A DNA stretch of 64,000 bases, from positions 310,001-374,000 of the forward strand of contig NZ_FOAZ01000003.1 of NCBI RefSeq assembly GCF_900109465.1, given 5' to 3'. The stretch comes from Streptacidiphilus jiangxiensis. Its GTDB lineage: Bacteria > Actinomycetota > Actinomycetes > Streptomycetales > Streptomycetaceae. Below are positions 1 through 64,000 of this stretch, in pieces; the stretch's first letter is position 1, and each line of letters begins with the position of its first letter. The notes below the pieces were generated by a model that was given only the letters and a program-made list of their open reading frames with translations, was not told where the DNA came from and did not search any database. A program made the translations under genes and the position numbers.

Positions 1-1263
1 ACCGGCCAGGCCTTCGGTATGGCCTTCCAGGCCGGTGGCCCGCACGCGCAGGACCGCGGCCTGGAGGCCGTGGCCGCCGCCTTCGTCGAGCAGACGAAGA
101 TCCCCGCCAAGGCCAACTGGACCAAGCCCCAGGGCAAGCGGGACCCGTTGCAGATGGAGAAGGAGTTCCTGGTCCGTCCGCGCGGCGTCGGCCTGGTCAT
201 CGGGTGCAACACCTTCCCGACCTGGAACGGCTTCCCGGGCTTCTTCGCCTCCCTGGCGACCGGCAACACCGTTGTCGTGAAGCCGCACCCCCGCGCGATC
301 CTGCCGCTCGCGCTCACCGTCGAGATCGCCCGTGACGTCCTCACCGAGGCCGGGTTCGACGCGGACGTCGTCCAGCTCGCGCCGGAGCAGCCCGGTGAGG
401 GCCTCGCCAAGACGCTGGCGACGCGGCCCGAGGTCGCGATCATCGACTACACCGGCTCGACCGCCTTCGGTGACTGGCTGGAGGAGAACGCCCGCCAGGC
501 GCTCGTCTACACCGAGAAGGCCGGCGTCAACACCGTCCTGGTCGAGTCGACCGACAACTACGCCGCCGCGCTGGGCAACCTGGCGTTCAGCCTCTCCCTC
601 TACAGCGGCCAGATGTGCACCACGCCGCAGAACCTGCTGATCCCGCGCGCGGGTATCGCCACCGACCAGGGCAGCAAGTCCTTCGCCGAGGTCGTCGCGG
701 ACCTGTCGACGGCCGTCGGCCGGCTGCTCTCGGACGACGCGAAGGCGTCCCAGCTGCTGGGCGCCGTGGTGAACCCGGGCGTGCTGCAGCGGATCGAGCG
801 CGCGGAGAAGGGCGAGCTCGGTGAGCTGGCGCTGGCCCCGCGCGCGGTGGTGAGTCCGGAGTTCCCGGAGGCCGTCATCCGCACGCCCGCGCTGGTGACC
901 CTGGATGCGGCCAAGGACGAGCTGCCGGGTGAGTGCTTCGGCCCGGTGGCGTTCGCCATCGCCGTGGACTCCGCCGCCCACGGCGTGGAGCTGCTGGCCG
1001 AGACCGTCCGCACCCGTGGTGCGATGTCGGCCGCCGCGTACACGACCTCGCCCGAGGTCGAGGGCGCCGTCGTCGACGCGGCCGTGGACGCCGGCGTCTC
1101 GCTCTCGCTCAACCTGACCGGCCAGGTCTTCGTGAACCAGACCGCGGCCTTCTCCGATCTGCACGGCACGGGCGCGAACCCGGCCGCGAACGCGGCCTAC
1201 ACCGACGCCGCCTTCGTCGCGAGCCGTTTCCGCGTGATGGAGGTCCGCCGCCACAACGGCTGA
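1..1263 (+). CDS. paaN: PaaN-type aldehyde dehydrogenase, 3' part (phenylacetic acid degradation)
   Basis: Open at the left edge: the frame runs from base 1 to a TGA, so the N-terminus is outside the window. The 420 visible residues carry the aldehyde dehydrogenase fold. A cofactor-binding stretch with GVGLVIGCNTFPTWNG lies early, the IDYTGSTAFGDW Rossmann segment near residue 150, and the nucleophilic cysteine sits in YSGQMCTTPQN near residue 210. The combination and the C-terminal FVNQTAAFSDLHGTG segment match the PaaN (second subfamily) proteins of actinobacteria, assigned to ring-cleavage product oxidation in phenylacetate catabolism. No other paa gene is present in the window, so the pathway link rests on family membership only. 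A strong hairpin follows the stop. Confidence 0.85.
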   Translation, partial: TGQAFGMAFQAGGPHAQDRGLEAVAAAFVEQTKIPAKANWTKPQGKRDPLQMEKEFLVRPRGVGLVIGCNTFPTWNGFPGFFASLATGNTVVVKPHPRAILPLALTVEIARDVLTEAGFDADVVQLAPEQPGEGLAKTLATRPEVAIIDYTGSTAFGDWLEENARQALVYTEKAGVNTVLVESTDNYAAALGNLAFSLSLYSGQMCTTPQNLLIPRAGIATDQGSKSFAEVVADLSTAVGRLLSDDAKASQLLGAVVNPGVLQRIERAEKGELGELALAPRAVVSPEFPEAVIRTPALVTLDAAKDELPGECFGPVAFAIAVDSAAHGVELLAETVRTRGAMSAAAYTTSPEVEGAVVDAAVDAGVSLSLNLTGQVFVNQTAAFSDLHGTGANPAANAAYTDAAFVASRFRVMEVRRHNG

Positions 1264-1290
1264 GCCGCCTAAATCCCCACGAGATTCGTA

Positions 1291-1323
1291 CGGGGCCGTC
1301 CAGGATTTTCCTGGGCGGCCCCG
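1291..1323 (+). terminator. Hairpin terminator after paaN
   Basis: A 13-bp stem (1292-1304 with 1310-1322, one G-T wobble) with a 5-base loop lies 28 bases after the paaN stop. The 260 bases that follow up to potD hold no gene. They include an AT-richer patch around 1440-1465 that probably contains the pot promoter, but I could not fix -35/-10 boxes. Confidence 0.7.
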
Positions 1324-1583
1324 CTGCGTTCCAGTGGCACGGGTGTAGGTGTTCTGTTGCGCCTTTTACAGGCTGTAGGTGGCCGAAGTGGTGCCGAATC
1401 ACTCAGGGTAAGCGGTGGTGCGGATCACGTTGCGACCGCAAGGTTTTGATAACAATTCTGCCCTCAAGTCGGCTTCGGGGCATGGAATCCGCAGCTCAGG
1501 ACCCTTACTGTCGGTCCCCATCGTGATCGTCGGAAAGGACCTCGGACCGCCCTCGCGTCTTTGAGAAAGGCACTCCCCCGAAC

Positions 1584-2843
1584 ATGACGCCCCCGAACAT
1601 GACGGACGCCAGCTTTTTTGAGCTCTCGCGCTACACGAATCGCACCAGGCTGACATCGACGGCTCGCCGCATGAGCCGTCGTTCGCTGCTGCGCGGCGCG
1701 ATGGCCGGCGGGATCGCCGTGGCGGGCGCGAGTGCGCTCTCCGCGTGCGGTGTCCAAGGCCATGTTGTGCCGCCCGGGTCCAAGGACACCGGCCAGGCCG
1801 GGCACGACTACTCGGACGTCGAGAAGCAGGTCGTCTTCGCCAACTGGCCGGCCTACATCGACGTCGACCCGAAGAACCAGAGCAAGCGGCCCACGCTGGA
1901 CGCCTTCACCAAGCAGACCGGGATCCAGGTCCAGTACCTGGAGATCATCAACGACAACAACGACTGGTACACCAAGGTCGACCCGTCGCTGGTCAAGGGC
2001 ATAGACACCGGCTACGACATCATGGTCGTCTCCGACTACATGGTGGCCAAGTACCGGAACTACGACTACATCCAGACCCTGGACCTCGCCAACATCCCGA
2101 ACCACTCCAAGCTGCTGCCGAGCGTCCTGCACGACCCGACCGACCCGGGCCGTCTGCACTCCATCCCGTGGGCCTACGGCTACACGACCATCGCGTACAA
2201 CAACAAGCTGGTGAAGCAGCCGATCAACTCGATCGCCGAGCTGTTCACCCGGCCCGACCTCAAGGGCAAGGTCTCCCTCTTCTCGGAGATGGAGGACACC
2301 GTCGCGATGTCCCTGCTCGCGCAGGGGCTGGACCCGGAGCACTTCACGGACGCGCAGTTCAACCAGGCGCTGGAGTACATCCGCCGGGCCAAGGACGCCG
2401 GCCAGATCCGCGCCTTCACCGGGAACGACTACCTGAGCGACTTCCAGCAGGGCAACACCGCCGTGACGATGGCCTACTCCGGCGACGTCGCCCAGCTGGG
2501 CAAGGACTACCTGGTGACGGTGGACCTGCCCAAGGAGGGCCTGCTCGCCTGGTCCGACAACTGCGTCATCCCCAACTTCGCGCGGCACAAGAAGAACGCC
2601 GAGCGGCTGCTCAACTACTACCTGCAGCCCGACGTCGCCGCCCAGCTGACCGACTACATCGACTACATCCCCTCGGTCGACGGCGCCGTCGCCGCCCTGC
2701 AGCAGCTCGACTCGGCGGCTGCCGCGGTCCCGCTGATCGTGCCGACCAAGGAGATGGAGGCGAAGGCGCGCGGCTTCATGGCGCTCAGCGTCGCCCAGTT
2801 GAACGACTACACCAGCCGCTTCCAGCAGATCACCGGCCAGTAG
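1584..2843 (+). CDS. potD: Polyamine-type ABC transporter substrate-binding lipoprotein (PotD family)
   Basis: 419 residues. A long N-terminal lead precedes a twin-arginine signal (SRRSLLRG at 31-38), a hydrophobic stretch and a lipobox ending at Cys55 (ALSAC), so it should be exported by Tat and lipid-anchored. The mature part begins with the FANWPAYID segment typical of spermidine/putrescine-binding proteins, and DIMVVSDYM and IPWAYGYTTIAYN follow as in PotD. First gene of potD-A-B-C; spacing to potA is 28 bases. The start is the ATG at 1584 with GAGAAAGG upstream; an in-frame ATG at 1599 is possible. The substrate is inferred from the family: a putrescine or spermidine role is likely, but other small amines cannot be excluded. 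Confidence 0.88.
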   Translation: MTPPNMTDASFFELSRYTNRTRLTSTARRMSRRSLLRGAMAGGIAVAGASALSACGVQGHVVPPGSKDTGQAGHDYSDVEKQVVFANWPAYIDVDPKNQSKRPTLDAFTKQTGIQVQYLEIINDNNDWYTKVDPSLVKGIDTGYDIMVVSDYMVAKYRNYDYIQTLDLANIPNHSKLLPSVLHDPTDPGRLHSIPWAYGYTTIAYNNKLVKQPINSIAELFTRPDLKGKVSLFSEMEDTVAMSLLAQGLDPEHFTDAQFNQALEYIRRAKDAGQIRAFTGNDYLSDFQQGNTAVTMAYSGDVAQLGKDYLVTVDLPKEGLLAWSDNCVIPNFARHKKNAERLLNYYLQPDVAAQLTDYIDYIPSVDGAVAALQQLDSAAAAVPLIVPTKEMEAKARGFMALSVAQLNDYTSRFQQITGQ

Positions 2844-2871
2844 TCCCCCGCCCACGGAGAGAAGAGTTCCG

Positions 2872-4026
2872 ATGAGTTCCCACGACGTACTCGGCCGCAC
2901 CGAGGGCGGAGACCTCCGCCTGGTCGGCCTCACCAAGCGCTACGGCTCCTTCACCGCGGTGGACGACCTGAGTCTGACGATCCCCCAGGGATCGTTCTTC
3001 GCCCTGCTGGGGGCGTCCGGCTGTGGCAAGACCACGACGCTGCGCATGATCTCGGGTCTGGAGGACCCGACGATCGGTCAGATCCACCTGGGCGATCAGG
3101 AGGTCACCGACCTCAAGCCGTACCGCCGCCCGGTCAACACGGTGTTCCAGAACTACGCGCTCTTCCCGCACCTGGACATCTACGAGAACGTGGCCTTCGG
3201 CCTGCGTCGCCGTGGCGTCAAGGACGTCAAGACCGCTGTCGTCGACATGCTGAACCTGGTCGAGCTGGGCCACCTGGCCAAGCGCAAGCCCACCCAGCTG
3301 TCCGGCGGTCAGCAGCAGCGCATCGCGCTGGCCCGCGCCCTGATCAACCAGCCGCAGGTGCTGCTGCTGGACGAGCCGCTGGGCGCGCTGGACCTCAAGC
3401 TCCGCCGCCAGATGCAGATCGAGCTCAAGCGCATCCAGACCGAGGTCGGCCTCACCTTCGTGCACGTGACGCACGACCAGGAGGAGGCCATGACCATGGC
3501 CGACACCATCGCGGTCATGAACCACGGCCGGATCGAGCAGCTCGGCTCCCCCGCCGAGCTGTACGAGAACCCGGCGACCACCTTCGTCGCCAACTTCCTC
3601 GGCCAGTCCAACCTGATCCAGGCCGCGGTCGAGGGCGAGACGGACGGCGTGGTCACCGTCTCCGCGCACGGCCAGCAGCTGAAGCTCGACGCCAAGCGCT
3701 GCCGCTCCACCAGCGGCAAGATCATCCTGGGTGTCCGTCCGGAGAAGGTCCAGATCGCCACCGACCGCGCCGACGTCCCGGCCGGCTTCAACGCGCTGAC
3801 CGGCGGCAAGGTCGTCGACACCAGCTTCATCGGCGTCTCCACCCAGTACCTGGTGCAGATGCCGTCCGGCGAGGAGCTCTCGGTCTTCGAGCAGAACACC
3901 GGCCGCACCATCCAGCGCCCCGGCACCGAGGTCGTCGTCTACTGGGACCCGAGCCAGGGCTTCGGCCTCGAGGGCACCCAGGACATCGAGGCCGGCGCCG
4001 ACGCGGACGAGGAGGCCGCGGCATGA
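2872..4026 (+). CDS. potA: ABC transporter ATP-binding protein (PotA family)
   Basis: 384 residues. Walker A GASGCGKT at 47-54, ABC signature LSGGQQQR at 143-150, Walker B with LLLDEP at 164-169, H-loop in THDQEEAMTMAD near 203, then a C-terminal TOBE-type regulatory domain (about 240-365) typical of polyamine and sulfate/iron importers. The acidic tail ends in DADEEAAA. A clear GGAGAG site precedes the ATG. Its stop overlaps the next ATG (ATGA), so it is translationally coupled to the permease. It powers the importer formed by the next two genes. Confidence 0.92.
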   Translation: MSSHDVLGRTEGGDLRLVGLTKRYGSFTAVDDLSLTIPQGSFFALLGASGCGKTTTLRMISGLEDPTIGQIHLGDQEVTDLKPYRRPVNTVFQNYALFPHLDIYENVAFGLRRRGVKDVKTAVVDMLNLVELGHLAKRKPTQLSGGQQQRIALARALINQPQVLLLDEPLGALDLKLRRQMQIELKRIQTEVGLTFVHVTHDQEEAMTMADTIAVMNHGRIEQLGSPAELYENPATTFVANFLGQSNLIQAAVEGETDGVVTVSAHGQQLKLDAKRCRSTSGKIILGVRPEKVQIATDRADVPAGFNALTGGKVVDTSFIGVSTQYLVQMPSGEELSVFEQNTGRTIQRPGTEVVVYWDPSQGFGLEGTQDIEAGADADEEAAA

Positions 4027-4946
4027 CGACTCTCACCGAGGCGCCCGCCCCGGTCGAGGAGCGCGCGCCGGAACGCAAGCCCCGCCGCAACTTCACCCCG
4101 TGGGCCCTGCTGCTCCCCGGCCTGCTCTGGCTGACCGTCTTCTTCCTGGTCCCGATCCTCACCTCGGTCTCGGCCTCGGTGCAGACGGGCAACTACGACG
4201 ACGGCTTCAAGCTGACCTGGCACTTCGCCAACTACAAGGACGCGCTGACCAAGTTCGGCCCGCAGTACTACCACTCGCTGGTGTACTCGCTGCTGACGAC
4301 GGTGTTCTGTCTGGCGCTGGCCTACCCCGTCGCCTACTTCATCGCCTTCAAGGGCGGCAGGTGGAAGACGCTGCTGATGGCCCTGGTCATCGTGCCGTCC
4401 TTCACCAGCTTCCTGATCCGCACGATCGCCTGGAAGACGATCCTCGCGGACAACGGCTCCGTGGTGCACGCCCTGAACGACCTGCACCTGCTGAAGATCA
4501 CGACGGCGCTCGGCTGGACCGTCGGCAACCACGTGCTGGCGAGCCCCGCCGCGGTGGTCTGCGGCATGGTCTACAACTTCCTGCCGTTCACGATCCTGCC
4601 GCTCTACACCTCGCTGGAGAAGATCGACCCGCGCCTGCACGAGGCCGGTGCCGACCTGTACTGCGGCCCGTTCCAGACCTGGCGCCGGGTCACCCTGCCG
4701 CTGTCGATGCCCGGCGTCATCGGCGGCACCCTGCTGACCTTCATTCCGGCGGTCGGCGACTACATCAACGCCCAGCTCCTGGGCAACCCGAACACGACGG
4801 TGGTCGGTCAGCGCATCGAGGACCTGTTCCTGCGCCAGTCTGACGGCTACCCGGTCGGCTCCGCGATGTCGGTCGTGATGATGGTCGGCACCCTCGTCAT
4901 CGTCATGACCTACATCTGGCGGGCCGGGACGGAGGACCTGCTCTAG
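4023..4946 (+). CDS. potB: ABC transporter permease (PotB family)
   Basis: 307 residues with about six hydrophobic segments after a basic cytoplasmic N-terminus (ERKPRRN). The EAA loop that docks on the ATPase is visible as EAGADLYCGPFQTWRRVTLP around 204-223. It is the first of the two membrane subunits of the polyamine-type importer. Start ATG overlaps the potA stop. Length is normal for PotB. Confidence 0.9.
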   Translation: MTTLTEAPAPVEERAPERKPRRNFTPWALLLPGLLWLTVFFLVPILTSVSASVQTGNYDDGFKLTWHFANYKDALTKFGPQYYHSLVYSLLTTVFCLALAYPVAYFIAFKGGRWKTLLMALVIVPSFTSFLIRTIAWKTILADNGSVVHALNDLHLLKITTALGWTVGNHVLASPAAVVCGMVYNFLPFTILPLYTSLEKIDPRLHEAGADLYCGPFQTWRRVTLPLSMPGVIGGTLLTFIPAVGDYINAQLLGNPNTTVVGQRIEDLFLRQSDGYPVGSAMSVVMMVGTLVIVMTYIWRAGTEDLL

Positions 4947-5818
4947 TGGCTACCCAGACCATCTCCGCCCCCGCTCCCGCGGACGGCTCGGCCCCCCTCA
5001 AGGTGCGCCGCAAGAGCCCGCTCGCCTGGGCGAAGCAGCACGTCCTGCTGGCCGTCACCTTCGTGGTGTTCGTCTTCATGCTGCTGCCGAACGCCGTCAT
5101 CCTGTGGATGTCGTTCAACCAGCCCGACGGCAAGTTCAACTACACCTGGAACAAGTTCTCCCTCGACGCGTGGAAGAACCCCTGCTCCAACAGCACGATG
5201 TGTCACAGCATCGGGCTGTCGCTCGAGATCGGCGTCGTCGCGACGATCATCGCCACCATCCTCGGCACGATGATCTCCTTCGCGATGGTCCGCCACCGCT
5301 TCAAGGCGCGCAGCGGCATCAACGCGCTGCTCTTCCTGCCGATGGCCGCCCCCGAGGTGGTCATGGGAGCGACGCTGGCGGCGCTGTTCTTCAACACCAT
5401 CGGCCCCGGCGCGATGGGCTTCTGGACGATCACCATCGCCCACGTGATGTTCTGCATCTCGTACGTCGTGGTGACGGTCAAGTCCCGCCTGGCGGGCATG
5501 GACCCGACGCTGGAGCGGGCGGCGGAGGACCTCTACGCCACGCCGACCCAGACGTTCATGAAGGTCACCCTGCCGCTGGTCGCCCCCGGCATCGGCGCGG
5601 CCGCGCTGCTCGCCTTCGCGATCTCGATCGACGACTACATCATCACGGTCTTCACCGCAGGCAACTCGGAGACCTTCCCGATGTACATCTTCGGCTCGGT
5701 GCAGCGCGCCTACCCGGCGCAGATCGACGTCATCGGCTCGCTGATGCTGCTCGGCACGATGACCGTGATCGCGGTCTCGCAGATCCTCAACCAGATGCGG
5801 ACCTCGCGGAAGAAGTAA
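4946..5818 (+). CDS. potC: ABC transporter permease (PotC family)
   Basis: 290 residues, six predicted membrane segments. The EAA loop reads ERAAEDLYATPTQTFMKVTLP near 190-210. The GTG start shares one base with the TAG of potB, so it is probably made by coupled translation. Second membrane subunit of the importer and last gene of the operon; a perfect hairpin follows 18 bases downstream. Confidence 0.9.
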   Translation: MATQTISAPAPADGSAPLKVRRKSPLAWAKQHVLLAVTFVVFVFMLLPNAVILWMSFNQPDGKFNYTWNKFSLDAWKNPCSNSTMCHSIGLSLEIGVVATIIATILGTMISFAMVRHRFKARSGINALLFLPMAAPEVVMGATLAALFFNTIGPGAMGFWTITIAHVMFCISYVVVTVKSRLAGMDPTLERAAEDLYATPTQTFMKVTLPLVAPGIGAAALLAFAISIDDYIITVFTAGNSETFPMYIFGSVQRAYPAQIDVIGSLMLLGTMTVIAVSQILNQMRTSRKK

Positions 5819-5835
5819 CCCGCCGAGAACCGCTG

Positions 5836-5871
5836 AGCGCCCTGCCCGGAACCCCCGCCGGGCAGGGCGCT
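5836..5871 (+). terminator. Terminator of the pot operon
   Basis: Perfect 14-bp inverted repeat (5836-5849 with 5858-5871) around an 8-base loop, just after potC and just before the methyltransferase start at 5886. Confidence 0.85.
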
Positions 5872-5885
5872 CTAGGCTTTTCCGC

Positions 5886-6608
5886 GTGATCGAAGAACGC
5901 TGGGCCGAGCTTGTCTCTCTCGACGATGTGGTGCTGCTGGAGGGCTTCCACGCCCTGAAGCACGCGCTGCGCTTCGGCGCGGCAGTGCCGTTGGTGGTGA
6001 CGTCCGACCCGGCGGGGCTCGCTCGGTTGGCCGCCGACCTGGCCCCTGACCTCGGCGTCGTGGACGCGGTGCCGGTCTCCGCCGAGGTCCTGCGACGTCT
6101 GGTTCCCCGCCCGCATCCGACGGGCGTCGCAGCGCTGGCCCTCCGTCCACAGCCTGTGGACAACGTTCCGCGCTCTGCTCCGACCGTCGTCCTGGAGAAC
6201 CCGCGCAACCTCGGCAACATCGGCGCGGTGGTGCGCCTCGCTGCGGGCTTCGGCGCGTCGGGCGTCCTGACGACGGGCGATGTGGACCCCTGGCACCCGA
6301 CCGTGGTGCGGGGCGCGGCCGGCCTCCACTTCGCCACCTCCGTGGCGCGCACGTCGCTGGACGCGCTGCCGCCGGGCCCGGTTTTCGCGCTGGACCCGGA
6401 GGGGGTCTCGATCCACGACGTCACCTTTCCGGATGACGCGGTGCTGGTTTTCGGCTCCGAGCGGCACGGGGTGACGGATGATGCGAAGGGGATAGCCACC
6501 TGCACTGTGGCTATCCCCATGCGTCCTCAGGTCTCCAGCTTCAACCTCGCCACGAGCGTGGGCATGGCGTTGTTCCACTGGCAAGGACGGTCATCCTTCC
6601 GTCAGTAG
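5886..6608 (+). CDS. SpoU/TrmH-family RNA 2'-O-methyltransferase
   Basis: 240 residues. The knotted SPOUT methyltransferase motifs are all present: motif 1 ENPRNLGNIGAVVR near 102-115, motif 2 LVFGSERHGV near 190-199, and motif 3 IPMRPQVSSFNLATSVG near 213-229, where SSFNLATS replaces the usual SLNVSVA. It should transfer methyl from SAM to a ribose in rRNA or tRNA; the N-terminal part gives no reliable target. GTG start at 5886. The 3' end overlaps the convergent BRO gene by seven bases. An unusual perfect 12-bp hairpin lies inside the coding sequence at 6488-6518. Confidence 0.85.
   Translation: MIEERWAELVSLDDVVLLEGFHALKHALRFGAAVPLVVTSDPAGLARLAADLAPDLGVVDAVPVSAEVLRRLVPRPHPTGVAALALRPQPVDNVPRSAPTVVLENPRNLGNIGAVVRLAAGFGASGVLTTGDVDPWHPTVVRGAAGLHFATSVARTSLDALPPGPVFALDPEGVSIHDVTFPDDAVLVFGSERHGVTDDAKGIATCTVAIPMRPQVSSFNLATSVGMALFHWQGRSSFRQ
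6488..6518. repeat. Perfect inverted repeat inside the methyltransferase gene
   Basis: GGGGATAGCCAC at 6488-6499 is matched exactly by its reverse complement at 6507-6518, with a 7-base loop. It codes for the residues just before motif 3, so the repeat is under protein constraint and may be coincidental, or it may be a late-CDS pause or attenuation element. Confidence 0.5.
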
Positions 6609-7414
6609 GCGGGACCGGCCGTCCCCAGCCTGTGGAGAACCTCGGCGATGTGCGCGGGCTTGCCGTGCAGTTGGGCTGCGCCGAGGTTGACGGTGATGTC
6701 GGCCTCGGGGAGCGGAGCGGTCTGGCGCAGCAGGTGCCTGACCATCGAGGTGTGCAGCAACCGCCGGCACGGTGGGTGGTGCGCGATGTGTCGCCTGATG
6801 CCCACGCGCTCCACCTCCGTGCAGAGGAAGTAGGGCCCGAAGGGCGGCTCCAACTCGTCCTCCCGGACGGGGGAGATGAGCCTCATGCGCCCGTGAGGGC
6901 AGTACACATGGCCGTCGTTGCGAACCTCGAAGGGCTGGTCGTCGACATCGATGCGCCGGTCGCCGACCGCCGGCGGCTCGAGATCGAGCGCCTCGGCGAA
7001 GGTCTCCGCCATGCGCTCGCGCACGGCGCCGAGGTCGGTGTCGGCGCGGCGGATGGAGGGGAGGAGTTCGCGGGTGAACCAGTCCTGGAAAGGCCGGGCG
7101 GTGGGCTTCCGGGAGCGCATGATGAGCGTGTAGAGGCCGCTCTCGTTCGTTGCCGTCATCCGGGGATTCCCGGTTGCGTACCCCTTCTCACCAGGGGTTT
7201 CGTGAGTTCCGTCGGTTGAACCGACAGAACTCTCCCGGACATCGACGGTGATCTTCTGGTCGGTGGCCAGCACGGATGCGGCCGTTCGCGTGTTGCGGAT
7301 CCCGAGAATTCGGCAGACGTCGCGGACGACGAACCAGGGCTCGCCGTCGATGAGCACGACGCGGATGGGCTGGCCCGTGGTCGGGAACTCGGTGTGCATC
7401 AGGTGGGTGTGCAT
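6602..7414 (-). CDS. BRO-N domain protein (second of a tandem pair)
   Basis: 270 residues. Residues 1-115 form a BRO N-terminal domain (IRVVLIDGEPWFVVRDVCRIL, then ESGLYTLIMRSRKPTARPFQDW), known as a DNA-binding module in phage antirepressors and also common on actinomycete chromosomes. A middle helix (ERMAETFAEAL) leads to a C-terminal region with CPHG, a later Cys and a VERVGI block. These Cys/His residues are conserved in its upstream paralogue and may bind metal. The ATG lies three bases after the upstream paralogue's stop, so both are co-transcribed. The function is unknown; a regulatory role is inferred from the domain. Confidence 0.75.
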   Translation of the reverse strand: MHTHLMHTEFPTTGQPIRVVLIDGEPWFVVRDVCRILGIRNTRTAASVLATDQKITVDVRESSVGSTDGTHETPGEKGYATGNPRMTATNESGLYTLIMRSRKPTARPFQDWFTRELLPSIRRADTDLGAVRERMAETFAEALDLEPPAVGDRRIDVDDQPFEVRNDGHVYCPHGRMRLISPVREDELEPPFGPYFLCTEVERVGIRRHIAHHPPCRRLLHTSMVRHLLRQTAPLPEADITVNLGAAQLHGKPAHIAEVLHRLGTAGPAY

Positions 7415-7417
7415 GGT

Positions 7418-8215
7418 CTAGCGAACCCCGTTCAGAACCGTGAGGACGTCGCGCGCCTCGCCGGCGATGACCACCACCAGCGAGCGCTGCGGCGGGACCG
7501 GTGCGGGCTCGGGCACCGGCGGCTGGAAGCTCGCGCGGGCGAGATCCGTGAGGCGGACCGGCGGGCAGGGACGGAAGGCCTTGCTGCCGAAGATCCCGAC
7601 CCGCTCGACGCGGGCACAGCGGAAGCGGGGGCCGTAGGGCGGGCCGTCGTCCTCGTCCAGGGCAGGGAAGACGGAGTCCATCGCGCCGTGCGGACAGTGC
7701 ACAGAGCCGTCGGGGTAGAGCTGGAACGTCTGGCCGAGCACCTCGAACGTGGCGACGGGCTCGGGCTCGGGGATCGGTGGGACCTCGCCGAGGTTCAACG
7801 CCTCGGCGAAGGTCTCCGCCATGCGCTCGCGCGCGGCGCCGAGGTTCGTGTCGCCGCGGCGGAGGGAGGGGAGGAGCTCGCGGGTGACCCAGTCCTGGAA
7901 GGGGCGGGCGGTGGGCTTGTCGGAGCGGAGGATCAGCCGGTAGAGGCCGCTCTCGCTGGCGACGTTGAGGTTGGGATTCCCTCCGCGAGGGGAACCGGCC
8001 TGACCAGCGCTTTCGGGGGTACCCGCAGACGCAGTGCGGGTATTGACGACCCGCACCTCGTCCGGCCTGAGGAGCTTGGTGGCCTCGGACGGGTGGGTCC
8101 GGCCGAGGATGCGGCAGACGTCCGCGACCACGAACCACGGCTCGTCGTCGATCAGGACGACCCGGATGCGCTGGCCCGTCGCGGGGAACTGCGTGTGCAA
8201 CATTCGCGTGTGCAT
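7418..8215 (-). CDS. BRO-N domain protein (first of a tandem pair)
   Basis: 265 residues, with the same three-part layout as its downstream neighbour: BRO-N domain (1-118, IRVVLIDDEPWFVVADVCRIL), ERMAETFAEAL helix, and a C-terminal block with DGSVHCPHG, GPRFRCARVERVGI and a later Cys. The N-terminal halves are very similar and the C-termini diverge, which indicates an old tandem duplication. The ATG at 8215 follows an AAGGG site. The gene begins 47 bases after the HTTM gene stop on the same strand and may be read from the DUF5819-HTTM promoter. No phage structural or integrase genes accompany the pair. Confidence 0.75.
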   Translation of the reverse strand: MHTRMLHTQFPATGQRIRVVLIDDEPWFVVADVCRILGRTHPSEATKLLRPDEVRVVNTRTASAGTPESAGQAGSPRGGNPNLNVASESGLYRLILRSDKPTARPFQDWVTRELLPSLRRGDTNLGAARERMAETFAEALNLGEVPPIPEPEPVATFEVLGQTFQLYPDGSVHCPHGAMDSVFPALDEDDGPPYGPRFRCARVERVGIFGSKAFRPCPPVRLTDLARASFQPPVPEPAPVPPQRSLVVVIAGEARDVLTVLNGVR

Positions 8216-8261
8216 GACGCGCCCTTTCGGGTGGGTGACAAAGCGTCCTGCACAACGCGGG

Positions 8262-9491
8262 TTATCGGATGACCGACACGGCCTCCGGATCGCGCTCGGG
8301 GGTGCGAGGGGCGCGCATGATCGTCTGGCGCACGACTGGCGTGGCGGCGATGCGCGCCACCCCCCGAGCCACCCCTTGGCCGAGTCGGGCGAGGAAGCCG
8401 GTGGGGAGGAAGACCGCGTCAGCGGTGATCATCGCGAGGGAGAAGAAGGGCAGGCCGAGGACGATGGCGATCCCGAGGTGCTCGGCGATCATCAGGGTCA
8501 GCATCACGTTCTTGATCCGCCGGTTGAAGACCAGGAACGGGAAGCCCACCTGCGCGATCACCGTGCCGTAGGTGATCGCGGTGACCAGCGTGCTGCTGCC
8601 GCTCAGTCCGTCCGCCAGGCCCGGCCACGGCTCGAAGTAGTGCAGGTGGAGCGGGTACCAGAGGGCGGTGCCGCCCTGCCACAGGGAGCCCTGGATCTTG
8701 TACCAGCCGGCCGTGGCGTAGATGAAGCAGACCTCCGCCGCGATGACCAGCATCGCGGCGTTGTGCACGAGCGTCGCCAGCGCGTCGAGCAGGGCGAGGC
8801 CCTCGCCCTCGGGCGCCCGCCGGGCGAGGAGGCCGCGCAGACCGGCCAGCAGCCAGCAGAGCCAGAAGAACGTGCCCCAGCTGTAGAGCCCGAAGTCCAG
8901 CATGCCGAGCGAGGCGAAGCCGGAGAGCTGGCAGTACGCCAGCGCCAGGCCCAGCGCCGCCCACACCACGACCCCGACCGGATCCCCCGTTCGCCGCGTC
9001 CCCCGCCGGGCCGCGCGCGCGTCCAGGGACCAGACCTGGCCGCAGCGGGTGAAGGCCAGGTAGATGGCCATCAGGTGGATGACGTTGTCCCCGCCGTCGC
9101 CGACCAGGACGGCGCGGTTCTGCAGGGAGAGGACGAGGACCATGAAGAGCAGGGAGGTGGCGCGGGTGCGCCACCCCAGCAGCATCAGCACGCTGACGGC
9201 GATCGCCGCCGCGTACACGCCCTCGAACCACCAGCGCCCGTCCGACCAGGCCAGGACGGTGAAGGCGTGGTTGGACGCGAGCATCTGCCGGGCCAGGTCA
9301 CCGCTCCACGGCGACAGGTCCCCGTACAGGACCCGCCGGTGCGGCCACTCGCGCAGCAGGAAGCCGCCGAAGGTGAGCGCGACGCCGATGCGGACGACGG
9401 CGGCCTGGTAGGCGGCGAGGGTGCGGCCGGTGACGGTGGTCCAGCCGGAGAAGCCCGCGTCGGCGAGGCGGTTCAGCGTGGCCTGGCTCAT
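8262..9491 (-). CDS. HTTM (horizontally transferred transmembrane) domain protein
   Basis: 409 residues with many membrane helices. Segments such as LREWPHRRVLYGDLSPWS, DNVIHLMAIYLAFTRCGQVWSLDARAARR and ATAGWYKIQGSLWQGGTALWY match HTTM-domain proteins, relatives of the membrane part of vitamin K-dependent gamma-carboxylase. Whether it is an enzyme is not known. The ATG at 9491 shares a base with the TGA of the DUF5819 gene (TGATG), so the two are coupled and probably act together in the membrane. A longer upstream reading in the same frame overlaps DUF5819 and was not used. Confidence 0.85.
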   Translation of the reverse strand: MSQATLNRLADAGFSGWTTVTGRTLAAYQAAVVRIGVALTFGGFLLREWPHRRVLYGDLSPWSGDLARQMLASNHAFTVLAWSDGRWWFEGVYAAAIAVSVLMLLGWRTRATSLLFMVLVLSLQNRAVLVGDGGDNVIHLMAIYLAFTRCGQVWSLDARAARRGTRRTGDPVGVVVWAALGLALAYCQLSGFASLGMLDFGLYSWGTFFWLCWLLAGLRGLLARRAPEGEGLALLDALATLVHNAAMLVIAAEVCFIYATAGWYKIQGSLWQGGTALWYPLHLHYFEPWPGLADGLSGSSTLVTAITYGTVIAQVGFPFLVFNRRIKNVMLTLMIAEHLGIAIVLGLPFFSLAMITADAVFLPTGFLARLGQGVARGVARIAATPVVRQTIMRAPRTPERDPEAVSVIR

Positions 9492-10204
9492 CAGGAGACC
9501 CCCAGGCCGCGGTAGTCGTCGTCGTTGGCGGGCCACCAGGGCAGCTGTCGGTAGGACGGGCTGGTGGTCGCCGGTGCGCCGGTCCAGGACGGGCCGGTCA
9601 CGTCGGTCGTGGCGGAGCGGAACTGGATCTGGATGACCGCCATCCCCTCCCAGTCCCGGCCGATCCGCTGGAGGCCGATGCGCTTGAGGTACTCCTCGGA
9701 CAGCGGCCCGCCGAAGCCCGTGGACTTCTCGGTCTGCTGGTCGTGCCAGGCCGTGTAGTAGTCCCAGGCGCGGCGCAGCTGGTTCTGGTTGACGTGGCTG
9801 GGGAGCGGGTTGCCGCGGATCGCGGCGACGTCCCTCGCGGTCAGGTCGATCCAGGGGGAGTCGAGCCGGTGGCCGGTGGAGTCGACGGTCTGCACGCGCG
9901 CCTGGACGGCGATGTTCTGCTGCAGCGGGTTGGGGGCGAAGAGCTGCCAGTTCTGCTCGAACTCGGGCAGCACGTGCGCGTTGATCGCGGTGGCGTGGCG
10001 CTGCGAGACCGGGTTGGCGGGTGCGATGGAGAGGAAGACGGTGCCCAGGTGGTAGACGACGGCGACGGCCACGGCGACCGCGGTGAGGTAGAGGACCAGC
10101 AACGACGGCAGTGACCAGCGCCGCTCCTCGTCCGGGAGGTCCGGGGTCTCGGCGAGCGGGGGTATCGGTTCGGGTGAGGTTGCCTCGTCCGGCTCGTCTG
10201 CCAC
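9491..10204 (-). CDS. DUF5819 family membrane-anchored protein
   Basis: 237 residues. An acidic, proline-rich N-terminus is followed by one membrane helix (about 33-53) and an extracytoplasmic domain with FEQNWQLFAPNPLQQN, the hallmark of DUF5819. The C-terminus is W/P-rich (YRQLPWWPAND). In actinomycetes this family regularly precedes an HTTM protein, as it does here with a TGATG overlap, so it is likely an accessory subunit. Start is GTG at 10204 behind GAGGCGGG. No biochemical role is known. Confidence 0.8.
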   Translation of the reverse strand: MADEPDEATSPEPIPPLAETPDLPDEERRWSLPSLLVLYLTAVAVAVAVVYHLGTVFLSIAPANPVSQRHATAINAHVLPEFEQNWQLFAPNPLQQNIAVQARVQTVDSTGHRLDSPWIDLTARDVAAIRGNPLPSHVNQNQLRRAWDYYTAWHDQQTEKSTGFGGPLSEEYLKRIGLQRIGRDWEGMAVIQIQFRSATTDVTGPSWTGAPATTSPSYRQLPWWPANDDDYRGLGVS

Positions 10205-10283
10205 GTCTGCCCGCCTCGCCGCTCTGTCGATTCCTGAGCACGGTACTGATGTCCGCCGCCTGTGCGCGACCCTTCCGTGTATC

Positions 10284-10297
10284 TAGAACTTGTTCTA
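10284..10297. promoter_or_regulatory. Candidate operator matching TNNAACNNGTTNNA
   Basis: TAGAACTTGTTCTA has perfect 6-bp arms around TT and fits the consensus described for KstR-type TetR repressors of lipid and steroid catabolism. It lies in the divergent region between DUF5819 and the acyl-CoA dehydrogenase, 53 bases before the dehydrogenase start. The match is visible; the regulator is inferred. Confidence 0.5.
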
Positions 10298-10350
10298 ATC
10301 TGACGTCGCGTCAGCAGATGTCGCAATGGAAGCACCGGAAGGGGCGCCCC

Positions 10351-11502
10351 GTGGACTTCACCTTCACCGACGCGCAGCAGGCCGCTGCCGAGGCGGCCCG
10401 CGCCGTCTTCGCGGACGTGGCACCGGACGGCGGCGTGCCCAGCCCGGCCGTCGGCATCGATCCGGTGGCCCCGGACATCGACCGGGAGCTGTGGCAGCGG
10501 CTGAGCAAGTCCGACCTGGTCGGCATCGCGCTCGACGAGGGGTACGGCGGCGCCGGGCTGGACGAGATCGCCTGGTGTCTGGTCCTGCGCGAGTCCGCGC
10601 GGGTCCTCGCCCGGGTCCCGCTGCTGGACACCGGCGCCGCGGCGCTGGCGGTCCAGGCCTTCGGCACCGAGGAGCTGCGACGCAGGCTGCTGCCGGAGGT
10701 CGTGGCCGGTCGCCTGCTGCTCGGGGTGGCCGCGCACGGCCGCACCGGCCACGAGCCGGCCGACGAGGCGGTGACGGCGCTCCCGGTCGACGGCGGCTGG
10801 ACGCTGACCGGCGAGCAGACGGGTGTCGCCTGGGCGCCGGTGATGGACCTGGTGCTGGTGCCGGCCCGCGGCCCCGAGGGGACGCTGCTGCTGCTCGTCG
10901 ACCCGCGCGGTGAGGGCGTGACCCTGGAGCGCCAGGTCTCCACCCACGGTGAGCTCGCCGGACGGCTGCTCTTCGACGGCGCGGTGGTGGACGCCTCCTG
11001 GCAGCTGGGGCCACAGGCGCCGGACGGCGCCAACTGGCGGGCGGTGCGGGCACGGATGATCGTGGGGGTGGCGGCGCTGTGCCTGGGCCTCGGTGAGGCG
11101 GTGCTGCGGCTGACCTCGGACTACGCCTCGAAGCGCGAGCAGTTCGGGCACGCGATCGCGACGTTCCAGGCGGTGGCCATGCAGTCCGCCGACCGCTACA
11201 TCGACCTGCGCTCGATGGAGGTGACACTGTGGCAGGCCGCCTGGCGGGTGGCGCACGGGGTGGAGCTGGCCGACCGGATGCCGCTGGAAGCAGACCTGGC
11301 CACGGCGAAGATCTGGTCCGCGGAGGGGGTGCGCGCGGTGGCCTCCACGGCCCAGCACCTGCACGGCGGCATCGGCGCCGACCTCGACTACCCGCTCCAC
11401 CGCTACCACGCCTGGGCCAAGCACCTCGAGCTGACGCTCGGGCCCGCAGCGGCGTTCGAGCAGGCACTGGGCGATCTGCTGGCCGAGCATCAGCTGCCTT
11501 GA
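10351..11502 (+). CDS. Acyl-CoA dehydrogenase family protein (short type)
   Basis: 383 residues from a GTG at 10351 preceded by GGAAGGGG. The acyl-CoA dehydrogenase fold is indicated by VDFTFTDAQQAAAEAARAVF at the start, the middle beta-domain, and the C-terminal four-helix part with YASKREQFGHAIATFQAVA and the AQHLHGGIGADLDYPLHRYHAWAK segment. The usual catalytic glutamate near the C-terminus of classical enzymes is not evident. This resembles the subunits that work as heteromers in steroid and CoA-ester catabolism of actinobacteria. No partner FadE gene is adjacent. The operator-like palindrome upstream supports regulation by a TetR-type repressor. Confidence 0.82.
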   Translation: MDFTFTDAQQAAAEAARAVFADVAPDGGVPSPAVGIDPVAPDIDRELWQRLSKSDLVGIALDEGYGGAGLDEIAWCLVLRESARVLARVPLLDTGAAALAVQAFGTEELRRRLLPEVVAGRLLLGVAAHGRTGHEPADEAVTALPVDGGWTLTGEQTGVAWAPVMDLVLVPARGPEGTLLLLVDPRGEGVTLERQVSTHGELAGRLLFDGAVVDASWQLGPQAPDGANWRAVRARMIVGVAALCLGLGEAVLRLTSDYASKREQFGHAIATFQAVAMQSADRYIDLRSMEVTLWQAAWRVAHGVELADRMPLEADLATAKIWSAEGVRAVASTAQHLHGGIGADLDYPLHRYHAWAKHLELTLGPAAAFEQALGDLLAEHQLP

Positions 11503-11514
11503 GCCGCCCTGTCC

Positions 11515-11578
11515 GGGGGCGTTGACGGCCATCCGCTCGTCGGTGGCTTGTCGCGCGGTTCCTCGCGCCCCCGGGATA
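11515..11578. repeat. Intergenic repeat family member (partial copy)
   Basis: On the minus strand this segment reads GGGGCGCGAGGAACCGCGCG, then ACAAGCCACCGAC and GATGG. It matches the copies at 47506-47633 and 51526-51667. It lies just after the acyl-CoA dehydrogenase and can fold with CGGGGGCG at its other end, so it may also terminate transcription. Confidence 0.6.
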
Positions 11579-11586
11579 GTGCATGC

Positions 11587-12186
11587 ATGAGCTCTCGTGA
11601 ATTCGACGCCGTCGTCCTCGCCGGCGGAGCCGCCTCGCGGCTGGGTGGGGAGGACAAGCCCGCGCTGCTCGTCGCCGGGACGAGCCTGCTGGATCGTGTG
11701 CTCGCGGCCTGCGACGACGCGGAGGTGACCGTCGTCGTGGGGCCCGAGCGGGCCACGCGGCGCGCGGTGCGGTGGGTGCGGGAGGAACCTCCCGGTGGCG
11801 GGCCGGTCGCGGGGCTGGCCGCCGGGATGGGGGAGGTCGCCGCCGAGGTGACCCTGCTGCTCGCCGCCGACCTGCCGTTTCTCGACAGCGCGACGGTGCG
11901 CCGGCTGCTGGAGGCGCTCGCCGCCGATCCCGAGCTCGACGCCGCGGTCCTGGTCGACGCCGGCGGCCGCGACCAGCTGCTCACCGCCGCCTATCGGACG
12001 GCTCCGCTCCGCGCCGCGCTCGCCGCGGTGCCGCAGCCGCACGGAGCCCGGCTGCGTGCCGTCACGGGCGGGCTGCGCACCGTGCGGCTGCGCGACGAGG
12101 TGGGTGCCGCCGTGGACTGCGACACCTGGGAGGACGTCGAACGCGCCCGCGAGCGCGCCGCGCACACCGCGCCCCCGACCGGGTGA
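11587..12186 (+). CDS. mobA: MobA-like molybdenum cofactor nucleotidyltransferase
   Basis: 199 residues. The N-terminal signature VVLAGGAASRLGGEDKPALL at about 8-27 is the nucleotide-binding loop of MobA/MocA-type NTP transferases, and AADLPFL near 95 supplies the metal-binding Asp. The predicted role is adding GMP (or CMP) to molybdopterin. It precedes a small helical protein and moeA, which supports molybdenum cofactor assembly. The ATG at 11587 has no strong ribosome site. It is shorter than some MobA proteins but complete. Confidence 0.8.
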   Translation: MSSREFDAVVLAGGAASRLGGEDKPALLVAGTSLLDRVLAACDDAEVTVVVGPERATRRAVRWVREEPPGGGPVAGLAAGMGEVAAEVTLLLAADLPFLDSATVRRLLEALAADPELDAAVLVDAGGRDQLLTAAYRTAPLRAALAAVPQPHGARLRAVTGGLRTVRLRDEVGAAVDCDTWEDVERARERAAHTAPPTG

Positions 12187-12255
12187 AGGAACGGACACGC
12201 ACCCGATACCACCCTGCTGCGCGCCGGGGGCACGCCCATCGGCGACGATGGAGAC

Positions 12256-12507
12256 GTGCTGGATGACTGGATCGCCGCTGCCAAGACCGAGCTCGGGATC
12301 GACCTGGAGGTCGATGTCCACGGGCTGCTCGACATGACCCGGGACGTCGCCCACGGCGTCGCCCGCCCGGCTGCGCCGTTGACGGCGTTCCTGGTGGGGT
12401 ATGCCGCGGCCGGGGGTGGTCCGGAGGCGGTGGCGGAGGCGAACCGCAAGGCCGCGCAGCTCGCGTTGCGCTGGGCCGCGGACCGCGCCGAGGAGCACTC
12501 GGAATGA
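12256..12507 (+). CDS. Small DUF6457-like helical protein
   Basis: 83 residues, mostly helical (LDDWIAAAKTELGIDLEVDVHGLLDMTRDVAHG), with a conserved look of the small DUF6457 proteins found between mobA-like and moeA genes in actinomycetes. GTG start at 12256, stop overlapping the moeA ATG. It probably assists the molybdenum enzymes, but no activity is known. Confidence 0.65.
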   Translation: MLDDWIAAAKTELGIDLEVDVHGLLDMTRDVAHGVARPAAPLTAFLVGYAAAGGGPEAVAEANRKAAQLALRWAADRAEEHSE

Positions 12508-14069
12508 CGGGCCCGGAGGCCGAGACCGATCTGCTGGCGGCCTACCCGTACCTGTTGCCGCGGGCGGCGACCGCGGAACCGGTGCCCGAGCCGGAGCGGC
12601 CCTTCGACTACGAGGCGGCGGCGTCGGAGGAGCCCGCGTCCGCGCCCGGGCCGCGGCCCGACCCGTCGTTCGACCAGGTGCTGGACGACGCGTTCGGGCT
12701 GGTCGGCGGTGCCTCCTCGGCTTCAAGATCACGAAATGTGTCACGTGGCGCAATTCGTGATCTTGATGAGGGCCTCGGTCGGGACGGTGAACCGGCCGTG
12801 CCGCCACCGGCCCATCCCGCACAGGAGCTCGGCTGGCCGCAGGCGCGGGCTGTCGCGGCGCGCGCCGGGGCGCGTCCGCTGGGGACGCAGGAGCGGGACG
12901 CGGCCGAGGCGCTCGGCGCAGTCCTCGCCGCACCGCTCGCCGCTGCCACCCACCTGCCCGCGTTCGACACCTCCGCGATGGACGGCTGGTCCGTCGCCGG
13001 ACCGGGGCCGTGGCGGTTGCGGACGCCCGCCGAGGGCGAGGGGCTGGCCGGGCGACCGGCCGCCGACGCCCTGCGCGACGGTGAGGCCGTGCGGATCGCC
13101 ACCGGCGCGCCCCTGCCGTCCGGTGCCACGGCGGTGCTGCGGCGCGAGGACGGCGTCGTGTGCGCCGACGGGACCGAGCTCGCCTGCCGACCCGGGATCG
13201 CGGTTCCGCCGCCCGGACGCGACATCCGCCCGCGCGGGCAGGAGTGCCGCAGCGGAGACGCGCTGCTCCCCGCCGGGACGCTGGTCACCCCCGCAGTGCT
13301 GGGCCTCGCCGCGGCCGCCGGGGTCGACCGGCTGACCGTGCACCGCCGCCCCACCGTCGAGCTGCTGGTCCTCGGCGACGAGCTGCTGACCGAGGGCCCG
13401 CCCCGGGACGGGCGGATCCGGGACGCGCTCGGCCCGATGCTGCCCGGCTGGCTCGCGGCCTACGGCGCCACCGTCACCGGCGTGCGCCGTGTCGGCGACG
13501 ACCGCGCCGCGCTCGTCGCCGCGCTCCGCGCCTCCCGCGCGGACGTCGTGGTCACCACCGGCGCGACCGCGTCGGGTCCGGCCGACTTCCTGCATCCGGC
13601 CCTGGCCGACCTCGGCGCGACCCTCCTCGTCGACGGCGTCCGCGTCCGCCCGGGCCACCCGATGCTCCTCGCAGTGCTCCCCTCGGCCGAGGCGGGCGCC
13701 GTGGCGAACGGCGCCGCTGCGAACGAGGCCGCACCGAACGCTGCCGCGCGTCACCTCGTCGGGTTGCCCGGCAACCCGTTCGCCGCCGCCGTCGGCGCGG
13801 CCACACTCGCCGAGCCGTTGCTGCGGGGGCTGGGCGGATCCCCGGCCGCGGAGCCCTACCGGGTGCCGGCCGGGGTGGCGTTCCCCGGACAGCCCGGGCA
13901 CACCCGGCTGGTGCCGGTCGCGCTGCCCGAGCGCGGTGCCGTGCCGCTGCGGTACGACGGCCCGGCGATGCTGCGCGGGCTCGCGCTCGCCGAGGGGCTG
14001 GCCGTGGTGCCGCCCGGGGGCGTGGCGGCGGGCGCGCCGGTCGAGGTGCTGGACGTGCCGTGCGGCTGA
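12504..14069 (+). CDS. moeA: MoeA-like molybdopterin molybdenumtransferase with N-terminal extension
   Basis: 521 residues, about 110 longer than classical MoeA at the N-terminus. The extension is acidic and proline-rich, and an imperfect palindrome is embedded in it at 12723-12766. MoeA features then follow: TSAMDGWSVAG near 152, VRIATGAPLPSGATAVLRRED, GRDIRPRGQECRSGDALLPAG, the MPT-binding-domain block TTGATASGPADFLHPAL (a variant of GGVSVGxxDF), and GLPGNPFAAAVG near 424. It should insert molybdate into adenylated molybdopterin. Residues about 395-415 form an Ala/Asn-rich insertion (AVANGAAANEAAPNAA). Co-translated with the preceding small gene; the potassium channel start lies inside its last codons. 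Confidence 0.85.
   Translation: MTGPEAETDLLAAYPYLLPRAATAEPVPEPERPFDYEAAASEEPASAPGPRPDPSFDQVLDDAFGLVGGASSASRSRNVSRGAIRDLDEGLGRDGEPAVPPPAHPAQELGWPQARAVAARAGARPLGTQERDAAEALGAVLAAPLAAATHLPAFDTSAMDGWSVAGPGPWRLRTPAEGEGLAGRPAADALRDGEAVRIATGAPLPSGATAVLRREDGVVCADGTELACRPGIAVPPPGRDIRPRGQECRSGDALLPAGTLVTPAVLGLAAAAGVDRLTVHRRPTVELLVLGDELLTEGPPRDGRIRDALGPMLPGWLAAYGATVTGVRRVGDDRAALVAALRASRADVVVTTGATASGPADFLHPALADLGATLLVDGVRVRPGHPMLLAVLPSAEAGAVANGAAANEAAPNAAARHLVGLPGNPFAAAVGAATLAEPLLRGLGGSPAAEPYRVPAGVAFPGQPGHTRLVPVALPERGAVPLRYDGPAMLRGLALAEGLAVVPPGGVAAGAPVEVLDVPCG
12723..12766. repeat. 44-bp imperfect palindrome inside moeA
   Basis: Arms of 13 bp match perfectly (12723-12735 with 12754-12766) and the inner part continues as a near-palindrome centred on CACGTG. 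The base composition is clearly more AT-rich than the surrounding gene. It encodes part of the non-conserved N-terminal linker of MoeA, as if a small mobile or protein-binding element had been inserted in frame. Confidence 0.65.
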
Positions 14070-15139
14070 GGTCGCACCGCGACTCCGGCGACTCCGGCGA
14101 CGCCCGCGCGGCCTCGGCCGCCGAGCTGCGGCAGATCCACCTGCCCGAGCAGGAGAGCGGTGGCTCGCCGCTGCGGCAGGTCGGGCGTCGGCTGGTGCTG
14201 GCCCTGCTCGTCCTCACCGTCACCACCCTGCTGGTCTGGCTGGGCCGCGACGGCTACCACGACAGCGCCCACGACCACCTCGACCTGCTGGGCGCGCTCT
14301 ACTACGCGACGGTGACCCTCTCCACCACCGGCTACGGCGACATCACGCCCGTCAGCGATGGCGCCCGGCTGATGAACATCCTGGTCATCACCCCGCTCCG
14401 GGTGCTGTTCCTGATCATCCTGGTCGGCACCACGCTGGAGGTGCTCACCACCCGTGGCCGCAGGCTGTGGCGCATCAACCGCTGGAGGCGCGAGTTGGAC
14501 CAGCACGTTGTCGTGGTCGGCTACGGCACCAAGGGCCGCAACGCCGTGGAGACCCTGCTGCAGAAGGGCACGCCGAAGACGTCGATCGTGGTCGTCGACC
14601 CGCAGCGCCGCGTCGTCGAGGCCGCTGCCGCCGACGAGGGCCTGGCCGGTGTCGTCGGCGACGCGACCCGCACGGACGTGCTGCGGCGCGCCGGGGTGGA
14701 ACGGGCTGCGCAGGTCGTCGTCGCGCCGCAGCGGGACGACACGGCGGTGCTGGTCACCCTGACCGTGCGGCAGCTGAACCCGGCCGCCGTGGTGGTGGCC
14801 GCGGTGCGCGAGGACGAGAACGCCCCGCTGCTGCGGCAGAGCGGTGCCACCGTCGTCGTCACCAGCGCCAGCTCGGTGGGGCGCCTGCTGGGCGTCTCCA
14901 CGCTCAGCCCCAACACGGGGGCGGTCCTGGACGACCTGCTCACCGCCGGTCACGGCCTCGACGTGATCGACCGTCCGGTCACCCGCGCGGAGGTGGGGCG
15001 TTCGCCCCGCGACTGCGGCGACCTCGTGGTCGCCGTGATCCGCGGCCGCCGCCGTCTCGCCTTCGGCGATCCGGAGGCCGCGGCGCTGCAGGCGCAGGAC
15101 CGCATCATCGCGATCCACCGGACCGGCCACACCGGATAG
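14060..15139 (+). CDS. Two-TM potassium channel with RCK/TrkA-N domain
   Basis: 359 residues from a GTG at 14060 that overlaps the end of moeA. There are two membrane helices (about 41-61 and 108-130) around a pore loop with selectivity filter TTGYGD. A cytoplasmic RCK N domain follows, starting HVVVVGYGTKGRNAVETLL near 154 (Rossmann GxGxxG), with VVDPQRR as the ligand-binding strand, and then a TrkA-C-like end. It resembles the KtrA/MthK layout in a single chain. Predicted function is gated potassium conduction across the plasma membrane. Confidence 0.85.
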   Translation: MRLRSHRDSGDSGDARAASAAELRQIHLPEQESGGSPLRQVGRRLVLALLVLTVTTLLVWLGRDGYHDSAHDHLDLLGALYYATVTLSTTGYGDITPVSDGARLMNILVITPLRVLFLIILVGTTLEVLTTRGRRLWRINRWRRELDQHVVVVGYGTKGRNAVETLLQKGTPKTSIVVVDPQRRVVEAAAADEGLAGVVGDATRTDVLRRAGVERAAQVVVAPQRDDTAVLVTLTVRQLNPAAVVVAAVREDENAPLLRQSGATVVVTSASSVGRLLGVSTLSPNTGAVLDDLLTAGHGLDVIDRPVTRAEVGRSPRDCGDLVVAVIRGRRRLAFGDPEAAALQAQDRIIAIHRTGHTG

Positions 15140-15155
15140 GCCACACCGGACAGGC

Positions 15156-15179
15156 CACCGGAGAGGGACTGTTCCGGTG
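15156..15179. terminator. Hairpin between convergent genes, next to 14-bp tandem repeats
   Basis: CACCGGA (15156-15162) pairs with TCCGGTG (15173-15179). It lies between the channel stop and the convergent glycosyltransferase stop and could terminate both. Just upstream a 14-bp unit (GGCCACACCGGATA or ACA) is repeated about 2.7 times from 15125. Confidence 0.5.
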
Positions 15180-15181
15180 CC

Positions 15182-16498
15182 TCAGGGCGGGCCAGGTCCG
15201 AGGAGCCAGACGGCGCCGTAGGCGGCCGAGGCCAGCACCAGCACGGTCATCGCCACGGCCACCCGCCGGATGCGCAGTGTCGCGAGCCAGGCGGCCGGCG
15301 GGAGCAGCAGCGGGAAGCCCGGCATCAGCAGGCGCGGCTTGGAGTTGAAGTACGCCTGTGCTCCCAGCGCCAGCGCCACGATCACGGCGGTGTAGGCCAG
15401 GACCGGCAGGGGTTGGCGCTGCCGGACGCAGGCCACCAGCGCCCAGAGGACCACGCCGACGAACACCAGCAGCCCGATGCCGGCGCCGGGACTGTGCGCC
15501 AGCTGATGGCCGACGAAGCGGGCGTAGGCCGCGCCGAAGTCGAAGCCGTTGCCCCAGCGGGCCTGGACGTCGAGATAGCTGGAGAGGCCGCCGACCCAGC
15601 CCGCGTAGGCGAGCAGGCCCACCGGCGCGAGCAGTGCGCCGAGGACGGCGCGGCCGCGGCCGGGGGTGCGGCGCCACAGCGCGAGCGCCGCGCCGACCCA
15701 GACGGCGGCGATCACCGCGGCCGCGCTCGGCCGGGTGATGCCCGCGAGCGCGGCGAGCAGCCCCGCCGTGAGCCAGTTCCCGCGCAGGACGGCGTAGAGG
15801 CACCAGGCCGCGAGCGCGGTGAACAGGGACTCGGTGTACGCCATCGACTGCAGCACGCCGATCGGCAGTGCCGCCCACAGCAGCACCAGCACGGTGGCCG
15901 CGCGGCGGCCCGCGAGCCGCTCGCCGACGGCGAAGACGCCGAGAGCGGCGGCGAGCGAGGCGAGCGCGCTGACCAAGAGCCCCGCGTCGGCGTAGGAGAG
16001 GCCGGTGAGGGTGTGCAGGCCCCGCTCCAGCCACGGCAGCAGCGGGAAGAAGGCCAGGTGGGAGTGGGCGCCCGCGCCGCGTGTGTGGGTGGTGGCCTGG
16101 TAGCCGGCCCAGTGGTAGCCGTGGGCGGCGATGTCGGTGTACCAGAGCGAGTCCCAGCGGGCCGACAGCAGCTGGTGCGGGCTGCGGCCCTCCGCCCCCG
16201 CCCAGACGGCCAGCACGACGAGGCCGAGCCCGCGCACCGCGGCGTACAGCCCGAGCGCGGGCAGCGCCCGGCTCACCAGGGCCGCCGCACGCAGGCGCCG
16301 CGGGCGCCGCTCCGCGGTCGACTCGGCGGCCCGGCCGGCGGCCTCGGCCTGCGGCCCGCGCCGCCGCGTCTCGTCGTCGGCGTGCGTGCGGGCCTCCGCG
16401 GCTCGGGCCGCGTGGGGCTCCCGCGCCGAGGAGTCGTCGGAGGGCCGGAGGCGGGGCGTGCTCGTGCGTGGGTGGCGGGCGTCAGACGATGCGGCCAC
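15182..16498 (-). CDS. Multi-pass membrane mannosyltransferase-like glycosyltransferase
   Basis: 438 residues. A charged, low-complexity N-terminal segment of about 70 residues precedes roughly ten membrane helices. The first periplasmic loop holds RWDSLWYTDIAAHGYHW, the Trp/Asp/His-rich block of PIG-V/GT39-like polyprenyl-phosphate sugar transferases, and MAYTESLFTALAAWCLYA is also typical. It probably moves mannose from polyprenyl phosphate to a surface acceptor. GTG start at 16498 lies inside the end of the ArsR gene (17-bp overlap), so the two are co-expressed. Confidence 0.75.
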   Translation of the reverse strand: MAASSDARHPRTSTPRLRPSDDSSAREPHAARAAEARTHADDETRRRGPQAEAAGRAAESTAERRPRRLRAAALVSRALPALGLYAAVRGLGLVVLAVWAGAEGRSPHQLLSARWDSLWYTDIAAHGYHWAGYQATTHTRGAGAHSHLAFFPLLPWLERGLHTLTGLSYADAGLLVSALASLAAALGVFAVGERLAGRRAATVLVLLWAALPIGVLQSMAYTESLFTALAAWCLYAVLRGNWLTAGLLAALAGITRPSAAAVIAAVWVGAALALWRRTPGRGRAVLGALLAPVGLLAYAGWVGGLSSYLDVQARWGNGFDFGAAYARFVGHQLAHSPGAGIGLLVFVGVVLWALVACVRQRQPLPVLAYTAVIVALALGAQAYFNSKPRLLMPGFPLLLPPAAWLATLRIRRVAVAMTVLVLASAAYGAVWLLGPGPP

Positions 16499-17027
16499 GC
16501 GCGAGTCTTTCAGCGGCCAAGCCCTCAGTGCTCAGTCCCTCGGCGCCCAGTCCCTCAGTGCCCAGTCCTTCGGCGGCCAGCCGCTCAGCGGCCCCGTCGT
16601 CCGCGGTGCGCGGGCCGCCGACCGCGGCGAGGCCGGAGCCGGTGGTCCCGTGGGCGCCGTCCGCGCGCTGCGCGGAGAGCTGGCTGACCATGAGCCGCAC
16701 GACGGCGGCGAGGTAGGGGTCGTCGACGAGGTAGACCTGACGCCGGCCCTCGCGGCGGGAGCGGACCAGTCCGGCCAGCCGCAGTTTGGCCAGGTGTTGG
16801 CTGACGGCCGGGAGCGAGCCGCCGACCTGCTCGGCGAGGCCGGTGACGTCGCACTCGCCCCCGGCGAGGATCCAGACGATCTGGAGCCGGGTGGGCGAGG
16901 CCAGCAGCCCGAACGCGGCGGCGGCCTGGTCCATGACCTCCGGTGCGGGCATGCCGTCCGGCGCGGTCGCGGCGGCAGCTCCGATCACGGCCCCGATGGC
17001 CGCCCGGACCTCAGCGCCACTCGTCAT
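16482..17027 (-). CDS. ArsR-family winged-helix regulator with pentapeptide-repeat tail
   Basis: 181 residues. The winged helix spans about 30-110 (FGLLASPTRLQIVWILAGGE, then GGSLPAVSQHLAKLRLAGLV). No metal-binding ELCVCD motif is seen, so the metal-sensing role is doubtful. The last 50 residues are low-complexity and include AEGLG, TEGLG, AEGLS, TEGLA and AERLA in series, encoded by 15-bp tandem DNA repeats. It overlaps the glycosyltransferase gene, which it may control together with itself. Confidence 0.8.
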   Translation of the reverse strand: MTSGAEVRAAIGAVIGAAAATAPDGMPAPEVMDQAAAAFGLLASPTRLQIVWILAGGECDVTGLAEQVGGSLPAVSQHLAKLRLAGLVRSRREGRRQVYLVDDPYLAAVVRLMVSQLSAQRADGAHGTTGSGLAAVGGPRTADDGAAERLAAEGLGTEGLGAEGLSTEGLAAERLARGRIV

Positions 17028-17118
17028 CCGCGCTCTCCTTCGCTCTCCCCGCAGCCGGGGCCACGCCCCACCAGCCTAGGGCCTGTCCGACCACTGGTGC
17101 CGGGCCCGGGTCCGGGGC

Positions 17119-18792
17119 TCACGGCGCGGAGTCGGGGACGTCGGTGGCCTGGGCGTAGGCCTGGATCGGGTCCATCGGGACGCCGTTCAGCTCGACGGTC
17201 GCCTGCGTGCTGACCGGGGCGCAGCCGGAGGTGTCGGCGGTGCGGGCGTCGGCACCGGTGAGGGCCTGCTGGGTGTCGGCCGGCGTGGGCTTGCCCGTGC
17301 TGCCGGGGAAGGAGGTCCCGGAGGGCCAGTCCGCGCCGATGACGAGGGTGACCCCGGGGGAGGCGGACGAGGGGCTCAGCGCGCTGTCCGGCAGGCCCAG
17401 TGCGGCGGCGACGGTCCGGGCGGCCGCGACGTCGCCGGGCGAGTAGCGCAGTTGCGTGGTGGGGGTTGTCGTCGGCGACGTGGCGGCGGTCGTGCCGGAG
17501 CCGAACCCCTGGCCGGTGAGGGCGTCCGCGAGCTGGCTGGCGCGCCCGCGGGTGCCGCTGGCGTTCTCGACCCGGACGTCGATCGTCCCGGGGCTCGCGG
17601 AGTCGGCGGCGGCGCTCGTCGCGGCGGCGGCGACGGTCGTCGGGGAGGCCGAGGCGGAGGACGTGGCGGAGGCTGAGGCCGACGCGGAAGCCGAAGCGGA
17701 GGCGGACGCGGACGGGGAGACCGAGCCGCCGCCGGGGTTGGTCAGCGACTGGTCGTTGGCGATCGCCGCGAAGAGTGCCTGCGCGTCCGGGCCCACGACG
17801 AGGCGGTCCGGGTTGTTCGGGTCGGTCTGGGTCTGCATGGTCGTGAAGGTGATCCGGTCGGTCGGCACCTTCGCCACGTCGTTGGCGAGCCCGAGCAGGG
17901 AGGTGATGCTGCCCAGACCGCTGTCGACCGTCAGCGCCTTGGTCGCGGAGTCGGCCAGGTCGAAGAGCCGGGTCGGGTCCGTCAGCGTTCCGGCGCTGCG
18001 CATGGAGCGCATCATCGAACTCAGGTAGAGGTGCTGCGCGGTCAGCCGGCCGAGGTCGCCGCCGTCGCCGAAGCCGTGCCGGGAGCGGACGAACTGCAAC
18101 GCGGCGACGCCCTTGAGGTTGTGGGTGCCCTTGGCCAGCTTGAGGTGCGAGTACGTGTCGTAGACGTTGTTGTCGACGCAGACGTTCACGCCGCCGATCG
18201 CGTCCGACATGCTGACCACGCCGGAGAAGGTGACCTCCATGAAGTGCGTCAGCGGGATGCCGGTCAGCTGGTGGATGGTCTCCATCTGGCACTGCACGCC
18301 GTAGGCGAGGGCACTGTTGATCATGCCGTAGTAGCCGGTGGTGGTGTTCTTGCTGTTGTTCGGGTCGGTGCAGGCGGGGACGTTGGTCATGGTGTCGCGC
18401 GGGATGCTCATCACCGTCGCGTTGGAGCGGTCGGCGGAGACGTGCACGAGCATCTCGACGTCGGCGTTGCCGTAGCCACCGCCGAGGTTGCAGTCACCGC
18501 CGAGGTTGCAGTCCTCCTGCGTGTTCCGCGCGTCGGTGCCGATGACCAGGATGTCGATGGGGGTCCGGCCGAAGGCGTCGGGCTTCTCCCGGCCGAGGCT
18601 CTTGTTGGTGTCGCCGCCCAGGTGGACGGTGTGCAGGTTGCCGCTGAAGCGGTTGTAGAGCCAGGTGCCCAGTCCGGCGACGACCAGCACGAGGACGGAG
18701 AGCGTCAGGGCGAGGATCTTCAGCACACGGCGCGCCCTCGAGCGCGGTCTGCGCCCCAGGGACTCGTCGGAGCCGCCCGTCTCATCGTGCAT
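17119..18792 (-). CDS. LytR-CpsA-Psr (LCP) family protein with LytR_C domain
   Basis: 557 residues from the ATG at 18792 (site GGGGGA). A basic cytoplasmic start and one membrane helix (about 22-45) lead to an extracellular LCP domain with DILVIGTDAR, VMSIPRDTMTNVPAC and LQFVRSRHGFGDGGDLGRLTAQH, including the Arg/Asp residues that bind polyprenyl pyrophosphate. It should transfer glycopolymers to peptidoglycan. A (Ser-Ala)n linker near 360-385 precedes a LytR_C domain (DVRVENASGTRGRASQLADAL). Two copies of DCNLGG sit side by side near 118-129, an 18-bp tandem duplication. An in-frame ATG at 18861 gives a longer, less likely start through the CGTGATCGGACT repeats. Confidence 0.85.
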   Translation of the reverse strand: MHDETGGSDESLGRRPRSRARRVLKILALTLSVLVLVVAGLGTWLYNRFSGNLHTVHLGGDTNKSLGREKPDAFGRTPIDILVIGTDARNTQEDCNLGGDCNLGGGYGNADVEMLVHVSADRSNATVMSIPRDTMTNVPACTDPNNSKNTTTGYYGMINSALAYGVQCQMETIHQLTGIPLTHFMEVTFSGVVSMSDAIGGVNVCVDNNVYDTYSHLKLAKGTHNLKGVAALQFVRSRHGFGDGGDLGRLTAQHLYLSSMMRSMRSAGTLTDPTRLFDLADSATKALTVDSGLGSITSLLGLANDVAKVPTDRITFTTMQTQTDPNNPDRLVVGPDAQALFAAIANDQSLTNPGGGSVSPSASASASASASASASATSSASASPTTVAAAATSAAADSASPGTIDVRVENASGTRGRASQLADALTGQGFGSGTTAATSPTTTPTTQLRYSPGDVAAARTVAAALGLPDSALSPSSASPGVTLVIGADWPSGTSFPGSTGKPTPADTQQALTGADARTADTSGCAPVSTQATVELNGVPMDPIQAYAQATDVPDSAP

Positions 18793-18927
18793 GTCCTCGG
18801 TCCCCCGTCGTGATCGGACTCGTGATCGGACTCGTGATCGGAGCTGCCGATCAGCTTTCATGATTGCGCAATCCTGCAAGCGTACGCCTGTTCCCTGCGC
18901 CCGGCCCGGATGGCTCACCGTGACGAG

Positions 18928-18941
18928 CCGTACACGTACGG
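18928..18941. promoter_or_regulatory. Palindrome in divergent promoter region
   Basis: CCGTAC-AC-GTACGG sits between the divergent LCP gene (start 18792) and the secreted protein gene (start 19008), so it could be an operator for either. Near it, at about 18813-18840, a CGTGATCGGACT unit is directly repeated. Confidence 0.35.
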
Positions 18942-19007
18942 TCATGATCGGATGAAGCTCGAACCGTCGGATCCGACTGAGAAGTCCGGGACGTCTGAGA
19001 GGCCTTC

Positions 19008-20243
19008 ATGTACCGCAGGACACGCAGGTTCCCCGTGGCGCTGCGGCGCCGTGGACTGCTCGCCGTGGTCGCCGCGTCGGCGTTGCTCGCCCCCCTGGCC
19101 GCAGTGTCGTCCTCCGCCGACGCGGAGGTGGTCGCGCGCGGCAACCCTGGTGGCAACCGTGCCGTCCCGACCGAGCACAACGTGCCGTTCAGCACCCGCT
19201 GGTCCGCCGACATCCACGGCACGATCACGAGCGTGGGCAACTCGATCGTCACCTGTGACCCGACGAAGCCCAAGCGCGAGGCCGACGCCCCCGACTGCCT
19301 GACGGCCCGCCAGCAGGTGCCGCCGACCGTCGGCACCCGGGCGGGGCGCAACAACGACTACTGGATGCAGTACATCAACATCGACGGCCCCGGCCACAAG
19401 GGCCCGCTCGGCGACCCCGTCTACTCGTCGAGTTCGGCCGAGTTCAAGCTGCCGCACAACTCCGAGGTCAAGTTCGCCCGGCTGTACTGGGGCGGCACCT
19501 ACGGCATCGTCATCCCGCACCTGCACGTGAACGTGCAGAAGACCATCGACCAGGTGGACGAGGTCTACTTCAGGACCCCGAAGACGCACGGCTACGTGAA
19601 CGTCAAGCGGGACACCGCCATCGGCTTCGACGCGACCGACCCCGACCACAGCTACGGCACCTCCGCCGACGTGACGGACCTGGTCAAGGCCGGCGGCGAC
19701 GGCACCTACGAGGTCGCCGACGTCGACACCGCGCTGGCGGTGGACTCCTGGGGCGGCTGGTCGCTGGTGGTCGGCTACGAGAACTGCGACAAGCCGCTGC
19801 GCCACCTCCAGGTCTGGGACGGCTACCAGCACCAGGCCATCCGCTCCGGCAAGACCGTCTCCGTCGCCCTCTCCGGCCTGCACACCCCGGACAGCGGCAC
19901 CGTCGGTCTCCGGCTCGGCCAGATCACCTACGACGGCGACCGCGGCTGGGGCGACCGCGTGAACGTGATCCCGGACAAGGGCTCGCCGTTCGCCCTCGGT
20001 GACGCGCTCAGCCCGACGGACGACGTGCAGAACTCGGTGCTGGCCAACAACGACCCGAACGACAGCAACTACAGGTGGCACCGCAACCCCGACTACGCGA
20101 ACACGCTCGGGTACGACAACCACCGCTTCCTGCTGGACGGCATGCTCGCCAACGGCACCAGCAGGCTGACGATCGACTACCCGTCCACGGGCGAGGGCAC
20201 CAACATCGGCGCCGTCTACGCGGTCGTCGACCTCGCCCACTGA
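19008..20243 (+). CDS. Secreted DUF3344-like protein
   Basis: 411 residues. Signal peptide: basic RRTRRFPVALRRRG, then a hydrophobic core to about residue 38 (SSADA). The mature part contains VKFARLYWGGTYG, DVTDLVKAGGDGTYEVADVD and SWGGWSLVVGYEN, which resemble DUF3344-type extracellular beta-sandwich proteins. No catalytic site is recognisable. ATG with GAGAGG seven bases upstream. It is monocistronic and ends in a perfect terminator. Function unknown; a cell-envelope or exported role follows from the signal peptide. Confidence 0.7.
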   Translation: MYRRTRRFPVALRRRGLLAVVAASALLAPLAAVSSSADAEVVARGNPGGNRAVPTEHNVPFSTRWSADIHGTITSVGNSIVTCDPTKPKREADAPDCLTARQQVPPTVGTRAGRNNDYWMQYINIDGPGHKGPLGDPVYSSSSAEFKLPHNSEVKFARLYWGGTYGIVIPHLHVNVQKTIDQVDEVYFRTPKTHGYVNVKRDTAIGFDATDPDHSYGTSADVTDLVKAGGDGTYEVADVDTALAVDSWGGWSLVVGYENCDKPLRHLQVWDGYQHQAIRSGKTVSVALSGLHTPDSGTVGLRLGQITYDGDRGWGDRVNVIPDKGSPFALGDALSPTDDVQNSVLANNDPNDSNYRWHRNPDYANTLGYDNHRFLLDGMLANGTSRLTIDYPSTGEGTNIGAVYAVVDLAH

Positions 20244-20276
20244 TCCCCGCGGCTACGCCGCCCGCACCTCACAACG

Positions 20277-20309
20277 AAGGCCGCGCTCCTTGTCCAGGAG
20301 CGCGGCCTT
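20277..20309 (+). terminator. Terminator after the secreted protein gene
   Basis: Perfect 14-bp stem from 20277-20290 to 20296-20309 with a 5-base loop and a T-run at the 3' side. Confidence 0.85.
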
Positions 20310-20380
20310 TCCTGACAGCGCCGCGCTGCCGGACGGCACCTGCCGTGTTCGCGCGCCCGGAGGGCGGTAGCGTCGGACCC

Positions 20381-21349
20381 ATGCGAGCGATCACGATCGA
20401 GACGCCGGGCGGACCGGACGCGCTGGTGCTGCGTGAGGTCCCCGACCCGGTCCCCGGCCCCGGCGAGGTGCTGGTCGAGGTGGCGGCCACCGCCGTCAAC
20501 CGTGCCGACGTGCTGCAGCGTCAGGGCTTCTACGACCCTCCGCCGGGCGCGTCCCGCTACCCCGGCCTGGAGTGCTCCGGCCGCGTCGCCGCCCTCGGTG
20601 AGGGCGTGGTCGGCTGGTCCGTCGGCGACGAGGTCTGCGCGCTGCTGGCCGGCGGCGGCTACGCCGAGAAGGTCGCCGTCCCGGTCGGCCAACTCCTCCC
20701 GGCTCCCAAGGGCGTCGACCTGGTGACGGCGGCGGGCCTGCCCGAGGTCGTCTGCACGGTGTGGTCCAACGTCTTCCAGGTCTGCCACCTGCGGCCGGGC
20801 GAGACCCTGCTCGTGCACGGCGGGTCGAGCGGCATCGGCACCATGGCGATCCAGCTGGGCAAGGCGATCGGGGCCAAGGTCGCGGTGACGGCGGGCTCGG
20901 CGACGAAGCTCGCCGCCTGCGCCGAGCTGGGCGCGGACGTGCTGGTCAACTACCGCGAGCAGGATTTCGTCGCGGAGCTGGCCGCGCTGGGCGGCGCGGA
21001 CGTGATCCTGGACGTGATGGGCGCGAAGTACCTGGACCGGAACATCGACGCGCTGGCGCTCAACGGACGCCTTGTCATCATCGGTATGCAGGGCGGTATC
21101 CAGGCGGAGCTGAACATCGCCAAGCTGATGGCGAAGCGCGGCGCGGTCGCGGCGACCTCACTGCGGGCCCGGCCGTTGGAGGAGAAGGCGGCGGTGGTGT
21201 CCTCCGTGCGGGAGCACGTGTGGCCGCTGATCGAGTCCGGTGTGGTCAAGCCCGTCATCGACCGCACCTTCCCGCTCGCGGAGGCGGCGGAGGCGCACCG
21301 GCTGATGGAGTCCAGCACCCACATCGGCAAGCTCCTGCTGCGGGTCTGA
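20381..21349 (+). CDS. NAD(P)H-quinone oxidoreductase (zinc-free MDR family)
   Basis: 322 residues. The N-terminal GroES-like half has AATAVNRADVLQRQGFYDPPPG and YPGLECSG, typical of the PIG3/QorA branch. The Rossmann half has LLVHGGSSGIGTMAIQLGKAIGA near 147-169 for NADPH. The structural and catalytic zinc ligands of alcohol dehydrogenases are missing, as expected for quinone reductases. ATG at 20381 without a clear Shine-Dalgarno site. After the stop, GGAACGGCC is repeated three times (21360-21386), with no gene until 21586. Confidence 0.85.
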   Translation: MRAITIETPGGPDALVLREVPDPVPGPGEVLVEVAATAVNRADVLQRQGFYDPPPGASRYPGLECSGRVAALGEGVVGWSVGDEVCALLAGGGYAEKVAVPVGQLLPAPKGVDLVTAAGLPEVVCTVWSNVFQVCHLRPGETLLVHGGSSGIGTMAIQLGKAIGAKVAVTAGSATKLAACAELGADVLVNYREQDFVAELAALGGADVILDVMGAKYLDRNIDALALNGRLVIIGMQGGIQAELNIAKLMAKRGAVAATSLRARPLEEKAAVVSSVREHVWPLIESGVVKPVIDRTFPLAEAAEAHRLMESSTHIGKLLLRV

Positions 21350-21585
21350 GCGTGTGACCGGAACGGCCGGAACGGCCGGAACGGCCGTAAGGTCCAGGTG
21401 GACCCGGTGCGTCCGGTTGTCGTCGTGTGTCTGAATCTGCGTGAAATGCCTGGTCAGAGCTGGGGCGAGAGGTGGCCCCGGCTCTGGCCGGGGGTCGGTT
21501 CGGTCGCTAACCTCCAAGCGTCACACCTGACCCGTGGGCCGTGCGCGTTGGCGCCGGGCCCGCTTCCGAGAGGGTTCTCACCCCC

Positions 21586-22392
21586 ATGCAGATCCGTTCC
21601 CTCCGCGCCGGCGCAGCCGTCGCGGCCCTTGCGAGCGCCGCTCTGGTCGGCGCCGCGCCCCTCGCCTCCGCCGCGCCCCGCACCGTCGAGGCCAGCTCCT
21701 GCCAGATCACCGCGCAGCTCACCGGCCTGGCCGGCCGGACGCTCGTCGCGGGTGGCGCTCCGCTCTCCGGCCACGTCGCCTTCACCAACGTCTCCGGCAA
21801 GGCGCTCAGCACCTTCGCCGAGCTGCTCACCGCGGGCTCCGAGCGCGGTGGCCCGAGCACCACCCTGAAGATCCAGGCCGAGCACGGCGGCAAGTGGATC
21901 ACGATGCCGTACTCGCTCGGCGCGGGCCTGATCGGCTTCCACATCGCCTCGCCGGGCGACAACCACCTCGCCGCCGGTAACGTCGACGCGGCGCCGCTGC
22001 TGGTCAGCGTCCCCAAGGGCACCCCCGCCGGGACGTACGTCCTGGTCGCCACGAGCGCCGGCGCCAACGTCGGTCCGTCCGTGGCCGGTCGCGCCACCCA
22101 GGGCGTGCCGACCCAGTTCAGCGGCTGCCACAGCGGTATCTCGATCTCCGCGGCGATGTTCAAGGTGGTCGCGGCGGGCAAGGGCACGCCGAGCGCCTCC
22201 GCGACGCCGTCGGCCGCGGCCTCCACCTCGGCCCCGGCCGCCGTTCCCTCGGCGAGCCCGAGCTCGAAGCTGGCCGAGACCGGTGGCGGCTCCAACACCG
22301 GCCCGATAGCCGGTGCCGCGGCCGCGCTCATCGCGCTCGGCGCGGGCGCGCTGGTCGTCACCCGCCGCCGTCGTGGCGGTCAGCACAGCTGA
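21586..22392 (+). CDS. Secreted protein with LAETG sortase signal
   Basis: 268 residues. Signal peptide to about residue 30 (APLASAAPRT), an immunoglobulin-like extracellular domain with two Cys (SSCQITAQ and SGCHSGI), a Ser/Ala/Pro linker, then LAETG near 238, a hydrophobic helix and the RRRRG tail. LAETG is the class E sortase motif of actinomycetes, so the protein should be covalently attached to peptidoglycan. Start ATG at 21586, GAGAGGG upstream at long spacing. The function of the exposed domain is unknown. Confidence 0.82.
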   Translation: MQIRSLRAGAAVAALASAALVGAAPLASAAPRTVEASSCQITAQLTGLAGRTLVAGGAPLSGHVAFTNVSGKALSTFAELLTAGSERGGPSTTLKIQAEHGGKWITMPYSLGAGLIGFHIASPGDNHLAAGNVDAAPLLVSVPKGTPAGTYVLVATSAGANVGPSVAGRATQGVPTQFSGCHSGISISAAMFKVVAAGKGTPSASATPSAAASTSAPAAVPSASPSSKLAETGGGSNTGPIAGAAAALIALGAGALVVTRRRRGGQHS

Positions 22393-22502
22393 GCCCGATG
22401 CGCCCGACCGGCCCGCACCCGCACGGCGGGTGCGGGCCGGTCCGTCGTCGGGCCCTAGCCTGCTGTCACACGGACCGGACGACGCGAGAACGAGGGGACG
22501 GC

Positions 22503-23045
22503 GTGGAGGAGCTCATCGCTCTGGACGAGGCCGGGCGGATGGTGACCACCGACCGGGAGGCGCTGGAACGGGAGGTCGCGGCACTGCTCGACGGACCGGC
22601 GGACGAGCCGAGGGGTTTGCGCAAGGCAGGCGTCGGACTGCTGGTGCTCGGGCGGCGGGAGGAGGCCCTGCGGGTGCTGACACAGGCGTTGGCGCTGGCG
22701 GACGAGAAGCTGTCCGTCGCGGTCCACATCAATCTCGGGGACGCGTGGCGCTACGGCGGCGAGTTCGAGGCCGCGGAGCCGCACTACCAGCAGGCGCTCA
22801 AGCTCGCCGAGGCCGTCGCGCCCGGGATGCTCTACTTCTGCTTCCAGCACCTGGGCAAGCAGCGTCTCGACCAGGGCCGGACCAAGGAGGCCCGCTCGCT
22901 GCTGGAACGGGCCCTCCGCGAGCAACTCGCGGCGGACGACCCCTCGTTGACCGAGGCCACCAGAACGGCACTGCGCCTGGTCGACGAGACGGAGGCCGCC
23001 CGCGCGGCCCGGGTCGTGGAGGCGGCCTGGTCCCCGGAATCCTGA
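22503..23045 (+). CDS. Tetratricopeptide repeat protein
   Basis: 180 residues from a GTG at 22503 behind GAGGGG. TPR-like helical pairs occur as RREEALRVLTQALALADE, LGDAWRYGGEFEAAEPHYQQALKLAE and LGKQRLDQGRTKEARSLLERAL. No signal peptide, so a cytoplasmic scaffold is likely. It stands alone before the acyl-CoA dehydrogenase. Confidence 0.7.
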   Translation: MEELIALDEAGRMVTTDREALEREVAALLDGPADEPRGLRKAGVGLLVLGRREEALRVLTQALALADEKLSVAVHINLGDAWRYGGEFEAAEPHYQQALKLAEAVAPGMLYFCFQHLGKQRLDQGRTKEARSLLERALREQLAADDPSLTEATRTALRLVDETEAARAARVVEAAWSPES

Positions 23046-23134
23046 TCCGGTCGACGCGCGCGACCGCTACGCTGCCCTCGCACCGCCTGTTGTCTAGACC
23101 TTTGGCGACCTTGACGCGGGAAAGGGTACGCGGG

Positions 23135-24280
23135 ATGCAGGAGCACGTCCTCGACCAGGAGCACCGGGACTTCGCCGCGATGGTGCGGGCGTTCGTCGAG
23201 CGGGAGGTGGCGCCGTTCCACGAGGAGTGGGAGCGCCGGGGGTTGGTCGACCGTCAGGTCTGGCGCGCGGCGGGCGGGGCGGGGCTGCTCGGGTTCGACG
23301 TGGCGGTCGAGCTCGGCGGGGGCGGGACCGAGGACATCCGGTATCCGGTGCTGCTCGCCGAGGAGTTGGTCCGGGCCGGCGCCACCGGGCTCGGATTCGC
23401 CCTGCACAACGACGTGGTCGGACCGTATCTCAACGCGCTGGGCACCGAGGAGCAGCGCCGCCGCTGGCTGCCGGGCTTCTGCTCCGGCGAGCTGGTGACC
23501 GCGATCGCGATCACCGAACCCGGAGCCGGGAGCGACCTGCAGGCGCTGACCACCCGCGCGGAGCTGCAGGGCGACAGCTACGTGCTGAACGGCGCCAAGA
23601 CCTTCGTCACCAACGGTGTGCACGCCGATCTGGTGATCGTGGCGGCCCGGACCGAGCCGGGCGACCGGCTGCGCGGCGGGCTCAGCCTGCTGGTGGTCGA
23701 GCGGGGGATGCCGGGCTTCGAGCGGGGGCGGCCGTTGGAGAAGCTCGGTCGGCCCGCGCAGGACACCGCCGAGCTCTTCTTCGACGACGTGCGCGTGCCG
23801 GCGGCGAATCTGCTCGGTCGGCGCGGGCACGGCCTGCGGCACCTGCGCGAGCACCTGGTGCGGGAACGACTCAGCATCGCGGCGGCGGCGGTGGCCGGAG
23901 CGGAGACCGTGTTCGCGCAGACGCTGGAGTACTGCCGGACCCGGACGGCCTTCGGGCAGCCGATCGGCAGCTTCCAGCACAACCGGTTCGAGCTGGCCGA
24001 GATGTCGACCGAGATCGACATCGCCCGCACCTACGTGGACCGCTGCCTGCTCGACCACAACGCGGGCCGCCGCGATCCGGTGACGGCGGCCCGGGCCAAG
24101 TGGTGGACCACGGACCTGCAGCGGCGCGTGGTCGACCGCTGCCTGCAACTGCACGGCGGCTACGGCTACATGCGCGAGCAGGCGGTGGCCCGGGCCTTCG
24201 TCGACACCCGGATGATGCCGATCTACGGCGGGACCAACGAGGTGATGAAGGAGCTGATCGGCCGCTCCCTGGGCGTGTGA
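23135..24280 (+). CDS. Acyl-CoA dehydrogenase
   Basis: 381 residues. Full-length fold: AITEPGAGSDLQ near 130 (FAD/substrate loop), RTAFGQPIGSFQHNRFELAEM near 270, LQLHGGYGYMREQAVARAFVD, and the catalytic-base region IYGGTNEVMKELIGRSLGV at the C-terminus. It should form 2-enoyl-CoA with FAD. Start ATG at 23135 with GAAAGGG upstream. TGTCTAGACC at 23091-23100 resembles sites near the cluster regulator. It is convergent with the adenylation gene (19 bases between stops) and probably not part of the cluster, though a role in making an acyl precursor is possible. Confidence 0.87.
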   Translation: MQEHVLDQEHRDFAAMVRAFVEREVAPFHEEWERRGLVDRQVWRAAGGAGLLGFDVAVELGGGGTEDIRYPVLLAEELVRAGATGLGFALHNDVVGPYLNALGTEEQRRRWLPGFCSGELVTAIAITEPGAGSDLQALTTRAELQGDSYVLNGAKTFVTNGVHADLVIVAARTEPGDRLRGGLSLLVVERGMPGFERGRPLEKLGRPAQDTAELFFDDVRVPAANLLGRRGHGLRHLREHLVRERLSIAAAAVAGAETVFAQTLEYCRTRTAFGQPIGSFQHNRFELAEMSTEIDIARTYVDRCLLDHNAGRRDPVTAARAKWWTTDLQRRVVDRCLQLHGGYGYMREQAVARAFVDTRMMPIYGGTNEVMKELIGRSLGV

Positions 24281-24299
24281 TCCGTCGGCGGGTGGTCCC

Positions 24300-26096
24300 T
24301 CAGCCGCGCGACGCGCGGACCAGGGCCGCGATGGCGTCGACCGACGTCGCCTCGAGCAGGTCGTCCGGGGAGACGTCGACGCCCCAGCGCTCGTGCAGCC
24401 GACCGGAGAGCTGCATCAGGCTGAGCGAGGTCGCCCCGAGGTCGGCCGGGTCGTCCTCGGGACGGACCGTGGGCACGGAGAGGATCCGGCCGAGCAGCGC
24501 GCACACCTCGCCGGTGACGCCGTCCACCGGGCCCGCGTCCGAGGCCGCCGGCAGTGGTGCCGGCAGCGCGGCGCGGTCCACCTTGCCGTGCGGGGTGAGC
24601 GGGAACGCGTCCAGGACCACGACCAGGCCCGGGACCAGCGCCGCCGGCAGCCGGTCCCGGCCGAACGCGCGGACGCCGGCGGGGTCGGGGGCCTGCGCGC
24701 CCGCGGCCGGGACCAGGTAGGCGACCAGCGCGGCACCCGCGTCGCCCTGGTCGTGGACGGCGACACAGACGCCGGTGACGCCGGGCATCGCGCTCAGCGC
24801 CGACTCCACCTCGCCGAGCTCGATCCGACGGCCGTTGACCTTGACCTGCCCGTCGGACCGGCCGAGGAACTCCAGGGTGCCGTCGGCGCGCCACCGGCAG
24901 AGGTCGCCGGTCCGGTACATCAGGGCGCCGTCGGTGCGGGCGGGCTCCGGGACGAAGCGCTCCGCGGTCAGCTCCGGTCTGTTCGGGTAGCCGTCGGCCA
25001 CCCCGGCTCCGGCGATGCACAGTTCACCCGTCGCGCCGTCCGGGACGGGGGCGAGGTCGGGGCCGAGCAGGTGCAGCCGGGTGTTGGCGATCGGCAGGCC
25101 CAGCGAGACCGACCCGACCTGCGCGGGCACCCGCCAGAGCGTGGAGAGCACGGTGGTCTCCGTCGGGCCGTAACCGTTGAACAGGGCCGCGACACGGCCG
25201 CGCAGCTCCTGCGCCAGGTTCACGCCGAGGCTTTCACCGCCGACCATGGCGACCAGCTCGGGGGCGTCGAAGCCGGCGTCGAGCAGCAGCCGCCACTGCG
25301 AGGGGACGGCCTGCATCCGGGTCACGGCCAGCTCGTCGATCAGCGCCACCAGGCGACGCGGGTCGCGCAGCTCGTCCTCGGTGGGCAGGACCAGCTCGGC
25401 GCCGGTGGCCAGCGGCACGCAGAACTCGGCCATGGCGATGTCGAAGCCCGCGGCGGCCATCGCCAGCCAACGGTCGCCGGGCTCGCAGGGCATCTCCCTG
25501 CCGAGCTCCAGGACGACGTTGAGCAGCGCTCCATGGCTGTTCAGCACGCCCTTGGGGAGTCCGGTGGAGCCGGAGGTGTAGATCAGGTGGGCGGGGTCGG
25601 CGTGGGTGAGGCCGGGCCGGGCGACGGCGCTCGCGCGCGGGTCCGACCGGTCGGTGAGCAGGGTCGGCACCGTGCTCGCGGCCGGGAGGCGGTCCTGCAG
25701 GTCGGAGCGGGAGAGGGCGAGCACCGCGCCGGAGTCGGTGAGCAGGTGGGTGATCCGCTCGGCCGGGTAACCGAGGTCCACCGGCAGGTGGACGCCCCCG
25801 GCCTTCCAGACCGCGAGCAGTCCGGTCAGCAGGTCCGGTGAGCGGTCCAGGCAGACGGCGACGCGGCTGCCCGCGCCGACCCCTCGGCCGCGCAGGCGTT
25901 CCGCCAGCGCCTCGGCGGCGGCGTCGAGCTCGCCGTAGGTCAGGCGGGCGCCGGCGCAGTACAGCGCTGGCGCGGACGGTTCGGCGGCGGCGCGGGACTC
26001 GAAGAGCCCGAGCACGGTGGTGGCGGGGAGCTCGCGCACCGTTCCGCAACGGGGCGGCGCTGCATGCGGGTTGAGCACGGCGATGCTGTCGGGCAT
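24300..26096 (-). CDS. NRPS adenylation-carrier protein (A-PCP)
   Basis: 598 residues. Adenylation core: A3 YTSGSTGLPKGV, A4 FDIAMAEF, A5 NGYGPTETT, A7 YRTGDLCRW, A8 LGRSDGQVKVNGRRIELGEVE, A10 PLTPHGKVDR. The C-terminal carrier domain has DLGATSLSLMQL with the phosphopantetheine serine near 558. The Asp in FDIAMAE marks an alpha-amino acid substrate, but the rest of the pocket is not a pattern I can assign. There is no condensation domain in this chain; a stand-alone one is encoded at 33146. Start ATG at 26096 with GGAG. It is divergent from the KAS III operon, and a TAGACT sequence on its strand at 26147-26152 could be its -10 box. Confidence 0.88.
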   Translation of the reverse strand: MPDSIAVLNPHAAPPRCGTVRELPATTVLGLFESRAAAEPSAPALYCAGARLTYGELDAAAEALAERLRGRGVGAGSRVAVCLDRSPDLLTGLLAVWKAGGVHLPVDLGYPAERITHLLTDSGAVLALSRSDLQDRLPAASTVPTLLTDRSDPRASAVARPGLTHADPAHLIYTSGSTGLPKGVLNSHGALLNVVLELGREMPCEPGDRWLAMAAAGFDIAMAEFCVPLATGAELVLPTEDELRDPRRLVALIDELAVTRMQAVPSQWRLLLDAGFDAPELVAMVGGESLGVNLAQELRGRVAALFNGYGPTETTVLSTLWRVPAQVGSVSLGLPIANTRLHLLGPDLAPVPDGATGELCIAGAGVADGYPNRPELTAERFVPEPARTDGALMYRTGDLCRWRADGTLEFLGRSDGQVKVNGRRIELGEVESALSAMPGVTGVCVAVHDQGDAGAALVAYLVPAAGAQAPDPAGVRAFGRDRLPAALVPGLVVVLDAFPLTPHGKVDRAALPAPLPAASDAGPVDGVTGEVCALLGRILSVPTVRPEDDPADLGATSLSLMQLSGRLHERWGVDVSPDDLLEATSVDAIAALVRASRG

Positions 26097-26158
26097 GGAT
26101 CGGCTCCGCTCTCGGCGTGGGCAGTCCCAAGGGGCTGGCGGGCTGGAGTCTAGAACGT

Positions 26159-26168
26159 GGTCTGGACC
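26159..26168. promoter_or_regulatory. Candidate regulator site in the divergent cluster promoter
   Basis: GGTCTGGACC differs by one central base from GGTCTAGACC at 36971-36980, which lies upstream of the cluster's own LuxR-type regulator. The adjoining TCTAGAACGTGGTCT also resembles the operator at 10284-10297. Confidence 0.4.
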
Positions 26169-26206
26169 AATTGTCGGCCAATTCCGGGCTTCCGGCGCAG
26201 GTCGGC

Positions 26207-26240
26207 GTGGACACCTGGGGCCATGGCCCCAGGTGTCCAC
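26207..26240. repeat. Perfect 34-bp palindrome in the divergent cluster promoter
   Basis: Reads identically on both strands over 34 bases, with the centre at CCATGG (26221-26226). It sits 111 bases before the adenylation gene start and about 100 before the leader ORF of the KAS III operon. As RNA it would form a very stable hairpin; as DNA it is a symmetric protein-binding target. Confidence 0.8.
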
Positions 26241-26338
26241 CCCAATGCCCTTCCGAGCGGCCGTCGCGGCGTTGAAGGATGGCAACGGCGCCACGGGGGG
26301 TCGGGCGCCGACGCTGCATCAGAGGGGGAAGTCTCGTC

Positions 26339-26380
26339 GTGAACGGGATACTTCGACTGCACGACATGGGCTGGCAGTGA
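26339..26380 (+). CDS. Possible 13-codon leader ORF coupled to the KAS III-like gene
   Basis: GTG start with GGGGGAAG seven bases upstream, 13 codons (NGILRLHDMGWQ after the start) and a TGA that overlaps the GTG of the next gene. The downstream start has no ribosome site of its own, so this ORF would deliver ribosomes by coupling. Too short for protein evidence; proposed from the arrangement alone. Confidence 0.35.
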   Translation: MNGILRLHDMGWQ

Positions 26381-27306
26381 CCGCCCTGACCGAGGTGGCC
26401 CGCTGGATCCCGGAACTCCCGGTGGAGATCGCCGAGCTGGCTCCTGAGCTGGGAATCCCGCCGCAGGACGTGCGGATCTTCCGGCGCTACCTCGACCTGC
26501 ACCGGGTCCGCCTGGCGCCCGACAAGGACCTGCGCGGCCTCATGGTGGCGGCTGCCCGCTCCCTTTCCGGGCTTCGCGGCAACGAACACCGCGTGCGGTA
26601 CGTGCTGGCCGGACGGACGCTCGCCATGGCGGGCCCGGCGGTGGACAACGCGCTGCACGAGGCCTGCGCGGAGCTCGGGCTGACCGGGGCCGTCGCCATG
26701 ACCGTCCACCAGCAGGCCTGCGCCTCCGGCCTGCTCGCCGTCGACCTGGCCGGACGGCTGCTCGCGGCCGACGGCGATCCGGACGCGTTTGCGCTCGTGC
26801 TGACGGGCGAGAAGGCGAACATTCCGGGCAGCCGCATGATCGCGGGCACCACGGTGATGGGCGAGGCCGCCGCGGCGTGCCTGGTCCGGGCCGGCGGCGG
26901 CCGGGACGAACTGCTCGGCTACGCCGCGCACACCTACGGCGAGTACCACCAGGTGGTGCCGTCCGAGGAGCGCGCCGAGCGGTTCGGCGAGAGCTACGTC
27001 CCGATGCTGGTCGCCGCGATGACGGACGCGGTCGAACGGGCCGGCCTCGACTTCGCGGACCTGGACCTGGTGCTGCCGCACAACGTCAACCGCTACTCCT
27101 GGACCCGGGTCTGCCGCACCATCGGTCTGCCGATCGACCGGGTCTTCCTCGACAACGTCCCCGAGCTCGGCCACGCCTTCTGCGCGGACTCCTTCGTCAA
27201 CCACGCCGACGCGGTGCGCCTGGGGCGCCTCGCCCCGGGCGACCACTACCTGATGGCCGGAGTCGGCCTCGGCGCGACCTTCGCCGCCATGGTCTTCCGG
27301 CACTAG
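26377..27306 (+). CDS. Ketoacyl-ACP synthase III-like enzyme with altered triad
   Basis: 309 residues, a thiolase-fold KAS III length. The nucleophile is Cys115 in HQQACASGLLAVDLA. The histidine region reads LVLPHNVNRYSW (His235). The position of the third residue, normally Asn in GNTSAAS, reads LGHAFCADSF, i.e. His266. Such changes occur in KAS III relatives that make esters or amides or act as acyltransferases, so a C-C condensation is not certain. GTG at 26377 is coupled to a short leader ORF. First enzyme of the cluster operon; likely acts on an ACP-bound aminoacyl chain made by the next three genes. Confidence 0.8.
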   Translation: MTALTEVARWIPELPVEIAELAPELGIPPQDVRIFRRYLDLHRVRLAPDKDLRGLMVAAARSLSGLRGNEHRVRYVLAGRTLAMAGPAVDNALHEACAELGLTGAVAMTVHQQACASGLLAVDLAGRLLAADGDPDAFALVLTGEKANIPGSRMIAGTTVMGEAAAACLVRAGGGRDELLGYAAHTYGEYHQVVPSEERAERFGESYVPMLVAAMTDAVERAGLDFADLDLVLPHNVNRYSWTRVCRTIGLPIDRVFLDNVPELGHAFCADSFVNHADAVRLGRLAPGDHYLMAGVGLGATFAAMVFRH

Positions 27307-27454
27307 CCCACGGCCTGCGAGCCGACCCGTCACCACATCCCGCCGTCCCGCCGTCCCGCCGTCCCGCCGTCCTGCCGCTGCGGCGCGTACCGGCGCGCCC
27401 ACGCCTGCCCGCGTGCGCGCGGCGTACGGCCCTGCCCAAGAGGAGTGAACCGAC

Positions 27455-28834
27455 GTGTTTCTGGAGGGTGTGAAGGAGGCCTGCACCGGGGCCCCGGACA
27501 CGCCGATGGTCCTGTTGGGCAACTTCGCGGTCGAGGACGAGTGGGCCCGGGGCGAGGTGGGCCTGCCGGCCCTCGGCAGCCGGGCTGCCGCCGCCGTCGC
27601 GCACCGCATGGACGAGTTCGCGCTGCTGCTCGGCGGCCCTGGCGACCACGTGGTGCTGAAGTCCGCGCCCGACCCGGGCTTCCTGGACCAGCTGCGTGGT
27701 CTCGGACTGGACCTGCCGCAGGTGCTGGTCCCCGAGGTCACCGAGCCCGGTCGCAGCGTCAGCGAGGACGTGCTGACCTCGCCCGCCCTGCTCGCCACGC
27801 TGCGCGAACTCGGCGCGGCAGGTGCGCGGTTGTGGCCGCACGGGATGTCCGCCCTCGAGGAGCGGATCTGCGCACGGACCGGCCTGGCGTCGGCGCTGCC
27901 GGGCGCTGCGGTGGCCAAGGCGGTCAACGGCAAGATCTACAGCCGTCGCCTCGCCGACGAGCTGGGCATCCGGCAGGTGCGCGGCTGGGAGTGCGAGACG
28001 GTCGCGCAGTTCGCCGCGGCCGCCGGGGAGGCCGCCGCCGTGCTCGCCGCCGGAGGCCGGATCGGCGTCAAGGACGCCTACGGGGTCTCCGGCAAGGGGA
28101 TCGCGGTGGTCGACGACCCGGCCAGGCTCGACCGCCTGGTCACCATGGTCACCCGGCGGGCCGAGCGGTCCGGGGACGAGCGCGTCGCCCTGGTCGTGGA
28201 GGAGTGGGCCGCCAAGGAGACGGACCTGACCTGCCACTTCACGCTCGCCCGGGACGGCTCGGTGCGCTTCGACTTCGTCAAGGAGGCGCTGATCGCGCAG
28301 GGCGTGAGCGTGGGCCACCGGATGCCCGCGCGGCTCACGCCGGCCCACCTGGACACCGTCGAGGAGTGCGCGCACGCCCTCGGCAAACGGCTCGCCGCCG
28401 ACGGCTACCACGGTGTGGTCGGCGTGGACGCGATGATCGAGCAGCACGGCGGCCTGCTGCCGGTGGTGGAGATCAACGCCCGCAACAACATGGCGACCTA
28501 CCAGACGCGGCTGCAGGAGCGGTTCGTCCCCGAGGGCGCCGTCGCGCTGGCCCGGCAGTACCGGCTTCGGCTGTGCCGACCCCTCGCCTTCGACGAGCTG
28601 CGGGAGCGCCTCGACGGGCTGCTGCTCGCACCGGGCCGCGACCGCGGCTCCGGCCTGCTGGTCGACGGCTTCGCCACCGTCAACGCGGCCCACGGTGCCC
28701 ACGCGCCCGGCGAGCCCTTCACCGGGCGGCTGCACGCGCTGGTGATCGGCGGCTCGCAGGCCGAGGTCGAGGAGTGGGACGCCGCCGTCGTCGCGCGGCT
28801 GGGCGCCTTCGGAGCACGAGGAGGAACGGCATGA
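27455..28834 (+). CDS. ATP-grasp amino acid-ACP ligase (BtrJ-like, pre-ATP-grasp family)
   Basis: 459 residues. N-terminal pre-ATP-grasp half, then the ATP-grasp core: VNGKIYSRRLADELGI near 158, IGVKDAYGVSGKGIAVVDD near 204-222, VEEWAAKETDLTC, and the metal/phosphate site VVEINARNNMATYQTR near 340. The order and spacing resemble BtrJ, which joins L-glutamate to the carrier protein BtrI in butirosin biosynthesis. The two next genes are a BtrK-like decarboxylase and an ACP, which makes the assignment strong; the amino acid itself is not deduced. GTG start with GAGGAG. CGCCGTCC-type tandem repeats lie upstream at about 27338-27376. Confidence 0.82.
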   Translation: MFLEGVKEACTGAPDTPMVLLGNFAVEDEWARGEVGLPALGSRAAAAVAHRMDEFALLLGGPGDHVVLKSAPDPGFLDQLRGLGLDLPQVLVPEVTEPGRSVSEDVLTSPALLATLRELGAAGARLWPHGMSALEERICARTGLASALPGAAVAKAVNGKIYSRRLADELGIRQVRGWECETVAQFAAAAGEAAAVLAAGGRIGVKDAYGVSGKGIAVVDDPARLDRLVTMVTRRAERSGDERVALVVEEWAAKETDLTCHFTLARDGSVRFDFVKEALIAQGVSVGHRMPARLTPAHLDTVEECAHALGKRLAADGYHGVVGVDAMIEQHGGLLPVVEINARNNMATYQTRLQERFVPEGAVALARQYRLRLCRPLAFDELRERLDGLLLAPGRDRGSGLLVDGFATVNAAHGAHAPGEPFTGRLHALVIGGSQAEVEEWDAAVVARLGAFGARGGTA

Positions 28835-30177
28835 CCGTCGGGCAGGGACACATCGTGCAGGGACACACCGCGCAAGGACACACAGTGCAGGGGCTGGCCG
28901 TTCGCGACCTGGCCGAGGAGTTCGGCACGCCGCTCTACCTCTACGACGGCGCGGTGATCGAGCGCCAGTACCTCGGGCTGCGCGAGCGGCTGCATCCGGC
29001 CGTCGAGCTGTTCTACTCGCTCAAGGCCAACCCGAACGTCAGCATCTGCGCCCTGCTGCACGGCCTGGGCGCTCGGGCCGAGGTCTCCTCGCTGGTGGAG
29101 CTGGAGACCGTGCTCGCCGTCGGCGTGCCGGCCGAACAGATCCTCTTCCTCGGGCCCGGCAAGAGCGAGACCGAGATCGAGGCCTGCCTGAAGGCGGGCA
29201 TCCTCGCCGTGATCTGCGAGTCCTTCGACGAGCTGGCCCTGATCGACCGGACCGCCGAGCGCCTGGGTGTGGTCGCGCGCGTGGTGCTACGGGTCAACCC
29301 CGCCTTCCAGGTCAAGAGTTCTGGCCTCACCATGGGCGGAAAGCCCCGCCAGTTCGGCATCGACGAGGAGCAGCTGCTCGCCGCTCCGGGCCTGGCGGGC
29401 GCGCACCGCTCGGTGCGGCTCACCGGCGTGCAGGCCTATCCGGGGACCCGGTTCCTCTCCGAGGAGACCCTGGTCGACAACATCCGGCGGATTCTGGACC
29501 TGGCCGAACGCGTCGCCACCCGGCTGGGCTTCGAGCCGGAGCTGGTGGACGTCGGCGGCGGCCTGGGCGTCGCCTACTTCGCCGGCGAGCTGGACCTCGA
29601 CGTCGAACGGCTCACGGCCGGGATCAACCCCGTCGTGGACGCCTTCCGCACCCGCCGTCCCGGCACTCGGCTGGCCATGGAGCTCGGCCGCTACCTGGTG
29701 GCCCACAGCGGTCTCTACGTGACCACCGTCCGCTCGGTGAAGGAGTCCCTGGGTGAGCGGTTCGCCGTCGCCGACGGCGGGACCAACCACCACCTCACCG
29801 CCGTCGGCATCGGCTCCGCGATCCGGCGCAACTTCCCGGTGCGGCTGCTGAACCGCGACGGCGCCCAGCAGACCGCGCGCTGGAACCTCACCGGCCCGCT
29901 CTGCACGCCCAGCGACACCCTCGCCAAGGGCGCCCTGTTGCCGGCCGACCTGCGCGCCGGGGACCTGCTCGGCGTGGAGCGCTCCGGTGCTTACGGGCCC
30001 ACCGCCTCACCGGTGTTCTTCCTCAGCCACGGCTATCCGGCGGAGGTGCTGGTCCACCGCGGCCGGGCCCGCCTGATCCGCCGTCGCGACCGGGTCGAGG
30101 ACCTGCTCGGTCCGCAGATCCTGCACGACTTCCACGACGGCTTCCACGACGACCCGACCGCCGAACGGAGTTCCTGA
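28831..30177 (+). CDS. PLP-dependent aminoacyl-ACP decarboxylase (BtrK-like, fold III)
   Basis: 448 residues. The alanine-racemase-like barrel carries the PLP lysine K65 in FYSLKANPN; HGLGARAEVSSLVELE, DVGGGLGVAYF and ELGRYLVAHSG follow. The C-terminal beta domain has GPLCTPSDTLAKG with the catalytic Cys/Asp pair and ERSGAYGPTASPVFFLSHG. It is related to diaminopimelate/ornithine decarboxylases but, beside an ATP-grasp ligase and an ACP, best fits BtrK, which decarboxylates an ACP-bound amino acid. If glutamate is used, the product is gamma-aminobutyryl-ACP. The N-terminus has an odd repeat (GHIVQ, GHTAQ, GHTVQ). Overlaps its neighbours by ATGA and TGATG. Confidence 0.85.
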   Translation: MTVGQGHIVQGHTAQGHTVQGLAVRDLAEEFGTPLYLYDGAVIERQYLGLRERLHPAVELFYSLKANPNVSICALLHGLGARAEVSSLVELETVLAVGVPAEQILFLGPGKSETEIEACLKAGILAVICESFDELALIDRTAERLGVVARVVLRVNPAFQVKSSGLTMGGKPRQFGIDEEQLLAAPGLAGAHRSVRLTGVQAYPGTRFLSEETLVDNIRRILDLAERVATRLGFEPELVDVGGGLGVAYFAGELDLDVERLTAGINPVVDAFRTRRPGTRLAMELGRYLVAHSGLYVTTVRSVKESLGERFAVADGGTNHHLTAVGIGSAIRRNFPVRLLNRDGAQQTARWNLTGPLCTPSDTLAKGALLPADLRAGDLLGVERSGAYGPTASPVFFLSHGYPAEVLVHRGRARLIRRRDRVEDLLGPQILHDFHDGFHDDPTAERSS

Positions 30178-30461
30178 TGACCGCGACCCTCCCCACCCCG
30201 CCCGGCACCGACGCCAGAAGACCGGATGTCGTCCACGCGGTCGTCGCCGCTCTCGTCGAGGTGCTCGGCCGCCAACTGCCCGACGTCACCGAGGCCACCC
30301 GCCTCTTCGACGACCTGGACATCGACTCCACCAGCGTGCTGGGCCTGCTGATGGGACTGGAGGACGGCCTCGACATCGAGGTCGACACCGACGAGCTGGA
30401 CCAGCACCACCTGGAGAGCGTCGGGGCCCTGACGGACTACCTGCTCGCCTACCTGCCGTGA
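30177..30461 (+). CDS. Acyl carrier protein (BtrI-like role)
   Basis: 94 residues, four-helix carrier fold. The phosphopantetheine attachment serine is Ser51 in LDIDSTSVLGLLMGLED. The acidic helix II (EDGLDIEVDTDELDQ) is typical of stand-alone ACPs. The start shares a base with the decarboxylase stop and the stop is embedded in the next start, so stoichiometric synthesis with its enzymes is likely. It should be activated by the PPTase encoded at 32637. Confidence 0.88.
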   Translation: MTATLPTPPGTDARRPDVVHAVVAALVEVLGRQLPDVTEATRLFDDLDIDSTSVLGLLMGLEDGLDIEVDTDELDQHHLESVGALTDYLLAYLP

Positions 30462-31219
30462 GGGCACACCTGGAGCGGGTGCTGCTGCTGCCGGTGGACA
30501 CCCTGCCGGGGCACGGGCCCGGGACACCGATGATCCGGGACTACGCCCTGCGCACCGCGTTCTTCCACCCGGGCGCGGAGCAGGGCCCCTGGCTGAGCCG
30601 GGGGCACGGGCGGACCTTCGACGAGATGGTCGAGCTGGCCGCCAAGGCCGTCGACCCGGCCGAGCCGGTGGATCTCGCCGTCACCGTGACCGCCACCGCG
30701 GACTGCGGGGAGATGGGCTACCCCGGCAGCCTGCTCGGCCACCTGCTGCCGGGACGGCCGTCCGTGCTGGGCCTCGCCGACCAGGGTGCGGCCGGGCCGT
30801 TCACCGCGATCCGCGTCGCCGCCGACCGGATCGCCTGCGGCGACGCCCGGCGGGCGGCGGTGCTGGTGCTGGAGCAGTGCCGGCTGCCCGACGAATGGGG
30901 GTCGGTGCGTCCGGCCCAGGACCGCGCGGTGCTGCTGCTCCTCGGACCGGCCGGCCGCCACCGGGTCGACCGGGTGGTCGTCCGGCGCGGCGCGCTCGAC
31001 GGCGCGCCGACCCACCGCCTGGTGACCTCGGCCCTCGGCGAGGAGCCGGGCGAGGAGGGAGTCACCGGAGCCTGGGCGGTGCTGGCGGAGCAGTGGCCGC
31101 GGCTCGGCGGGGAGTCGGTGACGGTCGTCGCCCGTGACGCCGCGCTCTCCTACCGCTGCCGCCTCGACCTCGTCAGCGCCGCACCGGCGGACCCGGGCGG
31201 GCCGGGGGAACCGGGGTGA
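30458..31219 (+). CDS. KAS III-like partner protein lacking the nucleophilic cysteine
   Basis: 253 residues, shorter than a KAS. Residues 105-135 (LADQGAAGPFTAIRVAADRIACGDARRAAVLVLE) align with the nucleophile region of KAS III, but alanines stand where the Cys should be (near 111). No PHQAN-like histidine motif or GN motif is seen in the C-terminal half. It therefore looks like a degenerate thiolase-fold subunit, perhaps a chain-length-factor-like partner of the KAS III-like enzyme at 26377. Coupled by GTGA overlaps on both sides. Recognition is by local similarity only. Confidence 0.6.
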   Translation: MRAHLERVLLLPVDTLPGHGPGTPMIRDYALRTAFFHPGAEQGPWLSRGHGRTFDEMVELAAKAVDPAEPVDLAVTVTATADCGEMGYPGSLLGHLLPGRPSVLGLADQGAAGPFTAIRVAADRIACGDARRAAVLVLEQCRLPDEWGSVRPAQDRAVLLLLGPAGRHRVDRVVVRRGALDGAPTHRLVTSALGEEPGEEGVTGAWAVLAEQWPRLGGESVTVVARDAALSYRCRLDLVSAAPADPGGPGEPG

Positions 31220-32640
31220 CACTCGCACGGACCGCGCCGGACGAGGAGACCGCCGCAGGTGGCCAGGGGTCCGCGTCGGTCGCCCCGATCCGGCGGGAGA
31301 TCGCCGGCGTCGCCCTACCGGTCGCGTTCGGGGCGGTGGTCTGGGTGGGTGGCCAGTCGGTCGTCGCCGCGCTGCTCGGCCACCTCGGCGGCGACGCGCT
31401 CTACGTGCGCGGGCTGCTGATCCCCGCCGGTCTCCTCTTCATCGCACTCCAGGAGGCGCTGGAGGTCGTCACCCAGGTCGGCGCCGCCCGCTGCCTCGGC
31501 CGGGACGACCCGGCGGCGCTGCGCGGCCTCTTCGCCCGGCTCAACGCCGTCGGGCTGGCCTGCTGCGGCGTGGTCGCCGTGGCCGTCTCGCTCGCCGCAC
31601 CCGCCGTGGCCTCGCTGCTGCACGTCCCGTCCGGCGCGGCGGGCGACTTCGTCGCGGTGCTGCGCTGGAACGCGCTGGTGACGGTGCTCGGCGTGCCGGT
31701 CAACGTCACCACCGCGCTGCTGCGCGGGGGAGGACGGCCGAGGGGCGCGGCGGCGCTGACCTTCTCGGTGGTGTGCGTGCAGATCGCCGGCGTGTGGCTG
31801 TTCGGGCTGCGGGGCGGCCTGGGGGCCTTCAGCCTGCCTTGGGCCACGGGAGCGTCGATGCTGCTCGGCGTCGCACTCGGTGGCGGGTTGCTGTGGCGGT
31901 CCCGGCTGCTGGGTGCGGAGCGACGGACGGCGGCGCCGGGCGCGCAGACCGGTCCGCCGGTCGACGTGCGGGCCCTGGTGCTCGGCATCGGCCTGCCGAT
32001 CGCCGCCACCTTCGTGATGCTGAGCGCGAACAACCTCGTCGTCGAGTGGATCCTGACCCCCTTCGGGGCGCGGACGGTCGCCGGCTACGGCGCGGCCGTC
32101 ACCGTCCAGTCCGTGGCGGTCGTTCCGGCGTTGGCGCTCGGCACGGCCACCGCCGTGACGGCCAACCGGCGTTGGTCCGCAGGCGACCCCTCGGCGCTGC
32201 GCGCCGCGCACCGCGTGGGTCTGCGGATCGCGATCGGGGTGTACGTCGCCGTCGCCGTCCTCGGCCTGCTCGCCGCCGGTCCGCTGGCACGGGCGATGGC
32301 GTCGGACCCGGCGGCGGGCGCGGAAGTGGCCGCGTTCCTGCACATCATCGGCCCGTCGTACGTGGGGCTGGGCCCGCTGTTGTTCCAGCTCACCTTCCTG
32401 GAGCAGATCGGCGCCGGGCGCCTCGCGGCCACGGTGAACCTCTGCTCCTTCTCGGTGACGCTCGCCGTGGGCGGTGTGGCGGCGCGCGCGCTCGACGCGC
32501 CGCACGCGCTGTACGTGGTCTGGGCGGTGGCCAACCTGCTCGGCGTCGCGTGGGTGACGACGCTGACGCTGCGCCGCGTGGACCGCATGGACCGCACCGA
32601 TCGCGTGGGTCGGACGGGACGCGCGGGGGGCGCGCGATGA
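31216..32640 (+). CDS. MATE-family efflux transporter
   Basis: 474 residues with about twelve membrane helices arranged in two similar halves. Segments such as LIPAGLLFIALQEALEVVTQVGAARCLGRDD and LGTATAVTANRRWSAGDPSALRAAHRVGLRIA are typical of MATE exporters. Probably exports the cluster product or protects the producer. GTG start overlaps the previous stop; the stop overlaps the PPTase start. Confidence 0.8.
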   Translation: MTLARTAPDEETAAGGQGSASVAPIRREIAGVALPVAFGAVVWVGGQSVVAALLGHLGGDALYVRGLLIPAGLLFIALQEALEVVTQVGAARCLGRDDPAALRGLFARLNAVGLACCGVVAVAVSLAAPAVASLLHVPSGAAGDFVAVLRWNALVTVLGVPVNVTTALLRGGGRPRGAAALTFSVVCVQIAGVWLFGLRGGLGAFSLPWATGASMLLGVALGGGLLWRSRLLGAERRTAAPGAQTGPPVDVRALVLGIGLPIAATFVMLSANNLVVEWILTPFGARTVAGYGAAVTVQSVAVVPALALGTATAVTANRRWSAGDPSALRAAHRVGLRIAIGVYVAVAVLGLLAAGPLARAMASDPAAGAEVAAFLHIIGPSYVGLGPLLFQLTFLEQIGAGRLAATVNLCSFSVTLAVGGVAARALDAPHALYVVWAVANLLGVAWVTTLTLRRVDRMDRTDRVGRTGRAGGAR

Positions 32641-33149
32641 CCGCCGCCCGCGTCGAGCTGTGGCATCTCGGGCCCGGTGCCGACGTGCGGCCGGTCCTCG
32701 CCCGCCGCGTCGGCGCCGACCCGTCCGCACTGGCCTGGGACCTCGGCCCGCACGGCAAGCCGGGGCCGGTCGAGCCGGGCGGCCTGCACTGGAACCTCAG
32801 CCACAGCGGCGAGCACACGCTGCTCGCCCTCTCTCCGGACGGGCCTGTCGGCGTCGACATCCAGCGGGTGCGCGAGCGACCCGATCCGCTCGCCGCCGCG
32901 CGGCGCTTCCTCCCCGCGGCCGAGTCCGAGCGGATCGCCCGTGCGGCCGATCCCCGGGAGGCGTACCACCGGGCCCTGTGCCGCAGGGAGGCGTGGGCCA
33001 AGGCCGACGGTCGCCGCCTGCTGGACGTGCTGCGGCTGACCCCGCGGGGGGTCCTCGATCTCGACGCCCCACCCGGCTACGTCGCCGCGCTCGCCGTCAC
33101 CGGCGGACGGGCGCCCCTGCTCCGTCACGTCTCGAAGGGAAGCCCATGA
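32637..33149 (+). CDS. Sfp-like 4'-phosphopantetheinyl transferase
   Basis: 170 residues, short for Sfp types. NLSHSGEHTLLALS (54-67) and the magnesium-binding GVDIQRVRE with Asp74 are present, and REAWAKADGRRLLDVLRL replaces the common WTxKEAxxK motif. It would load phosphopantetheine on the ACP at 30177 and the PCP of the adenylation protein. The Gln after GVDI (usually Glu) and the Ala-Asp in place of Glu-Ala are deviations. Overlaps both neighbours by ATGA. Confidence 0.78.
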   Translation: MTAARVELWHLGPGADVRPVLARRVGADPSALAWDLGPHGKPGPVEPGGLHWNLSHSGEHTLLALSPDGPVGVDIQRVRERPDPLAAARRFLPAAESERIARAADPREAYHRALCRREAWAKADGRRLLDVLRLTPRGVLDLDAPPGYVAALAVTGGRAPLLRHVSKGSP

Positions 33150-34513
33150 CCACGGATCAGCTGCTGAGGCTCCGCGTCGCCGCAGCCCGCAGCGGAACCG
33201 CGCCCGCCACCTGGGGGCAGCAGGCGATCTGGGACGCCGTCGCCGTCCTCGGCGCGGACGCGCCGCGCTACAACGTCGCGCTGCCGCTCCCGGTCGAGCC
33301 GGGACGGCCGCTGCCCGCGCTGCTGGACGACCTGACCGGCCTGCTGCTCCTGCACGACTCGCTGCGGACCAGGCTGCTGCCCGACGACAGCGGCCGGCTG
33401 TGCCAGCACCTGGACGGCGAGGGAGAGCTCCCGGTCGTGCTGCGGCACGGTGACAGGGCGGACGCGGACGCGTTGTTCGCGGAGCTGCTCGGGCAGCCCT
33501 TCGACACGGCGCGGCGCTGGCCGCTGCGCATCGGCCTGGTGGAGGAGGACGGGCTCGTCCGCCACCTGGTCATCGTGCTCTCCCACACCGCCACCGACGG
33601 GTGGGGCGTGCGGCGGCTGCACCAGGACCTGATCGACCTCGCGGCCGGCCTCACCGTCGACCGGATCCGTGCGCTGCGCCCCGCGCTCCGGCCGGCGGAC
33701 GAGGCCGTCCTGCAGCACTCCCCGCGCGGGCGGCGGCGGGACGAGGCGGCGCGGCGGTACTGGTGCGAGCGGCTCGCGAGCGGGCCGCGGCGCCTCTTCG
33801 AGCCGGACGCCGCCGCTGCCGCCCCTGACCGGCTGCTGCCCAACGCCCGGCTGCACTCGCCCGCCCTGGCCGGCGCGGTCGCGCTGGTCGCCGCCGGTCG
33901 AGGGGTCAGCAGTTCGTCCGTGCTGCTGGCGGCGGCCGCGGCACAGCAGGCGCGGCTGTCGGGCAGCCCGCAGGCGCTGCTCCAGGTGGTCGTCAACAAC
34001 CGCTTCCGGCCCGCCGCCGCGCAGGCGGTCAGCACGATGGCGCAGGAGGGGCTGTTCCAGCTGTCGCACGCCGACGGCCCGTTCAGCGAGGTCCTGGGCC
34101 GGGCCCGGACCGCCGCGCTGACCGCCTACCGCCACGCCGCCTACGACAAACGGCTGCTGGACCGGGACATCGCCCGCCTGGGGGCTGAGCAGGGCCGGGT
34201 CGCCGACATCTCCTGCACCTTCAACGACGCGCGGATCACCCGCGCCGACGCGCTGCCCGCCACGGACGATCCGGGGTCCGGTGCGGTGACGCTCGACCGG
34301 CTGCGGCAGCGGACCCGGCTCTCCTGGCCGGTCGAGTTCCCCCAGCGCGGGCCCGCGTTCACCTTCGCCATGGACGTGGTGCTGACCCCCGACGCGCTGG
34401 AGCTGGCCATGACCGCCGACGCGGCGCTGCTGCCCCGGGCCGGCATGGAGTCGTTCCTGTTCGGCATCGAGGAGTCGGTCGTCGCCGAGGCGAGAGCGCT
34501 GGGACATGAGTGA
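33146..34513 (+). CDS. Stand-alone condensation-domain protein
   Basis: 455 residues with the chloramphenicol-acetyltransferase-like fold of NRPS condensation domains. The active site reads SHTATDGWG at 146-154: the second histidine (147) and DG are retained, the first is Ser. Other landmarks are LLHDSLRTRL, PLRIGLVEEDG and FNDARITRADALP. It likely joins the PCP-bound amino acid of the adenylation protein with the ACP-bound amine, or acts as a free acyltransferase. Clear GAAGGGA site. Its stop lies within the start of the deacetylase gene. Confidence 0.8.
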   Translation: MTTDQLLRLRVAAARSGTAPATWGQQAIWDAVAVLGADAPRYNVALPLPVEPGRPLPALLDDLTGLLLLHDSLRTRLLPDDSGRLCQHLDGEGELPVVLRHGDRADADALFAELLGQPFDTARRWPLRIGLVEEDGLVRHLVIVLSHTATDGWGVRRLHQDLIDLAAGLTVDRIRALRPALRPADEAVLQHSPRGRRRDEAARRYWCERLASGPRRLFEPDAAAAAPDRLLPNARLHSPALAGAVALVAAGRGVSSSSVLLAAAAAQQARLSGSPQALLQVVVNNRFRPAAAQAVSTMAQEGLFQLSHADGPFSEVLGRARTAALTAYRHAAYDKRLLDRDIARLGAEQGRVADISCTFNDARITRADALPATDDPGSGAVTLDRLRQRTRLSWPVEFPQRGPAFTFAMDVVLTPDALELAMTADAALLPRAGMESFLFGIEESVVAEARALGHE

Positions 34514-35657
34514 GGGGGACATGAGTGAGCGGGCCATGGGCGAGCCCGAGTGCTGGGCCGGGATCGCCTGGACCGCGGACGGCTACGAGGCCGTCGTCGT
34601 CGACCGGGCCGGTCGGCCGGTCGCCGTGCCGACCCGGTGGGGCGCGGCGCGGGTCGCCGAGCTCGCGGCGTGGCTGCACCGGATCGGGGCCGGCCGTGGC
34701 CGGGAACTCGCCGTCGTCCTGGACAGCACCAACGGGCTGCTCGACGGCCCGCTGACCGCCGCCGGCCTGGACGTGCGCCGGGCCGATCCGTGGACGTTGC
34801 CGCAGCGCCCTGCCTTCGGCTCGGTCTCCGCGGCTGCGCTGGCCGACTGCGCACGCCGTGCGCCCGCGTCGCCGGCCCGGCTCACCCCCGAGAGCGGCAG
34901 CCTGGCCGGCCGGGAGGCCGAGTTCGAGACGGGCGTGGCCGACGGCGCGGAGCTGCGGGCGGCGCTCACCGCCGCCGGACGCTGCGTCGAGCACGGCCGC
35001 CGGGACCGGCGGCAGGTCGCGCTCACCTTCGACGACGGGCCGGACCCGGTGCTGACCCGGCAGATCCTGGCCGTACTGGCCCGCCACGGCGCGCGGGCGA
35101 CGTTCTTCTGTGTCGGTCACCACGTCGCCGCGCTGCCCGAGGAGGTACGGCGGATCACGGAGGCCGGGCACGAGCTGGGCAACCACTCCTGGTCGCACCC
35201 GTTCCTGCCCGATCTGACGCCCGCGCAGCTGTGCGAGCAGATCGACCGGACGGCCGAGGCGATCGCCCGGGTGACCGGCCGTGAGCCGAGCCGCTTCCGG
35301 CCGCCCTACGGCTCGCAGACCCCGGAGGTACTGGCCACCTTGGCCGGGCAGCGGACCACGGTGACGCTGTGGGACGTCGACTCGCGCGACTGGGCCCGGC
35401 CCGGGGCCGAGCGGATCGCCACGACCGTGCTGGAGGCCGTCCGGCCGGGCTCGGTGGTGCTGCTCCACGAGGGCGCGGGCGACCGCCGCCAGACCGTGCT
35501 GGCGCTGCCGGCCGTCCTGGCGGGGCTGGCCGACCGCGGGCTGGAGCCGGTGACCCTCACCGAGCTGTTGGCCCCGGACCCGCCGCTCACCGCACCGGCT
35601 CCCGCGCTGACGCCGGTGGCGATGCCCGTGCCGGTTCCGGGGCCGGTTTCGCGCTGA
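34506..35657 (+). CDS. NodB-type deacetylase fused to an RNase H-like (IS110-like) N-domain
   Basis: 383 residues. The C-terminal NodB domain is complete: TFDDGPDP (Asp176-Asp177), HSWSH (His227, His231), RPPYGS near 265, WDVDSRDW near 289, LLHEG near 320. No signal peptide, so it should act in the cytoplasm, perhaps removing an N-acyl protecting group from a pathway intermediate. Residues 17-120 (AGIAWTADGYEAVVVDRAGRPV, LAVVLDSTNGLLDGPLTAAG, then DPWTLPQRP) resemble the DEDD N-domain of IS110-type transposases, an odd fusion. The last residues are encoded by the first unit of a 47-bp tandem repeat. Confidence 0.75.
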   Translation: MSEGDMSERAMGEPECWAGIAWTADGYEAVVVDRAGRPVAVPTRWGAARVAELAAWLHRIGAGRGRELAVVLDSTNGLLDGPLTAAGLDVRRADPWTLPQRPAFGSVSAAALADCARRAPASPARLTPESGSLAGREAEFETGVADGAELRAALTAAGRCVEHGRRDRRQVALTFDDGPDPVLTRQILAVLARHGARATFFCVGHHVAALPEEVRRITEAGHELGNHSWSHPFLPDLTPAQLCEQIDRTAEAIARVTGREPSRFRPPYGSQTPEVLATLAGQRTTVTLWDVDSRDWARPGAERIATTVLEAVRPGSVVLLHEGAGDRRQTVLALPAVLAGLADRGLEPVTLTELLAPDPPLTAPAPALTPVAMPVPVPGPVSR

Positions 35658-35885
35658 GGCGGGTGGTGATCCGCGTGCCGGTTCCGGGGTCGGTTTCGCG
35701 CTGAGGCGGGTGGTGATCCGTGTGGCGGTTTCGGGGTCGGTTTCGCGCTGAGGCGGGTGGTGATCCGCGTGCCGGTTCCGGGGTCGGTTTCGCGCTGAGG
35801 CGGGTGGTGATCCGTGTGGCGGTTTCGGGGTCGGTTTCGCGCTGAGGCCGGTGGCGATCCCCGTGGCGATTCCCGAGCCGGTCTC
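35604..35885. repeat. 47-bp tandem repeat array (about six units)
   Basis: The anchor GCGCTGA recurs at 35604, 35651, 35698, 35745, 35792 and 35839, exactly 47 bases apart. Two unit types alternate (GTGCCGGTTCCGGGG and TGTGGCGGTTTCGGGG), giving a 94-bp higher-order period. The array starts inside the deacetylase C-terminus and fills the space to the convergent regulator. No gene lies in it. Confidence 0.9.
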
Positions 35886-35912
35886 GCGCCCGGCCGTCCC
35901 GGTGGGGGCTGC

Positions 35913-36941
35913 TCAGCCGTCGGCCGGGAGCCAGCCGCGTTGGACCGCTTTGACGCCCGCCTCGAACCTGCTGCCGGCGTCCAGCCGTTCCAGCAGCGCC
36001 GCGGTGATGCGCCGGGCGGTGCGGGGGGAGACGCCGAGCCGCTTGGCGATGCCGCCGAGGGTGAGACCCGTGGCCATCAGCCGGAGCGTGGCCAGCTCCT
36101 GGGTGGACAGGTCGCGTTCCTTGCCGCGGGCCGTGCGCGGCTGGGCGCCGGGCGGCGCGAGCGTCAGCGCCTCGCCCTGGGCCCAGACCGCCTCGAACAG
36201 CGCGCACAGCGCCGCGACGACGCCGGCGACGGAGACGACGACAGCGCCCTGCTTGGTGTCCTGGCTGTCGGTGGGCAGGACGGCGGTGCGCCGGTCGATG
36301 ACCAGCATGCGGGTGGGCAGCGTGGCGACGGTCCGGACCTGGCCGCCGCTGTCCGCGAGCCACTGCGCGTGCGCGAGGGTGGGCGGGTGACTGCGGATGC
36401 TGGTCAGGTAGAGGGTGCGCAGCCGCACCCCGCGGCCGAGCAGTGCGGTGTTCAGCGGCCGCGAGGCGCGCATGTTCTCGTCGGTCTGGGGGCCGTCGGG
36501 GGCGAAGCTCAGCAGTTCCTCGGTGACGTCCCGGCTGAGGGCCGCTAACCGGTCCCGGATCTCGTCGATCCCGACCAGCACCTCCACCCCGGCCCGGCCC
36601 GCCCGCGTGCCCGGCCCCGCCGCCTCGGCGACCAGCTGGGCCGCGGCCTCGCGCGACAGCGCGAGCTGCTGGGCGTACTCCCGCAGCAGCGTCTCCTGGC
36701 GGGCCATCAGCACGTCCATGGCGACGTCCGGCCGCAGTGGCCGGTGCCGGCCCGGTGCCTCGTCGGACCGCCGCACCAGGGCCAGCCGGTCGAGTTCGAC
36801 GACGGCGGACCGCACGTGATCCTCGGTCAGGGAGAGCAGCCGCGCCAGCTCGGCGGGCCGCGCCCCGGGGTGCGCGAGCATCGCGCGGTAGACCGACGCG
36901 GTGCGCGCGTCCAGGCCCGGCGGTTCCTGAGGGTTCGCCAT
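35913..36941 (-). CDS. TrmB/LuxR-type transcriptional regulator (cluster-associated)
   Basis: 342 residues. A TrmB-like winged helix (ASVYRAMLAHPGARPAELARLLSL) and a coiled linker lead to a PLD-like sensor region (about 110-260) and a LuxR-type HTH at the C-terminus (LSTQELATLRLMATGLTLGGIAKRLGVSPRTARR). The ending DAGSRFEAGVKAVQRG is shared with the regulator at 57001. It stands at the end of the biosynthetic operon in the convergent orientation and is a good candidate for pathway control. ATG at 36941 with weak ribosome site; GGTCTAGACC 30 bases upstream may be an autoregulatory site. Confidence 0.78.
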   Translation of the reverse strand: MANPQEPPGLDARTASVYRAMLAHPGARPAELARLLSLTEDHVRSAVVELDRLALVRRSDEAPGRHRPLRPDVAMDVLMARQETLLREYAQQLALSREAAAQLVAEAAGPGTRAGRAGVEVLVGIDEIRDRLAALSRDVTEELLSFAPDGPQTDENMRASRPLNTALLGRGVRLRTLYLTSIRSHPPTLAHAQWLADSGGQVRTVATLPTRMLVIDRRTAVLPTDSQDTKQGAVVVSVAGVVAALCALFEAVWAQGEALTLAPPGAQPRTARGKERDLSTQELATLRLMATGLTLGGIAKRLGVSPRTARRITAALLERLDAGSRFEAGVKAVQRGWLPADG

Positions 36942-36970
36942 GTCCGGATTGTGGCATCCGGGCGGGGCAA

Positions 36971-36980
36971 GGTCTAGACC
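36971..36980. promoter_or_regulatory. Perfect palindrome upstream of the cluster regulator
   Basis: GGTCTAGACC lies 30 bases before the regulator start and recurs with one change at 26159-26168 in the cluster promoter. The rest of 36942-37134 shows no gene. Confidence 0.4.
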
Positions 36981-37134
36981 ATCTATGGAGCCCGCACCGC
37001 GGGGCCGGGCCCCGCGGCGGGTCGCCTCGGGTCGCCTCGGGCCGCTCCCGGGTCGAGCGGTGTCCTGGTGCCTCGGTACTGAATGGCGTAGCAACGCTTG
37101 CCACCCCCTCGGGTCGATGTCCTAATTGCGGCAT

Positions 37135-37932
37135 ATGAGCGCTTTTGTGGTCCTGGGGACGGGCGCCACGCGGGCTGCGGGAACGGCCCTCGTGGCGGGA
37201 CTGCTCGTGGTCACCGGCCTGGCCCCCGCCTGGGCGTCGGCCCGGACGGGTGAACCCGCTTCGCGGCCGACGCATCCGCGCTCGCCCGAGCTCGCCACAC
37301 CGGAACGGACCCGTCCGGGCGGCCCGCGAGGAGAGATCACCGTGCGGCTGCCGGACGGGCGCGTGCTCCACTTCTCGTCCACCCGGCCCGCCGTCGGCGG
37401 CTCGCGCGGCCCCTCCTCGGGCGTGCCCTCGTCCGGCGGCTCGGCGACCGGGTCGCCCCCGGGCGGGAGCTCCGGCTCGCCGTCCGCCTCCGCCCCGCCG
37501 AGCGGTGGCCCCTCGACGAGCGCGGTCCCCCTGCCGGTGGTCAGCTCGCTCTTCCCCTCGCCGGGCGCGTCCGGCTCGCTCTCCCGGCACAAGCCGTCCC
37601 CGAGTGGCCGGCCCTCCCGCTCCTCGACCGCGCCCCGCCCGACCGCGTCGACCGCGTCGACCGCGCCGCGCTCGCCGGCGCCCGCCGCCGTCCCGCAGGG
37701 CGGGGACGCGGTCCCGCCGTCCGCCGAGCCGGATCGCCCCGCGTCCAGCGTCCCGCCCCCGCTCGGACCGCAGGCGGTCCTCCAGCCCGACGCGCTGGGC
37801 GCGCAGATCGCCGCTCCCCGCAGCACCCCCGTCGGCAGTGCCCTCGCCCACCGCGGCCGTCTCCTCGGCGTCGGCCTCGCTCTCATCGGCGCCGGCGCCG
37901 CCCTCTTCGGCTGGCGCATCCGGCGGCTGTGA
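37135..37932 (+). CDS. Secreted Ser/Pro-rich surface protein
   Basis: 265 residues. Signal peptide about 1-33 (AAGTALVAGLLVVTGLAPAWASA), then a short ordered piece EITVRLPDGRVLHFSSTRP, a long Ser/Pro/Gly-rich stalk, and a C-terminal hydrophobic helix followed by GWRIRRL. No LPxTG-type motif is visible, so it is probably membrane-anchored with an extracellular stalk. ATG at 37135. Function unknown. It is upstream of the Bpa gene with 56 bases between. Confidence 0.65.
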   Translation: MSAFVVLGTGATRAAGTALVAGLLVVTGLAPAWASARTGEPASRPTHPRSPELATPERTRPGGPRGEITVRLPDGRVLHFSSTRPAVGGSRGPSSGVPSSGGSATGSPPGGSSGSPSASAPPSGGPSTSAVPLPVVSSLFPSPGASGSLSRHKPSPSGRPSRSSTAPRPTASTASTAPRSPAPAAVPQGGDAVPPSAEPDRPASSVPPPLGPQAVLQPDALGAQIAAPRSTPVGSALAHRGRLLGVGLALIGAGAALFGWRIRRL

Positions 37933-37988
37933 GGGCGCACACTTGTTCTGGTGAATATCACGCCCTCTTGACACCCCCGTAAGACAGA

Positions 37989-38546
37989 ATGACGTTCATG
38001 AACAGCCCCAGCCAGCGGCCCGAAGACGGCCCCCACGTCCTGATCGTCGGTCCCGACGGCATGCCCGTCGGCGGTGGCCACGCGATCGGGAGTGGTGACG
38101 AAGCCAGAGAGCTGCCGATCACCGAGATGGTCGAGCAGCCCGCCAAGGTCATGCGCATCGGCAGCATGATCAAGCAGCTGCTGGAGGAGGTGCGCATGGC
38201 GCCCCTCGACGAGGCCAGCCGGGTGCGGCTCAAGGAGATCCACGCCAGTTCCGTCAAGGAGCTGGAGCAGGGGCTCGCGCCGGAGCTCGTCGAGGAGCTG
38301 GAGCGGCTCTCGCTCCCCTTCACCGAGGACGCCGTCCCGAGCGAGGCGGAGCTGCGGATCGCGCAGGCGCAGCTGGTCGGCTGGCTGGAGGGGCTCTTCC
38401 ACGGCATCCAGACGGCGCTCTTCGCCCAGCAGATGGCCGCCCGCGCCCAGCTGGAGCAGATGCGCCGGGCCCTTCCTCCCGGCGCCCCGGGCCACGACGA
38501 GGGCGAGGAGGGTCCCGGCGGGATCCGTTCGGGCCCGTACCTGTAG
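37989..38546 (+). CDS. bpa: Bacterial proteasome activator Bpa
   Basis: 185 residues. The conserved central helices (VMRIGSMIKQLLEEVRMAPLDEASRVRLKEIHASSVKELE and QAQLVGWLEGLFHGIQTALFAQQMAARAQLEQMRR) match the ring-forming four-helix core of Bpa/PafE. The C-terminus ends in GPYL, matching the GQYL-type motif that docks into the 20S proteasome alpha ring. It opens the proteasome for ATP-independent degradation of unfolded proteins. A terminator follows. Confidence 0.9.
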   Translation: MTFMNSPSQRPEDGPHVLIVGPDGMPVGGGHAIGSGDEARELPITEMVEQPAKVMRIGSMIKQLLEEVRMAPLDEASRVRLKEIHASSVKELEQGLAPELVEELERLSLPFTEDAVPSEAELRIAQAQLVGWLEGLFHGIQTALFAQQMAARAQLEQMRRALPPGAPGHDEGEEGPGGIRSGPYL

Positions 38547-38576
38547 CGACGCCTGTAGCGACCCCGTAACAGCCCC

Positions 38577-38613
38577 GAGCAGGGCGTGAACCCGGCTGTT
38601 TCCCGCCCTGCTC
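38577..38613 (+). terminator. Terminator after bpa
   Basis: GAGCAGGGCG (38577-38586) pairs perfectly with CGCCCTGCTC (38604-38613), 30 bases after the bpa stop. Confidence 0.7.
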
Positions 38614-38677
38614 ATCGCGCTAACGTTGGCCCCTGACGGCGCACCAGCGGGGCGCCCGGTTGGGGGAGCGAGAGCGC

Positions 38678-40228
38678 ATGAGCGAGCACAGCGGCGCGGC
38701 CGACACGGGGCGGACGGTGGGCCACGGCCGTTACGTGCTGCGGGAGTTGCTCGGTCAGGGCGGGATGGCCACGGTCCATCTCGGCGACGACACCGTGCTC
38801 GACCGCCCCGTCGCCGTCAAGACGATGCTCGGCGACATGAGCCGCGAGCCCTCCTTCCGCGAGCGGTTCCGACGCGAGGCGCAGGCCGTCGCCCGGCTCA
38901 ACCACACCAACATCGTGGCCGTCTACGACAGTGGCGAGGACGAGCAGGACGGCACGCAGGTGCCGTTCATCGTCATGGAGTACGTCGAGGGCTCCTCGCT
39001 CAGCTCCGTGCTGCGCCGCGACATCAGCCAGCACGGCGCGATGCCCACCGAGAAGGCGCTGCAGATCACCGCGGACGTGCTCGCGGCGCTCGCCGCCTCG
39101 CACGAGGAGGGCCTGGTCCACCGCGACATCAAGCCCGCCAACGTGATGCTGACCAAGCGCGGCGTGGTCAAGGTGATGGACTTCGGTATCGCCCGCGCGA
39201 TGCAGTCCGGGGTCACCTCGATGACCCAGACGGGCATGGTCGTCGGCACGCCGCAGTACCTCTCCCCGGAGCAGGCGCTCGGCAAGGCGGTGGACGCCCG
39301 CTCCGACCTGTACTCCGTCGGCTGCATGCTCTTCGAACTGCTCACCGGCCGCCTGCCGTTCGAGTCCGAGTCGGCACTCGGCATGGCCTACCAGCACGTC
39401 CAGGAGACCCCGCCGGCGCCGTCCAGCATGAACGCGTCCGTGCCGCTCGCGGTCGACGCGCTGGTGGCGCGGGCGCTGCGGAAGGATCCGGCGCACCGCT
39501 TCCAGTCCGCCGACGAGATGCGGCAGGAGTGCCTGCGCGTCGCCCAGGGCGCGAGCGGTGTCTCCGCCCCGCCGCAGATGACGGGCGAGGGCGGCCCGCG
39601 CGTCGGCAACATCGGCGGCTCCGGCCAGAACGCGGTCTTCCCGCAGGCTCAGGGGCCGCTCAACACGCCCTACCCGCAGGGCACGCCGATGCCGCAGGGC
39701 CCGATGCCGCCCGCGCCGGTGATGGGGCAGACCCCGCCGCCGTACGCGCAGCGGCCTCCGATGGGCCCCAATCCGTCGATGGGCCCCAACCCGTCGATGG
39801 GGCAGACGCCGCCGCCGTACGTGCAGCGGCCCGGCACCCCGCCGCCGTATGCCCAGCGGCCCGGCACCCCGCCGCCCTACGCGCAGCGGCCCGGCACCCC
39901 GCCGCCGTTCCCGCAGCAGACGCCGCCGCCGTACCCGCAGCGGCCGACCCCGCCGCCGATGGCGGCGCCCCGGCCGATGGCCGCGCCCACGCCGCCGCCC
40001 TTCGTGGTGCGGCCGCCGGCCGAGACGCCGTACATCCCGTCGGGGGCCGCGCCCACCACGGCCGCACGCGGCTGCGGGCGGCTGGTGATGGTGCTGCTGA
40101 TCGTCGGCGCGGTGCTGATCGGTCTGATCATCGTGCTGTCGCTGGCGGCCAATTCGGCGAACAACTCGTCGAACGGCCTGGGCACGACGGCCCACGTCGT
40201 CGTCGACGGGACAGGCACCGGCCCGTGA
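38678..40228 (+). CDS. Membrane Ser/Thr protein kinase (Hanks type), proline-repeat linker
   Basis: 516 residues from the ATG behind GGGGGAG. Kinase domain about 15-280: glycine loop LGQGGMATVH, Lys48 in VAVKTM, HRDIKPANVM, DFGIAR, GTPQYLSPEQ. A long linker contains the repeated RPGTPPPYAQ unit (three near-perfect copies, 30-bp DNA repeats). One membrane helix near 470-495 and a very short outside tail follow. No PASTA domains. It lies next to a paralogous kinase, as in a conserved streptomycete neighbourhood with the response regulator and 2-oxoacid dehydrogenase genes. Confidence 0.9.
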   Translation: MSEHSGAADTGRTVGHGRYVLRELLGQGGMATVHLGDDTVLDRPVAVKTMLGDMSREPSFRERFRREAQAVARLNHTNIVAVYDSGEDEQDGTQVPFIVMEYVEGSSLSSVLRRDISQHGAMPTEKALQITADVLAALAASHEEGLVHRDIKPANVMLTKRGVVKVMDFGIARAMQSGVTSMTQTGMVVGTPQYLSPEQALGKAVDARSDLYSVGCMLFELLTGRLPFESESALGMAYQHVQETPPAPSSMNASVPLAVDALVARALRKDPAHRFQSADEMRQECLRVAQGASGVSAPPQMTGEGGPRVGNIGGSGQNAVFPQAQGPLNTPYPQGTPMPQGPMPPAPVMGQTPPPYAQRPPMGPNPSMGPNPSMGQTPPPYVQRPGTPPPYAQRPGTPPPYAQRPGTPPPFPQQTPPPYPQRPTPPPMAAPRPMAAPTPPPFVVRPPAETPYIPSGAAPTTAARGCGRLVMVLLIVGAVLIGLIIVLSLAANSANNSSNGLGTTAHVVVDGTGTGP

Positions 40229-40367
40229 GACGCTCCGCATCCGTTGCCGGAAACCGGTAGCGTGCACAGGAGGTGCAGCCACCCTGCGGACGTCGCGGAC
40301 GGTGGCGGTGCGGCGCGGGACGCGCGGCACGTAAGGCGCGGAGCGCGCGGAACGATGGCGGAGAACG

Positions 40368-41927
40368 ATGGCAGACACGCAGCACCCGTGGGACGAGGAC
40401 GGCCGGGACGGCCAGGAGCCTCGGCCCGAGGCTGAGCCTGTCGCGGGGTCGTCCGCCGGCACGGACGCGGAGTCCTTCGTCACCACCAGCGGGCTCAGCG
40501 TCGTCGGCGAGGGTCGTTACCGGCTGACCAGCCGGCTCGGCCGCGGCGGCATGGCGGAGGTCTTCGCCGCGATGGACCAGCGGCTCGGCCGCACCGTCGC
40601 GATCAAGGTCCTCCGCCCCGAGCTGGCCGAGGACTCCATCGCCCGGACCCGGTTCACCCGTGAGGCACACTCCGTCGCCTCGCTGAACCACCACGCCGTC
40701 GTCGCCGTCTACGACACCGGCGAGGAGGCGCAGGGGGCGGAGACCGTCCCGTACATCGTGATGGAGCTCGTCGAGGGCCACACGGTCCGCGAGCTGCTGC
40801 AGAGCCAGGAGCCGCCGCCGGTCGACCAGGCGCTGATCATCACCGCCGGGGTGCTGGAGGCGCTCGCCTACAGCCACAAGCACGGCATCGTGCACCGTGA
40901 CATCAAGCCCGCGAACGTGATCATCACGAGCAGCGGCGCGGTCAAGGTGATGGACTTCGGCATCGCGCGGGCGCTGACCGGCGTCACCTCCACGATGACG
41001 CAGACCGGCATGGTCATGGGCACCCCCCAGTACCTCTCCCCGGAGCAGGCGCTCGGCAAGGCCGTCGACCACCGCTCCGACCTGTACGCCACCGGCTGCA
41101 TGCTCTACGAGCTGCTGACGCTGCGTCCGCCGTTCACCGGGGACACCCCCCTGTCGGTGGTCTACCAGCACGTCCAGGATCCGCCGATGCCGCCGTCGCA
41201 GGCCAACCCGCGCGTCCCGGCCGGGCTGGACGCGCTGGTGCTGCGCGCGCTGGCGAAGGACCCGGACGACCGGTTCCAGTCCGCGGACGAGTTCCGGGCC
41301 CACGTCCAGCACGCGCTGCGGCAGATGCACGGCGCGGCGGCCGACCCCACCCAGGTCCTCGGCGCGGTCCCGCCGGTCGCCTACCCGACGGCGCCCACGA
41401 CCGTCCTCCCGCCCGCCGCCGGCGCGGCCGGCCAGAACGCCCCCACCACGGTGATGGGCGCGGTCACCCCGCCGCCGACGGCGAAGCCGCCGACCTACGA
41501 CGACCAGTACGACGACGAGGGCGAGGGCGGCGGCCGCCGCGGGCTCTTCGCGGTGATCGCGGTCCTGGTGGTCATCGCCGCCATCGGCATCGGCGTGGCC
41601 CTCGCCATGAACGGCGGCGGTGGCGGCGGTGGCGGCGGCACGCCGTCGCAGAGCCCGTCGATCACGCAGTCGACCACGCCCACGCAGGAGTCCACGCCGA
41701 CGCAGCAGCAGACGCAGCAGCAGTCGCCGAGCTACTACAGCCCGACGCCCACCCCGACTCCCACGCCGACCCCGACGCCCACCCCCACGCCGACCCCCAC
41801 GCCGACCCCGACTCCGACGCCGTCGGAGAGCCCGTCGGAGAGCCCGAGCACCTCTCCCTCGGCCAGCGCCACCAGCACGACGGCGGGCCACGGCGGCGGC
41901 ACGCCGACGGCGAAGGCCAGCGCGTAG
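40368..41927 (+). CDS. Membrane Ser/Thr protein kinase (Hanks type), Thr-Pro repeat tail
   Basis: 519 residues. An acidic N-terminal lead of about 48 residues, then the kinase domain: LGRGGMAEVF, Lys80 in VAIKVL, HRDIKPANVI, DFGIAR, GTPQYLSPEQ. A linker, an acidic patch (YDDQYDDEGEG), one membrane helix near 395-415, then an outside tail of poly-Gly, Gln-rich and (Thr-Pro)n repeats that could span the cell wall. No ligand-binding domain is visible. Closely related to the preceding kinase; probably a tandem duplication. It ends seven bases from a convergent gene. Confidence 0.9.
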   Translation: MADTQHPWDEDGRDGQEPRPEAEPVAGSSAGTDAESFVTTSGLSVVGEGRYRLTSRLGRGGMAEVFAAMDQRLGRTVAIKVLRPELAEDSIARTRFTREAHSVASLNHHAVVAVYDTGEEAQGAETVPYIVMELVEGHTVRELLQSQEPPPVDQALIITAGVLEALAYSHKHGIVHRDIKPANVIITSSGAVKVMDFGIARALTGVTSTMTQTGMVMGTPQYLSPEQALGKAVDHRSDLYATGCMLYELLTLRPPFTGDTPLSVVYQHVQDPPMPPSQANPRVPAGLDALVLRALAKDPDDRFQSADEFRAHVQHALRQMHGAAADPTQVLGAVPPVAYPTAPTTVLPPAAGAAGQNAPTTVMGAVTPPPTAKPPTYDDQYDDEGEGGGRRGLFAVIAVLVVIAAIGIGVALAMNGGGGGGGGGTPSQSPSITQSTTPTQESTPTQQQTQQQSPSYYSPTPTPTPTPTPTPTPTPTPTPTPTPTPSESPSESPSTSPSASATSTTAGHGGGTPTAKASA

Positions 41928-41934
41928 AGGTTTC

Positions 41935-42984
41935 CTAGTTCACGTAGGCGTCCAGCACCTGCTGGTACTCCTCGCACCACCAGACGATCTGGGCCGCCGC
42001 GGCCGGGAACAGCTCGCTGGCGCGGTCGTCCCGCCGGGCGTAGCGCCAGCGCAGCATCCAGAAGTCGTTGAGGCGTTCCCACCAGACGCGGTGGACCGCC
42101 GCGCCCAGGTGCTCGGGTGAGTGGCCCGAAGCCGCGCGGTAGGCGCGGGAGTAGGCGCGCACGCGGGCGAGGTCCAGGACGCCGGAGGCGGGGGCGCAGA
42201 AGAACTGGGTCGCCGCCCGGACCGCCTCCTCCGCGACGGGCTTCACCCCCAGTCGGTCCCAGTCGAGCACCGCGGCCACCCGTTCGCCGCGGTACAGCAG
42301 GTTGAGCGGGTGGAAGTCCCCGTGCACCCAGCCGGCCGGTGGTGCGCCGCGTGGGCGGCGGTGCGCGTGGGCGTCCAGCAGGACCAGGCGTTCGCGCAGA
42401 CGCTGTTCGGCCAGCGCGTCGAAGGGGTCGCGCGGGGCACGGGCGCGGGCCTCGCCGAGGAGGGCGGTGATGGTCCGCCGGGTCTGCTCGGGGTCGGCCG
42501 TCGGCCACGATCCGGGGTGTGGGCCGGGGTCCAGGACGGGCGGCTGGATGCGGCGCAGCTCGGCGTGGGTGCGACCGAGCAGCGTGCCCAGCTCGGCGGC
42601 GGCGCGCGGCGACAGCGGGCCAGGGGGGGCGCCGTCGACGAAGGGGAAGACCGCGTAGCGGCGGCCCCGGTGCAGGACGAGCGTGCGGCCGTCGTCCGCC
42701 GCGACCGGCGGCACCGTCGGCAGGCCGGAGGCGGCCAGCGCGGCGATCGTGGCGTGCTGGGCGGCGATCGCGCCGCTGGAGGCGTGGCCCGCGTCGTCGA
42801 GGTACTGCTTGAGGACCCAACGGCTGCCGTCGGCCGCGTCGACCCGCCAGACGCGGTTCAGCAGGCCGTGTTCGGTGCGTGCCACCGCCGCCGGCTCGTC
42901 GACACCGAAGCGGGCGAGGACCGCGTGCAAGCGCGAAACGGCTGATAAACCACTTGTCAGCTGGAGTGTTTGACCCTGCGTCAC
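41935..42984 (-). CDS. APH-family phosphotransferase
   Basis: 349 residues from a GTG at 42984. Aminoglycoside-phosphotransferase/choline-kinase fold: GLLNRVWRVDAADGSRWVLKQY at the N-lobe, Brenner motif WVHGDFHPLNLLY near 219, and AVLDWDRLGVKP for metal binding. The substrate is not evident; such stand-alone enzymes often act on small metabolites rather than antibiotics. Convergent with the second kinase. Confidence 0.8.
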   Translation of the reverse strand: MTQGQTLQLTSGLSAVSRLHAVLARFGVDEPAAVARTEHGLLNRVWRVDAADGSRWVLKQYLDDAGHASSGAIAAQHATIAALAASGLPTVPPVAADDGRTLVLHRGRRYAVFPFVDGAPPGPLSPRAAAELGTLLGRTHAELRRIQPPVLDPGPHPGSWPTADPEQTRRTITALLGEARARAPRDPFDALAEQRLRERLVLLDAHAHRRPRGAPPAGWVHGDFHPLNLLYRGERVAAVLDWDRLGVKPVAEEAVRAATQFFCAPASGVLDLARVRAYSRAYRAASGHSPEHLGAAVHRVWWERLNDFWMLRWRYARRDDRASELFPAAAAQIVWWCEEYQQVLDAYVN

Positions 42985-43041
42985 GCGGCAGATGCTACTG
43001 CCGGGGCGCGAGCGACAGCCCGTGCTGATCTTCTGTGACCG

Positions 43042-43698
43042 TTAACCCTCCGTCGCGTGCATCTTCGCGACATACGCGGCGGCCTGGGTGCGCCGTTCCA
43101 TGCCCAGTTTTGCCAGCAGGCTGGAGACGTAGTTCTTCACCGTCTTCTCGGCCAGGTGCAGCTCGGCGCCGATCTGCCGGTTGGTCATCCCCTCGCCGAT
43201 CAGGTCGAGGATCTTGCGCTCCTGCTTGGTCAGTCCGGAGAGCCGCTCGTCCTCCTTCTGGCCGCCGTCGCGCAGCCGCTCCAGGACCCGGGCGGTGGCC
43301 ACCGGGTCGAGCAGCGACTTGCCGCCCGCCACGTCACGGACGGCGGAGAGCAGGTCGGTGCCGCGGATGGCCTTGAGCACGTACCCGCTCGCTCCGGCCA
43401 TGATCGCGTCGAAGAGCGCCTCGTCGTCCGGGAAGGAGGTCAGCATGAGGCACTTGACCTCGGGCAGCTGGGAGCGGATCTCGCGGCAGACCTCGACGCC
43501 GCTGCCGTCGGGCAGCCGGACGTCCAGGACGGCCACGTCCGGACGGGTGGCCGGGATGCGGACCAGTGCCTCGGCGGCGGTGCCGGCCTCGCCGACGACC
43601 TCGATGTCGGACTCCAGCGAGAGCAGCTCGTGGACGCCACGGCGTACCACTTCGTGGTCATCGAGGAGGAAAACCCGGATTTGTCCCGATTCGCTCAT
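43042..43698 (-). CDS. Orphan NarL/DevR-type response regulator
   Basis: 218 residues. Receiver domain with acidic pocket DD (13-14), phospho-acceptor Asp59 in [11 protein letters not shown] and a conserved Lys in SGYVLKAI; LuxR-type HTH with [45 protein letters not shown]. No sensor kinase gene is adjacent. ATG at 43698 has AAGG eight bases upstream; a GTG two codons earlier is too close to it. It is divergent from the 2-oxoacid dehydrogenase operon, which it may regulate. The arrangement matches what I recall around S. coelicolor SCO3815-SCO3818. Confidence 0.87.
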
Positions 43699-43783
43699 GG
43701 TCACAGCCTTGCATACGGGACACCTGGACGCCGGGTGCGCGGTAGGTTTTGTCCCGGTTTAGGGGTGAGCATGGTAGTTGGAC

Positions 43784-43793
43784 GTCCTAGGAC
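43784..43793. promoter_or_regulatory. Palindrome between the response regulator and dehydrogenase operon
   Basis: GTCCTAGGAC, flanked by TTGGAC and AGAA, lies in the 257-base divergent region. It recalls sites of DevR/NarL-type regulators. No gene is seen in this region. Confidence 0.35.
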
Positions 43794-43955
43794 AGAAGAA
43801 ATTGGGTCTTCCCCTGAGTAACGTTCTCGAAGAGGATCAGGGCACACCTATCCGCCGATCCGCGGTCGTCGCCCACCCGAAGCGAGGACGCACGGAGCAG
43901 GCGACCGGACCGGTTGCCGGCAACCCCGGATGGCCGGAGATACCGAGGAGTGAAC

Positions 43956-45077
43956 GTGACCGTCGAGAGCCCGGCGGGGACGGCGACCGCTGCCGTCCCG
44001 GAGCTGGTGCAGCTGCTCACCCCTGAAGGGGAGCGAGTGGAGCACCCGCGCTTTTCCCTGGAGACAACTCCGGAAGAGCTGCGCTCCATCTATCGAGACC
44101 TGGTCCTGGTACGCCGCTTCGACGGCGAGGCGACTGCTCTGCAGCGCCAGGGCGAGCTGGGCCTCTGGGCCTCTTTGCTGGGACAGGAGGCGGCGCAGGT
44201 CGGTTCCGGCCGTGCGCAGCGCCCGGGCGACTGGGCCTTCCCGACCTACCGCGAGCACGGCGTCGCCTGGTGCAAGGGCGTCGACCCGCTGAACCTGCTC
44301 GGCATGTTCCGCGGCGTGAACCACGGCGGCTGGGACCCGTACGAGAAGAACTTCAACCTCTACACCATCGTCATCGGCTCGCAGACGCTGCACGCGACGG
44401 GCTACGCGATGGGTATCACCAAGGACGGCACCGACGACGCCGTGGTCGCCTACTTCGGCGACGGCGCGTCCAGCCAGGGCGACGTCAACGAGGCCTTCAC
44501 CTTCGCCTCGGTCTACAACGCCCCCGTGGTCTTCTTCTGCCAGAACAACCAGTGGGCCATCTCCGAGCCCACCGAGCGGCAGACCCGCGTCCCGCTCTAC
44601 CAGCGCGCCGCCGGCTTCGGCTTCCCCGGCGTCCGGGTGGACGGCAACGACGTGCTGGCCGTGCTCGCGGTCACCCGCTGGGCGCTGGAGCGCGCCCGCA
44701 ACGGCGAGGGTCCGGCGCTGATCGAGGCCTTCACCTACCGCATGGGCGCCCACACCACCTCCGACGACCCGACCCGCTACCGGATCGCGGACGAGTTGGA
44801 GGAGTGGAAGCTCAAGGACCCGATCGAGCGGGTCAAGGCCTACCTGGTCCGCGAGGACTGGGCGGACCAGGAGTTCTTCGACGCCGTGGACGCCGAGAGC
44901 GAGCAGCTCGCCCGCCGCGTCCGTGAGGGCGTCCGCAACATGCCCGACCCGGACCCGACCTCGATCTTCGAGAACGTCTACGCCGAGGGGCACGCGCTCG
45001 TGGACGAGGAGCGCGCGGAGTACGTGGCATACGCGGCGTCGTTCGACGGCTCCGAAGAGGTTGGGGAGGGCCGCTGA
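43956..45077 (+). CDS. bkdA: Branched-chain 2-oxoacid (or pyruvate) dehydrogenase E1 alpha
   Basis: 373 residues from a GTG at 43956 with GAGGAG five bases upstream. Thiamine diphosphate site: GDGASSQGDVNEAFTFASVYNAPVVFFCQNN near 168-198, and the phosphorylation-loop-like FTYRMGAHTTSDDPTRYR near 258. Sequence and gene order (alpha, beta, E2, with no E3) fit the Bkd complexes of streptomycetes that make branched acyl-CoA starters for fatty acids and polyketides. Pyruvate specificity cannot be excluded from sequence. Stop is one base from the next ATG. Confidence 0.85.
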   Translation: MTVESPAGTATAAVPELVQLLTPEGERVEHPRFSLETTPEELRSIYRDLVLVRRFDGEATALQRQGELGLWASLLGQEAAQVGSGRAQRPGDWAFPTYREHGVAWCKGVDPLNLLGMFRGVNHGGWDPYEKNFNLYTIVIGSQTLHATGYAMGITKDGTDDAVVAYFGDGASSQGDVNEAFTFASVYNAPVVFFCQNNQWAISEPTERQTRVPLYQRAAGFGFPGVRVDGNDVLAVLAVTRWALERARNGEGPALIEAFTYRMGAHTTSDDPTRYRIADELEEWKLKDPIERVKAYLVREDWADQEFFDAVDAESEQLARRVREGVRNMPDPDPTSIFENVYAEGHALVDEERAEYVAYAASFDGSEEVGEGR

Positions 45078-45078
45078 G

Positions 45079-46062
45079 ATGGCTGCCGAGAACTACAGCA
45101 TGGTGAAGGCCCTCAACGAGGCGCTGCGGCGCTCGCTGGAGGCCGACCCGAAGACCCTCGTCATGGGCGAGGACGTCGGCCGCCTGGGTGGCGTCTTCCG
45201 CGTCACCGACGGCCTGCACAAGGACTTCGGCGACGCCCGGGTCATCGACACCCCGCTCGCCGAGTCCGGCATCATGGGCACCGCGATCGGCCTGGCCCTG
45301 CGCGGCTACCGCCCGGTCGTGGAGATCCAGTTCGACGGCTTCGTCTACCCGGCCTTCGACCAGATCGTCACCCAGCTGGCCAAGATGCACGCCCGGTCGC
45401 TCGGCCACGTCAAGCTGCCGATCACCGTGCGCATCCCGTTCGGCGGCGGCATCGGCGCCGTCGAGCACCACAGCGAGTCGCACGAGGCGTACTTCGCCCA
45501 CACGGCCGGCCTCAAGGTCGTCTCCCCGTCGAACCCGGCGGACGCGCACTGGATGCTGCGCCAGGCGATCGCCTCGGACGACCCGGTGATCTTCCTTGAG
45601 CCGAAGCGCCGCTACTGGGACAAGGGCGTCGTCGACCCGCTGGGCGAGGCCGCGCTCCCGCTGCACGCCGCGCGCGTCGCCCGTCCCGGCAAGGACCTGA
45701 CCCTGGTCGCCTACGGCCCGATGGTCAAGGTCTGCCTGGAGGCGGCCGAGGCCGCCGCCGAGGACGGCCACCAGATCGAGGTCGTCGACCTGCGCTCGCT
45801 CTCCCCGGTCGACTTCGACGCCCTGGAGGCGTCCGTCAAGCGCACCGGCCGCGCCGTGGTCGTGCACGAGGCGCCGGTCTTCATGGGCATGGGCGCCGAG
45901 CTCGCCGCCCGGATCACCGAGCGTTGCTTCTACTCCCTGGAGGCCCCCGTGCTCCGGGTCGGCGGCTACTTCGCCCCGTACCCGCCGAGCCGGGTGGAGG
46001 AGACGTACCTGCCGGACCTCGACCGGGTGCTCGACGCCGTCGACCGCGCCCTCGCCTTCTGA
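45079..46062 (+). CDS. bkdB: 2-oxoacid dehydrogenase E1 beta
   Basis: 327 residues. Transketolase pyrimidine-binding half (VMGEDVGRLGGVFRVTDGL, DTPLAESGIMGTAIGLALRGYRPVVEIQFDGF) and C-terminal half (LTLVAYGPMVKVCLEAAEAA, VVHEAPVFMGMGAELAARI). Forms the E1 heterotetramer with the preceding alpha subunit. GGGGAGGG upstream of the ATG. Confidence 0.88.
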   Translation: MAAENYSMVKALNEALRRSLEADPKTLVMGEDVGRLGGVFRVTDGLHKDFGDARVIDTPLAESGIMGTAIGLALRGYRPVVEIQFDGFVYPAFDQIVTQLAKMHARSLGHVKLPITVRIPFGGGIGAVEHHSESHEAYFAHTAGLKVVSPSNPADAHWMLRQAIASDDPVIFLEPKRRYWDKGVVDPLGEAALPLHAARVARPGKDLTLVAYGPMVKVCLEAAEAAAEDGHQIEVVDLRSLSPVDFDALEASVKRTGRAVVVHEAPVFMGMGAELAARITERCFYSLEAPVLRVGGYFAPYPPSRVEETYLPDLDRVLDAVDRALAF

Positions 46063-46079
46063 CGGGGGTTGGAGAGCAC

Positions 46080-47498
46080 ATGAGCACCACTGTTTCGAAC
46101 GTCCGCCAGTTCAAGATGCCGGACGTCGGCGAGGGCCTCACCGAGGCCGAGATCCTCAAGTGGTACGTCCAGCCGGGTGACACCGTCACCGACGGTCAGA
46201 TCGTCTGCGAGGTCGAGACGGCCAAGGCCGCCGTCGAGCTGCCGATCCCCTTCGACGGGGTGGTCCAGGAGCTGTTCTTCGCCGAGGGCACGACGGTCGA
46301 CGTCGGCACGGCGATCATCTCCGTCGCCGTCGAGGGCGGCGCCCCGGCCGAGGCGCCGACGGCTCCGGCCGCCGTCGCGGCCGACGAGGAGCCGGAGCCG
46401 GAGCGCCGCGAGGTGCTGGTCGGCTACGGTCCGCGTTCGGGTTCGTCCCGCCGCCGCGCCCGCAAGCCCGCCGCGACGGCGGCGCCGACGGTGGTGCAGA
46501 CGGGCGGCGAGGCGGTCTACCACGCCCCGGCGCCGGTCGCCCCCGTCGCGTCCGCCCCGGTCGCCCCGGTCGCCGCCGCTCCGGTGTCGGACGAGCGTCC
46601 GCTGGCCAAGCCTCCCGTCCGGAAGCTGGCCAAGGACCTCGGCGTCGACCTGGCAGCCGTCACCCCGACGGGCCCGCACGGCAACGTCACCCGTGAGGAC
46701 GTGCACGCGCACGTCGCTGCGGCGTCGGCACCGGCCGCGCCCGTCGCTCCGGTCGCGGCCGCCCCGGTCGCCGCCGCCCCGGTGGTCTCCGCCGAGGGTG
46801 ACACCCGCGTGCCGATCAAGGGTGTCCGCAAGGCGACCGCGGCGGCGATGGTCAGCTCCGCGTTCACGGCCCCGCACGTGACGGAGTGGGTCCAGGTGGA
46901 CGTCACCCGCACGATGAAGCTGGTCGCCAAGCTCAAGGAGACCGGCGAGCTGGGTGCGGGCGTCCGCGTCAGCCCGCTGCTGCTGGTCGCCAAGGCCCTG
47001 CTGATCGCGATCAAGCGCCACCCGGAGATCAACGCGAGCTGGGACGAGGCCGCCCAGGAGATCGTGATCAAGCGCGCGATCAACCTGGGCATCGCCGCGG
47101 CCACGCCGCGCGGCCTGATCGTCCCGAACATCAAGGACGCGGGCAGCATGGCCCTGCCGGACCTGGCCCAGGCCCTGACCGGTCTGATCGAGGTGGCCCG
47201 CGAGGGCAAGACCTCGCCGGCGGCGATGCAGGGCGGCACGGTCACCATCACCAACGTCGGCGTCTTCGGCGTCGACTCGGGCACCCCGATCCTGAACCCG
47301 GGCGAGGCCGCGATCCTGGCCTTCGGCCAGGTCCGCGAACTCCCGTGGGTGCACAAGGGCCGGGTCGTCCCGCGCCTGGTGACGACGCTGGCGCTCTCCT
47401 TCGACCACCGCATGGTCGACGGCGAGCTGGGCTCCAAGGTCCTGGCGGACACCGCCGCGATCCTGGCCGACCCGAAGAAGCTCATCAGCTGGCAGTAA
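46080..47498 (+). CDS. bkdC: 2-oxoacid dehydrogenase E2 (dihydrolipoyl acyltransferase)
   Basis: 472 residues. Single lipoyl domain (residues 8-85) with the lipoylated Lys in EVETAKAAVELP, an Ala/Pro/Val-rich linker, a peripheral-subunit-binding domain (KPPVRKLAKDLGVDLAAVTPTGPHGNVTREDV near 178-210), a second AP-rich linker, and the catalytic domain ending in SFDHRMVDGELG with the active His and Asp. GGAGAG site. It forms the core of the complex; E3 must come from elsewhere. Followed by an intergenic repeat hairpin. Confidence 0.9.
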   Translation: MSTTVSNVRQFKMPDVGEGLTEAEILKWYVQPGDTVTDGQIVCEVETAKAAVELPIPFDGVVQELFFAEGTTVDVGTAIISVAVEGGAPAEAPTAPAAVAADEEPEPERREVLVGYGPRSGSSRRRARKPAATAAPTVVQTGGEAVYHAPAPVAPVASAPVAPVAAAPVSDERPLAKPPVRKLAKDLGVDLAAVTPTGPHGNVTREDVHAHVAAASAPAAPVAPVAAAPVAAAPVVSAEGDTRVPIKGVRKATAAAMVSSAFTAPHVTEWVQVDVTRTMKLVAKLKETGELGAGVRVSPLLLVAKALLIAIKRHPEINASWDEAAQEIVIKRAINLGIAAATPRGLIVPNIKDAGSMALPDLAQALTGLIEVAREGKTSPAAMQGGTVTITNVGVFGVDSGTPILNPGEAAILAFGQVRELPWVHKGRVVPRLVTTLALSFDHRMVDGELGSKVLADTAAILADPKKLISWQ

Positions 47499-47505
47499 CC
47501 ATTGA

Positions 47506-47633
47506 GGGGCGCGAGGAACTGCGCGAGCAACCACTCACTTCGGATGGCCCTGCTCGTTCGGCGAGTCACCACATCGGGATGGGAGCACCCCCGCCCGAAG
47601 GGTGGGGGATTGTCGCGCAGTTCCTCGCGCCCC
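47506..47633. repeat. Intergenic repeat element with 21-bp perfect inverted ends
   Basis: The 21 bases 47506-47526 are the exact reverse complement of 47613-47633. Inside, CCCCCGCCC and GGGTGGGGG form a second hairpin. The same family occurs at 11515-11578 and 51526-51667. It lies 7 bases after the E2 stop and can act as terminator. The next bases to 47704 hold no gene. Confidence 0.8.
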
Positions 47634-47704
47634 AGGTAGTCCGAATGATCCCATTTGCCCGAATGGCTCAACAAGATCGGCCCCACCCGGCCGTTCTCTA
47701 CTGA

Positions 47705-48868
47705 GTGAAGCTTTCTGCCGCTCTCCTGCTGCTGTTCACACTCCTGTTCGGCTCCGCCCCCGCCTTCGCCTGTGAGGCGCATGTCGTCGACACCGTCGAC
47801 CTCGTCGACAACGGACCCGCCGCGAACCGGGTCACCGTCGTTCTGATCGGTGACGGCTACACGCCGGACGAGCTGCCGCGATTCCGCGCGCAGGCCGACG
47901 CGACCTGGCGGGCCGTCAGTTCCGTCGAGCCGTTCCGGAGCTACGCGCGGTTCTTCGACGTCAAGCGCGTCGACCTGGTCTCCCCGCACTCTGGTATCGG
48001 CGACGGCTCGCCGCTCGGCATGCACTTCGACTGCGCGGGTACCCCGCGGCTCCTCTGCGCCGACGACGGGGACGTCTCGCACTGGGTCGGTCCCGCCGTG
48101 GGGCCGCAGTACGTCATCGCGCTCGCCGACTCCACCCAGTACGGCGGTTCGGGAGGGACGGGGGTGACCACCCTCTCTGCCGGGTCCGCGGACGCGGCGC
48201 GCATCATCGAGCACGAGATGGGCCACACCGTGGGCGGGCTCGGTGACGAGTACGACGCGGCACCCGGCGGGGACGGCGACTTTCCCAACCTCTCCGCCCA
48301 GGGCGCCGACGCCATGACCGCTGCGCACGCGAAGTGGTGGCGCTGGCTCGGCGCGCCCGATCCCACCGGCGGCGTGGTGGGGGCCTACCGGAGCGCGAAC
48401 GGGTTGTACCGGCCGACCGAGGACTCGATCATGCGGACCCTCGGCGGCACCTACAACCTCCCCTCGCGGGAGGCGATCGTGGAGTCGCTCTACCGGCAGC
48501 TCCAGCCCGTCGACTGCGCCGAACCGGCACCCCAGCTCGGACCGGTGACGCCCGGGCGGACGCTGCGGGTGAGCCCGTTGCCGCTGGCGCAGGGCGGCCG
48601 ACTGACCGTCAGCTGGACCGTCGGCGACCACCCGGCCCCTGCCGCGGCGCTCCGTGACGGCGGGCTGGCGCTGGACACCGGCGCGCTCGGATCGGCCCCG
48701 GACGGCAGGCTCGCGGTGCGGGCCGTCGTCACCGACGAGACGCCGTGGGTGCGGGACGAGATGTTCCGTCAGGCCCGGATGCGGGGGGAGGTGATGTGGT
48801 CCGTCGGCCGCTTCGACGGAACGGCTCAGGGAACTCCCAGGTCACGTCCTGCTAACGGGCGATGGTGA
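47705..48868 (+). CDS. Secreted M64-family (IgA peptidase-like) metallopeptidase
   Basis: 387 residues from a GTG. Signal peptide about 1-22 (LLLLFTLLFGSAPAFA), then VTVVLIGDGYTPDELPRF, the family start signature. The zinc site is HEMGHTVGGLGDEY with His170, Glu171 and His174. The C-terminal third is a beta-rich accessory domain. The true M64 substrate range is unknown in actinomycetes; IgA cleavage should not be assumed. Confidence 0.85.
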   Translation: MKLSAALLLLFTLLFGSAPAFACEAHVVDTVDLVDNGPAANRVTVVLIGDGYTPDELPRFRAQADATWRAVSSVEPFRSYARFFDVKRVDLVSPHSGIGDGSPLGMHFDCAGTPRLLCADDGDVSHWVGPAVGPQYVIALADSTQYGGSGGTGVTTLSAGSADAARIIEHEMGHTVGGLGDEYDAAPGGDGDFPNLSAQGADAMTAAHAKWWRWLGAPDPTGGVVGAYRSANGLYRPTEDSIMRTLGGTYNLPSREAIVESLYRQLQPVDCAEPAPQLGPVTPGRTLRVSPLPLAQGGRLTVSWTVGDHPAPAAALRDGGLALDTGALGSAPDGRLAVRAVVTDETPWVRDEMFRQARMRGEVMWSVGRFDGTAQGTPRSRPANGRW

Positions 48869-48938
48869 CGCGCGGAGTGGTCAGGTAGTCATATGAGAGT
48901 GTGTAAGTACGAACAGGTAGAGGGTGGGGAGTTCCATA

Positions 48939-50027
48939 GTGGGTGAGCGCAGGCGCCGCCGCGGTCGGGGGATCAAGGCAGGACTCGCGGGGCTGCTGGC
49001 GGTCGGTGTCCTGGGGGCCGTCTTCGCTCCCTCCGCCCTGGCTGAGATCAGCGGAACGGTGGCAGGGGCGCCCACGGCGCCCGTCAGCGCCTCGCCGACG
49101 CCGGGCGCTCCCGGCGCCGGTTCGATGGCCACCGCGCCGCGCGTGGTGACGACCGCCACGACGACGTGGAACGCGGCCGCCGCCGCCACGTTCTGGACGT
49201 CCGCCAGGCTCGCCGACGCGGCTCCGGTCGACGCGCCGAAGACGACCGCTGCGGCCGGCACGGCCGGGACGACCGGGACGACCGGGACGGCCTCGGGCCT
49301 GGGTGCCCACGCGATGGTCGGCGCCCGGCTCAGCACCCCGAGTTCCATCGCGCGCTCGACCCACTTCGGGGGCGCGTCGAGCACCGGCGTGATCTTCTAC
49401 GCGTCGAAGGACATGACGACGCACTACTGCACGGCCAGCGTCGTGGACAGCCACTACGGCAACCTGATCATCATGGCCGCGCACTGCAACCCGGGCAGCT
49501 GGATGGCCTACGTGCCGAAGTACCAGCACGGTCTCTCCGCCGCCAGGCAGCCCTACGGGATCTGGGCCGTCACCAAGGTCTTCAAGGACTCGCACTACAC
49601 GGGCGGCTCCGGCGCGGGCAGCGACTACGACTACGCCTTCGCCCAGGTGGCCAAGAACAGCAAGGGCCAGAGCGTCCAGAGCGTGACGGGTGGCAACTGG
49701 CTCAGCCACACCACGAGCTACAACATGTACGTCACGGCGCTCGGTTACCCGAAGATCACTGCGGACTCCGCGGACCAGGCCATCCGCTGCCACCCGGGCT
49801 ACGCGACGCAGAAGCTGCCCGGCTACCGCCAGATGGTGCTGTACTGCACCGGTTTCTACGGCGGCACCTCGGGCGGCCCGTGGCTGCTCGGCTTCAACGG
49901 CAACACGGGTTACCTGATCGGCATCACCGGCGGCTACGAGGACGGCGGCCCCAACAGCTGGATCAGCTACAGCCCGGTCTTCGACAGCCGGATCTTCACG
50001 CTGTTCCAGTACGCCGAGTACCACTGA
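48939..50027 (+). CDS. Secreted trypsin-like serine protease
   Basis: 362 residues from the GTG at 48939 (GGGGAG eight bases before). Basic start RRRRRGRG, signal sequence to about 35 (PSALA), a Thr/Ala-rich propeptide of about 85 residues, and a chymotrypsin-fold domain with IIMAAHCNP (His), SDYDYAFAQV (Asp) and GGTSGGPWLLGF (Ser). Cys pairs CTAS/AHC and RCHPG/LYCTG suggest disulfides. Probably an exported protease activated by propeptide removal. Confidence 0.85.
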   Translation: MGERRRRRGRGIKAGLAGLLAVGVLGAVFAPSALAEISGTVAGAPTAPVSASPTPGAPGAGSMATAPRVVTTATTTWNAAAAATFWTSARLADAAPVDAPKTTAAAGTAGTTGTTGTASGLGAHAMVGARLSTPSSIARSTHFGGASSTGVIFYASKDMTTHYCTASVVDSHYGNLIIMAAHCNPGSWMAYVPKYQHGLSAARQPYGIWAVTKVFKDSHYTGGSGAGSDYDYAFAQVAKNSKGQSVQSVTGGNWLSHTTSYNMYVTALGYPKITADSADQAIRCHPGYATQKLPGYRQMVLYCTGFYGGTSGGPWLLGFNGNTGYLIGITGGYEDGGPNSWISYSPVFDSRIFTLFQYAEYH

Positions 50028-50108
50028 CGCCGCTGCGGACGTGATCGTCCGCTCACGGAGCGGACGCCGGCGGGGTTGATTCGTCCTACCAATTAGGATG
50101 ACGCCACG

Positions 50109-51509
50109 ATGACTGTCGACCCCGCCACCAGCGCGTCCTCCGAGCCTGCTGTCGCCCCCGCTCCCGCGCGTCGGGAGCCGCCGGGCGGGCGGGGCGCGTG
50201 GACGGCCTGGGGCATCGGGGTCACCGTCTACGTCCTCGCGGTGATCCACCGCACCAGCCTCGGCGTCGCCGGTGTGGACGCGGCGGCGCGGTTCGGTATC
50301 AACGCCTCCGCGCTGTCGACCTTCTCCATCCTGCAGGTGCTGGTCTACGCCGGCATGCAGGTGCCGGTCGGCCTGCTCGTCGACCGCCACGGTCCGCGCC
50401 GGATCCTCAGCGCGGGCCTCGTGCTGCTCACCGCCGGGCAGCTCGGCTTCGCCCTCGCGAGCTCGTTCACCCCCGCGCTGCTGGCGCGTGGCGTGCTGGG
50501 CTGCGGTGACGCGATGACCTTCGTCAGCGTGCTGCGGATCGGCTCGCGCTGGTTCCCGCTCTTCCGCAACCCCTTCATCGCCCAGCTGACCGGTCTCGTC
50601 GGCACGATCGGCAACCTCGTCTCCACGATGGTGCTCGCCCAGGTCCTGCACAGCGCCGGCTGGACGGCCACCTTCGGCACGACCGCGCTGCTGGGCTTCG
50701 CCGTCCTGGCGCTGGTGGTGCTCGTCCTGCGGGAGACCCCCGACAGCGCCCCCCGCGAACCCCTGCTGGTGCGCCGCCGCGCCCGCGTCCCCGACGCACC
50801 CCCGCCGGCTGCGGGATTCGCCCTGCGTGACCAGATCCGTGCGGCCTGGCGCGAGCCCGGCACCCGGCTCGGCATGTGGGTCCACTTCACCACCGCGTTC
50901 CCGGCCTCCAGCTTCCTGCTGCTGTGGGGCATGCCGTTCCTCATGTCCGGCCAGGGCCTGTCCCGTGCCGTCTCGGGCGGGCTGCTGAGCCTGGTGATCG
51001 TCGCGGGCATGGGCTTCGCGGTCCTCTTCGGCCAGCTGATGTCCCGCAGGCCGTCCTGGCGGACGCCGACGGTCTTCACCGTCGTGCTCGGCACCGGTGC
51101 GGTCTGGGCCCTGGTGCTGACGTGGCCGCAGCCCGGGCACGTCCCGATGTGGCTGCTGGTCGTCCTCGCCGTGGCCATGGGCAGCAACGGGCCCGCGTCC
51201 CTGATCGGCCTGGACTACGCCCGCCCGGTGAACCCGCCCGAGCGGATCGGGACAGCGTCGGGCATCGTCAACATGGGCGGCTTCATCGCGGCGGTTCTGG
51301 CGCTCTTCCTGATCGGTCTCGTCCTCGACCTCAACACCCCGGGCGGCGGCACCGACTACTCCGCGAGCGGCTTCCGCGCGGCCTTCGCCACGCTCTACCT
51401 GCCGATGGCGGTGGGCCTCCTCCAGATCCTCCGCCTGCGCCGCAGAGCGCTGACGCGCGAGCGCGAGGTCATCGGCGCGACGGTCCCGAAGGCACGCGCG
51501 GCACGTTAG
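50109..51509 (+). CDS. MFS transporter
   Basis: 466 residues, twelve membrane helices. Motif A-like LVDRHGPRRILSAGLVLL lies between helices 2 and 3; GCGDAMTFVSVLRIGSRWF is in helix 4-5. A hydrophilic central loop (ETPDSAPREPLLVRRRARVPDAPPP) separates the halves. Substrate unknown. A short inverted repeat TCCTA/TAGGA (50085-50099) sits in its promoter region. Confidence 0.83.
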   Translation: MTVDPATSASSEPAVAPAPARREPPGGRGAWTAWGIGVTVYVLAVIHRTSLGVAGVDAAARFGINASALSTFSILQVLVYAGMQVPVGLLVDRHGPRRILSAGLVLLTAGQLGFALASSFTPALLARGVLGCGDAMTFVSVLRIGSRWFPLFRNPFIAQLTGLVGTIGNLVSTMVLAQVLHSAGWTATFGTTALLGFAVLALVVLVLRETPDSAPREPLLVRRRARVPDAPPPAAGFALRDQIRAAWREPGTRLGMWVHFTTAFPASSFLLLWGMPFLMSGQGLSRAVSGGLLSLVIVAGMGFAVLFGQLMSRRPSWRTPTVFTVVLGTGAVWALVLTWPQPGHVPMWLLVVLAVAMGSNGPASLIGLDYARPVNPPERIGTASGIVNMGGFIAAVLALFLIGLVLDLNTPGGGTDYSASGFRAAFATLYLPMAVGLLQILRLRRRALTREREVIGATVPKARAAR

Positions 51510-51525
51510 GCACCGACCTCGGGTT

Positions 51526-51667
51526 CCACCTCCAGGGGCGCGAGGAACTGCGCGACAAGCCACCGACACGCAGATGGTCCTCAACGCGCAGGGCCATCCG
51601 CACAGGGTGGTTGCTCGCGCCCACGCGGCGGAGCCGCACAGGCAGAGCCTCGTGCCCCTGGAGGTGG
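51526..51667. repeat. Intergenic repeat element between convergent genes
   Basis: 19-bp inverted ends (51526-51544 with 51649-51667, one mismatch). The left end contains GGGGCGCGAGGAACTGCGCG as in the other two copies. It fills the space between the MFS gene and the convergent isomerase gene and probably terminates both. Confidence 0.8.
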
Positions 51668-51673
51668 TGCAAC

Positions 51674-52510
51674 TCAAGGTGTGACGGCGAAGTTCTCCAG
51701 GATGCGGGAGGCGAGCTCCTCGTCGCCCTCGATCTTGACCTCCGCCTGGTGGGCCGCGAGGCGACCGCAGGCGAGACGGGCGAAGGTCTCCCAGTCCGTG
51801 GAGATCAGCACCGACGGCGCCAGCAGGACCTGGCCGTCGACGCGGCCCCTGCCGTCCGCGTCCACGTGGACGCTGCGCATGAACTCCTGCTCGCCGTGGA
51901 CGTCGAAGACGGCCGTGGAGCCGGCGGGCGCGCCGGCCAGCTTGGCGACGGCGCGGGGGAGCATCTCCACCAGGTAGTCGCGGGTGACGGCCGCCGCCGC
52001 GGAGTCCAGATCGCCGGGGCGGCCCAGTGCGCGACGGATGTCCTGCTCGTGGGTCCAGACGTCGAAGACACGCGTGCGCAGCAGCTGGTGGTAGGCGACG
52101 TCACGGCTGTAGGGGCCCATCGGCCAGCGGATCTCGTCCAGCGGCTCGTAGCGCGTGTTGTTCCGCAGCGCCCGCGAACGGCGGATGATCGTGTACTCCA
52201 GCTCGGAGGCCATCTCCACCGCGGTGTGGCAACGCCGCTTGTCGACGGGGACCTCGCAGTAGCGGCTGAACTCGTCCACGACGTGTCGCAGATCGCGTGG
52301 CAGCGTGTGGATGGGCCGTGGGTCGCCCAGGAGTTCGGACTCCATGGCGATGATGTGCGAGACGACGTCCCGCACCGACCAACCCGGGCATTCGGTCGGT
52401 CGGTTCCACGCCCCCTCGGGGAGTGGGGCGACCAGCTCGGATATGGCCTCGATGGACTGGGTCCAGGCATCGGCGTACGCCTGGACGGTCTGCTTGTCGG
52501 TCACTTTCAC
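51674..52510 (-). CDS. Maleylpyruvate isomerase family mycothiol-dependent protein
   Basis: 278 residues from a GTG. N-terminal DinB-like four-helix bundle with WNRPTECPGWSVRDVVSHIIAMES (first His of the metal site) and FDVWTHEQDIRRALGRP (second), then the C-terminal MDMPI domain. Family members use mycothiol for isomerisation or transfer; the specific substrate is unknown. Divergent from the nitrilase gene with 112 bases between. Confidence 0.8.
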   Translation of the reverse strand: MKVTDKQTVQAYADAWTQSIEAISELVAPLPEGAWNRPTECPGWSVRDVVSHIIAMESELLGDPRPIHTLPRDLRHVVDEFSRYCEVPVDKRRCHTAVEMASELEYTIIRRSRALRNNTRYEPLDEIRWPMGPYSRDVAYHQLLRTRVFDVWTHEQDIRRALGRPGDLDSAAAAVTRDYLVEMLPRAVAKLAGAPAGSTAVFDVHGEQEFMRSVHVDADGRGRVDGQVLLAPSVLISTDWETFARLACGRLAAHQAEVKIEGDEELASRILENFAVTP

Positions 52511-52622
52511 GACCCCTCGGCGGAGCAGCCAACTGCGCTATCGGCACGTTACGCTCCCTGGTGTCCCCAGGTCAGCGCTTTCCGGTGTTGATCGTAGGGC
52601 CCTTGACGAAACAGGTGGTACC

Positions 52623-53417
52623 GTGCGCGCCTCTCTTGTCCAGATCGATGTCAACGAAATCGAGTCTGCGGACGAACGTCGCGTCCGGATTGCCGAGTTG
52701 GTCCGCGCGCAGCGCGGGGTCGCGGACCTGGTGGTACTGCCGGAGCTGTGGACGCTCGGCGGGTTCGCCTACGAGGCGTGGGCGGACGGCGCGGAGACGC
52801 TGGAGGGTCCGACGGCGGAGGCGATGTCCGCGGCGGCCAGGGACGCGGGTGTGTGGCTGCACGCGGGTTCCATCGTGGAGCGCGACCCGGAGGGCCCGCT
52901 CTGCAACACCTCACTGCTGTTCGCGCCGGACGGCGAACTGCACGCCTGGTACCGGAAGATCCACCGCTTCGGCTTCGACAGCGGCGAGGCGGCGATGATG
53001 GCCGCGGGCGAGGAACTGTGCGTGGTGGACACGCCGTTCGGGCGGATGGGGCTGGCCACCTGTTACGACCTGCGCTTCCCGGAGCTCTTCCGGGCGATGC
53101 TCGACCAGGGCGCGGAGCTGTTCGTCGTCCCGGCGGCCTGGCCGGCCCGCCGCGTCGGGCACTGGTCCCTGCTGGCGCGGGCCCGCGCGGTGGAGGAGCA
53201 GGCCCTGGTGCTCGCCTGCAACACCGCGGGCACGCACGCGGGCGTGCCGCAGGGCGGCCGCAGCGTCGTGGTGGACCCGTGGGGCACGGTCCTGGGCGAG
53301 GCGAACGGCGACGAGTCGGGCAGCGCGGAGGAGGTGCTGACGGTCTCGTTCGACCCGGAGGTGGTCGCCCGCACGCGGGCGGAGTTCCCGGTGCTGCGGG
53401 ACCGTCAGAAGTGGTGA
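52623..53417 (+). CDS. Carbon-nitrogen hydrolase (nitrilase superfamily)
   Basis: 264 residues from a GTG. Catalytic triad Glu41 (VVLPELW), Lys112 (WYRKIHRF) and Cys147 (GLATCYDLRFPELFR). GRSVVVDPWGTVLGEA at the C-terminus is typical of omega-amidase-like branches that hydrolyse small amides. Cytoplasmic. No substrate-specific neighbour. Confidence 0.87.
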   Translation: MRASLVQIDVNEIESADERRVRIAELVRAQRGVADLVVLPELWTLGGFAYEAWADGAETLEGPTAEAMSAAARDAGVWLHAGSIVERDPEGPLCNTSLLFAPDGELHAWYRKIHRFGFDSGEAAMMAAGEELCVVDTPFGRMGLATCYDLRFPELFRAMLDQGAELFVVPAAWPARRVGHWSLLARARAVEEQALVLACNTAGTHAGVPQGGRSVVVDPWGTVLGEANGDESGSAEEVLTVSFDPEVVARTRAEFPVLRDRQKW

Positions 53418-53565
53418 CCGGAACCGGCAAGCGGAGCGTGGCAGGAAGATGTCACCGAGCCGGGTGGTGGCAGATCTGGTGACGTTCCTGTAAAGCCGTC
53501 ATGATGATCCGCACTCTCACTGCATTCTTGTTGGCCAGTGACGGAGTATGCGGTAAATGTGATGA

Positions 53566-54855
53566 GTGCCTGACAAGACAGCGTCGAAGACGCCTCTACC
53601 CTCACAGGTGCGCTCATCGCTCTGGCGCCACCGGGATTTCCTGCTGCTCTGGGGAGGAGGGAGCGCCAGCGACCTGGGTTCGGCGGTGTCGACCCTGCTG
53701 ATACCGCTGCTGGCGGTCAGAGAGCTCGGCGTCTCCACCTTCCAGGCGGCGCTGCTGGTTCTCGCCCAGCGGCTGCCGGGAGTGGTGTTCTCCCTGCCGG
53801 CCGGTGTCGTGGTCGACCGGCTGTGCAAGCGCCGACTGATGATCTGGTGCGAGCTGTTGAGCCTGCTGGCGATCACCTCGGTTCCCGTCGCGGCGGCCGT
53901 CGGCCGTGTGCACCTGTGGCAGCTCTACCTCGTGGCGGCCGTCGTGGGCAGTCTCCGGATCTTCTTCGGGGTCGCCGACCAGAGCTATCTGCCCGCCGTC
54001 CTGGCGCGCGAGCAACTCGTCGACGGTAATGCCAAGTTGAACGCGACCGAGACGGCTGCCGACGCGGCGGGCCCGGCCCTCGGGGCGGCGCTGGCCAGCG
54101 CCTTCACCGTGTCGCGGGCGCTCGCCTTCGACGCGTTCACCTACGCGGTCAGCGCGGTCACCCTGCTGTTGATGCGGACCCCTGATCCGCGGCCCGATCC
54201 GGCGCGCGCCGCGGGCCCCTCCGTCGGGTTCCGTGCCGCGATGACCGAGGGGCTGCGCTACGTCTGGCGCGATCCGGTCCTCCGGGCCATCAGTTGCTGT
54301 ACGGCCACCGCGAACCTGGGCATCTTCGCGGTCGTCAGCCTCGAGGTGGTCTACCTGGTCCGCGGCCTGCACACGCCCTCGCCGGAGGTGGGGCTGGTGC
54401 TGGGAGTCGGTGTGCTCGGCGGCTTCGTCGGGAGCCTCGCGGCGCGCCCGCTGGCGGTGCGCGTCGGGAACGCGCGGGTCATGTGGCTCTCGTTGGTCGT
54501 CTGCACCCCCTTCGCCCTGCTCATGCCGCTGTCGACGTCCGGTGTGGGCCTGGTCTACTACTCGCTGGGCTGGGCGATCTTCAACGGCGGCGGCGCCGTC
54601 TACCAGACCGCGCAGATCGCCTACCGGCAGAGCAGCGTGCCGAGGGAGCTGCTCGGGAGGGTCAACGCGGGGATTCGCTGGGTGGTCTGGGGCACCATGC
54701 CGCTCGGTGCCCTGCTGGGCGGCTCGCTCGGTACCTGGCTCGGCCTGCGGGGCGCCCTGTGGGTCGCCACGGGCGTGCTCGCCTGCACCGGCCTGTGGCT
54801 CCTCGCCTCACCGCTGCGCGGGTGGAGGGAGATCCCGGAGCCTCAGCCGGCGTGA
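53566..54855 (+). CDS. MFS transporter (macrolide-efflux-like branch)
   Basis: 429 residues, about twelve helices. Start region RSSLWRHRDFLLLWGGGSASDLGSAVSTLLIPLLAV and RLPGVVFSLPAGVVVDRLCKRRLMI resemble the enterobactin/macrolide exporter branch of MFS. GTG start at 53566. The 3' end overlaps the convergent LysR gene by 13 bases. Substrate unknown; drug or metabolite export likely. Confidence 0.8.
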   Translation: MPDKTASKTPLPSQVRSSLWRHRDFLLLWGGGSASDLGSAVSTLLIPLLAVRELGVSTFQAALLVLAQRLPGVVFSLPAGVVVDRLCKRRLMIWCELLSLLAITSVPVAAAVGRVHLWQLYLVAAVVGSLRIFFGVADQSYLPAVLAREQLVDGNAKLNATETAADAAGPALGAALASAFTVSRALAFDAFTYAVSAVTLLLMRTPDPRPDPARAAGPSVGFRAAMTEGLRYVWRDPVLRAISCCTATANLGIFAVVSLEVVYLVRGLHTPSPEVGLVLGVGVLGGFVGSLAARPLAVRVGNARVMWLSLVVCTPFALLMPLSTSGVGLVYYSLGWAIFNGGGAVYQTAQIAYRQSSVPRELLGRVNAGIRWVVWGTMPLGALLGGSLGTWLGLRGALWVATGVLACTGLWLLASPLRGWREIPEPQPA

Positions 54856-55787
54856 GCCGTGCGGCCGGCGCGCTGGGCGCGGATCAGCGACAGCAGATCG
54901 CGGGCCGGTCCCTTCGGCTTGGCCCCCTTCGGCCAGATCGCGCGCAGCGGTCGCTCCAGTACGACGTCGGCGAGGGGCACGGCCTTGAGCCGGCCCCCGG
55001 CGAGCTCGTCGACCACGGCGAGCTCGCTGAGGACCGCCGGGCCCGCGCCGCTGGTCGCCGCGGACTTGAGCGCGGTCGTGGAGGCGAGGGTGAGCAGCGG
55101 CTCGGCGAGGCCGCCGGAGCCGGCCAGCGCGGCGTCCAGCACCTCGCGGGTGCCGCTGCCCTGCTCGCGCAGGATCAGCGGTGTGGCGGCCACCTCGGCG
55201 GATGACAGCGGGGCCCGGCGCCGCGCCCAGGGGTGGTTGGGCGCGACGACCACGACGAGCCGGTCGTGGCCGATCACCGCGGTGTCGAGGCCCGACGGGA
55301 TCCGCACGCCCTCGACGAACCCCAGGTCGGCGTCCTGGGCCAGGACCTGGTCGGCCACCTCGGCGGAGTTCGCCGCCCGCAGCGTCACCGCGGTGCCCGG
55401 AAGGGCGGCGTGCAGGGCCAGCAGCCACCCCGGCATCAGGTACTCGGCGACGGTCAGGCTGGCGGAGACCCGCAACCGGGCGTCCCGCCGCTCGCGCAGC
55501 GCGGCGACCCCCGCGTCCAGCGCCTGGGCGGCGCCGACGACCTGCGCGGCCCATTCGGCGACCAGTGCGCCCGCCTCCGTCGGCCGGGAACCGCGCGGGG
55601 AGCGCTCCAGCAGGGTGACCCCGATCTGCCGCTCCATCGCGGCGACGCGGGCCGAAGCCGCCGGCTGGGTGATGCCCAGCTCGGCCGCCGCTCGGCCGAG
55701 GCTCCCGAGTCTGACCACGGCGAGCAGCAGTTCCAGCGCCCCGAGCTCGGGGACGTGCGGTGAGAGCGGTGCGGGCGACGAGCTCAT
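54843..55787 (-). CDS. LysR-family transcriptional regulator
   Basis: 314 residues. N-terminal winged HTH (LELLLAVVRLGSLGRAAAELGITQPAASARVAAMERQIGVTLLERSPRG), then the effector-binding domain with ADLGFVEG and LILREQGSGTREVLDAAL, as in CbbR/CysL-like members. Divergent from the TDT transporter with 70 bases between, so it most likely controls that gene. A weak inverted repeat CATAG/CTTATG overlaps its start. Confidence 0.87.
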   Translation of the reverse strand: MSSSPAPLSPHVPELGALELLLAVVRLGSLGRAAAELGITQPAASARVAAMERQIGVTLLERSPRGSRPTEAGALVAEWAAQVVGAAQALDAGVAALRERRDARLRVSASLTVAEYLMPGWLLALHAALPGTAVTLRAANSAEVADQVLAQDADLGFVEGVRIPSGLDTAVIGHDRLVVVVAPNHPWARRRAPLSSAEVAATPLILREQGSGTREVLDAALAGSGGLAEPLLTLASTTALKSAATSGAGPAVLSELAVVDELAGGRLKAVPLADVVLERPLRAIWPKGAKPKGPARDLLSLIRAQRAGRTAHAG

Positions 55788-55857
55788 AGACGCAGCTTAT
55801 GTCCACATCGGAAAGTGATCCCTACCGACCGCGCTGAGCTGCGACGAAGGTGGAGAC

Positions 55858-56955
55858 ATGGCAACCACCGCGCTCAGCAGGCCGCTCACCCGGCGGCTCA
55901 CCGACCACCCCGTCATCGAGGCCGCCGGGCGCTTCGGCCCGAACTGGTACGCGGCGGTGATGGGTACGGCGATCGTCGCCAACGGTGCGCACGCCCTGCC
56001 GGGGCTGTCCGGGGTGCTCGGCGTGTGGGCGGAGCTCTTCTGGGCGTTGGGCTTCGCGGGTCTGCTGCTGCTGGCCGGAGTCCGACTGGTCGGCCGGCTG
56101 CACCGCGCCCGGGTGCGTCCCCTGGCCGATCCGTCCGTCGCCGTCTTCCTCGGCTGCCCGCCGATGGCGCTGATGGCCGTGGGCTTCGGCGCCCTGGGCG
56201 CCGGCGAGCCGCTGCTCGGCCCCGGCCCGGCGGTGGCGCTGGACGCCGTGCTGTGGACGCTGGGGACCTGCTACGGGCTCTGGGCGGCCGGTACGGTGAT
56301 GTTCAAGCTCGCCCTGCACTACGAGGTCGCCCGGTCCGACTCCGCGCCGACCTGGCTGCTGCCGGTCGTCGCGCCGATGGTCTCCGCCGCGCTCGGTCCG
56401 GCGCTGATTCCGCACCTGCCCGCCGGGCAGGCCCAGCAGACCCTGCTCCTGGCCTGCGTGGCGATGTTCGGGATGAGTCTGATCGCGGTGCTGATGCTGT
56501 TGCCGACCCTGTTCGCTCGGCTCGCCCACGAGGGCCCGCTGCCGCAGGCGCTGATCCCGACGCTCTTCCTGGTGCTGGGGCCGCTCGGGCAGTCCGTCAC
56601 GGCGGTCACCCAGTTCGCGGCCCACGGGTCGGCCGCCGGCCTTTCCGGCGGTGCGTTCGGCGGCTTCGCGCTGCTGTACGGGGTGCCGGTCTTCGGCTTC
56701 GCGCTGCTGTGGCTGGCGGTCGCCGGGGCGGCGACCGTGCGCGGGCTGCGTCGGGGGATGCCCTTCGCGATGACCTGGTGGGCCTACACCTTCCCGGTCG
56801 GCACCTGCGTCACCGGCGCGGCCGGGCTCTACGCCCGCACCGGGCTGGACGTCTTCGCGGTGGCCTCGGTGGCCCTGTACGTCCTGCTGGTGACCGCGTG
56901 GACCGTGGTGGCGGTGCGCACGGTTCGTTGGGTGCCGAAATTCGTGCGGGCCTGA
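55858..56955 (+). CDS. TDT-family (TehA/SLAC1-like) membrane transporter
   Basis: 365 residues, about ten helices. FGPNWYAAVMGTAIVANGA at the start, MAVGFGALGAG, and PFAMTWWAYTFPVGTCVTGA near 300 are landmarks of TehA/Mae1/SLAC1 proteins, which move C4-dicarboxylates, sulfite or anions. With a LysR regulator of the CysL-like type beside it, sulfite or anion export is plausible but not shown. AAGGTGGAG site before the ATG. Confidence 0.83.
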   Translation: MATTALSRPLTRRLTDHPVIEAAGRFGPNWYAAVMGTAIVANGAHALPGLSGVLGVWAELFWALGFAGLLLLAGVRLVGRLHRARVRPLADPSVAVFLGCPPMALMAVGFGALGAGEPLLGPGPAVALDAVLWTLGTCYGLWAAGTVMFKLALHYEVARSDSAPTWLLPVVAPMVSAALGPALIPHLPAGQAQQTLLLACVAMFGMSLIAVLMLLPTLFARLAHEGPLPQALIPTLFLVLGPLGQSVTAVTQFAAHGSAAGLSGGAFGGFALLYGVPVFGFALLWLAVAGAATVRGLRRGMPFAMTWWAYTFPVGTCVTGAAGLYARTGLDVFAVASVALYVLLVTAWTVVAVRTVRWVPKFVRA

Positions 56956-57007
56956 GTACTCGGGCCTGAGCGCTCGGGCCTGAGTGCTCGGTCCGGGCGC
57001 TCAGGCC
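56947..57007. repeat. 14-bp tandem repeats forming a shared terminator
   Basis: CGGGCCTGAGTACT, then two variants and a degenerate fourth unit, run from the TDT stop to the regulator stop. GGCCTGAGCG (56963-56972) pairs perfectly with CGCTCAGGCC (56998-57007), so the array also makes a hairpin between convergent genes. Confidence 0.7.
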
Positions 57008-58005
57008 GTCGAGGTCTTGAGCAGCCCGAGCTGGGCCGCCCGCACGCCCGCCTCGAAGCGGCTGTCGGCCCCCAACTCCTGCATGAGAGCGGCGATGTGC
57101 CGTCGGCAGGTGCGTACCGACATCCCCAGCCGCCGGGCCACGACCTCGTCCTTCAGCCCCTGGGCGAGCAATTCCAGCAATGACCGCTTCAGGTCGTCCG
57201 AGACATTCTGGTAGCCGGGGCCGTTCGGGTCGAACGGTGCGGCCGATATCCAGAACTGTTCGAAATGGGCCCGCATGAACGAGACGAGCACGGGCTCGCG
57301 CACCACCACGGCGCCCGGGGCCTGACCGGGCCTGCGCCGGTTGATGAAGGCGATCTCGCGGTCGACGATGATCATTCGCTCGGCCAGCTGGTCGGCCGTC
57401 CGGATCAGGGCGCCCGCCTCGATCATCGAGGAGACGTACGAGTGGACGCTCAGCTGGGTCCGGACGGTGTGCTGGTACAGGATCCTGATCTCGGCGCCTC
57501 TTCGCAGCGCGGTGACCTCCCGCGACAGGACCTCCTGCAGCAGCTCCGGAGGGCGGTGGCCGCCGGGTTGAACGGTCAGCAACTCGGTGGTGCACCGGTC
57601 GACCGCCTGGTTCACCAGGAGCTGGACCTCGGCCGGGTCCTGCACGATCTCGAGCCCTCCGGCCGGAGCCGTGGTGGTTCTGTCCAGGTAGGCGGGCATG
57701 AGCTGCAACAGGCTCTCCCGGGTGAGCTCCACGGCCCGGCGGTAGGACCTGATCGTCGCCTCGACCGGTTTCGACAACCGCGCGGCCGCGAGTTCGGGGT
57801 TGACCGGCACCAGCTGGTCGGTGTCCTCCGCCCGTTGGAGCAACTCACAGGCCAGGAGCGTGTCCCGGCACACCGTCAGCTCCTCGTGGTCCAGGCCCGT
57901 GGCGGCGGCTGCGCTGTCGAACCGGAACGAGCCGTCGAGGAGTACGTGGTGGTAGACGGCCACGACGGAGGGGTTGAGCTCGAGGGGGAGCATCGGGTCC
58001 ATCAT
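57001..58005 (-). CDS. TrmB/LuxR-type transcriptional regulator
   Basis: 334 residues. N-terminal TrmB-like winged helix (SVVAVYHHVLLDGSFRFDSAAAATGLDHEELTV), a helical linker, a PLD-like central region (LLTVQPGGHRPPELLQEVL, IRILYQHTVR, ADQLAERMIIVDREIAFI) and a C-terminal LuxR-type HTH (LKDEVVARRLGMSVRTCRRHIAALMQEL). The ending GADSRFEAGVRAAQLG matches the cluster regulator at 35913. ATG at 58005 (or 58002) has no good ribosome site; it is probably translated by coupling to the short CDS that ends directly before it. The ligand is unknown. Confidence 0.78.
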   Translation of the reverse strand: MMDPMLPLELNPSVVAVYHHVLLDGSFRFDSAAAATGLDHEELTVCRDTLLACELLQRAEDTDQLVPVNPELAAARLSKPVEATIRSYRRAVELTRESLLQLMPAYLDRTTTAPAGGLEIVQDPAEVQLLVNQAVDRCTTELLTVQPGGHRPPELLQEVLSREVTALRRGAEIRILYQHTVRTQLSVHSYVSSMIEAGALIRTADQLAERMIIVDREIAFINRRRPGQAPGAVVVREPVLVSFMRAHFEQFWISAAPFDPNGPGYQNVSDDLKRSLLELLAQGLKDEVVARRLGMSVRTCRRHIAALMQELGADSRFEAGVRAAQLGLLKTSTA

Positions 58006-58008
58006 GGG

Positions 58009-58152
58009 CTATTCATCCGTTTCATCCGGAAACTTCTGGCATCCGCAGCAGGCGGTGCCGTTTCCGGGCGGAGTCGGGCCCGAACCACCGGTGGGGCCGC
58101 GGATATCCGCGACTCCACCTCGCTGGGGCGGTCGGGCCGACTCGTCGGACAC
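58009..58152 (-). CDS. Possible 47-aa peptide coupled to the TrmB/LuxR regulator
   Basis: GTG start seven bases after GAGG; the TAG lies three bases before the regulator ATG. The product is hydrophilic, Gly/Pro-rich and ends GNGTACCGCQKFPDETDE, with three clustered Cys. A competing frame starts at the ATG at 58154 with the same ribosome site and ends at 58002 in an ATGA overlap with the regulator (50 residues, MCPTSRPDRPSEVESR at its start). Third-position GC does not separate the two. One of them is likely translated, because the regulator lacks its own site. Confidence 0.4.
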   Translation of the reverse strand: MSDESARPPQRGGVADIRGPTGGSGPTPPGNGTACCGCQKFPDETDE

Positions 58153-58726
58153 ATGGTGTCCTCCCCCTGCTGTGTGGGAAGCGTACGCGGAGCGGCACGC
58201 GGCGCGGTCCCAACGCAGCAAGACCACCGTGCCCGCAGTGCAAGAAAGTTGGGGCGGCTGCCCGGTGGCATGAAGTGGACACGATCGGATGCGCCGTTTT
58301 CGGCCTCCGACAAATCGCCGCAGAACTACACATCTTTGCCTGCGAACTCTCCAGGATCCTGGGCAATCCCGGGATTTCGAGGGCTAGAGTCGATGCCCTG
58401 ACGCCGGCGAAGCCAGAGTGCCGCCAGCCGGGGGGACTGGCGGCACCAGCTTGGGCGTCGAGGAGGATCCCCCAAGCGCCACCCAAGGTAGTGGATCCGG
58501 CCCTTGTCTGTCATGGCCACATTCATGATTCGGTATTCCGTGATCGTGTCCCTTTCCGGCCTGGCACTGGAATGCCGCTCGGCGCCCATTGTCACCGGAT
58601 CGGGCGACGCGACAGGATCAGGACATCCCCCCAGGGTCACCGGCCGGTGCCTCCTCCTTCATCCGAACCGCTCTCCCACCTTTGTGGCGGCGGTCTCGGA
58701 ACGCTGTCTTGTTGGGAGTTGTCACC
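58153..58726. other. 574-base gene-poor region with a candidate structured leader at 58400-58477
   Basis: No convincing CDS; the short plus-strand frames here have no ribosome site or family look. At 58400-58477 several stems can form. GACGCC (58400-58405) pairs with GGCGTC (58454-58459), enclosing a perfect 10-bp hairpin (58418-58427 with 58437-58446). GCTTGGG (58449-58455) can instead pair with CCCAAGC (58471-58477), competing with the outer stem. This could be an attenuator or riboswitch-like leader of the gene at 58727. Not matched to a known class. Confidence 0.35.
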
Positions 58727-59260
58727 ATGCTGGAGGTCAAGCGTCAGCGCTTCCTCGTCTCCGCCGATCCGGCCCGCGAGACGCGTAACGTGAGGGCTTT
58801 CCTCGCAGCCCCGTCCCTGCGCCTTGCCGGACCCGCGGACGGAGTGATGTCGCTTCCGCTGCGCGAGCGGATCGCCGCGCTGCGGGTGGCTCTTCTGGAC
58901 AGTGGCGTGACCGTGTACAGCTCGCACCACGACGAGGAATGGGTCTCCCGCGAGGGGACCGGCCCGCGGGTGCCGTCCCCGTTCCGCGCGATGCAGAGCG
59001 CCGACGTGGTCTTCGCCTACGTCGGTCAGCGGCCCTCCACCGGCATGGGCATGGAGCTGGGCTGGGCGACCGCGCTGCGCAAGCCGGTGGTCCTCATGGT
59101 CGACGAGGCCAAGGTGCACGGGGTGCTGATCGACCAGCTCGAGTCGGTGACCAAGGTGCTGCCGATCAAGGACGACGGTCCGATGACGCCCAGCGCGCTC
59201 CGCCACACCGTGGTCACCGCCCTGGACTGGGCGGACCAGGCGGCGCCGCTCGCCGGCTGA
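58727..59260 (+). CDS. Nucleoside 2-deoxyribosyltransferase-like protein
   Basis: 177 residues from the ATG behind GGGAG. The Rossmann-like flavodoxin fold of the NDT/SLOG group is suggested by FLVSADPARETRNVRAFLA, a helix with RERIAALRVALLDSGVTVYSS, MQSADVVFAYVGQRP (Asp93) and GMGMELGWATALRKPVVLMV with Glu110, the position of the NDT nucleophile. It might hydrolyse or bind a nucleoside or nucleotide signal. It lies between regulatory genes, so a signalling role is as likely as salvage. Family placement is from motifs only. Confidence 0.6.
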   Translation: MLEVKRQRFLVSADPARETRNVRAFLAAPSLRLAGPADGVMSLPLRERIAALRVALLDSGVTVYSSHHDEEWVSREGTGPRVPSPFRAMQSADVVFAYVGQRPSTGMGMELGWATALRKPVVLMVDEAKVHGVLIDQLESVTKVLPIKDDGPMTPSALRHTVVTALDWADQAAPLAG

Positions 59261-59364
59261 GGCCCGAGTGGCGTGATCACCTCTCCCGGGTGGCTAGTGT
59301 GCTCTGGTAGATGTGTAGCGTCACGGACTGACGGGCCACGCCCGGTACCTCGTGGGAGGCCCGC

Positions 59365-59910
59365 TTGAAGTGCATGCCGCAGCAGCACACGTGCAGGTGG
59401 TCCACCCGTTCGACCCGGGTGGAGCTGTTGCTGACGCGCCTGGCCGCGGGGACTCCCGCGCAGGCGCTCGCCACCGAGCACGCGCTCAGCCTGGTGGAGG
59501 TCATCGCCATCGGCGTCGATCACGGCCTGTCCGTCCCCAGTGCCGCCGCCGGTCGACGCCAGGGCCTCGGCCCCTGGGCGCGCACCTGCCGTCCGGGTGA
59601 CCACAGGTGCTTCTGGGCGGACCGGGGCGAGGTGATCGACGCACTGATCGGTGACTACGCGGACGGGGCCTCGCTCATCCAGCTCTCCCGGGCCTTCCCC
59701 TACTCGCGGGCCACGGCCGCGCGGATCCTGGACGCCCACGACGTCCCGCGGCGCTCCCGCTCCGAGCAGTGCACCCGGATCCCCCTGGACCTGGAGACGG
59801 TGCAGGCCGAGCTGGACGCGGACATGTCGCTGACCGAGGTGGCCGCGCGCCACGGGCTGTCCCGGCAGATGCTGCGCCGACGTCTGAACCGGGCGAAGGC
59901 CGCCGCATGA
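59365..59910 (+). CDS. Protein with three helix-turn-helix-like modules
   Basis: 181 residues if the TTG at 59365 is used (GGGAGG five bases upstream); GTG at 59419 is an alternative. HTH-like units occur near 21-58 (LLTRLAAGTPAQALATEHALS), 90-128 (VIDALIGDYADGASLIQLSRAFPYSRATAARIL) and 147-178 (AELDADMSLTEVAARHGLSRQMLRRRL). A Cys/His cluster (CRPGDHRCFW, 76-84) separates the first two. It ends in an ATGA overlap with the next regulator, so they are co-expressed. Likely DNA-binding; resembles the HTH part of resolvases, but no catalytic domain is present. Confidence 0.6.
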   Translation: MKCMPQQHTCRWSTRSTRVELLLTRLAAGTPAQALATEHALSLVEVIAIGVDHGLSVPSAAAGRRQGLGPWARTCRPGDHRCFWADRGEVIDALIGDYADGASLIQLSRAFPYSRATAARILDAHDVPRRSRSEQCTRIPLDLETVQAELDADMSLTEVAARHGLSRQMLRRRLNRAKAAA

Positions 59911-60926
59911 CGCACGAGATCGAGAGCCTGACCAAGGAAGCCGTCACGGCCTACCAGGAAGCCCTGGCGAACGGCAGCATCCTCAAGACTCCGGGCGGGG
60001 ACGGGGTTCCGTCCCCCACGGCCCCTCCCCGTTCGGCCGTCACCGAGTTGCTGCGCGCCGGGCTGCTGCGCGACAGCGTGGACAACGCCGAGGTGTGGGT
60101 CCCGGTCGACCCGGAGACCGCCGCCGTCCAGGCCGAGCGACAGGCCCGCCAGGCGTGGGCGGACGCCTCACGCCTGCAGCAGGACTACGCGCCGCTCACC
60201 GCGGCGTACCGGTCCCGGCGCAACTGGAGCACGGGCGATTCGCAGATCCGCTACGTCGAGGGCAAGGCGGAGATCGCGCAGCAGGCGCAGGCGTTGGCTG
60301 CGGCCGCGAAGAGCCGCGTCTTCACCGTCCAGCCGGGCCCCCGGCGCCCCAAGGACACGCTCGACCACAGTCTTCCGGCCGACCTCGCGCTGCTGCGCCG
60401 GGGGGTGCACCGAAGAATCCTCTACCAGTCGCCGGCCCGCCGTCATCCGGACACCAGGGAGTACGTCCGGGCCTTGGTCGAGGTCGGTGCCGAGGTGCGC
60501 GCCGCGGACGAGCTGTACGAGCGGGTCTTCATCATCGACGACACGGTGATCCACCCGGTGGACGGCAATGCGAACGTGGCCGTGCTCGTCAGCGAGCCGG
60601 CCACGGTGGCCTTTCACTGCCTGGTGTTCGAGCAGGCCTGGCAGCGCGCGCAGCCGTTCCTGGAGGCGCCGAAGCCGGAGGAGGAGGCCGTCGAGGACGG
60701 CCGGGCCGGCGATCAGCTGACGGCGATGCAGAAGCTCATCGTGCGGCTGCTGATCAACGAGGAGCTGAAGCACGAGGCCATCGCGGCCGCCACCGGGCTG
60801 TCCCTGCGCACGGTGCGGCGCCAACTGGAAGTCGTCCGCTCGGTGTTCGGGAACGTGGAGACGACCCCGCGGCTGGCATGGGAAATCCGCGGACAGTACC
60901 CGGAGGGTCTCCCCGCGGATTGGTAG
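59907..60926 (+). CDS. TrmB/LuxR-type transcriptional regulator
   Basis: 339 residues. TrmB-like N-terminus (VTELLRAGLLRDSVDNAEVWVPVDPETAAVQAERQARQAW), a PLD-like sensor region (SRVFTVQPGPRRPKDTL, RRILYQSPARRHPDTREYVRAL, ADELYERVFIIDDTVI) and a C-terminal LuxR-like HTH (LKHEAIAAATGLSLRTVRRQLEVV). Same architecture as the regulators at 35913 and 57001. Coupled to the three-HTH protein upstream. Its stop is 35 bases from the convergent DLGWT-repeat peptide gene, which makes it a candidate partner of that peptide. Confidence 0.75.
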   Translation: MTHEIESLTKEAVTAYQEALANGSILKTPGGDGVPSPTAPPRSAVTELLRAGLLRDSVDNAEVWVPVDPETAAVQAERQARQAWADASRLQQDYAPLTAAYRSRRNWSTGDSQIRYVEGKAEIAQQAQALAAAAKSRVFTVQPGPRRPKDTLDHSLPADLALLRRGVHRRILYQSPARRHPDTREYVRALVEVGAEVRAADELYERVFIIDDTVIHPVDGNANVAVLVSEPATVAFHCLVFEQAWQRAQPFLEAPKPEEEAVEDGRAGDQLTAMQKLIVRLLINEELKHEAIAAATGLSLRTVRRQLEVVRSVFGNVETTPRLAWEIRGQYPEGLPADW

Positions 60927-60961
60927 ACCGGCACAACGGGGGAATGCGCCGGTCCGTGGCC

Positions 60962-61150
60962 TCAGGGGGCGACCGGGGTCCTCGTCCATCCCAGGTCGGC
61001 CAGGGCCTGCCCGTGGGCGGCGGTCCATCCCAGGTCGGCCACCGTGCTGCTCTTGACGGCCGTCCATCCCAGGTCCTGCGCGCCCACGCCTGCGACGGCG
61101 GCGGCGGCGAGGATCGCTGAGACGATCACGACGCGGATACGGCGCGACAT
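60962..61150 (-). CDS. Exported 62-aa peptide with three 13-residue DLGWT repeats
   Basis: Start ATG at 61150 with GGAG six bases upstream; an ATG two codons earlier is too close to that site. Residues 1-24 form a signal peptide (MSRRIR, hydrophobic core, AGVGA before Gln25). The mature 38 residues consist of DLGWT at 26-30, 39-43 and 52-56, spaced exactly 13, with variable connectors and the end RTPVAP. The DNA has two identical 18-base copies (60984-61001, 61023-61040) and a third 14-base match (61062-61075). No Cys. It may be a secreted signal, a multi-core precursor or a surface peptide. It is convergent to the TrmB/LuxR regulator and divergent from the 75-aa gene. I know no named family. 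Confidence 0.7.
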   Translation of the reverse strand: MSRRIRVVIVSAILAAAAVAGVGAQDLGWTAVKSSTVADLGWTAAHGQALADLGWTRTPVAP

Positions 61151-61254
61151 ACTCATCTCCTCTCTGGCGGGAACCCCACCTGTGAACATATTTGCCAACT
61201 GTGGTCTGCTGTTCGCTCTGGATGGTACCGCTCGGAACCGGTAATGACTGCCCC

Positions 61255-61286
61255 CCGCCAAGTGGTCTGCGATAGCCAACTGGCGG
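61255..61286. promoter_or_regulatory. Inverted repeat in the peptide gene promoter region
   Basis: CCGCCAAGTGG (61255-61265) and CCAACTGGCGG (61276-61286) form arms with two mismatches, about 110 bases before the peptide start. A further CCAACTGTGG lies at 61196-61205. The region 61151-61391 is divergent between the peptide and the 75-aa protein gene, so this may be a shared operator. Confidence 0.4.
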
Positions 61287-61391
61287 TCAGCGTGCCGGAA
61301 TGAGCCGGAGTTTGGGTAACAGGTCGCTCAAGCTGTGTCCCTGCTGCGAGGGACACTCCCCAAGGGGCCCCGACAGCGGCAAGATGAGGTC

Positions 61392-61619
61392 ATGCCAAAC
61401 GACCCTCGCTATCCGGCCGTGGTGAATGCGCAGACCCGTCTGCACCACTGGAGTGTGGAGTCGGCGCGGGAGCGGGCGGAGAGATTCCGGGAGGCGCGCG
61501 ACGCCGGGGTGACGCCCGAGCAGATCGCCGTCATCACGGGTCTGCCGCTGGAGGTCGTGATGGAGGACCTCGGGGCGCGGGCGGCGAACAGCCGCGCGGT
61601 CAGTCTGGTGTGGGCCTAG
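61392..61619 (+). CDS. Small 75-aa HTH-like protein
   Basis: ATG at 61392 with GAGG upstream. The body is helical (HHWSVESARERAERFREARDAG), followed by VTPEQIAVITGLPLEVVMEDLG, which looks like a small helix-turn-helix. Divergent from the repeat peptide gene. No family recognised; a regulatory role is a guess. Followed by a strong terminator. Confidence 0.55.
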   Translation: MPNDPRYPAVVNAQTRLHHWSVESARERAERFREARDAGVTPEQIAVITGLPLEVVMEDLGARAANSRAVSLVWA

Positions 61620-61669
61620 CGCCCCTCGAGCTCCCCGGTCGATCCTCCTCGACGACCGGGGTCTGCAAA

Positions 61670-61709
61670 AGCTGAGGGACCGTGCCTCCCCGGACACGGT
61701 CCCTCAGCT
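61670..61709. terminator. Strong bidirectional terminator
   Basis: Perfect 15-bp stem (61670-61684 with 61695-61709) and 10-base loop between the 75-aa gene and the convergent hspR. A second stem CCCCGGTC/GACCGGGG lies at 61633-61661. Confidence 0.85.
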
Positions 61710-61735
61710 GTGCGCTTCTGCGCCCGGTGCTGCCC

Positions 61736-62203
61736 TCAGCGCATGCCGTCCGGCCGCGGCTTGGGGCGCCAGACCACGAGCGCGGAGCTCTGCTGGTAGG
61801 GCACCAGGTCGCGCCGGTAGGAGGCGTGGACCGCAGCGGCGGCGGCCTCGGCCGCGCCCTGGAGTTCCGCGACGCGGGCCTGGAGGGCGGTGACCTGGTT
61901 CTCCAGCTCGATGATGCGCTTGATGCCCGCGAGGTTGATGCCCTCCTCCTGGGAGAGGCGCTGCACCTCGCGCAGCTGCTCGATGTCCCGGGCCGAGTAG
62001 CGCCTGCCGCGGCCGGCCGTGCGGTCGGGCGAGACGAGGCCGAGGCGGTCGTACTGGCGCAGCGTCTGCGGGTGCAGGCCGCTCAGCTCCGCCGCCACGG
62101 AGATGACGTACACCGGGGTGTACTCCGTCAGCTGGTAGGCCACCCTGCGGTTGCCACCGGGAACGCCGGGGCCGCCGATGGGGCCGTTCGTCACGCCTGG
62201 CAT
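61736..62203 (-). CDS. hspR: Heat shock repressor HspR (MerR family)
   Basis: 155 residues. MerR-type winged helix with YVISVAAELSGLHPQTLRQYDRLGLVSPDRTAGRGRRYSARDIEQLREVQ near 31-80, then the coiled coil IIELENQVTALQARVAELQ. HspR binds HAIR sites upstream of dnaK and represses the operon together with DnaK. It starts one base after the dnaJ stop, as in other streptomycetes. No HAIR site is in the window; it should be upstream of dnaK outside. Confidence 0.93.
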   Translation of the reverse strand: MPGVTNGPIGGPGVPGGNRRVAYQLTEYTPVYVISVAAELSGLHPQTLRQYDRLGLVSPDRTAGRGRRYSARDIEQLREVQRLSQEEGINLAGIKRIIELENQVTALQARVAELQGAAEAAAAAVHASYRRDLVPYQQSSALVVWRPKPRPDGMR

Positions 62204-62204
62204 C

Positions 62205-63383
62205 TCACGCCTCCTCCGCTGCCTTGAACAGCGCCGCCCGCGGGTCCTCCGCGGCCGTTGCCTCGCGGTACTTCTCCAGGGCCTCCTTGGCCTCGCCCTC
62301 CGTCTTCGGGGGGACCGCCACCTCGACCGTCACCAGCAGGTCGCCACGGGTGCCGTCCTTGCGGACCGCGCCCTTGCCGCGGGCCCGCATGGTCAGACCG
62401 TTGGACGTGCCCGCCGGGAGCTTCATGCTGACCGCCGGGCCGCCGAGCGTGGGCACCTTGATAGTCCCGCCCAGCGCGGCCTCCGGGAAGGAGACCGGCA
62501 CCGTCACGGTCAGGTTGTCGCCGCGTCGGCCGAAGACCGGGTGCGGGGTGACGTGGACCGTCACGTACAGGTCGCCCGCGGGGCCGCCGCGCTCGCCCTG
62601 GGCGCCCTTGCCCTTGAGCCGGATGCGCTGGTCCTCGCCGACGCCGGCGGGGATGCGCACCTGCATCGTCCGGGCGGACGTCGCCCGGCCGCTGCCGTGG
62701 CAGACCTCGCACGGGTCGTCGACCAGCAGGCCGCGGCCCTTGCAGTCACGGCAGGGCTCACTGAGCGCGAAGTTGCCCTGGCCCCGGCTGACGTAGCCGG
62801 TGCCGACGCAGGTCGGGCAGACCCGCGGGGTGGTGCCGGCCTTGGCACCGGTGCCGGCGCAGGCCTTGCACGCGGCCTGGCTGGTCATCCGGATCGGGAC
62901 GGTGGCGCCCTCGACCGCCTCGACGAAGCTCAGCGTCACCTCGGACTCGACGTCCGCGCCCCGGCGCGGCTGCGTCGTGGTGCCGCGGCGGCCGCCGAAC
63001 AGGCCACCGAAGAGGTCGCCCACACCGCCGCCACCCCCAGTGCCGCCGAAGCCGCCGCCGGAGGTCTGACCCGCGCTGCCGCCGAAGAGGTCGCCGAGGT
63101 CGAAGTTGAAGCCGCCGCCGGCACCGCCGGGGCGGAAGCCGCCGTTCGCGAAGAGCGCGCGCGCCTCGTCGTAGTCCTTGCGCCGCTTGGGGTCGGACAG
63201 GACGTCGTTGGCCTCGGAGATCTCCTTGAAGCGCTCCTCGGCGGCCTTGTCGCCCTTGTTGGCGTCCGGGTGGTTCTCCCGGGCCAGCTTGCGGTAGGCC
63301 TTCTTGATCTCAGCGGTGGAGGCGTCCTTGGGCACGCCCAGGATCTTGTAGTAGTCCTTCTCCACGTAGTCCTTGCCGCTCAA
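62205..63383 (-). CDS. dnaJ: Chaperone DnaJ (DnaJ1 type)
   Basis: 392 residues. J domain with the HPD motif at 38-40, Gly/Phe-rich region (about 80-135, GGGFNFDLGDLFGG), four zinc-binding motifs (CKACAGTG, CPTCVGTG, CRDCKGRG, CEVCHGSG) and the C-terminal substrate-binding domains. Stimulates the DnaK ATPase and delivers clients. The start is a TTG at 63383 with GGAGG seven bases upstream; SGKDYVEKDYYKILGV is the expected N-terminus, so TTG is probably genuine. Third gene of dnaK-grpE-dnaJ-hspR. Confidence 0.94.
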   Translation of the reverse strand: MSGKDYVEKDYYKILGVPKDASTAEIKKAYRKLARENHPDANKGDKAAEERFKEISEANDVLSDPKRRKDYDEARALFANGGFRPGGAGGGFNFDLGDLFGGSAGQTSGGGFGGTGGGGGVGDLFGGLFGGRRGTTTQPRRGADVESEVTLSFVEAVEGATVPIRMTSQAACKACAGTGAKAGTTPRVCPTCVGTGYVSRGQGNFALSEPCRDCKGRGLLVDDPCEVCHGSGRATSARTMQVRIPAGVGEDQRIRLKGKGAQGERGGPAGDLYVTVHVTPHPVFGRRGDNLTVTVPVSFPEAALGGTIKVPTLGGPAVSMKLPAGTSNGLTMRARGKGAVRKDGTRGDLLVTVEVAVPPKTEGEAKEALEKYREATAAEDPRAALFKAAEEA

Positions 63384-63476
63384 CGCGCTCCCTCCTCACC
63401 ACTGCCGATCGAGATCGTACGGCCGGGGGCCGGCCGCGAGGCACGCTCCTGCGCGCTCGCGGCCGACCCCGGTCGG

Positions 63477-64000
63477 TCACTTCTCGGTGTCACTCTTGTC
63501 CTTGGAGGCCTTGGCGCTCTTCGCGTCCTTGGCGCCCTCGGCGGCGTCCTCGCCCTTCGCCTCCGACTTCTCCTCCGAGGTGGAGGAGGAGCCGCCCGGC
63601 TCCGGCTCGGCCACGGCCACCCGCGCGGGGCGGATGATCCGGTCGCCGATCTTGTACCCGGGCTGGAGGATCTGCACGCAGGTCGTCTCCTCGACGTCCG
63701 GCGAGTAGCTGTGCATCAGCGCCTCGTGCAGTTGGGGGTCGAAGACCTCCCCCTGCTTGCCGAACTGCTGCAGGCCCAGCTTGGCGACGACCGTCTCCAG
63801 CGACTCGCCGACGGACTTGAAGCCACCCGTCAGCTCGTCGTGGTCGCGGGCGCGGCCGATGTCGTCGAGCACCGGGAGCAGGTTCTCCAGGATCGCCGCG
63901 ACGGCGATCTCGCGGACCGTCACCCGGTCGCGCTCGACGCGCTTGCGGTAGTTCTGGTACTCCGCCTGGAGCCGCTGCAGGTCAGCGGTGCGCTCGGCCA
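63477..64000 (-). CDS. grpE: Nucleotide exchange factor GrpE, partial (5' end outside)
   Basis: The frame is open at the right edge. The visible part starts in the long helix (ERTADLQRLQAEYQNYRKRVERDR), followed by LENLLPVLDDIGRARDHDEL, the beta-wing domain with LGLQQFGKQGEVFDPQLHEALMHSYSP and QPGYKIGDRIIRPARVAVAEP, and an acidic, Lys/Ala/Asp-rich tail ending SDTEK. It exchanges ADP on DnaK. 93 bases separate it from dnaJ. The extended charged tail is longer than in E. coli GrpE. Confidence 0.94.
   Translation of the reverse strand, partial: AERTADLQRLQAEYQNYRKRVERDRVTVREIAVAAILENLLPVLDDIGRARDHDELTGGFKSVGESLETVVAKLGLQQFGKQGEVFDPQLHEALMHSYSPDVEETTCVQILQPGYKIGDRIIRPARVAVAEPEPGGSSSTSEEKSEAKGEDAAEGAKDAKSAKASKDKSDTEK

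Follow-up and report, generated by a model that had tools for sequence, protein, structure and literature searches.

The window, i.e., the whole 64,000-nucleotide stretch analysed here from a Streptacidiphilus genome, carries a small gene for a peptide with three DLGWT copies that converges with the gene for a TrmB-like/LuxR regulator (Table 1). The stop codons of the regulator and peptide genes, at 60926 and 60962, are separated by 35 bp, in agreement with the tail-to-tail layout claimed in the initial annotation. The ORF 60962-61150 on the reverse strand translates to MSRRIRVVIVSAILAAAAVAGVGAQDLGWTAVKSSTVADLGWTAAHGQALADLGWTRTPVAP. The first 24 residues, with an arginine-rich start, a hydrophobic core and then VGA preceding QDLGWT, probably act as a Sec signal peptide, as judged from the sequence and a hydrophobicity scan. 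The starts of the three DLGWT copies are exactly 13 residues, or 39 nt, apart, and the copies are written in identical codons. The 62-aa product with three DLGWT at 13-residue spacing, as first described, was borne out by translation. The accompanying claim of identical DNA repeats stood only in part: a stretch of 19 nt is common to two copies, only 14 nt are common to all three, and the third copy is 79% identical to the 19 nt. Clearly, the copies are exact at the level of the pentapeptide, but only two of them form a long identical DNA repeat. The ribosome-binding site AGAGGAG, also claimed before, lies 6 nt ahead of the ATG at 61150. An alternative in-frame upstream ATG at 61156 directly abuts this site and is lacking in the relative from genome G012, which makes 61150 the likelier start.

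Table 1. Features of the peptide–regulator locus and of related genes in the window
Feature	Position	Strand	Basis or remark
Second paralogous TrmB/LuxR regulator	35913..36941	(-)	without detected adjacent DxxW peptide
Paralogous TrmB/LuxR regulator	57001..58005	(-)	without detected adjacent DxxW peptide
Nucleoside 2-deoxyribosyltransferase-like protein	58589..59260	(+)	kept beside the regulator in G012, G009, G007
HTH protein upstream of regulator	59365..59910	(+)	stop overlapped by regulator ATG (59907)
Paired TrmB-like/LuxR regulator	59907..60926	(+)	Pfam, AlphaFold2, Foldseek, profile match
Regulator residue 139, Val in window	60318..60320	(+)	tracks Ser/Thr at x1
Regulator residues 159-160, Ala-Asp in window	60378..60383	(+)	residue counts over 105 pairs
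62-aa peptide precursor, MSRR..., three DLGWT copies	60962..61150	(-)	translation and relatives
DLGWT core copy 3	60983..60997	(-)	sequence
DLGWT core copy 2	61022..61036	(-)	sequence
DLGWT core copy 1	61061..61075	(-)	sequence
Probable Sec signal peptide, residues 1-24	61079..61150	(-)	sequence and hydrophobicity scan
Ribosome-binding site AGAGGAG	61157..61163	(-)	6 nt ahead of ATG 61150
75-aa HTH-like protein, divergent from peptide gene	61392..61619	(+)	relatives in G012, G009, G007

Synteny of the locus and the domains of the regulator

Three syntenic genomes, G012, G009 and G007 (the last, like the window host, of the genus Streptacidiphilus), were searched with the window proteins over 18-20 kb. 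The corresponding place in G012 encodes a relative of the peptide (67% identity over 49 aa) with two DLGWQ copies, and the window ORF is therefore, on sequence grounds, a real gene and not a chance one. In G009 and G007 the same place is occupied by a peptide with two DIVW copies. The comparison of repeat number that the initial annotation had proposed gave a D-x-x-W peptide in all three genomes, with two copies in each. The core spacing in these genomes and in the window genome is 12, 13 or 15 residues; besides spacing, they differ in copy number and in the residue that follows Trp, and D-x-x-W is constant. The conserved unit is D-x-x-W instead of the 13-residue DLGWT unit initially claimed, and a fixed 13-residue unit was rejected, since copy number and spacing are variable.

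A sequence search of the genome contigs with the window peptide gave no relative, Pfam and NCBIfam contained no family for it or for ten relatives (weak sub-threshold matches only), and PHROGs and PADLOC contained no family for the window peptide. A short, repeated ORF without a database family could be a chance ORF or a structural repeat peptide unrelated to the regulator. This reading, to which we give hardly any credence, is contradicted by the synteny described above and by the control regions, the identity of cores within precursors and the covariation described below.

All three syntenic genomes retain the regulator gene, the small HTH gene at 61392 and, with 62-63% identity over about 150 aa, the deoxyribosyltransferase-like gene. 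The latter may be part of the module, and the 75-aa HTH-like protein is perhaps a target or partner of the peptide–regulator pair. The HTH gene upstream of the regulator has a relative in G012 only, among the three genomes compared. Its coupling to the regulator gene, noted initially, is evident from the overlap of its stop with the ATG at 59907, but the three HTH segments ascribed to its product were not confirmed: one HTH near the C-terminus is above the Pfam cut-off, and the other segments are weak matches. In the 18-20 kb covered, G012, G009 and G007 gave no match to hspR/dnaJ. Neither a transporter nor a protease was seen among the window neighbours examined, and no modification enzyme among those scanned, as stated in the initial annotation. 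Two more regulators of the same type are encoded in the window. Since the regulators L025, L026, L028, L034 and L035, which are similar to the one at 57001-58005, each have a divergent DxxW peptide gene, this paralog may have lost its own peptide.

The regulator paired with the window peptide comprises an N-terminal winged helix, a coiled coil, a TrmB/phospholipase-D-like (PLD-like) sensor (about residues 115-248) and a C-terminal LuxR/GerE-type HTH. Its AlphaFold2 model, made from a four-sequence alignment, had a mean pLDDT of 76 and a pTM of 0.48. The best Foldseek match of the model was TrmBL2 (5bpd, E 2.9e-12), other matches including TrmB (3qph, 2f5t) and PLD-fold proteins, and the family sequence profile matched TrmBL2 (E 9.2e-9) as well as LuxR/GerE HTH domains. 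As the pTM is 0.48 and the model aligns with TrmBL2 with a TM of 0.35 over the query and an rmsd of 20.9, the domain arrangement is not fixed. In our reading, the modelled protein is a putative one-component regulator of TrmB type to which a LuxR-type HTH has been added at the C-terminus. Neither the Pfam list nor the model and fold search contained a TPR domain, no Pfam match to an autoinducer-binding domain was obtained, and the quorum-sensing LuxR-type structure 2q0o was only 47th among the Foldseek matches (E 1e-3). No membrane segment is among the listed elements of the modelled regulator.

Peptide–regulator pairs in Streptomycetaceae and beyond

Matches to the regulator numbered 98 in 14 Streptacidiphilus genomes, including 13 in the window's own genome; 7 of the 98 were left out of the locus survey. 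The regulator was present in 115 of 121 sampled Streptomycetaceae genomes and in 14 of 17 genera, and in a class-wide sample it was found in 20 of 148 genomes, 9 of them outside Streptomycetaceae. A profile search of genome contigs with the regulator alignment A3 gave at least one locus, in Streptacidiphilus sp. 4-A2.

A search for small signal-bearing ORFs near such regulators had been suggested in the initial annotation, and its result speaks for the pairing. The rule demanded a ribosome site, an ATG or GTG start, a hydrophobic N-terminus, a length of 40-100 aa and D..W. Under this rule, whose motif was chosen once 30 of the 109 loci had been viewed, peptides were found at 41 of 109 regulator loci (411 kb, a few loci overlapping or duplicated) vs. 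none in the controls, which were 20 regions of 20 kb each (400 kb in all) taken from the same genus. When the motif was not demanded, the test loci gave 71 ORFs and the controls 24. The altered motifs E..W, R..W, W..D, D..F, D..Y, D..L[GNDTQ], A..W and P..W had 0-2 matches in the test loci, G..W and S..W had 4 and 3, respectively, and A..W had 4 matches in the control regions. By the strict rule, 68 of the 109 loci lacked a D..W peptide; such loci often carry looser variants, e.g., PDNGTWG or DTSAWG.

Family members occur in Streptacidiphilus, Streptomyces, Kitasatospora and some other actinobacteria, and in named records they are hypothetical proteins, if annotated at all. They include a S. 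globosus peptide with three DTGWGAP, a peptide with two DLPWT in an unannotated stretch of a S. clavuligerus plasmid, and peptides with CDDTSWGG in Kitasatospora NBC_00039 and DDLGWQ in Streptomyces NBC_00435. Outside Streptomycetaceae, short D..W peptides were found at four loci of genus g59, where the precursors (L298-L301) have 41-46 aa and DTGW, DTSW or DSSW just past the signal peptide; one locus of family f30 encodes a peptide with STIWG. Of 13 plasmid matches opened, H2 and H4 had no DxxW peptide. Across the family, a small precursor, whose export was judged by hydrophobicity alone, adjoins the regulator. The two genes are on opposite strands in 103 of 106 pairs (77 divergent, 26 convergent), with a median gap of 160 bp between the peptide and the matched regulator domain. 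These pairs involve 101 curated precursors, which remained after the removal of 13 ORFs inside regulators or other genes or spurious-looking from 114 candidates, and five precursors from named plasmids.

A single genome may have several such peptides. A list compiled by hand, which is not a census, covers 26 peptides of seven Streptacidiphilus genomes; in it, the last pentapeptides differ within each genome, and in the window genome two listed peptides share DMGW (DMGWN and DMGWQ). The surroundings of some loci contain biosynthetic genes. Thus, NRPS, MbtH or ketosynthase genes were seen near 5 of the 13 plasmid matches viewed, with unequal flank sizes, and the S. globosus precursor gene is divergent from its regulator and lies on the same strand as, and ahead of, MbtH and two NRPS genes. 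Genes of ScbA/ScbR type are near some regulators of this TrmB/LuxR family. Separately, at L238, L239, L244 and L245 stand-alone LuxR-type HTH proteins of 73-89 aa are encoded near single-copy DTSW peptides. The peptides of L242 (7231-7434) and L243 (7239-7433), which end in DDEWHVGCP and DDQWGAACP, have two cysteines each around the core; their genes are just upstream of a regulator, and the clusters also contain acyl carrier, ketosynthase-like and AfsA-related genes.

Among the 101 curated precursors, 51 have one core copy, 30 have two, 12 have three and 8 have four to nine. Hence, several copies, as initially envisaged, are not a general trait of the family. The number of copies also bears on the possibility that the precursors yield a secreted end product, such as a small antibiotic, a modified RiPP or a protease inhibitor, which the regulator senses for self-control. 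In their repeats of a short core the peptides do resemble multi-core RiPP precursors, the thiovarsolin family is matched weakly and below threshold by one member, and some loci, as mentioned above, are near NRPS or ketosynthase genes. However, the copy number is often one, the cores vary freely, the signals are Sec-like instead of RiPP leaders, and no modification enzyme was seen among the scanned neighbours of the window gene. We regard an end product as improbable, and even this would retain a ligand–receptor relation.

Core identity and covariation with the regulator

The copies within a precursor are alike to an extent that is not seen between precursors. One DxxW is kept throughout all copies in 47 of 50 multi-copy precursors, the exceptions being L087, L139 and L140, whereas in 20,000 trials in which the copies were shuffled among precursors the mean number of uniform precursors was 3.0 and the maximum was 11. 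At the two variable positions of the core, x1 and x2, identity was 0.97 and 0.95 within precursors vs. 0.33 and 0.29 between them, and at the residue after Trp it was 0.73 vs. 0.18; flanking positions had a within-precursor identity of 0.18-0.44. As the copies differ in codons in 34 of the 47 uniform precursors, in some cases with Ser encoded by AGC vs. TCC, recent DNA duplication alone does not account for the core identity.

In a Streptomyces ortholog group, in which 26 of 30 loci have a peptide, the N-terminus of the precursor is similar and the core differs by species (e.g., DSAW, DTAW, DTRW, DTVW and DSTW, and further DSKW, DSHW, DVGW, DISW and DLGW). A stable precursor N-terminus with a species-variable core is, as read from these predicted proteins, a pheromone-precursor pattern. 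The residue preceding the core Asp is Ala in 69 of 195 copies and is otherwise varied. No common protease site was found around the cores of these 195 copies.

The covariation of cores and regulators was analysed in 105 pairs, i.e., the 106 pairs minus one that was a duplicate or too short, and the sensor domain was taken as exactly residues 115-248 (99-243 in the first run). In a partial Mantel test, the core correlated with the sensor domain given the rest of the protein (r = 0.27, p = 0.001, 105 pairs), p-values of this test being possibly too small because related pairs are not independent. The reverse test, with the rest of the protein given the sensor domain, gave r = -0.19. The positive partial r was kept in equal-column subsamples (mean 0.22), in 31 Streptomyces orthologs (0.43) and in 56 thinned pairs (0.25).

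Two positions of the regulator, residues 139 and 160 (residue 1 being the codon at 59904), track the second position of the core, x1. When x1 is Ser, Asp160 is present in 44 of 44 pairs and Val139 in none of the 44; when it is Thr, Asp160 is present in 23 of 24 and Val139 in 22 of 24. Pairs with Leu, Ile, Val or Met at x1 have Asp160 in 7 of 26 cases, the window pair among these 7. In disjoint pairs of nearest relatives with Ser and Thr, residue 139 switches as expected in 22 of 24 and never in the opposite direction, while the next best regulator column reaches a net of 10. Among 44 same-class control pairs, 20 differ at residue 139 and 11 at residue 160. Physically, the Ser/Thr pattern could be explained by a larger residue 139 facing Ser and a smaller one facing Thr, with Asp close to the hydroxyl.

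The window pair itself does not follow the simple rule: its regulator has Val139, Ala159 and Asp160, which would give Thr, and its core has Leu. The signature Arg159 with Asp160, defined post hoc, places it correctly; this signature is found in 63 of 68 pairs with Ser or Thr at x1, in none of 26 with Leu, Ile, Val or Met, and in 2 of 11 with other residues. At locus L230 (7212-13600), a single DTAW peptide is accompanied by an array of six TrmB/LuxR regulators. The peptide-adjacent regulator has Val139 and Asp160, as expected for Thr, but so do three non-adjacent ones, and the signature therefore does not single out the regulator beside the peptide.

The 139/160 rule was recorded before new loci were fetched, of which 33 of 51 had a peptide and 18 had no D..W peptide. 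On pairs outside the training set, the rule was correct in 32 of 32 (18 Ser, 11 Thr and 3 other), 20 of these pairs having come from a Streptomyces ortholog search to which part of the training set also goes back. The Streptomyces loci L304 and L305 agree with the rule, and L303 (STIW) was left unscored. In genus g59, the rule was wrong in two of four pairs, both with Thr cores and Leu139 instead of Val139. A universal 139/160 code was rejected, because 7 of 26 hydrophobic cores keep Asp160 and two of four g59 pairs fail. Taken together, these comparisons show that the core and the neighbouring regulator vary together between species, the window pair, L230 and g59 being exceptions.

A proposed signalling route and its relation to known systems

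The initial suggestion of a peptide signal paired with a sensor-type regulator is supported by the identity of cores within precursors and by the covariation of core and regulator. We consider it probable that the product of the window gene is a pheromone precursor and that the paired cytoplasmic regulator recognises its DxxW core. The sequence comparisons themselves show a gene family, its linkage to the regulator, identical cores within precursors and joint variation of core and sensor; from these we infer secretion, processing, import, direct binding, targets and a social function as follows. The precursor would be exported by the Sec route and its signal peptide removed, after which extracellular or cell-wall proteases would free short peptides bearing the D-L-G-W core, of which the window precursor has three copies; related precursors have one to nine core copies. 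After re-import, probably via an oligopeptide transporter, the peptide would bind the phospholipase-D-like sensor domain of the adjacent regulator. Binding would switch the control that the regulator exerts on its own locus and, in some relatives, on a neighbouring biosynthetic cluster. The specificity of a pair would come from the variable core residues and from the regulator residues around 139 and 160.

Covariation speaks for recognition and is no demonstration of an exit of the peptide from the cell. While the precursor encoded beside it is still intracellular, the regulator could instead read its DxxW segments, as a monitor of secretion or translation and not as part of a cell-to-cell signal. 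Recognition, and not exit, is what the covariation of core and sensor needs; the modelled regulator has no listed membrane segment, and no importer was seen among the window neighbours, all of which would suit such a monitor. Nevertheless, multiple copies, variable linkers and species-specific cores look more like a released signal than like cargo, and we find an intracellular monitor unlikely.

Extending the pheromone reading beyond the window, we think it fairly likely that Streptomycetaceae and some other actinobacteria have a large class of D-x-x-W pheromones with TrmB-PLD-LuxR receptors and a decodable code, with several channels per genome, some of which would switch natural-product clusters. 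The code proposed for Streptomycetaceae, as part of this reading, is that Asp160 would correspond to Ser when residue 139 is Met or otherwise large and mostly to Thr when it is Val, and that other signatures would correspond to other residues. Signalling in Streptomyces is known mainly via gamma-butyrolactones and similar small molecules. If the reading is true, cheap synthetic tetra- to hexapeptides could be used to test the switching on of silent antibiotic clusters, and a new sensor family with predictable ligands from a peptide language would be at hand. Because the ligand core and the receptor specificity position are already predicted from the sequence, the idea is directly testable.

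Searches of open-access papers gave no description of such a DxxW peptide–regulator system, and our comparisons point to an apparently undescribed form of peptide signalling. Known RRNPP systems include Rap/Phr, PlcR/PapR, Rgg/SHP and ComR/XIP. The RRNPP systems of Firmicutes (PMC10075063, PMC4701985) are among the nearest comparisons. As in RRNPP systems, a small exported precursor, its export here being predicted, adjoins a cytoplasmic HTH regulator, a short linear peptide is the presumed ligand, and the variation is pair-specific. In contrast to the TPR receptors of RRNPP systems, the regulator here has a TrmB/PLD-like sensor and a LuxR-type HTH, and in contrast to their Firmicutes hosts, the D-x-x-W core is found in actinobacteria.

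The regulator resembles the archaeal TrmB family (TrmB, TrmBL2), which gave the best fold matches, in having a winged helix and a PLD-like effector domain. The known ligands of TrmB are sugars, and the 2f5t entry is titled as a sugar-binding domain. Unlike archaeal TrmB, the regulator has an added C-terminal LuxR/GerE HTH, and a linked peptide covaries with its sensor. It shares this C-terminal GerE/LuxR HTH with LuxR-type quorum-sensing regulators but, unlike them, has no autoinducer-binding domain by Pfam, and its sensor matches TrmB/PLD folds.

In the precursors of yeast alpha-factor and fungal dikaritins, a signal peptide precedes a short core that is repeated several times between variable linkers. 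The multi-copy peptides described here have the same layout of signal, repeated short core and variable linkers; they differ in their bacterial host, no homology is known, and no common processing site was seen. In the gamma-butyrolactone/ScbR system of Streptomyces, a small-molecule signal acts with a receptor of TetR type. As in that system, the putative signal described here is paired with an adjacent regulator and the pair can sit in biosynthetic clusters, but the signal would be a peptide and the regulator is of TrmB type.
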